From Aporhodopirellula sallentina SM41 (lineage in GTDB: Bacteria; Planctomycetota; Planctomycetia; Pirellulales; Pirellulaceae), in assembly GCF_000346505.1 (NCBI RefSeq), contig NZ_ANOH01000446.1:1-33500 (forward strand): a stretch of DNA of 33,500 nucleotides, given 5' to 3'. Positions 1 to 33,500 of this stretch are shown piece after piece (within the stretch, counting starts at the first letter, position 1; every line of letters starts with the position of its first letter). The position numbers and the translations under genes were made by a program. The notes beneath the pieces are model-generated. The model made no database searches and had not been told where the DNA came from. It saw only the letters and a program-made list of their open reading frames with translations.

Positions 1-217
1 AGGTGCGATCGTAATCGTTCCCATCAAGGATTGACCGATCGGGTTTTCATATCGAACGCCGACCGTTTGTTCGCGCCCCAAAAGGGCATCGATTCGCTTC
101 TTGTCGATGTCGACGGACATTCGGAACTCCGCCAGCGCCGGGTCGATCCCGACGAGAAACTTCGGCACCCGGCCAACGTCCACGCGGTGAATCACTTGTC
201 CGTCCACAATGCTTTTT
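1..217 (-). pseudogene. Frameshifted continuation of the 192-2861 gene, running off the window
   Basis: On the minus strand, adding one base at the A5 run (213-217) turns the end of the preceding ORF into an open frame reading through SIVDGQVIHRVDVGRVP and on to the window edge without a stop. Its composition is like ordinary coding sequence (FLVGIDPALAEFRM and similar), unlike the tail of the annotated ORF. It is best read as the missing C-terminal part of the same secreted protein, cut by a one-base deletion or a sequencing error. Confidence 0.65.
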
Positions 218-2861
218 GCAGTTCTCGACGTCGCCCCCACACGTCGACCTCGTAGACATTGTCACCAAGGAACAGCCGTTCGGTTCGCGGGGTATCGCTC
301 CAAATCAAAATCACCGAGGAGTGCGAACTGCGAAAGACGATATTGTGCGAACCGCCACGCATCTGCAGCGAACCGATGTTGCGTGCCCTCCCGAGCAGAA
401 GGCTCGTCGTTCGCCACGGCAGCAATAGATCATCGGGATGCCAATCTGGCTTCACTAACGTGGCCTCCGGTGCCATCGGACGCCGTACGAATGCCGCCTC
501 GACCTTGTGTCCCCGCACGGTCGCCATTCGCAGGACGAGATCAGTGATCCGCGAGTCGCGGTCGTATCGTTGCGCCGGTAGTGGATCGATCGTCAACCAT
601 GTATCGCCGCGGTTGCGACGAGCCACAGGTGCCGACGAGACGATCGGGTTCTCTCCGCCTCGAACGAGACCGGTGAGTTGTCGTTGTGTCGTCCCGCTAC
701 GGGACGCCGGGCCTACGGATCCGTTAAAGCCACCTTCCTCGAGATCCAACATGGCATCGAGTTCGTCCGACGTCAGCGGTTGATCGAGGTGCCGAATCAC
801 GCCTTTCCACGAGTCACCGCCAATCTCTGGGACGTCATCCATCCACGCCCACGGGATGACAATCTCCAACGGCTGACCGAAGCCCTGCAATCCGTCCGCA
901 ATGCTTTCGATCTTCTCACGCAGGTCGGGCAACTCTTGAAAGCTGTTGTCGGTTTCGTCGCCGAGTTGCCACATTCGGATGCGGAACGTCATCCGATTCA
1001 TCACCGCGTCGAGTTGCGGACGCCACATCACGGGGTCATTCAAAAAGTCGGCGACGCGTGCCTCACCTCGTTCCCGCACCCGATACAGTTCAACCTGATC
1101 GGCGCGCGGACGATCCAACAGACCGACCGGATTGATGCCCACATCACGCAGCCGCGACGCGAGCGTTGCAGCCGTGTCCGCGGTCGTCGCTTCCCCCGGC
1201 GGAAACCAAATCGGCAACTTCGCCCAACCCACCCCGACGTTACTAAGCCACTGCGAGACGATCTTTCCCGACACTTCCTTGCGGTGATACCGATGAACCA
1301 ATTCCTGCGGCAACGTCCATCCGAAAGGCAACGGTTCGATCTCAGTCGGCTGGCTCGCGAATACCGACATCGCCGACTGCCGCGACTGGTCAGCCTGCTC
1401 GCGGGGTGACGGCGGTGCCCACTCGCGAGGATCGTCCGTCAAACGGTCGACCACCACAAACGTCGATCGGTTCGACAGCGACGCCCCGCGTTCATTTTCC
1501 ATCGAGGCATCGATGATGTAATACCCGGGGGGCAAATTTTCGAGAGCCCAATCGAACCACAATGAATCTTGGTCCGCTCCTCTCGCGTCCGGATTGGTTG
1601 ACTGGACCAGTCCGGCGTCATCGCCAGAAACCGGCTCATCCACGAGCGCTGGTACGGGTCCGCTCGCCTCCAGTGCACTGACTTGTTCAAAGTCGACGAT
1701 TTCCAATTCACGACTCGCCGACCTCAGTTCGTTTTCATCGTGGTCGAGCAACCGCAAACGCACCCGAGTCGGCTCGCTAGGCAACCCCATCAACTGGGTC
1801 GTCGCAGTCACTCGCTCGCCCCGGCGATAAACACCAAACGGTTGGTCGGTGGTGACCTTCATTTGCGGGAATTGGCGGAACGTGATGTTGTCGAACGACA
1901 CCACGCCGCGAATGTCTTGCAACCCGTCGGCGGCGCCCATCACGTTCAACGCCACCCTCATTTCGCGAGCACCACGCGGCGGAGTCAACGCCTCAATGAC
2001 CAGCGATCGCCAGCGAGTCGTCTTGGTGATCGCCGGGGTCGCTTCCCGTTTGAGTTCATTGCCTTCGCCGTCATAGAAAATGACCTGCGCGTACACCGAA
2101 TCGTGGACGAGGTTCTGGGTGAAGACGTCGACGCTAAAACGATACTGGTACCGGCGGCTGGTCGGCAAAGGGGGCGAGACCACGCGGGCCTGGCCGCCAT
2201 CGAGCCGCACGGTCAAACAACGGTCGACGAGAAAGTCCGCGAGCGATGGTGGCAACGGCGGCAAACGTTCCGACTGTGGAATCCACTTCAGCGACCGGCG
2301 AATTTGAGGCCATCGCAGCAGCAACGCTGTGTCGAGCGCCAACACATTCGCCTCGAGTTCTTTCTCGCGAGGCGTGATCAGGATGCGAACGTATTCCGGA
2401 AAACCGGTTTCGACATGGCGTGTGAAAAGATCTGGCCATTTATCGAAATCCGCGTCGCCCGAACGCGAGAAATCCCAACGATAGGTCTTCAATCCCGCCG
2501 GACCGATGTGCTCGATCACCCCACCGGCCGATGCCACGGAGGTTTCTGACGAGTGACCACGTTCGACTCCGCGGGGCGTGCGTTTGGACGAGTCGTTTTG
2601 AGACGAGGTGTTTTGCGACCGCGGGTCGATGTTCGCCTCGCTGGTGCCTTTGTCGGCTCTCGCGTAAGCTGTCGGCGGCTGCGCGTGCACAGCCCCGCCG
2701 TTGCCCGGAGAGGCGTCTCCATGAGCCGCCACGAATAGCAACACCACCCCCCAAACAACCCCTCGCGCCGTTCCCGCCGACGTCCAGTGAGACAAAACCG
2801 CATGCCCGCCCGGGATCTCCCGGACGCGCCGACGACGGTCTTTTGCGGCAACTGCGATCAT
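192..2861 (-). CDS. Secreted protein with glycoside-hydrolase-like barrel region (frameshifted near C-terminus)
   Basis: The frame encodes 889 residues. A basic N-terminus and a hydrophobic stretch (about residues 34-45) ending near an Ala-rich site suggest a signal peptide or anchor, followed by a low-complexity Ser/Thr/Asn-rich linker. Residues 120-330 look beta-rich, like a carbohydrate-binding or jelly-roll module. Residues about 510-720 read like a TIM barrel, with a segment WAKLPIWFPPGE and a strand-end motif WQLGDETD that resembles the WQLGNEPD-type catalytic strand of clan GH-A glycoside hydrolases. Glycoside hydrolase function is therefore an inference; I do not recognise the family. 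The stop at 192 appears artificial: the reading frame continues sensibly to position 1 if one A is added to the A5 run at 213-217. The gene is divergent from the one at 2917. No clear ribosome site precedes the ATG. Confidence 0.7.
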   Translation of the reverse strand: MIAVAAKDRRRRVREIPGGHAVLSHWTSAGTARGVVWGVVLLFVAAHGDASPGNGGAVHAQPPTAYARADKGTSEANIDPRSQNTSSQNDSSKRTPRGVERGHSSETSVASAGGVIEHIGPAGLKTYRWDFSRSGDADFDKWPDLFTRHVETGFPEYVRILITPREKELEANVLALDTALLLRWPQIRRSLKWIPQSERLPPLPPSLADFLVDRCLTVRLDGGQARVVSPPLPTSRRYQYRFSVDVFTQNLVHDSVYAQVIFYDGEGNELKREATPAITKTTRWRSLVIEALTPPRGAREMRVALNVMGAADGLQDIRGVVSFDNITFRQFPQMKVTTDQPFGVYRRGERVTATTQLMGLPSEPTRVRLRLLDHDENELRSASRELEIVDFEQVSALEASGPVPALVDEPVSGDDAGLVQSTNPDARGADQDSLWFDWALENLPPGYYIIDASMENERGASLSNRSTFVVVDRLTDDPREWAPPSPREQADQSRQSAMSVFASQPTEIEPLPFGWTLPQELVHRYHRKEVSGKIVSQWLSNVGVGWAKLPIWFPPGEATTADTAATLASRLRDVGINPVGLLDRPRADQVELYRVRERGEARVADFLNDPVMWRPQLDAVMNRMTFRIRMWQLGDETDNSFQELPDLREKIESIADGLQGFGQPLEIVIPWAWMDDVPEIGGDSWKGVIRHLDQPLTSDELDAMLDLEEGGFNGSVGPASRSGTTQRQLTGLVRGGENPIVSSAPVARRNRGDTWLTIDPLPAQRYDRDSRITDLVLRMATVRGHKVEAAFVRRPMAPEATLVKPDWHPDDLLLPWRTTSLLLGRARNIGSLQMRGGSHNIVFRSSHSSVILIWSDTPRTERLFLGDNVYEVDVWGRRRELQKALWTDK

Positions 2862-2916
2862 GGGAAGACGGAAACGATGAGGGAGACAGTAGTTTTAACG
2901 AAAAGAGGCGACAGAG

Positions 2917-3876
2917 TTGGCTGAAATCAAAATCGCCGTTCGGCTGGATTCGCTCGGAAACGTCAATCCTTCGGCGGCATCATTGCGTCGTGTTTTAAGT
3001 TGGGTTGCAGCCTCGGGCGCGACCAGCGTCGAACTTTGCGGAAGAAGGGTTTTGAACGTATCTGAGTTATCGGATACGGCTGTGCGAACCTTGCGGAAAA
3101 TTCTGGATGATCTGAATTTGCGGATCGCATCGATTCGGTTTCCGACGCGTCACGGGTTCGATCATCTGGAAAATCTCGACCGCCGAATCGAGGCGACGAA
3201 GGCGGCGATGCGGGCCGCTTACCGGCTCGGCGCCCCTCTCGTGGTCAATCAAATCGGCCCCGTCCCGCGGCCTCCGTCGTCGGCGTCAAACGATTCGAGT
3301 CGTTCCGGATCGGGTTCGTCCGCATCGGGTCTCGCCATCGGGGGGCTCCCGCCGGAGGGACTCAGCCTCAGCGAAGCACTGGCGTGGGCCACCGGAACGC
3401 CGCCGGACGCGTCGTCAGAACCGGAAACCGTCGACCCGCGTTGGAACACCCTGCGAGAGGTTCTCGACGACCTGGGGCGATTCGGGGCTCGAACCGGAGC
3501 GTTTTTCGCGGCCGAAACCGGGACCGAACCGGGCGAGCACCTCGCTCGCCTGATCGACATGAGTTCGGAAGCCTATATCGCAGTCGCACTCAACCCGGGC
3601 CAACTAATCATCAACCGGCACAGCGTCCCCGATGCGGTTGCCGCACTGAAGGATCGGATTCGAATCGTCAACGCGGTCGACGGCGTGCTCGACCTTTCCG
3701 CCGGTCGCGGCATCGCGGTGCCGGTCGGCCAAGGGACCGCCGATTTCCCGTCGCTGCTCGGACAACTCGAGGATATCCCCTACCGCGGGCCGTTCGTTGT
3801 CGGGCGTTCAGGCATGGCCCCCGAGACCGCGCCGCATGAGATCATGCAGAGCATCGAGTATCTGCGAAATTTATAA
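2917..3876 (+). CDS. Sugar phosphate isomerase/epimerase-like TIM-barrel protein
   Basis: The 319-residue protein has the pattern of the xylose-isomerase-like TIM barrel family (AP endonuclease 2 type): an N-terminal beta strand, GATSVEL-type strand 2, a GAPLVVNQIGP strand, an FFAAETGTEPGEHL strand, and a C-terminal YRGPFVVGRSG strand. Members act as sugar or sugar-phosphate isomerases/epimerases; the substrate here cannot be read from sequence. A Ser/Gly-rich insert at about residues 117-145 breaks the barrel and is unusual. The start is TTG at 2917, with a GAGG-type ribosome site 8-10 bases upstream and no better ATG nearby. It is divergent from the secreted-protein gene, with only 55 bases between them, so a shared bidirectional promoter region is likely. 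Confidence 0.65.
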   Translation: MAEIKIAVRLDSLGNVNPSAASLRRVLSWVAASGATSVELCGRRVLNVSELSDTAVRTLRKILDDLNLRIASIRFPTRHGFDHLENLDRRIEATKAAMRAAYRLGAPLVVNQIGPVPRPPSSASNDSSRSGSGSSASGLAIGGLPPEGLSLSEALAWATGTPPDASSEPETVDPRWNTLREVLDDLGRFGARTGAFFAAETGTEPGEHLARLIDMSSEAYIAVALNPGQLIINRHSVPDAVAALKDRIRIVNAVDGVLDLSAGRGIAVPVGQGTADFPSLLGQLEDIPYRGPFVVGRSGMAPETAPHEIMQSIEYLRNL

Positions 3877-3922
3877 ACCGCGTATCGGCGGACCCCCACG
3901 GTGACGGAACAAATCGGATATC

Positions 3923-3950
3923 TTGGCGTGCGTCCATAAATGCTTAGAAT
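3923..3950 (+). promoter_or_regulatory. Candidate sigma-70-type promoter for the phosphofructokinase gene
   Basis: TTGGCG at 3923-3928 and TAGAAT at 3945-3950 are separated by 16 bases and lie about 55 bases before the GTG start at 4005. The match to the consensus is moderate, and planctomycete promoters are poorly known, so this is only a candidate. Confidence 0.3.
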
Positions 3951-4004
3951 CTGAGACGCGAAGAAATCACACTATCAATCAACCTCCAACCTTCAAGTGA
4001 AGCC

Positions 4005-5294
4005 GTGCCCGATCTGGCTCATCATAATCTCGATATTAAACGCGTTGCCATTCTGTTCGCTGGCGGTCCCGCTCCTGCTGCCAACGCGGTTATCAGCACG
4101 GCAGCGTTTTCGTTTCTCGAAGAAGGCGCGCAAGTATTCGGGATCAAACACGGTTACAGCCGCTTGGCCGAGTACACCGCCGCCGGACCGCTGACCGAAG
4201 GTGAAGACTACATTAGGTTCACCCATGATAATTTGATCAACGCCCGCAGCAGCCGCGGGATCATGATCGGAACGGCACGGACCAACCCCGGCAAACACGT
4301 CAGCAGCCCAGAACACCTGAAAGATGCCGAACTCGTCGCTCCGTTGCGAAGAGTTTATGAAGGTTTGTGCTCGCTCGAGGTCGACGCGTTGATCTCGATC
4401 GGTGGTGATGACACGCTGAAGACCGCCAACAAACTGAAGATGTTCCAGGACAATTTGCCTGGCGACGCGCGACGTTTCCCCGTCGTTCACCTTCCCAAAA
4501 CGATTGACAACGACTACTCGGGAATAGACTTCACGTTCGGATTCTTCACCGCCGTCGAAACGCTCGCCGAAGAAATCCGCAACCTGAACTTTGACGCCGC
4601 CGCCGGCCGTGCCTACTTCCTCTGCGAAGCGATGGGACGCAGCGCCGGATGGTTGGCATACGGTGCCGCGATCGCTGGCGAAGCCAGCATGGTGCTCAGC
4701 GTTGAAGACATCACGGGTGCCCTCGCGGACGAAGAGGTCGTCAACACGGAAACCGGCGCCACCCGTAAAGTCATGGCTCTCGAACGCGTGATCGACCGCA
4801 TGGTCGACATGATGCTCGCCCGCGAACGCGAAGGCCGACCGTACGGCACGATCGTGATCGCCGAAGGGATGGCGGAGTATCTGCCGTCGAAATACCTCGA
4901 AGGCATCACCCGCGACGATCACGGGCACATCAACATCTCGTTGATCAACCTGTCCGCCTTGATGTCACGTTTGCTCGCCGAACGTTACGCCGAACGCACC
5001 GGACGGACACGCAAAGTCAACGGGCTGCAACTCGGTTACGAAGCCCGCTGTGCTCCCCCTCACGCATATGACGTGATCCTCGGGTCGCAGCTCGGCGTCG
5101 GTGCCTACCGTGCTCTCGTTGAGGAAAAACTTAACGGCGTGATGGTGTCCTCGTCCGGTCAATTCGACCTGCACTTCGTCCCCTTCGAAGAACTCGTCGA
5201 CCCGCAAACGTTGGTCACCAAAGTTCGCTTCATCGAGCAAAACAGCGACTTCCACCGACTCGCTCGCTTTCTCGAAACCTGCGTCGACGGTTAG
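4005..5294 (+). CDS. Phosphofructokinase, probably pyrophosphate-dependent
   Basis: The 429-residue protein phosphorylates fructose 6-phosphate (glycolysis, cytoplasm). The motifs are an N-terminal GGPAPAAN nucleotide/PPi loop (residues 20-27), GGDD (133-136), PKTIDND (164-170) with the catalytic TIDND, and a substrate-binding EAMGR (198-202). In the PFK family ATP-dependent enzymes usually have GGDGS and PGTIDND. The Asp and Lys seen here in place of those glycines are the established marks of pyrophosphate-dependent enzymes (EC 2.7.1.90). I therefore favour PPi as phosphoryl donor, which would make the step reversible. The start is GTG at 4005; the Shine-Dalgarno site is weak. It follows the isomerase-like gene on the same strand after 128 bases, but has its own candidate promoter. 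No frameshift or missing motif is seen. Confidence 0.9.
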   Translation: MPDLAHHNLDIKRVAILFAGGPAPAANAVISTAAFSFLEEGAQVFGIKHGYSRLAEYTAAGPLTEGEDYIRFTHDNLINARSSRGIMIGTARTNPGKHVSSPEHLKDAELVAPLRRVYEGLCSLEVDALISIGGDDTLKTANKLKMFQDNLPGDARRFPVVHLPKTIDNDYSGIDFTFGFFTAVETLAEEIRNLNFDAAAGRAYFLCEAMGRSAGWLAYGAAIAGEASMVLSVEDITGALADEEVVNTETGATRKVMALERVIDRMVDMMLAREREGRPYGTIVIAEGMAEYLPSKYLEGITRDDHGHINISLINLSALMSRLLAERYAERTGRTRKVNGLQLGYEARCAPPHAYDVILGSQLGVGAYRALVEEKLNGVMVSSSGQFDLHFVPFEELVDPQTLVTKVRFIEQNSDFHRLARFLETCVDG

Positions 5295-5356
5295 TAGACG
5301 CGACGGCTGGAGCGTTAATGAGAATGACGTAGCCGATGTCGCTAGACTTCGGCAGT

Positions 5357-5380
5357 CTGAATGCTGGCGAACCCAGCTGC
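5357..5380 (+). repeat. Dispersed 24-bp repeat, copy 1
   Basis: CTGAATGCTGGCGAACCCAG and the following four bases match the copy at 5510-5533 with four differences. Further copies lie at 22143-22166 (minus) and 26509-26532. All are in spacers. Confidence 0.6.
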
Positions 5381-5416
5381 TAAGACCAAACACGGCCAGT
5401 CGCTTGACGACCCAAA

Positions 5417-5499
5417 GTAGGCCGGATGAAGGAGGCATTGCGAGGCCCATCCGGCGAGCGTGTGAATGCCGGAACGTCGCTACGCTTGGTCCGGCCTAC
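5417..5499. repeat. Inverted repeat GTAGGCCGGA ... TCCGGCCTAC
   Basis: A perfect 10-bp inverted pair bounds an 83-bp spacer element (5417-5426 and 5490-5499). Internal GCCGGA/TCCGGC pieces could form nested stems. I remember similar GTAGGCCGGA palindromes as common in Rhodopirellula spacers, but that is recollection and was not searched. The spacer 5295-5591 holds only this element and two 24-bp repeats; no gene is seen. Confidence 0.6.
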
Positions 5500-5509
5500 A
5501 ATCCACAAA

Positions 5510-5533
5510 CTGAATTCTGGCGAATCCAGCTAC
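5510..5533 (+). repeat. Dispersed 24-bp repeat, copy 2
   Basis: CTGAATTCTGGCGAATCCAG followed by CTAC. It lies about 150 bases from copy 1 in the same orientation, on the other side of the GTAGGCCGGA inverted repeat, so the pair flanks that element. Confidence 0.65.
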
Positions 5534-5591
5534 GAAAGCCAGACACGTCAAGTTTCAAAAACTCCGGACGCGACTCGTCCGCCGACTCTCG

Positions 5592-6911
5592 CTACCCAAC
5601 CAGAGCCGCGTGAATTTCCCCCAGCAACTGACCGCCTAACTCTGCGGGTACATGGGGCGGGGTCACGCACGTCATCGACAACGAATCCCGCAGCGTTGCC
5701 GCATTGATCACCACGTTGCCTCCCAAACGAGGCTGCGACGATGCGAAAAAGAGTTCTTCGGCAACCAAGTCGTTGTACTGGGTTTCGATCGATGCCCGGC
5801 CGAGGTTGGACAAACACACGTCGGCCACCGACGCGAACTTCCCGTCCCGGGTGTTGCTCCGCAGGTAGCCCATCGCGATGGAGTGATATCCCAGCGGCGG
5901 AACCGTGTTGGTCGAATGACGCTTGAGCAATCTCGCCCGATACGTTCTCGCTAGGTCCCATAGGTCTCGATCACGGGGCCGGAACCATTCTGTCTGAGAG
6001 AACGAAAACGTCCCCATCCGGCTCTCGGGCATTGCATCAGGACGGTTGCCATTCTTCTGCACCGGGGGATCCACGCTGTCCATGGTGGTTTGCATAGAAA
6101 CGTTGTCACTGGCACCGGTAATATTCACGTACGCTCGCATTGCCGCCGACGCCAAAGCAGCGTTCACAGTCGTTTGCTCTTGTTTGCACTTCCCGATCAA
6201 ACGCGACGTTTCCGCCGCAGTGAGGCTGAGAAACGCCACCGACGACGCATAGTCAGACTGCACCTCACCAATGGGAAACAACTCCTTCTTTCCGATCGAT
6301 TGAAACGCATCACCGACCGCATCCGTCACCAACCGCGCCGTCGCCCGTAACCGCTGAACGATTCCATAGCGTTCCTCGAGCGTTTGCGAGAAATCCTGCG
6401 GGTCGATTAAAACGGTTTCGCCTAGTTGCCGGCGTCGGTAAAGGTCCAACAAAGTTTCGACGAGAACAAGAAGCCGCCGACCATCCAATGAGGCATGGTG
6501 GACACCAAAGATAAGCTCGTGGTGGGTGTCGCCGCGAAGAATTTGGAAGCGACAAAGCTCGCGACAAACTTGCTCACCATCGCTCGACTCATCCTGAAGA
6601 AACGGTGTGTTCATCTGTTGCCGCAGAGCGTCCTTCCAATGCTGGTCATCTCGCCGCGATTCAATCGGAACATCGGCGTCCCGATTCAACGTCGCAACGT
6701 AGATCGGACGCTTCCCACCGGGCGATCGGATTTCACCAGACATGTGCGGATCACTGGCATAGATCTCGCGATAGCAATCCGCGAGCAACTCGGCATCCAG
6801 CGTGCCATTCAAACGACACGCCGCACCCACCGTCAGCGCACCAAACACACTCTGCGCCCCCGCAAAGAATGCTTCCGATGCTCCAAGCCGACGTTGCGGT
6901 AAACGGTTCAT
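5592..6911 (-). CDS. Condensation-domain / PapA5-like acyltransferase
   Basis: The frame opens at 7025, but the family-like sequence begins at the ATG at 6911 (MNRLPQRRLGASEAF), giving about 439 residues. The catalytic signature HHASLDG (HHxxxDG, residues about 138-144) identifies the condensation/chloramphenicol-acetyltransferase fold; its second His is the general base. A late SNLGR motif (about residue 390) is typical of alcohol O-acyltransferase/PapA5-type proteins. These transfer an acyl group from a carrier protein or CoA to an alcohol or amine. No carrier protein or adenylation domain is encoded nearby. It is downstream of the ATP-grasp gene on the same strand, so the two probably form one transcript and act on one small molecule. 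There is no strong ribosome site at 6911, so the start is uncertain. Confidence 0.75.
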   Translation of the reverse strand: MNRLPQRRLGASEAFFAGAQSVFGALTVGAACRLNGTLDAELLADCYREIYASDPHMSGEIRSPGGKRPIYVATLNRDADVPIESRRDDQHWKDALRQQMNTPFLQDESSDGEQVCRELCRFQILRGDTHHELIFGVHHASLDGRRLLVLVETLLDLYRRRQLGETVLIDPQDFSQTLEERYGIVQRLRATARLVTDAVGDAFQSIGKKELFPIGEVQSDYASSVAFLSLTAAETSRLIGKCKQEQTTVNAALASAAMRAYVNITGASDNVSMQTTMDSVDPPVQKNGNRPDAMPESRMGTFSFSQTEWFRPRDRDLWDLARTYRARLLKRHSTNTVPPLGYHSIAMGYLRSNTRDGKFASVADVCLSNLGRASIETQYNDLVAEELFFASSQPRLGGNVVINAATLRDSLSMTCVTPPHVPAELGGQLLGEIHAALVG

Positions 6912-7065
6912 ACTGGTTGGTATCTGCAAATGTTGACAAGTTCGTGGCAGCAAGGGAAAACCACCGCGATCATCCCACGCACGCGCCACGACGCCAATGG
7001 CAGGCCAGCGAGAACATTCACGCACGGTCTTTGCTCAACGTTTTCGCACACGATTCGCGTTCACG

Positions 7066-8319
7066 TCATCCGAAACTCAAACCCTCGAACGCATCCGCGT
7101 GCATCTCATCAATGATGGTGGCTGCTCGATGGGGCAAAGAATAATTGTCCACGGTGCTGTAGGCCAATTCCTTCGCCGAACGCGGAGCAACGAGCAGCCT
7201 CAGGATGACCGCGATGGCGGGAACCAAACTCAAAGGATCCTCACGCGGTCTCGTCAGTTCACTGTCGTATCCACCAAACACGCCGCGACCACGCAGTTGA
7301 TCCCACAATCGCTTGATGAGATCTCGCCGAGTCGCGCCGTTGTACGCATCGGCGATCATCACGATAAACCCGTTGTGGGACACCACGCCGGGACGTGCCT
7401 CGGGCAAATCCTCTACCCTTTCTCCGGCCGCAATCCGAGCCACGGCGTCACAAACCGGTACACCGGAGATTTCGAAGTTCAGCGTTTCACCGATGCGTGG
7501 ATTGATCTCGATGTACTGCGGAGCATGGCGATCGGTATCGTAGAAGTACTCGATTGAAATCGGTCCGTGCCAATGGAGTTCACGTCCGAGCACCGCCAAG
7601 TGTTCACGGACGACCGGGTGAGAGGCGCTCACCCGCAATGCCGGCCCACCACCAATCCCGGTCCTCAGGATTTCCGAACACGCGAAACCGACCAGGCGGC
7701 CTTCTTGGAAAACCCCGGTCGCCGCTGACTGGATGCCGATGCCGGGACTCTGCAGCACAACCGGCTCACCGGACTTCCACGCCCCCGCGGATTCGAAACG
7801 ATCAATCGCCCCGCTCAACTCCTCTCGGTTGGTGACCTTCTCCACACCGAGACTCGCGGTACTGTGAGCAAGCTTGATATAGCACGGGAACAGAGGCTGC
7901 TGACCAATCTCTTCCCGAGTTTTCGCGATACGGCTTTCGGGAACCGGCAATCCGATTTCATTCATCAACGCGACAAAGTTCGCTTTGCTCTGCACACGTT
8001 CAATCGCATCGAACGCCGGCACAGCCAAGCCGACATGTCGCCGGAAATACTCGCGAAACTTAGAGAAGAGATAGACCTGCTCGTGCGTCGGGAACAAGAC
8101 GTCGTACTTGTACTTCGCGATCGCCTCGAGTGTGCTGCGTGCGTAGCCGTACGGGTCCTCGGAAATCGGCGGGCACTCGATTCGCCGCCGCACCCGAGTC
8201 GAAAACCGACACTGACACCATGGCGACGGATCCATCAAATCCAAACGGTACGGTTTCGCGAGACCATAGATCACTTGCCGCGCCGAACTGCTCGATCCTT
8301 CCGAAAGCAAAATTCGCAC
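7066..8319 (-). CDS. ATP-grasp ligase
   Basis: The 417-residue protein has an ATP-grasp layout: a Rossmann-like N-terminal pre-ATP domain, an ATP-binding Lys in PCYIKLAHSTASLG (Lys149), a Glu/Asn metal-binding strand YIEINPRIG (residues 269-277), and a C-terminal helical tail. ATP-grasp enzymes join a carboxylate to an amine or thiol through an acyl-phosphate. The substrate is unknown; it is not a recognisable Ddl, PurD or biotin carboxylase. The start is GTG at 8319, supported by GGAG five bases upstream. It precedes the condensation-domain gene by about 150 bases on the same strand. Together they suggest a small biosynthetic pathway making an acylated, amide- or peptide-linked product, which is inference. 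Confidence 0.75.
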   Translation of the reverse strand: MRILLSEGSSSSARQVIYGLAKPYRLDLMDPSPWCQCRFSTRVRRRIECPPISEDPYGYARSTLEAIAKYKYDVLFPTHEQVYLFSKFREYFRRHVGLAVPAFDAIERVQSKANFVALMNEIGLPVPESRIAKTREEIGQQPLFPCYIKLAHSTASLGVEKVTNREELSGAIDRFESAGAWKSGEPVVLQSPGIGIQSAATGVFQEGRLVGFACSEILRTGIGGGPALRVSASHPVVREHLAVLGRELHWHGPISIEYFYDTDRHAPQYIEINPRIGETLNFEISGVPVCDAVARIAAGERVEDLPEARPGVVSHNGFIVMIADAYNGATRRDLIKRLWDQLRGRGVFGGYDSELTRPREDPLSLVPAIAVILRLLVAPRSAKELAYSTVDNYSLPHRAATIIDEMHADAFEGLSFG

Positions 8320-8428
8320 TGCAACTCCGTTGGGAAAGGGCTGGTTCGACTTTCAGGCGACGCGGCCGCTCAATCAAGCGCCGCGTTGGCGATGCAATCA
8401 CAACTCCAACACCGGAGTCCTTCGCTGC

Positions 8429-8714
8429 CTAGTGGTGCGTCAACACCTAGTTTTAGGGAAACGAAACTCGCCAACGGTTTGTCGATTTAATCAAGAGTCA
8501 ACCTGTTTTCGTTTAACCGGTAGCCGTAGGCGACGCTTGACGGAACACAACCTACCCTTCGGGCACGGGTTAAACGAAAATTGAACGGTATTGCCGTTAA
8601 ACGAATAAATCAAAAGCCCGCCAAGACTTTCGGGAGTGCTCGTGAATCACCAAAAGTCTTGGCGACTCTCGCTACGCCCTTGAACCCTCATTCTTGGTCG
8701 TGACGCACCACTAG
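8429..8714. mobile_element. MITE-like element with 14-bp terminal inverted repeats
   Basis: The 286-bp non-coding element is bounded by a perfect inverted pair: CTAGTGGTGCGTCA (8429-8442) and TGACGCACCACTAG (8701-8714). The CTAG at the outer edges may be a palindromic target duplication. Inside are a 145-bp block shared in inverted orientation with 24541-24686 and a perfect 12-bp hairpin CGCCAAGACTTT/AAAGTCTTGGCG (8619-8630/8653-8664). No transposase is present, so it would depend on one in trans. It lies just upstream of the ATP-grasp gene, in the divergent spacer 8320-9060; from 8715 to 9060 I see nothing recognisable. Confidence 0.65.
8476..8620 (+). repeat. 145-bp repeat block, copy A
   Basis: This block is nearly identical (about six mismatches by eye) to the reverse complement of 24541-24686. 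It contains a perfect 13-bp inverted pair TTTTCGTTTAACC (8506-8518) / GGTTAAACGAAAA (8568-8580), so it can fold into a long stem. It sits inside the MITE-like element here, but outside the related element at 24700-24809. Confidence 0.75.
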
Positions 8715-9060
8715 CGGCAATGACGAAAGATCATGACAAGCGACAATGACAGGCTACGCCTCCGCCTGTTTCTCAAACACTCTAGCCCGGCCTCATTTCC
8801 ACGCAAGCACACATCATCTTTCCATCCAAACACAGATTGCTCCCCGTTCACATACACCGCCAACACCTACGCGAGAGGGCCCCTCCCCCCCAACAGCACA
8901 GCGAAAATGACACCCTTTTTGAAAAATCGCTCTCACACTAACATGCTCATCTTGCCTAGTTTCGAAACGGCGTCGAGCCTGAGCCATCTCGCTCGAATCT
9001 GCGACGCACCTTCCAATCGAATCGCCACACACCGCTTTCATCTCTTTGCCAACGACCTCA

Positions 9061-10116
9061 ATGTTTCCAAAGAAAATCAGCGTGATCGGCGCGGGCGCCA
9101 TCGGCGCCATGTTCGGTGGGCTGATCAAACACCACCACCCGTCAACGGAAGTTGTCCTGATCGCGAGGGGCAAACATCTACGCGTGATGCAAGACCGTCG
9201 CGCGGTCGAACTGCGAGGAAAATGGGGACACCGTCTCGTGCCGATCATCGCGGCGTCCTCCCCCGATGCGGTCGTCGATTCGGACGTCGTGATCTTCACG
9301 GTAAAAACTCAAGACACCGACCAGGTCGCGAAACAATACGCTCAGGCGATAGGAGACGCTGTTGTCGTTTCCCTCCAAAATGGGATCAACCAACACTTGC
9401 TCACGCGGCATCTCCATCCCGACCGCGTCGTCGCCGGCATGACATCCACGAACATGGCGTTGATCGAACCCGGCGTCGTTCAGTGCAACCGAGGCGGAAT
9501 CAGCGTCATCGGTCCGACGAGTAAGCAGGTCGCCACCACGACCGTTGACTTGGCACATCGGACCCTCGCGGCCTCGGGACTACCGATCGAAGTTTCCGAA
9601 TCCATCCTCGGCATTCAGTACAACAAACTGCTGTTCAACACGATGGGGTATGCGTCGGTCGTGTCGTCGACGGACCTGCTGCGTGACGGGATCATGACCC
9701 GAACGTGGCGAAACGAGGTCGCTCTGCCACTTCTGACCGAAGGACTGCATGTGCTGCAGTCCGCCGGAATCTTGCTCGAGCGGGTGAGTGGCATGTCGGA
9801 CGTCTATCGCTTTCGTAACTTCCTCCGAGCCCTCAATCTCCCGACCGCCAACACGCTCGCCAGCGCAACGTTGCGGGGACCACTAAGCCTGCCCGGCATC
9901 GTGTTTTCCGTCTACCAGGATCTCATGCGGCGACGACCGACCGAGATCGACTATGTCAACGGCGAGATGGTTCGATTGGCCAAAGAAAGCGGTACCGACG
10001 CTCCTCGCAATTCCAAGATCGTCCAGATGACCAAGAGCATCGAGTCGCACGACCAGCCAAAATTCTTCTCCAAGGAAGACGTCATCGCTGAGTTTCGCCA
10101 GTTGCAATGCGACTGA
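9061..10116 (+). CDS. Ketopantoate reductase-like (ApbA/PanE family) oxidoreductase
   Basis: The protein has the dinucleotide-binding GAGAIG loop near its N-terminus (residues 10-15), the PanE-type middle strand VIFTVKTQDT, VVSLQNGINQ, and the C-terminal domain QYNKLLFN with the conserved Lys of the family. The family reduces 2-dehydropantoate with NADPH (pantothenate/CoA synthesis), but many paralogues act on other 2-keto acids. I choose the ATG at 9061 (351 residues); an in-frame TTG at 9046 is possible, though neither has a good ribosome site. It lies divergent from the ATP-grasp gene beyond the MITE-like element and ends 52 bases from the convergent HDOD gene. A role in the neighbouring biosynthetic pair is possible but unproven. 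Confidence 0.8.
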   Translation: MFPKKISVIGAGAIGAMFGGLIKHHHPSTEVVLIARGKHLRVMQDRRAVELRGKWGHRLVPIIAASSPDAVVDSDVVIFTVKTQDTDQVAKQYAQAIGDAVVVSLQNGINQHLLTRHLHPDRVVAGMTSTNMALIEPGVVQCNRGGISVIGPTSKQVATTTVDLAHRTLAASGLPIEVSESILGIQYNKLLFNTMGYASVVSSTDLLRDGIMTRTWRNEVALPLLTEGLHVLQSAGILLERVSGMSDVYRFRNFLRALNLPTANTLASATLRGPLSLPGIVFSVYQDLMRRRPTEIDYVNGEMVRLAKESGTDAPRNSKIVQMTKSIESHDQPKFFSKEDVIAEFRQLQCD

Positions 10117-10168
10117 GCCGAACGATTCGCTCCCAATCTCGCCGAGTAGCGGATCGACCTGCGCCGGA

Positions 10169-11854
10169 TCAACCGATCGTTGCGTGGATCGCACCGTAGC
10201 TCATCGGTAGAGCGATCGTTTGCGGAAGCGATTGATAGAACTTCGCGTCAACGCTTTCGATGGCGACGACCACGTTGGCGTCCGTCGCGGCCTTGACCAT
10301 CTTTTCCGCCTCAGGGCTTCGCACGCCGAGGAAGTTCACCAGGACGTCACCTTTCGCGCTCATCGGATTGAAGCAACGTTCCATATCGGCACGCAGTGAT
10401 CGCACGATCGCTTCCAGGAAGTCGAACGAATCCGACACACTCGCGCAGTAGCTCAACACCCCGGTCGCGTTGGCCTTCACCGGCAATTGGCTCTCAACCG
10501 TCGGCGAGAAGTTGATCCCATCACTGTTCTCTCGAGTTTGTTCGATGATCGAGTCGATCGACCAAAGCTCCAACTCATCGGCGGCACCACGACTCGGCAG
10601 ACGGATATCGTCCCACGGTTCCCAAATACCGATCACGGCCTGAGCCACGATCCCCGCCAAACGCACCAACTTCACACGTGTTTGCATGAACTCAGGCAAT
10701 TGAGCCAACTCCTCATCGGAGTCATGCAAGTGAACGAGAACGTCGATTTCCGCTCGGTTGATGCCAAACGCGTCCATCGACAATGAATGAATTTCTCTCG
10801 CATCCATTCCGAACACCGCCCGCTCGCGATCCCTCAACGATTGATTCGTTTCGAGACATTCGTCGATCAGTTCTTTGTATCGGTCGGGATAGAGCCTCGC
10901 CAAGGCGACTCGAGACGCATCTTGCATCGCGGCGCACAACACCAACCCATCGGCAATCTTTTCGTGCCCGCCTTGTTCGATCATCAGTTCAATCGCCAAC
11001 CCGGCGGCGACGCCTCGCGCCCAAATCAGTCCAAGGTTGAGCGGGGAAGGTTGGTCACTGAGCAACGCCGCCTGAGCGGTCGCGGCGAGTGCCAAACGGC
11101 CGACCCGCTTCTGACCCAATTGCACCACCGCACGTGGAAGATCAGCGATCGGCACACCGCTCTCGTTGTAGAACGGGCTCTTTGCCATGCCGATGATCTC
11201 CTGCGTCAGGTCGTCATTCTTCGCAATCGATTCCGCCAAGGCTTTCGTGTCGACTTCATCCGAACCGCTCATCCGATAGACGTTCAGCGACGTGTCGCAA
11301 ACCGGCACGACCACTTTGCCCGATTTAAAATCGTCCGCAACATCCTGCTGCGTGATTGGAGATTCGGCCCCCCCGTCGTTTGCAATGTCGTTTGCCCCGT
11401 TGACTCCCGCGTCGCTCGCCGGTGTCGCGGAAGTCGCATCTGGTTGCGACGCAGGTTCCTTCGCGAGCGACCTTTCGCGGGCCCTTCGATCCGCGATCGC
11501 CCGAACCTTCATGCTCAGAACCGAATAGTCGATCGGCTTATAGACAATATCATCGATTCCACGGCTGATGAGATCTTTCGCCAAACGTGGTTCGGTAACC
11601 CCGGTCAAAACAACGACCGCGGGCGGGCTCGCCAATTCCATCAGCTCTACCGCGAGAGCATGACCGTTTTGGTTCGGCATTCGAAGGTCGGTAACGACCA
11701 CATCGTATCCCCCCGATTGCGCGAGTTTCGCGGCTTCTTTGCCGTCGGCGGCGGAATCACAACAGAACCCCTCTCGCGTCAACGCGCGAATGGTCAGGTT
11801 CCGAACCAATGGCTCATCATCAACAACGAGTGCGGTAACGGCAGAATCAGACAT
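10169..11854 (-). CDS. Response regulator with HDOD output domain
   Basis: The 561-residue protein starts with a REC domain (about residues 6-125): acidic pair DDE at 12-14, phospho-acceptor Asp56 in VVTDLRMP, and Lys in YKPID. A variable Ala/Asp-rich linker (about 128-180) follows, then an HDOD domain (about 185-400) with YRMSGSDEVD, AKSPFYN and VVQLGQKRVGRLAL. HDOD domains are HD-superfamily relatives thought to act by protein or nucleotide binding in signalling; the usual HD metal motif is not required. The last ~90 residues form an unidentified domain. It is the final gene of the sensory cluster, 59 bases after the hybrid kinase, and is the most likely output of its phosphorelay. No DNA-binding domain is seen. 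Confidence 0.85.
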   Translation of the reverse strand: MSDSAVTALVVDDEPLVRNLTIRALTREGFCCDSAADGKEAAKLAQSGGYDVVVTDLRMPNQNGHALAVELMELASPPAVVVLTGVTEPRLAKDLISRGIDDIVYKPIDYSVLSMKVRAIADRRARERSLAKEPASQPDATSATPASDAGVNGANDIANDGGAESPITQQDVADDFKSGKVVVPVCDTSLNVYRMSGSDEVDTKALAESIAKNDDLTQEIIGMAKSPFYNESGVPIADLPRAVVQLGQKRVGRLALAATAQAALLSDQPSPLNLGLIWARGVAAGLAIELMIEQGGHEKIADGLVLCAAMQDASRVALARLYPDRYKELIDECLETNQSLRDRERAVFGMDAREIHSLSMDAFGINRAEIDVLVHLHDSDEELAQLPEFMQTRVKLVRLAGIVAQAVIGIWEPWDDIRLPSRGAADELELWSIDSIIEQTRENSDGINFSPTVESQLPVKANATGVLSYCASVSDSFDFLEAIVRSLRADMERCFNPMSAKGDVLVNFLGVRSPEAEKMVKAATDANVVVAIESVDAKFYQSLPQTIALPMSYGAIHATIG

Positions 11855-11913
11855 GGTTTATTAGCAGAAACAAAAGAAAACAGACAACAATATGGAGAGT
11901 CAAAACGGAACGC

Positions 11914-13673
11914 TTACGCGATCAATTGACCCGTGTTGGAATCCAACATTTCACGAATCGTTCTTAACAACGACGAAGGATCGATCGGTTTCGATAGAAC
12001 CTGCAACTTTGGCGACGTCTTCTCCCACGTCGACGTGTTTGACTGCACGTCGTATCCGCTGCAGAACAACACCTGCATGTCAGGGCGTACCTTTGCCAAG
12101 TGTTCCGCAACCTCGCGGCCGTTTTTATACGGCATCACAACGTCGATCAGTGCGAACTGGATGGCGTTGAGGTTTTGATCGATCTTTGTGATCGCGTCCT
12201 GACCGTCGACTGCAGCGACGACGTTGTAGCCGGCACTTTCGAGCGATCGAATCGTGATGTCACGGACGCTCGCGTCATCTTCGGCGACTAGCACCGTTTC
12301 GTCTCCTCCGGTGATCGGCGCGTCCTCGACCTCGTCGACACCTTCGTCACTCTCGACCTCGTTCGATGCGACCGGCAGATACAGTTCAAAGGTGGAGCCT
12401 TCGCCGAGTTTGCTCTTCACGCGAACACAACCACCATGTTCTTCCGCGGCGCCGAAGACCATCGATAGACCGAGCCCCGTTCCGTGACCAACCTCTTTGG
12501 TCGAGTAAAACGGCTCAAAAACACGATCGGCAACGTCGTCCGACATGCCGCAACCTTCGTCTTCGACCGAAATGACAACGTAGTTGCCCGGCTGCAACTC
12601 GCACACGTCTCTGCACGACTGCAGTTCGTCAATCTCCACCGTCTTCGAGGCAAGCCGAATGGACAACTTCCCGGAGTCGTTCATCGCGTCTCGCGCGTTG
12701 ATGCAAAGGTTCATCAACGCCTGCGAGACGAGATTCTCGTCCACGAAAACCGTGCTTTCATCGTCGTCCGAGTAAATATCCAGTTCGATCGATGACGACA
12801 GCAATGGCTTCACCAGCATCATCGCCGAATCAAGAACCTCTTGAGCAACACAAAGCGTCTTTTGGGTGTTTGCTTACGACTGAAACTCAACAGTTGTCCG
12901 GTAATCTCAGACGCTCGCGACGTCGCTTCAACCACATGCGTTAGGTCGTTGTACGCCTGTCCTTCAGGGTCAATCTCCTCCATTGCGAAGGACGTGTAGC
13001 CACCGATCGCTTGCAACAGATTGTTGAACTCGTGGGCAACACCACCGGCGAGCGATCCGATCGACTCGAGTTTCTGCTTTTGCCTCAACGCTTGATCGCG
13101 TTGTTCGAGTTGTTGCGTTCGCTCCTGAACCATCGCTTCGAGTTCAACCTGCTTCACCGACGCGGCATTGATCAACCGGCGTTTTTCAATCAACGCGACC
13201 GCGAGCTGCATCACTTCGGCGTTGTCGAAAGGCTTCTTCAGGATCAACAACCGGTCCGAACGACCGAGCCGCCGCGAAATGTCTGCCCACGTGTTATCCG
13301 AATACGCGCTGCAGATCACGACCTGCAGGTTGGGGTCTGCCTGCCAAAGGTGTTCGATCGTCGTCAACCCATCCCATCCGGGAGGCATACGAATATCGCA
13401 AAACGCCAACGTATAGGGACGCCCTTCCATCATCGCGGACAGAACTTTTTGATACCCTTCCTGTCCTTGGTATGCTGAATCGAGTTCCACTTCCAAAGGC
13501 GGTCCGCCTTCGATGTCATTGCTGCCACCCTCGTCATCGCCAAAGAACGCGTTGGCAGCGTCCGCGAGGCTCTGCGTTTCACGGTCGACAGTAAGAATCT
13601 TGCGAAAGTCCTCATGGATCGATGGGTTGTCATCGATGATGAGAATTCTCGGCTTGTCCGTTTCTGATTTCAT
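11914..13673 (-). CDS. Hybrid histidine kinase REC-HisKA-HATPase-REC, split by a frameshift
   Basis: Two overlapping ORFs together make one soluble kinase of about 586 residues. The upstream part (12819-13673) has a REC domain with phospho-acceptor Asp93 (FCDIRMPP), a coiled coil (about 170-200), and a HisKA H-box SLAGGVAHEFNNLL with His214. The downstream part (11914-12822) has the ATPase N-box MNLCINARDAM, G1 box VEDEGCGM, G2 box GTGLGL, and a second REC domain with Asp227 in FALIDVVMP. The join is broken at the A4 run 12860-12863: adding one A restores a continuous TPKKTLCVAQEVLDSAMM reading. Sequencing error is likely. With no membrane segment, it probably receives phosphate from or acts in parallel to the membrane kinases upstream. 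It starts 132 bases after the large PAS kinase. Confidence 0.8.
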
Positions 13674-13805
13674 ATCAAACTATTCCTGCGAAACGTTTTC
13701 ACAACGAAGATGGGTTTCAGTGCTTGCGTTACCTAGGCAGATCAACGCGAACGATGTTTGAGGCAGCGAACTGCCGAGTCCCGTCGGGGCCGCGGGAAAT
13801 TTGGC

Positions 13806-16800
13806 TCATGACATGCACGGGGCGATCTCCAATGCCGGCACGCTTAGCGCGAACGTCGCACCGTGGCGCGGGCCTCGACTCTCTGCAGTGAGCGAGCCCC
13901 CGAGTTCTTGCGCGACGTTTGCCGATGAATGCAGACCGAATCCATGCCCGGTCGCCTTCGTGGTGAATCCATGCCGGAAGATCTCAATCAAGCTTTCTTC
14001 CGCGATACCGATGCCGTTGTCTTCGACGGAGAAGACAACGTGATCACTGACGCGCCGGATCGAAAGACGAATGCATGGATTGGGAACCTCCGCGATGACA
14101 ACCGACTCTTTGGCGTTCTTGATCAAATTCACCAACACCTGAATCACGCAGTGCTTTTCCAACAGACAATCAGGCATGGAGTCATAGTCATGCTCGATCT
14201 GGACACCGTGTCGGCGTAGCGAAGGCAAGTTCATCTTCACCGCTTCATCGAGCAACGCTGACGGTGCGACAGGTTCCTTGGGCGATCGATGTTGAGTGAA
14301 CGTTTTCTGGCTCGCGACGATTTCCTTGATATGCTCGACCTTGTTCATCAGCTCGCGAATCTCGTCCAACTGGGCCTCGCGGTCTCGCGTTGCCGACGCA
14401 GAAAGTTCACTCAAAAATGCGGGGAAGCGTTTGCCTCGTTGGTCACGCGTGAAGTACTCGCCGAGTTCATGTTCATTCTCACGAATCACCGCGGACGCCT
14501 TGGCCAAATGCAAGACCGTTGGCGACTCGATCCGATCACGGATCGCCTGCGTGGACACGTTGATGCTGTTCAGCGCGTTACCGACGTTATGCAAGACGTC
14601 GCCCGCGAGTTCCGCCATCCCTGCTTGGCGTGCAGCGTCTTGGAGTTCGCTGGCGAGAACTTCTCGTTCTCGCTCGGCACGTTTTCGGTCGCTGATGTCT
14701 CGCGCGATCCGGCACGCGTACTCGGAACCACAGAAACTGCCGTAGTTTGTTGATGCTTCGATCGGAAACGACGTCCCGTCACGGCGAGTCATGGTGCTTT
14801 CGTTGGTGAACGACTTGGCCTCACGCAGTTCGGTCCAGTATTCATTCCATGGCTTCTGGCTGACGAGCGGATCGAGGTCCACGATCGACGCCCCGAGCAG
14901 TTCGCTACGTTTGTATCCGAGGGCTTCACAGCACGCACGGTTGAGATCGATCACCGTTCCGAAGCTATCAAAGATGATCATCGTGTCCGATCCTGAATCG
15001 AGCCCCTGACGGAGTCGACGCAGACTCAAATCACGCTCCCAGCGTTCGGTGATGTCAATGAACGATAGCACTGCTCCGGCGTCGCCTTGAATCGAAAACG
15101 GCGTGCCGGTGATCGAAACAATCGTGTCTTGTCCGCAATATCGAATTCGATACTCCTCGTTGCGAACATGTTCGCCTTTGAGAGCTCGCGCAATCGGCAA
15201 CCCCGAACGTTGAACCGGATGCATCGTGATCGGATCTAGGAAGATGAGTGATGACGCCCCTCCCGAATCGCTCTTGAGCGAATCGCACCCTACGCCGAGG
15301 ATCTGTTCCGCCGCCTGGTTGTAGCTGAGCAATTTTCCGTTGGCGTCGATTGAGACGATGCCGGACGAAACACTCTCAATGACCGTATCGAGCGTTTGCT
15401 TTTGCGCGACGAGGTCACGATTGGCAGCGGTCAGCTTGGCGTCCGCATTTTTTCGCTCGGTGATGTCCGACTGAATGGCGATGAAGTTGGTCAGTTCTCC
15501 GTCACGCCCATAAATTGGTCGCACCTGAAGATCCAACCAAATGCCAACGCCATCCTTCCGATAGTTCAAAATTTCGACATCAAAACCGCGTTCATCACGC
15601 ACCGCATAACGCATTTTCTCGACGGTTTCCCGATCCGTATCGGGGCCTTGCAGGAAGTGACCTGGGATGAGTCCCGCGACCTCAGCAAGTGTGTAACCGG
15701 TCAACCGCGTGAATCCTTCGTTGACCCATTCGATCCGTGTGTCCGGTCCGGTGATGACAACCGCATCGTCGGTATACTTCGCGATCAAAGACAGCTTCTC
15801 CGCCTTCGCTTTCGCTTTGGCTAGCTCAATGGACTGCTCGGACAAAGCACTGAACTGTGACGCCAACGTGCGATCCACTTTTTTCGCCAAGACCAAGAAC
15901 ACCGTGATCGAGATGAGCCCCACCGCGAAAATTGACTTGAACCCTAGCGCAACGAGGCCGGTCGCATTGATCGCCGACTGACTCGTGAGAGCCGACAACC
16001 GGTCGAGCAGTTTGGTTTTCGTCGTTGCGTATTGGTGGAGCGCGTTGGCGTGCTCATCACGCAAACCTTCTCGCTCGCTATCGCACTGCAGCCATTCACA
16101 GCATCGTCGGTACAAACCGCCTTCGCCGCATTCAAACCATCGACCGTCGTCGCTGTCTTCGAACCCTTCGCCAAAGAACGCGGTTTCCAATCGAGTCAAA
16201 CTCACCCGAAGGTCCGCATCGTTGCCGTCGTTGGAATATGAGCGATCGAGAATTCGACGCAATCGTGCAAACCGCGGTCGAATCTGATTGTCACGAATGT
16301 CGATCAACGTATCAGGATTGACCGCCGATATCAGTTGGTGTCGCAACAGTCGCAATTCATCGATCTCCTGCGCCTCTTCGGATCGAATCGTGAGCGGCGT
16401 CCACGAACGCAAGATGTCATTGGCCAACACCTTGGCTGGCTCTCCGCTGAGTTGGCGGAATCGGTGCACTTGAGCAGCGACTTCCAACATGCGAGTTTGT
16501 TCGGATGCCACCAACGCGATCTGCAACTCATCGAGCGCTGCATTGGTTTCGGCAATGCAAGATTCGCGATATTGATGAATAGCACTACGCTCTAGGGCCA
16601 ACTCGGCGCATCGCACATTGAGCGTCCGAAGCTGGTTGATGGAAACGTCGACTTGTTCCACGATGTTGGCGATTCGCGGATCAGTTTGATTGGACTTGTG
16701 CAGCAGGTGGGCCATCTCGTTTTCGCGAATCGGCCGCGACGTCGCGTCGGTCGGTAAGCGTTGCCCGCGCAATACGGCAGCTGACTGTCGCACGAACTCC

Positions 16801-17012
16801 TCGACCAACTGGTCGGCTTCGCTCGCAATCTTCGACACGGTTGTACGCAACGCATCGCTGGCAACACGGTCTTGCCGAATACTTACCAGCGACCAACACG
16901 AGGCGATCAGCAACAGCAAAACCGTACTGAGCCCCACCGCCGTCAGTCCCCAAACCAGACCGATTCGATTGCGAGATAGCGAAAACGATCGAACGTTTTT
17001 TGAATCATTCAC
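13806..17012 (-). CDS. Membrane sensor histidine kinase with helical periplasmic domain and three PAS domains
   Basis: I choose the GTG at 17012 (about 1068 residues): GGAGGG lies eight bases upstream, and the codon overlaps the stop of the binding-protein gene (GTGAATGA). Order: TM1 (17-45), a periplasmic region of about 300 residues that is helix-like and Arg/Leu/Glu-rich, TM2 (352-376), three PAS domains (about 405-520, 535-655, 665-775), a dimerisation domain with H-box VLHNVGNALN (His808), a D-x-x-G-K-x-x-P motif (DQRGKRFP, about 857-864), and an HATPase with NLIKNAKES, EDNGIGI and GHGFGLH. The G2 box HGFGLH differs from the usual GTGLGL. Its position after a periplasmic binding protein, plus the helical sensor domain, resembles TorS with TorT. 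The ligand and output are unknown; no receiver domain is attached. Confidence 0.88.
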   Translation of the reverse strand: MNDSKNVRSFSLSRNRIGLVWGLTAVGLSTVLLLLIASCWSLVSIRQDRVASDALRTTVSKIASEADQLVEEFVRQSAAVLRGQRLPTDATSRPIRENEMAHLLHKSNQTDPRIANIVEQVDVSINQLRTLNVRCAELALERSAIHQYRESCIAETNAALDELQIALVASEQTRMLEVAAQVHRFRQLSGEPAKVLANDILRSWTPLTIRSEEAQEIDELRLLRHQLISAVNPDTLIDIRDNQIRPRFARLRRILDRSYSNDGNDADLRVSLTRLETAFFGEGFEDSDDGRWFECGEGGLYRRCCEWLQCDSEREGLRDEHANALHQYATTKTKLLDRLSALTSQSAINATGLVALGFKSIFAVGLISITVFLVLAKKVDRTLASQFSALSEQSIELAKAKAKAEKLSLIAKYTDDAVVITGPDTRIEWVNEGFTRLTGYTLAEVAGLIPGHFLQGPDTDRETVEKMRYAVRDERGFDVEILNYRKDGVGIWLDLQVRPIYGRDGELTNFIAIQSDITERKNADAKLTAANRDLVAQKQTLDTVIESVSSGIVSIDANGKLLSYNQAAEQILGVGCDSLKSDSGGASSLIFLDPITMHPVQRSGLPIARALKGEHVRNEEYRIRYCGQDTIVSITGTPFSIQGDAGAVLSFIDITERWERDLSLRRLRQGLDSGSDTMIIFDSFGTVIDLNRACCEALGYKRSELLGASIVDLDPLVSQKPWNEYWTELREAKSFTNESTMTRRDGTSFPIEASTNYGSFCGSEYACRIARDISDRKRAEREREVLASELQDAARQAGMAELAGDVLHNVGNALNSINVSTQAIRDRIESPTVLHLAKASAVIRENEHELGEYFTRDQRGKRFPAFLSELSASATRDREAQLDEIRELMNKVEHIKEIVASQKTFTQHRSPKEPVAPSALLDEAVKMNLPSLRRHGVQIEHDYDSMPDCLLEKHCVIQVLVNLIKNAKESVVIAEVPNPCIRLSIRRVSDHVVFSVEDNGIGIAEESLIEIFRHGFTTKATGHGFGLHSSANVAQELGGSLTAESRGPRHGATFALSVPALEIAPCMS

Positions 17013-18357
17013 GATCGATTCCCTCCATGACACTGTTCGGGCCGAGGGAATCTGCGCCGGATTGATCGCCCGAAGGCATCGTCTCCGCGAGATCGTCTGA
17101 CGACGCTAGCTCGCCTGCATTTTGCAGCAACACAGGCAACTCGGACCAATTCATCGGCACGACGTTGTTGTCTCGGATGACCGTTGCCCAAACTTGGTGG
17201 CTCGCTTGATGGCGGTAGTGAGTGAAACTCAGAGTGTTAGGGAGCCCGATTGAGAAATCTTCGAGAGCCTCCAACGTGTTTACCAACTCATCTCGACCAC
17301 CCTCATACAATGGCGACTGCAGCGCCACCAATACAACGCGTCCAGCGATGTAGCCTTCCAAAGATCCAAAGCTCGGCTGCACCGCTTCGTTGGCATCAGC
17401 GGCAAACCGCCTCATCGCATTCCGATAGCGTCTCGTCAATTCACAGTCGGTGCTCGGATGTGGAACGACCTGCGTGACGATCACCCCCTCACCGTTTTGG
17501 CCGAGAGAACGAGCCAAGGGCTTCGCACCGACAAAGGAGACACTGAGAAACAACCCTCGGTAACCGTACTGCCTCGCCAAACGAATGAACTTTGCCGCCG
17601 GCGCGTACGCTGCCACCATAATGATTGCCTTCGGCGGCACCTTGTGAAACAAGATCTCAGCGAGGGCGTTCTCAACCGATGTCGTATTTCGGCGATAGCG
17701 ACCGTGCGCGATGGTGTGGATATCTGAATATCCGTGTTGGCGAATCGCGTCGACGCCACCGCTAAAACCTGAATCACCAAAGGCATCTCGCTGGGAAAAA
17801 AACGCGATTTCGCTCGGGTGAATTCCGGCGTGGTTCACCACCGCATCGACCATCGCGGATGTTTCTTCCGCATAGCTGGCACGATAGTTGAAAACATATC
17901 GATCAGGTGGATCACGCCGCAGCACCCCAGCGCCCGTGAATGCGCACAAGAAAGGCACCTGACATCGATTTGAAATGGGCACGGCCGCGATCGCGGTTGG
18001 TGTTCCCACGTTGCCAATGATCCCGAGCACCTTCTCTTGATCGATCAGCCGTCGCATGTTGATCACGGTTTGTTTGGGTTCGTATCCATCATCCAGAACG
18101 ACTAACCGAAGTCGCCGCCCATCGATTCTGCCGAGATGATTCGCTTCCGCAAAGGCAACGTCGACTCCCAACTTCATATTGAGCCCCAACTCGGCAGTCG
18201 GGCCGGTTAACGCCGTCGACATCCCAAACACGATCTCGTCGGTGTCTCCACCACGCACCTGTTCAGCGCATACTCCTATTGTCCATACGGTGAGAAGCAG
18301 GACGTTCGCATTGAGAATGCGTTTCGCACGAAGAGATTCTTTGAAACCTGTCATCAC
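17005..18357 (-). CDS. Periplasmic branched-chain-amino-acid-type binding protein (sensor partner)
   Basis: The 450-residue protein has a signal peptide (hydrophobic stretch ANVLLLTVWTIGVCA, about 17-31) followed by a Leu/Ile/Val-binding fold (Peripla_BP_6 type): EIVFGMSTALTGPTAELG, LVVLDDGYEPKQTV, a GIIGNVGTPTA ligand-cleft segment and the second-lobe segment IAFFSQRDAFGDSG. Family members bind amino acids, amides or urea in the periplasm. No permease or ATPase genes are nearby, so transport is unlikely. The gene sits between two sensor kinases: its start (GTG 18357 or ATG 18354) overlaps the stop of the CHASE kinase, and its stop overlaps the start of the PAS kinase. It is therefore best read as the ligand receptor of one of those kinases. 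The C-terminal ~35 residues are a Ser/Asp-rich extension beyond the fold. Confidence 0.85.
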   Translation of the reverse strand: MMTGFKESLRAKRILNANVLLLTVWTIGVCAEQVRGGDTDEIVFGMSTALTGPTAELGLNMKLGVDVAFAEANHLGRIDGRRLRLVVLDDGYEPKQTVINMRRLIDQEKVLGIIGNVGTPTAIAAVPISNRCQVPFLCAFTGAGVLRRDPPDRYVFNYRASYAEETSAMVDAVVNHAGIHPSEIAFFSQRDAFGDSGFSGGVDAIRQHGYSDIHTIAHGRYRRNTTSVENALAEILFHKVPPKAIIMVAAYAPAAKFIRLARQYGYRGLFLSVSFVGAKPLARSLGQNGEGVIVTQVVPHPSTDCELTRRYRNAMRRFAADANEAVQPSFGSLEGYIAGRVVLVALQSPLYEGGRDELVNTLEALEDFSIGLPNTLSFTHYRHQASHQVWATVIRDNNVVPMNWSELPVLLQNAGELASSDDLAETMPSGDQSGADSLGPNSVMEGIDRE

Positions 18358-20819
18358 ATCTCCGCCAAATTTTCCGAGGCATGTGCATCATCGAAAGGAC
18401 TGTCGGCATCCTCTTCCAACTGAATCGCACACACTTTTTCAAACTCGATCTCACGACTCAGCACGAGCGGCAGTACCAACCGGAAACACGCCCCACGACC
18501 GGACTCGTTGTTTTCGATCTCGAGTCGCCCCTGAAGTGCCTTTGCGGTCAGGTCGCACGAGTGCAAACCGAAACCATGCCCGTCATTTTTGGTGGTGAAG
18601 CCGAACTGCTTCAGTTTCGGCAAAACATCTTTCGCGATTCCGGGACCGTTGTCAGTCACCGCGAACTCGACGTAGTCACCACGAATCCGTGTCGACAAGT
18701 GAACCTGCCTTGGCACGTCGTCAATCTCGCGGACAGCGTCTTGTGCGTTGGCTACAAAGTTAATCAGGATTTGCAGCACTTTGTTCCGGTCGGTGACGAT
18801 CGTTGCAGACGAATCCAAATCTCGCTCAATAGCAATCTCGAATTCGCTGTGTCGGCCGAGATTGACCAACGCCGCCTGCTCCATCAGCTCCGCCGCAAAC
18901 TCTCGCGTCAGCACAATCGACGAACTTGCCTGGTCTTGCTGCGCACGAATGATCCGATCGATATGCCCGACGTGATCACCGAGATGTCGATTCTCTTCCT
19001 CCAACCGTTGCTTCTCGCGATCCAACGTCGACGCGATCTGCGTGAGGAAATCAGGAAGCCGTTTACCCTGCTTGTCGTTTTGCAAGTAGTCACTGAGATC
19101 GTCGCGATGTTCGTTCATCACGTCGATGGCTCGCGACAACGTCGATACGGCACTATCCTCGAGCATGGCGGCAATCAAGTTCGACGAAGTGCTTACGCCG
19201 GTTAACGAATTGCCGACGTCATGCAGGACGCTGGTCGCGACCTCCGCCATTCCCGCCTTGTGAGATGCCTTGACGAGTTGGCGGTTGGTCTCGGCGAGTT
19301 CTTTTGCGAAGGCAATCCGCGCTGTTTCATCACGTGCAATCACGATATACCCTTCGCCACCGTCGAACGGGCCGATCGACATTCGACAAGGGAACTGAGT
19401 CCCGTCATCGCGGCGACAACGCACGGCGATACCGTCATCGTTTCTGTGTTCGAGACTCTGATACGCTCTGCTGACATCGATCATGTCAGCGAAACTCAAG
19501 CCCGAGATCAGATCACCAAACTGGACGTCGACCAGATCCGCTTCACCGCGTTTGGCCAACTTAGGCAGAAACATCCATTGCGCCGCGTCGTTGGCAACCG
19601 AGACCACGCCGTCGGCGTTCACAGATAGAATGGCGTCCGATGCGTTCTCCAAAATCGATCGCGTTCGGGCCTCACTCTCCTTCAAGTCGACCGTCATCTT
19701 CCGTGCCAACTCGACCGCGGATTCGCGTTGATTGCCAATACTCAAAACGAACAAAAACAACAGCAGGTCAATCACCAATCCGCAGATCACCACGATGGCT
19801 CGAATATTATTATCGTCAACGTCGAAGAAACTCGGAGTCGTTGCGAAGTCAACGATCCAATCTCGCCCGGATACCGTCAACGCGCTTCGGTGACAGTAAC
19901 CTTTGTCAGATTCTGCGAATCGATCACCACCGTCCGATCCGCTGCTGTAGATCCTTTGCGGATTCGAATCCATCACCGCGTCCCAGATGCGGAACGAAAT
20001 ATCGCTGACGTCGCTACCCACAATTCCCCGCATCAGGTCATCAATACGGAACGCTGCGTACACCCAACCCTTCAATGATTCTTCACGTTGCCCCGGTGTA
20101 GCGACTTCTGTCCCCTTTTCATACACGGGCAGATAACACAACACACCGGCCTGAACGTCTTCTTCGGTTTCCTGCAACAGCGTGATCTTTCCCGAGATCG
20201 TCGCACGCCCCGTTCGAGCCGCACGCTGCATGGCCTCCCGTCGTACCGGTTCGGAATACATGTCGTATCCGAACGCGCGTTGGTTGCGCCAATCGAAAGG
20301 TTCGATATAGATGATCGAAGTATAGAAATCCCGATCGGATTGCGGATAGACACGGTATTCCGAAAAGCCCTCCGCTCGCACCGAATCGATGTGAGTTTGC
20401 AATTCATTTGGTGCAATCACCTTTGCGAATGCAAACGCCTGAATGCCAGGAAAATGTTCGTGTATTTGTCCGGTCTCGACATAGTCATGCCACTCCTGTC
20501 GCGACACATGTTGGCTCGCATGCCAAAACGCAGATCCGTCACGAAGAACTTGCTCGTACTCGAGCATTCGTTCCTCGATGCTGGTTTCAATCTCGGCAAT
20601 TCGATACGCGAATCGCTCTTGATTTCGCCGTTCGATGTGCCGATCCGTTTGATGCCAAATGACCGCGGTAAGTACGAGTGATAACGCCAAGATTCCCCAC
20701 GCCATGCCACGCCGACGGAGAGCATTCACGGCACGCCGCTTGACTCTCTCGCGAACGGACTCGCTACTGCGATAACCGTTTGATCGCAGCTTAATCGGAT
20801 CGGATGGCGACATCAGCAT
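18354..20819 (-). CDS. CHASE-domain sensor histidine kinase
   Basis: The 821-residue protein has TM1 (about 40-56), an extracytoplasmic CHASE domain (about 80-290; FPGIQAFAFAKVI, YRVYPQSDRDFYTSIIYIEP and FGYDMYSEPVRREAM are typical), TM2 (340-361), a PAS domain (about 385-500), a dimerisation domain with H-box VLHDVGNSLT (His533), DKQGKRLP (582-589), and an HATPase with N-box FVANAQDAV, DNGPGI (723-728) and GHGFGLH (747-753). CHASE domains sense small molecules outside the membrane. The ATG at 20819 has GGAGG ten bases upstream and overlaps the stop of the preceding membrane-protein gene by seven bases. The dimerisation and ATPase domains closely resemble those of the PAS kinase in the same cluster, suggesting duplication. 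Confidence 0.9.
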   Translation of the reverse strand: MLMSPSDPIKLRSNGYRSSESVRERVKRRAVNALRRRGMAWGILALSLVLTAVIWHQTDRHIERRNQERFAYRIAEIETSIEERMLEYEQVLRDGSAFWHASQHVSRQEWHDYVETGQIHEHFPGIQAFAFAKVIAPNELQTHIDSVRAEGFSEYRVYPQSDRDFYTSIIYIEPFDWRNQRAFGYDMYSEPVRREAMQRAARTGRATISGKITLLQETEEDVQAGVLCYLPVYEKGTEVATPGQREESLKGWVYAAFRIDDLMRGIVGSDVSDISFRIWDAVMDSNPQRIYSSGSDGGDRFAESDKGYCHRSALTVSGRDWIVDFATTPSFFDVDDNNIRAIVVICGLVIDLLLFLFVLSIGNQRESAVELARKMTVDLKESEARTRSILENASDAILSVNADGVVSVANDAAQWMFLPKLAKRGEADLVDVQFGDLISGLSFADMIDVSRAYQSLEHRNDDGIAVRCRRDDGTQFPCRMSIGPFDGGEGYIVIARDETARIAFAKELAETNRQLVKASHKAGMAEVATSVLHDVGNSLTGVSTSSNLIAAMLEDSAVSTLSRAIDVMNEHRDDLSDYLQNDKQGKRLPDFLTQIASTLDREKQRLEEENRHLGDHVGHIDRIIRAQQDQASSSIVLTREFAAELMEQAALVNLGRHSEFEIAIERDLDSSATIVTDRNKVLQILINFVANAQDAVREIDDVPRQVHLSTRIRGDYVEFAVTDNGPGIAKDVLPKLKQFGFTTKNDGHGFGLHSCDLTAKALQGRLEIENNESGRGACFRLVLPLVLSREIEFEKVCAIQLEEDADSPFDDAHASENLAEM

Positions 20820-21955
20820 GACAGCGTTTCCTCCCGCGACGCGACCGACTGCTCGACCAATCGCTTGAGGTGCTCGACGGCTTCTTGAATCGCTTCGAGT
20901 TCGCGTTGATGGTCACTGTGTTCGGTCCCAAGCTTGGACGCGAGGTCTTTAAACATACTCGGGAAGTGCTTCCCTCGACTGTCTTTGGTGAGATAGTCAG
21001 CGATATCGTTCTTTCGGTCATAGACGGTGTTCGCCAAGTTCGTGAGACTGTTCACGCGGCTCGACCGAGACCGTTCGTGTAGCAAGTTCACCGAGATAGC
21101 GATCCGTTCGAGTAGCGCGTTGATTGCCTCGAGCGCATCGTCGCTCGCCGACAGCGTGTCGGCTAAATCGGTCACCATCGCCTGTAGCGCCGCGTTAAGT
21201 CGATCCTGTTCGACCGCGAGATTGGATGCCGCCGTTGGATCAGGACGCGTTTCAGCGTTCGTTGCCATAGCACCAGCACGAACACGTTTTGCGAATCGAT
21301 CTCGACGGTAACAAATAACGGAAAGGAAACCGGTGGTGATCAACAACCAATTGAGATGCTCGAGCCATTGGTACTCGATTACAATTCGATCGCCATACAA
21401 CGTGTGCGGAAACAACATGCTTCGGAAGACGTAATCCGCCGACGCAAGCAACGACGCCGTCAGCAGTACGCGATAGTCGCGGTACAACGTCAGCATAAGT
21501 AGCGAGATGATGATGCAGAGGTGCGAAACAGCAACGCCGCCGCACAGATAGATAATGACGCCAGACCAAACGACCTGAGCGACCGCGAATGCATGGCGAA
21601 CGATGCGTCTGCCCGCGTACTGCGCCGCGAGCAAAGTGGGTGCGATGCACAGCAAGCTACCGATCGCTGCGATCGACCAAACGTGAACGCCAGGCTTGTC
21701 GATGTCGCTGTTGAGCCTCGACGGACAGAACGCAGTTGCCGCGGCCGAAATCGAAACCAACTGAACGATAGTGATCAGACAAAACACCCAATCGATCCGC
21801 GCCGCATGAACGTCCCTATCGGACGGTCGTGACGCCGCGTTGTCGGTATTTCCTTCCGCTGTGCGGCGAACACGTATGCGTTCGCTGCGCAGCGGAAGGT
21901 GGAATGCCCCAATCATGATTTGCCCCAAACCAAGCTCGTGCATACCGTGCCCCAT
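20813..21955 (-). CDS. Membrane sensor protein with kinase-like dimerisation region but no ATPase domain
   Basis: The 380-residue frame has about five or six membrane segments (57-77, 91-111, 121-140, 142-175, 198-216). The segment LTLYRDYRVLLTASLLASADY resembles (by memory) the FYRDWRVL-type membrane sensor domain found in some bacterial kinases and chemoreceptors. The cytoplasmic part (245-380) is a coiled coil in which YLTKDSRGKHFPSMF (321-335) aligns with YLQNDKQGKRLPDFL and YFTRDQRGKRFPAFL of the two downstream kinases. The H-box equivalent (about 258-280) has no His, and the protein ends where their ATPase domain would begin. It may therefore be a non-catalytic partner that pairs with those kinases. 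The start is uncertain: ATGs at 21955, 21943 and 21916 are all possible, and a strong palindrome lies inside the N-terminal coding sequence. Confidence 0.75.
   Translation of the reverse strand: MGHGMHELGLGQIMIGAFHLPLRSERIRVRRTAEGNTDNAASRPSDRDVHAARIDWVFCLITIVQLVSISAAATAFCPSRLNSDIDKPGVHVWSIAAIGSLLCIAPTLLAAQYAGRRIVRHAFAVAQVVWSGVIIYLCGGVAVSHLCIIISLLMLTLYRDYRVLLTASLLASADYVFRSMLFPHTLYGDRIVIEYQWLEHLNWLLITTGFLSVICYRRDRFAKRVRAGAMATNAETRPDPTAASNLAVEQDRLNAALQAMVTDLADTLSASDDALEAINALLERIAISVNLLHERSRSSRVNSLTNLANTVYDRKNDIADYLTKDSRGKHFPSMFKDLASKLGTEHSDHQRELEAIQEAVEHLKRLVEQSVASREETLSC
21852..21899. repeat. Strong palindrome in the 5' end of the membrane sensor gene
   Basis: Two 20-bp arms (21852-21871 and 21880-21899) are complementary at 18 of 20 positions around an 8-base loop. 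The element covers codons about 19-35 of the sensor gene as annotated. In mRNA it would be a very stable hairpin close to the start of the operon. Confidence 0.7.
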
Positions 21956-22017
21956 TGCCCGGTATGCGGAACACTACACCACGTGTTTTGAGCATGTATG
22001 ACAAAATATGGCGATTA

Positions 22018-22047
22018 GGGGTAATCCCTTACTTGCTGCGTAATCCC
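22018..22047. promoter_or_regulatory. Candidate operator: GGGATTAC direct repeats upstream of the sensory operon
   Basis: GTAATCCC occurs at 22021-22028 and 22040-22047 (GGGATTAC on the minus strand), 19 bases apart, and the first forms GGGGTAATCCC, a partial palindrome. They lie about 65-90 bases before the first ATG of the minus-strand sensory operon, a usual place for a regulator. The binding protein is unknown. Confidence 0.35.
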
Positions 22048-22142
22048 CCGTGATCTATTCGATCACACGCCGATTGCTCGCGAGGAACTCTTGGCCTACA
22101 GAGAACTTAGCGCATTTGAAAGTAAATCGTGTCCATCGCCCT

Positions 22143-22166
22143 GTAGCCGAATTGGCCAGAATGCAG
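22143..22166 (-). repeat. Dispersed 24-bp repeat, copy 3 (divergent)
   Basis: On the minus strand this reads CTGCATTCTGGCCAATTCGG then CTAC, about four differences from the copy at 5510-5533. It lies in the 1.1-kb gene-free spacer 21956-23049. Confidence 0.45.
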
Positions 22167-22322
22167 TGCAACAAAGTCCGACGACATCGGCTACATCATT
22201 CTTCAGACGCTGTGGCGATCCTCTGTCCACCCATAGGTCAGTGTTTCTCTCGGAGGGATTACAAGCGGTTAGCGCCAGGTCGCGTCAGCGCACTTGGGGA
22301 GATCGATCATAGGAAGTTCTGA

Positions 22323-22385
22323 CCGACTCCGAAGGTGCTCGCAGCGAAACCACCTTGATGAATTCGCGACCACCTTCGGGGTCGG
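22323..22385. repeat. Long inverted repeat in spacer
   Basis: CCGACTCCGAAGGTG (22323-22337) pairs with CACCTTCGGGGTCGG (22371-22385), 14 of 15 positions, with a 33-base loop that contains another CCACCTT. It lies in a spacer with no convincing gene; short ORFs there (for example 22269-22688, minus) lack any protein-like signal. Confidence 0.55.
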
Positions 22386-22720
22386 CATCAAGCTTTGCTC
22401 TCGATTCCCGCTTTGGTCGCTTCGCTTGACCGCCGGCAAATTGCTAAAGCGCAGTCCGCGTAAAGAGACTTGCGGGTAATGAACAGCTACCACTCCCTTC
22501 GCATGAATCCGTTTCAAAAAGGGCCTACAAGTGAACGTCAATCTCTGACGATTCCAATGAAGATGGTGCGCAGCGCGCAATGCAACGATTGTCAGACGGC
22601 GACACGATGGTTTACTTGCCGTTGCCGAATTACTTGCTTCCACTAGAGAAGCAACAAACCGACGCGAGAGGGGTGGGGGGACACACAAACCTTTCCCGTT
22701 CCAACCGCCTCACTCTCCGA

Positions 22721-22744
22721 TGGGGGACAGGCACATTTTCTTAC
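22721..22744 (+). repeat. Possible solitary REP-like half-site (GGGGGACAGGCAC)
   Basis: The sequence TGGGGGACAGGCACATTTTC resembles the GGGGACAGGCAC ends seen beside REP-associated (IS200-like) transposases. No transposase or partner half is seen here. The comparison is from memory. Confidence 0.3.
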
Positions 22745-23049
22745 CAGGTGCATTCTATGAGCTAGCGGTAGAGACATCGTTTGCTCACTCATCCACTGGC
22801 TCTCAATGTGTGGATCACTTTCACCACGAAATCGACATCAAACTGAAGTCAATCGCATCAATCCCAGCTTCATGATGTGTCATGTTTGCGACGCTTTTGT
22901 AAGTCCAAAGAGCAGATTCAAACTTTTCGAAACAATCGGTCGTTCAGAGACGCATTTCCTATACGGATATTGATCCTAGTTGGCGCTGTTTTCCCCGAGG
23001 CCCTTATACGTGTCGGGCTGCTACGTTTGTTTCTACCTAGAGGATCATC

Positions 23050-23715
23050 ATGTTTCGAATTAGTTTAACGACCCTTACGTTTCTATTAGCAATTGGGCTT
23101 TCGCCGCCAAGTGATGCGGCGACAGTCACCCACGTATTCAACCTGACAACAGGCAACGGTTCTATCGTCGGTGGCGAATTCGAGAGCGTCGTTTTTGAAT
23201 ACGACGATATGGCGGGCCTGGAGTTTGATGCTCAACTCTTCGTCGATGGAAGCCAGAGCATCACGCAAGATGCCAATGGTTTGGGGATCACGGGCGGGCT
23301 CCACAACGCGATCATTGATGATGGGGAGTTCGCAACCTTCACCCTCGTGCTGAGCAATATCTTGGGTGGCAGCGTGGCCTTCGACGGTTTTCAGGAAGTC
23401 GAAACGATCGTTGACAGTGGCGCAAAGATCTACAGCATCGACCAGTTCGCTTTCACCACTGCTGACAACTTCTCGCCTGCAAGTGGCACGAACGATATCT
23501 CAGGTACCTCGCCACAAACTTTCAGCGTCATTGCAGAGTCGGGTACAGGCAACTTTTTCCAACCAAGTGGCGTTGGCGTCCAGTTCACGACGTCTCCTAC
23601 CGCCGTGCCAGAACCTGGTTCATTGGCTCTACTCGGAATCGCTGGTGTTGGAATCGCGTTTCGATCTCGCCGTAGGAAAACCGGCTCGATCGAAGCTCCC
23701 GAAGTAACTGCATAG
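23050..23715 (+). CDS. PEP-CTERM exported protein
   Basis: The 221-residue protein has an N-terminal signal peptide (about 1-23, ending SDAA), a beta-rich middle, and a textbook PEP-CTERM tail: VPEP at 186-189, a hydrophobic helix SLALLGIAGVGIAF and the basic RSRRRK (205-210). Proteins with this tail are exported, cleaved and anchored or released by an exosortase, and are frequent in planctomycetes. The tail runs about 11 residues past the basic cluster, slightly longer than usual. The ATG at 23050 has AGAGG six bases upstream. The gene stands alone in a repeat-rich region; no exosortase or polysaccharide genes are adjacent. The middle domain is not recognised. Confidence 0.88.
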   Translation: MFRISLTTLTFLLAIGLSPPSDAATVTHVFNLTTGNGSIVGGEFESVVFEYDDMAGLEFDAQLFVDGSQSITQDANGLGITGGLHNAIIDDGEFATFTLVLSNILGGSVAFDGFQEVETIVDSGAKIYSIDQFAFTTADNFSPASGTNDISGTSPQTFSVIAESGTGNFFQPSGVGVQFTTSPTAVPEPGSLALLGIAGVGIAFRSRRRKTGSIEAPEVTA

Positions 23716-23746
23716 CAGTTTTCAAAAGTGCTCGTGATTGGTTCGG

Positions 23747-23802
23747 GCCGGTCGGAGTGAGCCCAGGTTGTTCCGTGTCAAATGAAGCTAACACCGACCG
23801 GC
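23747..23802 (+). terminator. Inverted repeat downstream of the PEP-CTERM gene, possible terminator
   Basis: GCCGGTCGG (23747-23755) pairs perfectly with CCGACCGGC (23794-23802), about 32 bases after the stop codon. The loop is long (38 bases) and no T-run follows, so terminator function is uncertain. From 23803 to 24385 I see no gene or clear element; the ORF 24009-24407 has no protein-like features. Confidence 0.35.
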
Positions 23803-24385
23803 TGACGAGCCTCTACGATTGTCAAATCTTATTTGGCGAAGCTGTATATTTCGTGGCGAATTGATCGTGGAAGATTCCCTGTCTTATCGATTGTCCATCA
23901 AAGACAAACGCGAGCTTATCACTGCAGTCCAGATGCCGTCCTATCTTCGAAGCAAACTGGATAGCTGCAACCTGCATCCTTCTTCACGCAGTCGTCAGCC
24001 TACTTAGATTGGGCTCCGAGTTTCTCGTTGAGCCCTTCGACGCGTCCGCCGTTTCAAATGAGCTGTTCATTCCGGCGTTGTTCGCTTTGGCGATGAACCG
24101 TTACTCGACGTTCTGCCCGGTTCGGCCGAAACAATGCGACAACGATTACCGGACCATCGTTTCACCAATCAACATCGCATTTTCCTGCACACTCATCAGC
24201 CGATCGACGTTTGCCGCGGCCAACGCGCGACAACCGGAACTAACGCGCGTCGGTCAATTGGTTGGAGTGGGCTGGCGGATCGATTCTCGGCATGGCATTG
24301 CAATCGCTTTTGATCGCTCCGCCAACATTCCTCTCGCCACTCTGACTCGTTTTGCGTTGTTCGCATCGACGATGTGTTCAGCAAC

Positions 24386-24439
24386 AAAAAATCGCCTGAG
24401 TTCGTGATACCAGTCAAGGCAGGACACGAATCAGGCGAT
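24386..24439 (-). terminator. Rho-independent terminator on the minus strand
   Basis: Read on the minus strand, a 15-16-base stem (24425-24439 with 24391-24406, one bulged base) is followed by a run of six Ts (24386-24391). The stem begins ATCGCCTGA and the loop is 18 bases. It would end transcripts from the lipoprotein gene at 24826-25413, after passing through the repeat block. Confidence 0.65.
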
Positions 24440-24540
24440 CGATGGGTGTTTCGTTTTCAAGCCACCAGTTGCGTTCTTCGACAAACTGGACCGGAGGACT
24501 TCGGCGCAGTCGCTCATGGAACGACCGTCGCGGGGGCGAT

Positions 24541-24686
24541 GCGGGCTGTTGATTTCTTCGTTTAACGGCAACACCGTTCAATTTTCGTTTAACCCGTGCC
24601 CGAAGGGTAGGTTGTGTTCCTTCAAGCGTCGCCTACGGCTACCGGTTAAACGAAAACGGGTTGACTCTTGATTCAATCGACAAACC
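24541..24686 (-). repeat. 145-bp repeat block, copy B (inverted relative to copy A)
   Basis: The reverse complement matches 8476-8620 with about six mismatches, including the TTTTCGTTTAACC/GGTTAAACGAAAA arms. Here the block is adjacent to, not inside, the shorter MITE-like element at 24700-24809. Confidence 0.75.
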
Positions 24687-24699
24687 GGATGGCCTGGAG

Positions 24700-24809
24700 C
24701 TAGCGGTGCGTCAAAGCTCAATTTCCGGGAGGGCTCGTGAATCTCCGAAAGTCTTGGCGACTTTCGCTACGCACTTTGAACCCGATTCTTGATCGTGAGT
24801 CACCACTCG
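24700..24809. mobile_element. Short, decayed relative of the 8429-8714 MITE-like element
   Basis: CTAGCGGTGCGTCA at 24700-24713 and TGAGTCACCACTCG at 24796-24809 are near copies of the termini of the 8429-8714 element. The segment between them (GGGAGGGCTCGTGAATC, AAAGTCTTGGCGA, CGCTACGC) matches the right part of that element in the same orientation. The left hairpin arm is decayed and the 145-bp block is absent. Confidence 0.55.
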
Positions 24810-24825
24810 TCGGTTCCGCTATCTC

Positions 24826-25413
24826 TTAGAGATTTGGCGTGGTGTAAGGCTCGACGTCGCCAACCATGTGGAAGTGGTTGTGGTCAACATAGACGACTTC
24901 GATTGCTTCGCGGTCGTGCAGCGTGTGAGGCACCGGATAGCCGACCGTGGTTCGCTCGTCGAAGTAGATCGTGCACTTGTAGTGAGCGTGGTGCAATTGA
25001 GCGGGACCGATCAGCGGGTAGAAACGCGGCGGATCGATGTAGTCGGCGATCTTCTCTTTGATGATTCGCACATCGTTGCGTTGCTTTTCCCAGATCAGCG
25101 GGATGCCACCTTGTACCGGGCGAGCTTGCTCGAGTGCCTGCATCACCTCGTCATCGCTCGGTGGGTCCAAGGCCACGGGATTTCCGCCCGACGTGGTCGG
25201 CCCGAGGATCGGCACGCGATCGTAACGTTCCTTGTTGTGGAACTTCTGTTCCTGCAGGAACTGGTAATACGGGCTAACTGGGATTGGATACTCTAAGAAC
25301 CCCAAGCTGATGTTGCTGCCGCCGAGACCATAACATCCGGTGGAGGCGATTGTCATGATCGCCAACGACCAGAGACAGATGCGAGACAGTGTTGAATTCA
25401 TTAACCGGGTCAT
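24826..25413 (-). CDS. Conserved planctomycete-type lipoprotein
   Basis: I choose the ATG at 25413 (195 residues), which has GGAAGG eight bases upstream; the frame extends to 25458. The signal peptide ends in IASTGC, a lipobox with lipidated Cys at about residue 27, so the mature protein should be membrane-attached. The mature part contains YPIPVSPYYQ, DDEVMQALEQ, a PLIGPAQLHHAHYKCTIYF strand and a C-terminal YVDHNHFHMVGD. The many His residues near the C-terminus could bind metal, but no known catalytic motif is seen. I recall similar proteins only from planctomycetes and know no function. It is divergent from the membrane-protein gene at 25581 and ends before a minus-strand terminator at 24386. 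Confidence 0.75.
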   Translation of the reverse strand: MTRLMNSTLSRICLWSLAIMTIASTGCYGLGGSNISLGFLEYPIPVSPYYQFLQEQKFHNKERYDRVPILGPTTSGGNPVALDPPSDDEVMQALEQARPVQGGIPLIWEKQRNDVRIIKEKIADYIDPPRFYPLIGPAQLHHAHYKCTIYFDERTTVGYPVPHTLHDREAIEVVYVDHNHFHMVGDVEPYTTPNL

Positions 25414-25580
25414 CCGAGCAACCTTCCGTGGTTTCATCGTGTTCGATAAAGCGAGCAAAATGCATGCTACCGTTGCAGCTTGTTTGCACTTCGCTTGCGT
25501 AGTTCTTCTATCGTGTCAAACTGTGCCGGTCTTGCGGATTATTTCGGAAATTCGACTGTTTTTGCCAAAACCGGACGCCC

Positions 25581-26345
25581 ATGAAGGCCCCCAACCCCTA
25601 TCAAACCAGCAATTTCGTTGACGAATCGGCGTCGGGGGACGCGGAAACGTTAACAAATAAGCACCCTGACGAGGAAGTCAACGGGAAGGCAGAAGAACCG
25701 ATCGACACCACCTCCCGCCGCTTAACGCGGATCGGTCAGGTGGTACTGGCTACGTATTTCGTGTTGCTTTTCCCCGTTTGGCTGTCGATGGCGATGGCGG
25801 TTTGGTCCGATACGGCGTCGGATTTGGTCGCGTTTGTGCGGCTTAACCGCGGCCAGTTTGTTTTGCTGGGCGTTTTGCTGGTGGTCGGATTGGTCGGTGG
25901 GGTTGGATGCAGTTTCACGCCGCGTCGGGAACGGGTTTCATTGTGGCTGGCGAATTTCCTGAAAATCCTGGTCATCGGCGCCGGCGGCTGGGTCGTTTTG
26001 TCCGGCCGATCCGGCAACTTTTCGTTGAACCTGATGCCGTTGTTCCTGGCCGTGCTGTTCGCGATGTGGATGATCAGCGAAGCCTCAGTGTTAGGTTTTC
26101 TCCGAGCAACGGCGACCCGCAACAACGAACGCGCCGCAATGCATGCGTGTGAAGTGGGGATCGGTTGCCTCGCGGCGGCGGCTGGTTGTTTCTCGGCATG
26201 GGCGCTCGTGAAGCATTCCGCCTCCGCATCGCTTCTGGGGCTGCTGCTGACCGGAGTGACCTTCTCGACAGCGGTCGCGATCTCAATCGCCATTTGGGTG
26301 TTGCGGTGGTTCCCAATCATGCGTCGCTCCGAGATAAAGTCTTAG
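25581..26345 (+). CDS. Multi-pass membrane protein of unknown function
   Basis: The 254-residue protein has a hydrophilic N-terminus of about 50 residues (Asp/Glu/Lys-rich) followed by about seven hydrophobic segments, among them VVLATYFVLLFPVWLSMAM, FVLLGVLLVVGLVGG, ILVIGAGGWVVL, LMPLFLAVLFAMWM and VAISIAIWVL. A short basic tail ends the protein. No signature motif of a transporter, protease or enzyme is visible. The ATG at 25581 is the first in frame. The spacer to the divergent lipoprotein gene is about 170 bases and probably holds both promoters. Confidence 0.7.
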   Translation: MKAPNPYQTSNFVDESASGDAETLTNKHPDEEVNGKAEEPIDTTSRRLTRIGQVVLATYFVLLFPVWLSMAMAVWSDTASDLVAFVRLNRGQFVLLGVLLVVGLVGGVGCSFTPRRERVSLWLANFLKILVIGAGGWVVLSGRSGNFSLNLMPLFLAVLFAMWMISEASVLGFLRATATRNNERAAMHACEVGIGCLAAAAGCFSAWALVKHSASASLLGLLLTGVTFSTAVAISIAIWVLRWFPIMRRSEIKS

Positions 26346-26373
26346 CAATCTGAAACTTCAGCGTCTGGAACCC

Positions 26374-26443
26374 TGCCCTGTAAACATTGCCCTGTAAACA
26401 GTGCACTGTAAACCTTGTCCTCTGAAACTTGCCCTCTGAGTCA
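26374..26443 (+). repeat. Five tandem 14-bp units in spacer
   Basis: Five adjacent 14-base units (starting TGCCCTGTAAACAT at 26374) decay progressively: the first two differ at one base, the last at several. A half-unit-like TCTGAAACTT precedes them. They lie just after the membrane-protein stop codon. Confidence 0.65.
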
Positions 26444-26508
26444 TCGGCGTCTTGATGCGACGGGAGCGTGTTTAAACGATATCGCCGAAACCGTCAGACT
26501 CAGAGAGA

Positions 26509-26532
26509 CTGAATTCGGGCCAATCCAGTTAC
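26509..26532 (+). repeat. Dispersed 24-bp repeat, copy 4
   Basis: CTGAATTCGGGCCAATCCAG followed by TTAC differs from the copy at 5510-5533 at about four positions. It lies in the convergent spacer between the membrane-protein and YdcF-like genes, with the tandem 14-bp units. Confidence 0.5.
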
Positions 26533-26595
26533 GGACATCGGTCGCGTCAAACGTCCAAGTCTTCTGGGGCTACTCATGTTAAGAATGTGCAAACG

Positions 26596-27612
26596 TTAGC
26601 GGCCGAGAACCCAAGCCATGATCTCTTTGATCGACAGCCCCAAGAGCACATGGGCATCCGCGTTGGGCACCAGGTTGGAAGCCAGAAACGGACGTTCGGT
26701 CCGGTTGTTTCGATACGCACACGGCAGCGGTATCAGATCGAGCCCCTTGTTGGACGCTAAACGTATCGCTCTCGGAATATGAAACGCGCTGGAGATCACA
26801 CCAATGGTGGGTTGCTCGCGAGCGTTCGGGCCAACCCGGTCGAGCCATTCCTGTGGCGGGCTGTCGAGAAACGCGGCGAGAGACGCCATTTCCTGAGTGG
26901 TGTTTTCGCCTTCGATCGAAAAGATTGCCTCGTCCGGAACGCCGAGAGAAGCAAGCAACTCTCGGCCGACTTCGGACGGATTTCCGATCCCATCGCTGGA
27001 CGTTCCTGTGGTGATGATCGTCTTCGTCATCCCAGAATGATATGCCTGCGCCGCCGAGAGAATTCGTTCGCCTTCGCTGTTGACCTCTTCGAAATCATCC
27101 AGCACGAGACTTGCCGACCCACCCAATGTGACTGCGGCGTCGATCGGCAAACTGCCTGGGTATTCCGCGGGCAGTTTTGTCCAACGCTCGAATTCAGGAT
27201 GCGGGCTGGCCACCAAAGGAGCCTCCACCCACGACATCAGGGCTTGATTGAAAGACCCGTTACCGAGGATCGACCAGGCGGTAAAAAAGCCAAATGCGAT
27301 GCACGCCGATCGAAATCGTCCCAACCCCGCGTTCCAGATCGTCACCGCCAAGAGCCCAATCCAAACCAGCGAAATCGGCATGACCAAAAGGGTCGCGCAG
27401 CGTCCGGCCGGAACAAACCCTTGTTGGAAATAACACGCCAAAACCAAACTCGCGGGCAACACTCCGGCCAGGAAGATCGATCCAATCAACCAACGCAGCG
27501 AAAACTCGCCAGCCGGCAAATCTCCATCCGGCGATTCTCCTGCCGAGGAGTCTTCATCCCGCGACTCGCATGCGACATCCGGACCGGTGGGGGCGTCCGA
27601 CGCGTTGATCAT
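26596..27612 (-). CDS. YdcF/SanA-like (DUF218) membrane protein
   Basis: The 338-residue protein has an acidic N-terminus (1-38), three membrane segments (about 40-60, 72-92, 101-117) and a DUF218 domain (about 157-330). The domain starts with the strand AAVTLGGSASL and contains IITTGTSSDG, GVPDEAIFSIEGENTTQEM (the conserved E-x-x-S/T-T-x-E-like segment) and the late IGVISSAFHIPRAIRLA. DUF218 proteins such as YdcF, SanA and ElyC are linked to envelope integrity and vancomycin sensitivity in Enterobacteria, but their reaction is not settled. The ATG at 27612 has AGGAAA eight bases upstream. It is convergent with the membrane-protein gene and divergent from the gene at 27902. Confidence 0.8.
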   Translation of the reverse strand: MINASDAPTGPDVACESRDEDSSAGESPDGDLPAGEFSLRWLIGSIFLAGVLPASLVLACYFQQGFVPAGRCATLLVMPISLVWIGLLAVTIWNAGLGRFRSACIAFGFFTAWSILGNGSFNQALMSWVEAPLVASPHPEFERWTKLPAEYPGSLPIDAAVTLGGSASLVLDDFEEVNSEGERILSAAQAYHSGMTKTIITTGTSSDGIGNPSEVGRELLASLGVPDEAIFSIEGENTTQEMASLAAFLDSPPQEWLDRVGPNAREQPTIGVISSAFHIPRAIRLASNKGLDLIPLPCAYRNNRTERPFLASNLVPNADAHVLLGLSIKEIMAWVLGR

Positions 27613-27901
27613 CGTATCGATTTCCTGTCATTTGGGTGTATTAGCGGCGAACCTCGCTTTTCCCCGGACGAGGCCGTCTATACCGGTCACGCAAGCGAGA
27701 GAATCGACGTGAAATATGCGGCAGGGTAGTCAAACGATCCTCGGCGCGAAGACCGTCCGAATCGTCTCTGCGGGGCCGTAGCCCGGTTTCTCCCGTAGTG
27801 ATCTCCACCTAAACTAACCATTTGGTTTGCAACCGTTGCGATGCCCGCACTAACTGAGTCCGTCCGAATCGACGCGACGAACTAACAACAGAGGATTTTC
27901 T

Positions 27902-28915
27902 ATGGCTAAGGGACTTTTCACCCAAGGCATCGTGGTTCTGCTGCGAGAAAACGTGAGCATCAAAGATATCGCGGCGACGATCGACGAATTCTATCCATCC
28001 GATCCCGTCGAAGCCTCCGACGATTGGACGTTCCTCGGCCCCGCCGTTTTGCTGAACATGGACGAAGACGGCAGCGGGAAGATTGTCGTGGACGTCGTCG
28101 ACCGCCCCTGGCCCGACGAGATGGGCGATCCGAATAGCGAATCGGAAACGGAGCGAAAAATTCACGACGCCTTCGGGCTGGGCAATTTCGGTCCGCTCAA
28201 TTCCCCCGGTTCGTTAAAAAGGGCCGGCGAACAATCGTGGGTGTGGGAGGATGGTCGCGACGTCGGTGACCAAGTGAAAGCCTTCGTGCGCGTCCGCAGC
28301 TCTTACGTTCTCGGCCAAGACGACGACGCACCGATCCTGCCCGACGACTACGAACCGTTCGATGAACTCGCGTTGGTCACCGAGATCGCCGCCGCGGTTA
28401 CAGAGATGCCACAAGCGATCTGCTATTTCAACCCTAACGGCGAAGTCCTGAGGGACCTCACGACGCTCAACGAGAGTTTTGAATACGCCGAGGAAAACGA
28501 CTTTCCGCCACTGGATCTCTGGGCCAACGTCCGACTCTTTCGACTCGATGACGGATGGGCGTCGATGGACACCGTCGGAAACGGCCAACTCGATCTCCTC
28601 GACGTGGAAGCCTGTTTTCATGCAGAGAGTTACGACTTTGCCGAAGTCGAACAGTTCCTCCGCTTGGTGACATGCTTCCTGGAAGAAAGCGAAGAGCCGA
28701 TTGAGACCGGTGATTCGATGGAAGGTCCCGGCGACGTGATTTGGAGAGTTTGGCAAGTTGACAGCAGCATCGGATCGCCGCAACGCAGCGTGCTGCGGTG
28801 TTTCCCACAGGATGGCCGCGAAGTTCCCGAAAAATATGCCGCCCCTAACATGTCCGACGAACCATCAACTGCACCGGAGAACCCCGCCGATGCACCAGAA
28901 GGTTCGGGTGAATGA
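27902..28915 (+). CDS. Hypothetical protein, possibly DUF4261-like
   Basis: The 337-residue acidic protein begins at the ATG at 27902, which has AGAGG eight bases upstream. It lacks a signal peptide and membrane segments, so it is probably cytoplasmic. Segments such as VVVDVVDRPWPDEMGDP, FVRVRSSY, AVTEMPQAICYFNPNGEVL and ANVRLFRL fit, as far as I recall, the DUF4261 family, whose function is unknown. The last ~35 residues are a Ser/Pro/Glu-rich tail. Its stop overlaps the start of the DUF2461 gene by four bases (ATGA), so the two are translationally coupled. The 289-base spacer before it holds no recognised element. Confidence 0.65.
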   Translation: MAKGLFTQGIVVLLRENVSIKDIAATIDEFYPSDPVEASDDWTFLGPAVLLNMDEDGSGKIVVDVVDRPWPDEMGDPNSESETERKIHDAFGLGNFGPLNSPGSLKRAGEQSWVWEDGRDVGDQVKAFVRVRSSYVLGQDDDAPILPDDYEPFDELALVTEIAAAVTEMPQAICYFNPNGEVLRDLTTLNESFEYAEENDFPPLDLWANVRLFRLDDGWASMDTVGNGQLDLLDVEACFHAESYDFAEVEQFLRLVTCFLEESEEPIETGDSMEGPGDVIWRVWQVDSSIGSPQRSVLRCFPQDGREVPEKYAAPNMSDEPSTAPENPADAPEGSGE

Positions 28916-29601
28916 GTAAGCCCTCGCCAATCTCGAAAGAGTTGTTCGAGTTCCTCGATGATCTTACCCGCAACAACGATCGAGAATGGTTCGCCGAAAA
29001 CAAAGATCGCTACGAGAGCGTTCTCCGGGAACCGGTCCTGGAACTGATCACGCAGCTTGAAAAGCCGCTTCGTCGTTCAGCACCGATGCTGAAGGCGATC
29101 GCCAAACGCAGTGGCGGGTCGTTGATGCGGATCTACCGCGACACGCGGTTCTCCAAAGATAAAACGCCCTATAAAACCAACGTCGGCATTTCCCTGCGGC
29201 ATCAGGCCGACGGCAACATTCACGCGCCGGGTGCGTATATCCACTTGGCCGACGACGAGTGCTTTGTCGCGTTGGGCTGTTGGCGACCGCAGCGAGAAAC
29301 TCTCGCGGCGATCCGACGTGCGATCGACGAGGATCCCAAAGCATGGCACCGAGCACGTGACCAACGAAAGTTTCAGCAGTCGTACCAACTCGCCGGTGAA
29401 TCACTGAAAACCGCCCCTCGTGACTACCCAAAAGATCATCCCGAGATCGTGGACCTGCGACGCATCGACTTCATCGCGGTATCCCCTCTGACGCCACACG
29501 ACTTCACGCAGCCCGACATCGTGCCGCGGATTGTCGGCTTGATACGCGACGGCAAACCGTTGATGAGGTTTTTGTGCGACGCGATCGACGTTCCCTATTG
29601 A
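28912..29601 (+). CDS. DUF2461 (TIGR02453) family protein
   Basis: The 229-residue protein matches the DUF2461 family along its length: an N-terminal FLDDLTRNNDREWFAENKD, then RIYRDTRFSKDKTPYKTN, GAYIHLADDECFVALGCW and a C-terminal LTPHDF-type segment. The RDTRFSKDKTPYK motif is the family's hallmark. The family is widespread and its biochemical role is not known. The ATG at 28912 overlaps the preceding stop codon by four bases. Confidence 0.88.
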   Translation: MSKPSPISKELFEFLDDLTRNNDREWFAENKDRYESVLREPVLELITQLEKPLRRSAPMLKAIAKRSGGSLMRIYRDTRFSKDKTPYKTNVGISLRHQADGNIHAPGAYIHLADDECFVALGCWRPQRETLAAIRRAIDEDPKAWHRARDQRKFQQSYQLAGESLKTAPRDYPKDHPEIVDLRRIDFIAVSPLTPHDFTQPDIVPRIVGLIRDGKPLMRFLCDAIDVPY

Positions 29602-29751
29602 TCACCGACGTGACTCAGTCGGACTCTGCGTACAACGGGCAACGGCCATCCGGCCGCGTCCTGATGTGACGCAATCACGCGTCGCATTCACCGTTCACAG
29701 TGCTTTCCTACGGCACCGAACACCCAACACTGAACTCCCAAACCCGCCGCG

Positions 29752-30711
29752 ATGAACAATCCGAACGAACCGATCGTCCGCACCGCATCGGTGATCCCTT
29801 TTGAGGCCGACGCGGCGCGACGCTACCTTCCCGAAGGGCCCTCCGCGTTGACGGTTCCCGGTTGGATGTCCTGGGTCGCGATCCAACACGGCGTTTCAGT
29901 GGAACGTGGCTCGATCAACTTGCTCGACCTCAACACCAACACGAACCACTCGTTCGAATTGCCTGGGCGTCCGGGTTTCGCGTTCGCCATCGCGGACGAT
30001 CAATCGACGAGCATCCCTACCCGATTCGTGGCCGGTATCGAACGTTCACTCGGGATCTTCGACGCCACAACACAAACATGGGAAACGTTCTGTGACGGTG
30101 TCGACGAGGATGTTGAAAACACAATTATCAACGATGGCATTGTCCACGGCGATGACATCCTCTTTGGAACCAAAGATCTCGAATTTGCAGATCAAAAGGC
30201 GGGTTTGTATCTCTATCGCGGCCACGATCGGCGACTGATCCGTCTCCGCGACGACCAAATTTGCAGCAACGGGAAGATGATCCGCAAAACGAGCGAAGGG
30301 CGTCTCAAACTGATCGACATCGATTCACCGACGAAGAAGATCGTTCAATACGACCTCGACATCGACGAAGGCTGCGTCGGCTCCGCCGAAACGCTCGTCG
30401 ATCTGACTGACGAGCTCGGCGTTCCTGACGGAGCGGTCCTGACGCCGGACGCAACCGGAATCATCGTATCGATCTTTCTAACCGACGTTGCTCCACACGG
30501 CGAAACGCGCTGGTACGACCTCGCGACGTCGCAGCTCCGTGGCGTCTGGCAGACACCTGGATCGCCGCGAAACACCTGCCCCGCTCTCATTCCTTTCGAA
30601 GACACATGGCGAATCGTGATCACGACCGCCACCGAAGGAATGTCCAGCGAGGATCAACAGCGGTGCCCCAACGCGGGCAGGCTGTTCATCGCCGACACCG
30701 ACTTCCGGTAA
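29752..30711 (+). CDS. SMP-30/gluconolactonase-like beta-propeller protein
   Basis: The 319-residue protein has repeated beta-strand segments typical of a six-bladed propeller: AIQHGVSVERGSINLLDL, PGFAFAIADD, GIERSLGIFD, SNGKMIRKTS, KIVQYDLDID and GVPDGAVLTPDATGIIVSIF. The last is like the PDG-x-x-x-D-x-x-G blade of SMP-30/gluconolactonases, which hydrolyse sugar lactones with a divalent metal. No signal peptide is present, so it is probably cytoplasmic. Lactonase activity is inference because the metal-binding Glu and Asn cannot be placed with certainty. It is 150 bases after the DUF2461 gene and convergent with the permease gene, 12 bases from its stop. Confidence 0.65.
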   Translation: MNNPNEPIVRTASVIPFEADAARRYLPEGPSALTVPGWMSWVAIQHGVSVERGSINLLDLNTNTNHSFELPGRPGFAFAIADDQSTSIPTRFVAGIERSLGIFDATTQTWETFCDGVDEDVENTIINDGIVHGDDILFGTKDLEFADQKAGLYLYRGHDRRLIRLRDDQICSNGKMIRKTSEGRLKLIDIDSPTKKIVQYDLDIDEGCVGSAETLVDLTDELGVPDGAVLTPDATGIIVSIFLTDVAPHGETRWYDLATSQLRGVWQTPGSPRNTCPALIPFEDTWRIVITTATEGMSSEDQQRCPNAGRLFIADTDFR

Positions 30712-30723
30712 ATGCAGCGCGAG

Positions 30724-32034
30724 TCAATCAGATGCTGACGTCCGTCGCATGGTCAACGCATAGACGACCAACCCGGACACGATCGTGACCAACGTCGCGA
30801 TGACGTTTTCCGGGCGATGGTAGGCGGCCAACGCGATCGTAACCAACGTAGCAATCACGTAGAACCATGCCGCAACGACGCCGATCCAGTTCATCTGCAC
30901 ACTCGCTGTTCGTCGTCCCAACAGGATGGCGACCGTCGCGGCCGAACACAGCGACAGGGTGAGACCGAGATACGAAAGCAGACCTTGCAAACCAGCAAAC
31001 GCCACAACAATCGCAATCGCAACGCCCTGCAAAATCACCGATCGCGTCGGTGGTGAACGATCCGAGTCAAACCACCGTGGCAGCATACCGTCGGACGCCA
31101 TTTTCGCGTACACACGCGGTCCGGCGAGAATCGTCGACGAGACGCTCGATGCGAGCCCCAAACAAATCGCAACACGGACGAGCGTTGCCAACGGCATTCC
31201 CCCGATCGCTTTCGCCGCCACCGTCGCAACGTCTTTCTTGCCCGTTATCTCCTCCGGTGCAGCGGCGAACACCATGATCGCGTTGAGCAACAGGTACAAC
31301 AACGTCACGCCAACGGTTGCTTTGAGCATCGCACCGGCAATATCGGTCCACCCCTGTTTGGCCTCGCGTCCAACGTAGATCGCCGCATTGAAACCCGCAT
31401 AACTCAGCGAGATCCACATCACACTCGTCGCCATCGTTAACCAACTCGAATCCGGCAGCGGGGGCAGAGTCTTTCCGGCGACGTACCAACGCGGCCACAA
31501 ACTCATCGACCAGACGACGAAACATCCAATCAACGTCAACTTCACGGCCACGAGCACGTTGTGCTGCAGAGCACCTCGCCGGGTATGAAACGCGTGTGCC
31601 GCCGTGCAAACCAACACCAACGCGATCGCGATTGTCCCGCGTGGCAACCACGACGGACGCCCCTCATCGCCGATCGCATAGGTTTCCATCGCGATCGCAG
31701 CAAGCGCAGCCGCACTGGTGAACCCGGCCAACACCGAAACCCAACCGGCCACGAACCCGACCGCGGGGTGCACAAATCGGGACAGGAATAAATATTCGCC
31801 ACCGTTGTCGGTCAGGAGGCGAGCCAGTTGACCGTAACTGATCGCACCGCAAATCGCGATTCCGCCGCCGATCGCCCACGCGATCATCACCCACCGTGGA
31901 TCGCCGAGATCCGCCATCGCGAATCCGCTCGTGGTGAAGACGCCCGCGCCGATCATGCTCGCGATCACCAACATCGCGAGCGACCATTGTCCCAACAAAC
32001 CGGCTTCCTTTTCGGGCGATGTTGATCGTTCCAT
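30724..32034 (-). CDS. APC-superfamily amino acid permease
   Basis: The frame opens at 32160, but the conserved protein begins at the ATG at 32034 (MERSTSPEKEAGLLG), giving 436 residues; the 42 residues before it are Arg/Gly-rich and not family-like. The first membrane helix carries the APC signature MIGAGVFTTSGFAMADLG, followed by about eleven further hydrophobic segments, including FVAGWVSVLAGFTSAAALAAIA and VMWISLSYAGFNAAIYVG. Members move amino acids or polyamines across the inner membrane, usually with protons or by exchange; the substrate cannot be read. It has no operon partner: it is convergent with the SMP-30-like gene and divergent from the secreted hydrolase gene. Confidence 0.85.
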   Translation of the reverse strand: MERSTSPEKEAGLLGQWSLAMLVIASMIGAGVFTTSGFAMADLGDPRWVMIAWAIGGGIAICGAISYGQLARLLTDNGGEYLFLSRFVHPAVGFVAGWVSVLAGFTSAAALAAIAMETYAIGDEGRPSWLPRGTIAIALVLVCTAAHAFHTRRGALQHNVLVAVKLTLIGCFVVWSMSLWPRWYVAGKTLPPLPDSSWLTMATSVMWISLSYAGFNAAIYVGREAKQGWTDIAGAMLKATVGVTLLYLLLNAIMVFAAAPEEITGKKDVATVAAKAIGGMPLATLVRVAICLGLASSVSSTILAGPRVYAKMASDGMLPRWFDSDRSPPTRSVILQGVAIAIVVAFAGLQGLLSYLGLTLSLCSAATVAILLGRRTASVQMNWIGVVAAWFYVIATLVTIALAAYHRPENVIATLVTIVSGLVVYALTMRRTSASD

Positions 32035-32310
32035 TCGTTCTTCGTTTCCTACGTTGGCACATCGCACAGTTCGCGATCGCACATTGTAGCGGCCCAACCG
32101 ACCGTTCGAACCTCCACCACCGCGACCAAACGTCTCATCAGTCCGCCGCCGAAACGACACCGACGCGAGAAATTCAGCACCGCATTAACGGACCGGACAC
32201 CAACGCACGCGGCCCGAAATGTTATCCTGGGTCACATTGTCTATTGTTAACGTTTTGCGATCCCGCAATCGTTCGCTCCGTCAATTCATCCCCACACCAC
32301 CAATTTTCTC

Positions 32311-33500
32311 ATGCCTCGCCATCTGCGATCCCAGCTTGCGTTCCTGCTCGCTCTTCTATTGATTCCAATTTGCTGTCCCGGTCAGTCAAGCGCTCAGACG
32401 CTCAGCAAGGAGGGCCGTGACCAAAAAGCGATTCACGATTTCCTGTTTAACACCTTCGTCCAAGATCGAGAAACCAAGTACGTCGGTTCGGGCCGCGATC
32501 GCGGACTCAAGGAAGTCACCGTGCTCGAAAAGTCGATAGAGCTACGCGACGGCACCGAACTGCTGCTCCCGGAAGGCACCGAGATTATCGCTGGCCTGTT
32601 CCGCCACTTCGCGTTCCATGGCGAGCACCTCGACCGCATCAAAGAAGTTCGCGTGTTCCCATTTTCGCCGGACAAGTCTCCGCCACGCAGCAAACAGGTA
32701 TCCGACTTCTACCGCATCCAAATGCCATCGATCCCGCTGTACGACGAACCGCCGGGGCGGATGAAGATTCGCTTCCTCATGAAGGAAGCCGACGGCGTGG
32801 CGAGGATTGACGACCTCGTCTTTATTGCTCAAAAGCAAATCCCGCCGGAATTCGATACGATTCCCTACCGTGATCTCGGATCAGAATTTCCACGCGAGAG
32901 CGTCACGATCCTCATCGACATGGACCATGAATTGTCGATCGGTGGAACATCCGACCTGCAACGACAACGTTGGTTCCGGATGCACGAGACGCCCGGTGTG
33001 GTGGATCAATCGTTCGAACGGTGGGCAGCCGAGAGAAACTTTCTACCCGGTCGCGGTGCGTTCAAATTCAACCCGGGGCTGACGCGGGCATGGGGCAATT
33101 GGGAACCTCTCAAGGAACGTGCCGACAAACCGGGCGCCGCCGATCTGTCATTCTTCGACCAATACGACGCAGGCGTTCGGCATCGTAATACGATCCCCGA
33201 ATTCAAGCGGATTCCGTTCGCCTATTGTTTCAACGACTGGCCCGATTTCATGTCTGTCCCCTTGATAGGACGCGGCACGCCGAAACCGGAGTACTTTGAC
33301 GACGCTGCGGAGCTGGCCGCCGCCTACGTCGAAGAACAGATCGAAGACAGCGGATACACCGCCCAGTGGTGGGAAGTCAAAAAACGAGAGCAGCGTTCAA
33401 TCCGAGTGGGCACATCACTGGAAAGAAAACCAAGGCATCGACGGGTGGGGATTGCTCGCAGACTTTCACAATCGGGTCGCCAAGGCGGTGCACGAGCGTG
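32311..33500 (+). CDS. Secreted agarase-like glycoside hydrolase (partial, frameshifted near window end)
   Basis: Translation from the ATG at 32311 gives a signal peptide (LAFLLALLLIPICC, cleavage near SSAQ), then a beta-rich N-terminal module and, from about residue 225, a barrel-like region with ERNFLPGRGAFKFNPG, AYCFNDWPDFMSVPL and a catalytic-strand-like WWEVKNES (after correction). This resembles agarase-type enzymes of clan GH-A (a GH86-like assignment is a guess), in which the Asn-Glu pair supplies the acid/base residue. The run of six As at 33379-33384 puts the rest out of frame: with five As the sequence reads on as NESSVQSEWAHHWKENQG to the window end. The gene continues beyond 33500. 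A marine polysaccharide diet would fit. Confidence 0.65.
   Translation, partial: MPRHLRSQLAFLLALLLIPICCPGQSSAQTLSKEGRDQKAIHDFLFNTFVQDRETKYVGSGRDRGLKEVTVLEKSIELRDGTELLLPEGTEIIAGLFRHFAFHGEHLDRIKEVRVFPFSPDKSPPRSKQVSDFYRIQMPSIPLYDEPPGRMKIRFLMKEADGVARIDDLVFIAQKQIPPEFDTIPYRDLGSEFPRESVTILIDMDHELSIGGTSDLQRQRWFRMHETPGVVDQSFERWAAERNFLPGRGAFKFNPGLTRAWGNWEPLKERADKPGAADLSFFDQYDAGVRHRNTIPEFKRIPFAYCFNDWPDFMSVPLIGRGTPKPEYFDDAAELAAAYVEEQIEDSGYTAQWWEVKKREQRSIRVGTSLERKPRHRRVGIARRLSQSGRQGGARA

Follow-up and report, generated by a model that had tools for sequence, protein, structure and literature searches.

A conserved kinase-derived membrane protein without H-box or ATPase domain, proposed as partner of a CHASE kinase

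Histidine kinases are usually regarded as homodimers. In the window, a stretch of 33,500 nucleotides from Aporhodopirellula sallentina SM41, a cluster of signaling genes begins with orf1, which encodes a kinase-like membrane protein and ends inside the gene of a complete CHASE kinase. Is this gene a broken kinase, or does it encode a subunit that acts through a partner? An overlap of seven bases between the two genes had been described in an earlier note on this DNA, and we find it to be exact (Table 1). From N to C terminus, the protein consists of a polytopic membrane domain, a weakly conserved linker and a DHp-like region. Because GGGG and an ATG are conserved at position 21916, we propose that this ATG is the likely true start, which would give a protein of 367 aa.

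Table 1. Features of orf1 and of the gene cluster that it heads, in window coordinates
Feature	Position	Strand	Remark
orf1, pseudokinase-like membrane protein	20813..21955	(-)	380 aa from first ATG; orthologues
Inverted repeat with G-rich loop, spanning the orf1 start	21916..21932	(-)	conserved
Polytopic membrane sensor domain (aa 52-217)	21305..21802	(-)	common to many catalytic kinases
DHp-like region, no H-box (aa 273-368)	20852..21139	(-)	DHp profile match
Glu276 codon	21128..21130	(-)	aligned with phospho-accepting His of kinases
His293 codon	21077..21079	(-)	invariant across the 4 orthologues; H-box column 17 residues earlier
YLTKDSRGKHFP motif (aa 321-332)	20960..20995	(-)	strongly conserved
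Overlap of orf1 and CHASE kinase gene	20813..20819	(-)	7 nt
CHASE-PAS-DHp-HATPase kinase	18354..20819	(-)	H-box intact; proposed orf1 partner
Periplasmic binding protein	17005..18357	(-)	Peripla_BP_6
Triple-PAS histidine kinase	13806..17033	(-)	
REC-HisKA half of hybrid kinase	12819..13673	(-)	split in window
HATPase-REC half of same hybrid kinase	11914..12822	(-)	split in window
REC-HDOD response regulator	10169..11854	(-)	

The C-terminal region of orf1 derives from a kinase. With orf1 left out, a DHp model made from four kinases matches residues 273-368 at E 3e-17; its score of 63.6 bits compares with at most 11.8 bits when these residues were shuffled 1000 times (995 shuffles scored). When orf1 was matched directly to the two downstream kinases, the values were E 5.7e-7 (23%) for the CHASE kinase and E 1.2e-8 (24%) for the PAS kinase; the DHp region is no nearer to the former than to the latter, and kinases from elsewhere, in other genomes, give its best matches. 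Judged by these sequence comparisons, the orf1 DHp region is of kinase ancestry and homologous to the DHp of the two downstream kinases. The YLxxDxxGKxxP-type segment that had been noticed in all three proteins is indeed common to them, as YLTKDSRGKHFP in orf1, YLQNDKQGKRLP in the CHASE kinase and YFTRDQRGKRFP in the PAS kinase. An AlphaFold model of full-length orf1 (two sequences) had a pLDDT of 40 and was unusable, and a monomer model of the DHp region (six sequences) was helical and of mediocre quality, with a mean pLDDT of 72 and a pTM of 0.44. Foldseek found no match to this model in the PDB below E 0.4 (none at E<0.001), and when the DHp profile was searched against PDB sequences the best E was 0.036, which is not significant, the hits being helical proteins of which one entry is named as a histidine kinase.

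Across the four orf1 orthologues, the H-box column holds Glu (window), His (R. rubra), a gap and Gln. The earlier statement that no His occupies this position is right for the window protein; the R. rubra orthologue has a His there, without the N/D-V-G-N that follows it in the kinases. Pfam gives no HATPase match in orf1, and a local HATPase model run with filters off returned nothing for the proteins of the window and of R. rubra and scored the other two orthologues at -1.0 and -1.5 bits. We also considered a HATPase remnant 3' of orf1 and rejected it, as the overlapping CHASE gene leaves no room and the local model found nothing significant. Of the features of a HisKA histidine kinase, orf1 thus has the DHp homology and lacks both the H-box and the HATPase_c/CA domain, as the earlier note had described it. 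As a conserved, kinase-derived gene that has no catalytic parts, it is a candidate pseudokinase partner of the RocA/FasC kind.

The earlier note had proposed looking for the same truncated architecture elsewhere to exclude a local truncation. Of 241 family genomes, four carry it (three of the 13 from the genus), at E 6e-123 or better, followed by a full kinase at E 1e-54, with the best seven or fewer candidates scored per genome. No orthologue with a HATPase domain, and none with an intact H-box and HATPase together, which would have pointed to a truncated pseudogene, appeared among the genomes searched. In all four genomes orf1 heads the same gene cluster in the same gene order, and the four proteins, 39-61% identical, form a single clade in both trees (support 100/100). 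Between the window and R. rubra sequences dN is 0.33 and dS is saturated at about 2.4, with regional dN of 0.19 in the sensor and 0.24 in the DHp region; in the dN/dS comparison the coding stretches of G001 were one codon late and those of G199 one codon early, which affects the N-terminal end alone. The orthologues and the low dN against saturated dS rule out a local truncation, and orf1 is probably retained by selection rather than broken. That it is nonetheless a truncated kinase heading for loss is scarcely credible. Such decay would account for the loss of the H-box and of several family-conserved sensor residues, and in the more distant pairs orf1 is indeed less conserved (identity 0.39-0.46) than four neighboring genes (0.50-0.65, compared without the hybrid kinase). 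Opposed to this are the open frame in four species, a dN far under the saturated dS, the single origin in both trees and the identity of the closest pair, which at 0.61 is near the 0.61-0.71 of the four neighbors.

The membrane domain, which we label “ETHFH-type”, a name coined in this analysis, also points to kinases. Over this domain, direct matching of orf1 to longer kinase frames gives E 1.1e-22 within the same genome and values as low as 1.2e-36 among relatives; three of the six rows in our local model of the domain are orf1 sequences, so the E-value of that model on orf1 is not independent. No Pfam model covers the domain in orf1 or in four scanned relatives that carry it. NCBIfam assigns orf1 to no family, and in two full kinases the best 25 of 70 and of 87 families all fall on the kinase part. 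Most of the marker His residues of 38 relatives are lost in orf1, and several family-conserved sensor residues are gone. The HFH pair after GGRIET, whose His residues occur in 100% (first) and 97% (second) of these relatives, is not kept: the first His is present in three of the four orthologues, and the second is Cys in all four. Three Cys are invariant among the orthologues and rare among relatives of the domain. In the linker to the DHp region, the orthologues are only 24-27% identical to the window protein, with indels, and this weak conservation would better fit a tether than a rigid signaling helix. The poorly conserved linker and the loss of most marker His weaken the suggestion that orf1 feeds a second sensor input into the kinases.

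Strict orthologues of the CHASE kinase (E<1e-270) are confined to the 4 of 241 genomes that have orf1, the next match being at 8.5e-185 (best four or fewer candidates per genome scored). We compared these four kinases with two CHASE kinases of the same architecture from genomes without orf1, six more being unusable because their DHp is of a different type. In the DHp, identity between the two groups is 0.41, against 0.65 for the two comparators with each other. The CHASE domain (0.51 versus 0.52) and the PAS domain (0.37 versus 0.40) differ little in the same comparison, and the HATPase (0.46 versus 0.59) is shifted too, less than the DHp. This DHp shift could alternatively serve to insulate the CHASE kinase against the PAS kinase.

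We propose, and give it about an even chance, that orf1 is a conserved non-catalytic subunit derived from a histidine kinase, whose DHp pairs with the CHASE-kinase DHp and alters the kinase/phosphatase balance of that enzyme. Mixed dimers of orf1 with the kinases are plausible; the two overlapping genes may be co-translated and their products may pair physically, with the CHASE and not the PAS kinase as the partner affected. The DHp-like helices of orf1 would pair with those of the CHASE kinase, whose gene comes next and overlaps orf1. The mixed dimer would contain a single His and a single ATPase domain, and the CHASE-kinase chain would supply both. Such a dimer would be active only if the CHASE kinase phosphorylates in cis; for a kinase acting in trans, orf1 would be an inhibitor, because the mixed dimer would then be silent. 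The altered, Cys-bearing membrane domain would set the time or place of pairing. A bolder version, which we hold only tentatively, is that orf1 serves an asymmetric histidine kinase as its natural and dedicated “dead half”. The absence of acceptor and ATPase would then be the function itself: pairing would filter kinase/phosphatase output or cis/trans phosphorylation, Cys would have replaced His in a rebuilt sensor site, and the DHp of the partner would have co-adapted.

Other roles for a retained orf1 have to be weighed against this pairing. Its homodimer might be a membrane receptor or scaffold for some other partner, a receiver domain of the cluster or the binding protein, with no part as a kinase subunit. 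DHp domains contact receivers too, and in the four genomes orf1 is retained with the whole cluster, beyond the CHASE kinase. We nevertheless think this unlikely: the co-occurrence is with this CHASE-kinase type, whereas matches to the binding protein extend to 22 of 241 genomes, and orf1 shows no conservation in the H-box segment of the helix, at which receivers dock. It is distinctly unlikely that orf1 is a sensor touching the CHASE kinase through its membrane domain, with the DHp-like region merely self-dimerizing orf1. The membrane domain is conserved like the DHp region (74% and 68% identity to R. rubra), and its invariant Cys would suit a sensor; kinase-specific DHp sequence would then be needless, yet the YLTKDSRGKHFP stretch stays in its kinase form. 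Highly improbable, finally, is a phosphotransfer subunit whose His293 receives phosphate from one of the cluster's kinases. All four orthologues have LLH there, with E, D or Q as the next residue, and in the excerpted FasC report the authors propose such a role with FasC's own His246 (PMC12675982). Against this, His293 lies 17 residues past the H-box column, the kinases have no conserved residue at the aligned column, and the invariance is that of four sequences.

The earlier note called a stand-alone pseudo-partner new, which is too strong, since pseudokinase partners have been described in RocA-CovS, FasC-FasB and evolved ChrS; what sets orf1 apart is the natural absence of both catalytic parts. 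In RetS-GacS and DivL-CckA, both partners are full-length kinase-like proteins, unlike orf1. In split histidine kinases the parts complement each other. orf1 supplies no catalytic part missing from its partner, as the CHASE kinase is complete (DHp with H-box, and HATPase); in the split pair Hik36-Hik43, kinase functions are spread over two proteins, as excerpted from PMC7656254, and a modeling study deals with such split kinases (PMC3591291). Excerpts of PMC9491836 and PMC12675982 present RetS-GacS and DivL-CckA, like the role proposed here, as kinase-like proteins controlling another kinase by direct contact. RocA of group A Streptococcus is an accessory pseudokinase that interacts with CovS in the membrane and, when overexpressed, functions without its CA domain (PMC7028121, in excerpt). 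It resembles orf1 in architecture, being non-catalytic with six putative TM segments and a DHp, and differs in keeping a degenerate CA domain and a dispensable DHp His. FasC pairs with FasB, a kinase-like protein of the same locus, in a two-hybrid test, and plasmid-expressed FasC(1-286), TM and DHp only, complements a fasC mutant; TM plus DHp thus suffices, whereas native FasC has a HATPase and needs His246 (PMC12675982, in excerpt). Evolved ChrS of Corynebacterium glutamicum, with its CA frameshifted, is likewise a membrane and DHp pseudokinase; it boosts signaling through a paralogous kinase without needing its own His (PMC9491836, in excerpt). It is a laboratory mutant, whereas orf1 is a conserved gene. 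In the same excerpts, ChrS without a working CA shows no significant heterodimerization by two-hybrid, whereas the native proteins do heterodimerize.

Among the mixed pairs that we found published, all are full-length proteins or laboratory truncations, and the matches listed from the open-licence PMC literature include no natural, conserved kinase-like protein without H-box and CA. If the proposed pairing is right, orf1 would offer a clean native system for learning what DHp pairing achieves by itself, and for testing which activity a dead protomer shuts down, the kinase, the phosphatase or both. It would also be a caution that short “kinase fragments” in planctomycete genomes are not necessarily pseudogenes.

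Further out, 396 genomes drawn from the order and 294 from the phylum yielded no new truncated relatives at E<=1e-40, with the best 5-6 candidates per genome scored, a cut-off below which weaker truncated relatives could fall. The 13 and 8 further matches in these draws are all open frames of at least 483 aa. The search of the family genomes also showed short frames, of 323 aa in G067 and, where a contig begins, of 180 aa in G026; the short frame of G042, of 376 aa, matches in the DHp type only.

Orf1, which encodes the kinase-like membrane protein of the window, is a real, conserved gene, and the earlier note's observation of it as a whole was confirmed. Its truncated architecture is also seen in R. 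rubra (genome G003), G001 and G199, so orf1 is not the local truncation against which that note had proposed a check. This form was found in 3 of 13 genomes of the genus (all first-look candidates scored) and 4 of 241 of the family (at most seven candidates scored per genome), in each of the four with an E-value of 6e-123 or better; the next family match under the same scoring is a full kinase at 1e-54. Draws of 396 order and 294 phylum genomes contained no new truncated relatives at E ≤ 1e-40. At that threshold, longer frames (483 aa or more) were present in 13 of the 15 matching order genomes and 8 of the 9 matching phylum genomes, those without them being the window and G001. The four orf1 proteins form a single clade, on long branches and with support of 100 in both cases, in trees of the sensor domain (42 rows) and of the dimerization helices (DHp, 30 rows).

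Between the window and R. rubra, orf1 is 61% identical (dN 0.33, dS ~2.4), and four neighboring genes, a set without the hybrid kinase, are 61–71% identical. Because more distant pairs share 39–46% identity in orf1 versus 50–65% in those neighbors, orf1 evolves faster than they do, yet constraint is clear. Within the protein, again between the window and R. rubra, the sensor (74%) and DHp (68%) modules are kept, and the linker between them (24%), like the N-terminal tail (26%), drifts; the linker also varies in length. Such drift argues against a rigid helix like that of ordinary kinases, through which the membrane part would signal directly to the DHp.

All four genomes share the gene order orf1, CHASE kinase, periplasmic binding protein, PAS kinase, REC-kinase hybrid and REC-HDOD regulator, and we infer from strand and spacing that these genes form one operon. 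Taking the longest ORFs, orf1 and the CHASE kinase gene overlap by the seven bases that the earlier note reported in the window, by 7 nt in G003 and by 13 nt in both G001 and G199. The window's hybrid kinase consists of two ORFs, REC-HisKA and HATPase-REC, that overlap by 4 nt. It is one 585-aa ORF in G003 and G199 and has 469 aa, without the last REC match, in G001; the split may reflect a frameshift or a sequencing error, or it may be genuine. On the opposite strand lies a secreted-looking protein whose tail (VPEPGSLALLGIAGVGIAFRSRRRK) we take to be PEP-CTERM-like.

Counted from the first ATG, orf1 has 380 aa. All four orthologues keep a run of GGGG with CAARTCATG after it, which suggests the ATG at 21916 as the start of translation, for a product of 367 aa. 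An inverted repeat of 6–8 bp with a GGG/GGGG loop spans this start in all four species (window, L034, L035 and L076). Its six core pairs contain two base changes, both of which keep pairing through G-U, and the RNA folding z-scores are -0.06, -0.89, -3.81 and -2.00; it may act as a switch of translation in the region of the ribosome site.

Coordinates of features in the window and related loci
Feature	Location	Strand
Orf1	20813-21955	-
Orf1 membrane domain (local model)	residues 52-217	
Orf1 DHp region (local DHp model)	residues 273-368	
Inverted repeat at orf1 start	21916-21932	-
CHASE kinase	18354-20819	-
Binding protein (Peripla_BP_6)	17005-18357	-
PAS kinase	13806-17033	-
Hybrid kinase (two ORFs)	11914-13673	-
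REC-HDOD regulator	10169-11854	-
Secreted-looking protein	23050-23715	+
Hybrid kinase, G003	L034:3500-5257	
Hybrid kinase, G199	L076:10654-12411	
Sensor-domain genes	L036:2507-4126; L037:1490-3043; L077:1259-3112	
Preceding small genes	L036:4123-4881; L037:822-1544; L077:643-1251	
325-aa frame, G042	L038:1664-2641	
Full-length hybrid kinases, G240 and G229	L083:8948-11932; L084:8468-11419	

Orf1 matched no NCBIfam family and no Pfam model significantly (best E 0.05, below the cut-off). Three of the six rows of our local membrane model are orf1 proteins; because its own E-value is thus not independent, independent support for the membrane domain comes from the longer kinase frames that orf1 matches directly, at E 1.1e-22 within its own genome and at values as low as 1.2e-36 in relatives. 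By hydropathy, all four proteins have several strongly hydrophobic segments, with a helix count that is not clean. A DHp model built from four kinases, with orf1 left out, matched orf1 at E 3e-17, and the region scored 63.6 bits, against 11.8 for the best of 1000 shuffles (995 given a score). Structure models were of no help: they reached a pLDDT of 40 at full length and 72 (pTM 0.44) for the DHp, and Foldseek gave no meaningful match to the latter.

The segment that the earlier note recognized in orf1 and the two kinases is present in all three, with Phe for Leu in the PAS kinase. The loss of the ATPase domain stands: neither Pfam nor a local model gave a significant HATPase match, and the next gene starts before orf1 ends, which leaves no space for a remnant after it. 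The loss of the phospho-accepting His stands for the window, with one correction among the orthologues. The kinases' VLH(N/D)VGN around the H-box is absent from all four proteins, but the column itself, Glu in the window, a gap in G001 and Gln in G199, is His in R. rubra. This DHp type, with VLHNVGN as H-box, is common to kinases of the window, L036, L077 and others, and Pfam HisKA matched none of the four scanned (the window's CHASE and PAS kinases, L036 and L077).

Orf1 is likely a kinase partner. It would pair with the CHASE kinase via the DHp helices and act as the dead protomer of a mixed dimer holding one His and one ATPase domain. Because these would share one chain, the outcome would depend on whether the CHASE kinase phosphorylates in cis or in trans, which makes a sharp experimental prediction. 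Precedents for such a partner exist. FasC cut to its transmembrane and DHp parts is described as active from a plasmid, and FasC-FasB pairing is reported (PMC12675982). RocA, a pseudokinase with six putative transmembrane segments, is reported to interact with CovS and, on overexpression, to function without its CA (HATPase) domain (PMC7028121). ChrS without a working CA domain is described as raising signaling via HrrS, its His being dispensable; truncated ChrS is reported there to give no significant heterodimer signal (PMC9491836).

Among the 241 family genomes, CHASE-kinase matches with E < 1e-270 are confined to the four that have orf1, and the next lie at about 1e-184 (up to four candidates scored in each genome). 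Matches to the binding protein were obtained in 22 of the 241, and in four loci of other genera (L083–L086), where orf1 is absent, it adjoins a kinase of this DHp type. We compared the four orf1-linked CHASE kinases with one pair of the same architecture without orf1, G001b (L078) and G174 (L082). Identity to these comparators versus identity between them was 0.51 versus 0.52 in the CHASE domain, 0.37 versus 0.40 in PAS, somewhat lower in HATPase (0.46 versus 0.59) and much lower in DHp (0.41 versus 0.65). The orf1-linked kinases read GNS(L/I)(T/N)GV(S/N)TSS, and at the corresponding place other aligned kinases of this type read GN(V/I/A)L(N/T)S(V/I)N. PAS kinases of the cluster shifted little against four others (DHp 0.45 versus 0.51, HATPase 0.51 versus 0.59). 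On this one comparator pair, the shift fits co-adaptation of the CHASE kinase to orf1, and it also fits insulation of two kinases within one cluster. Counting against co-adaptation, the orf1 DHp is no closer to the CHASE kinase (E 5.7e-7) than to the PAS kinase (E 1.2e-8).

The sensors of the four orf1 proteins were set against those of 38 distinct relatives, some of them not independent of one another; loci whose ORF ran past the end of the retrieved sequence were left out of the count. The local HATPase model also matches 36 of the 38, the exceptions being L013 (a 325-aa frame, G042) and L057 (641 aa). Seven columns have His in 90% or more of the relatives. Three of these are lost in all four orf1 proteins (one to Cys, one to Tyr), and the others are kept in one, two, three and four of the four. 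Of the two His of HFH, the first is retained in three proteins and the second is Cys147 in all four; Cys59 and Cys103 are also invariant. The frequencies of Cys147, Cys59 and Cys103 among the relatives are 0%, 5% and 13%, and this loss of His and gain of Cys suggests that the sensor's ligand was changed or lost.

The domain itself, a polytopic sensor with the signature GGRIETHFHxFGSLAFLAxYRD, is widespread, and Pfam scans of relatives gave no model for it. Several genes carrying it come after a small gene judged by eye to be redoxin-like; of the two such small genes scanned, that of L036 matched Redoxin weakly, below the cut-off, and that of L037 gave no match. The 325-aa frame in L038 (G042) has an intact ETHFH signature, an H-box-like end and no HATPase match; it is another truncated kinase, perhaps a decaying gene. 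In L083 and L084 (G240 and G229, both without orf1), a full-length hybrid kinase with an orf1-type sensor is encoded close to the genes of the binding protein and PAS kinase, on the opposite strand, a possible hint at the sensor's route into the orf1 cluster.
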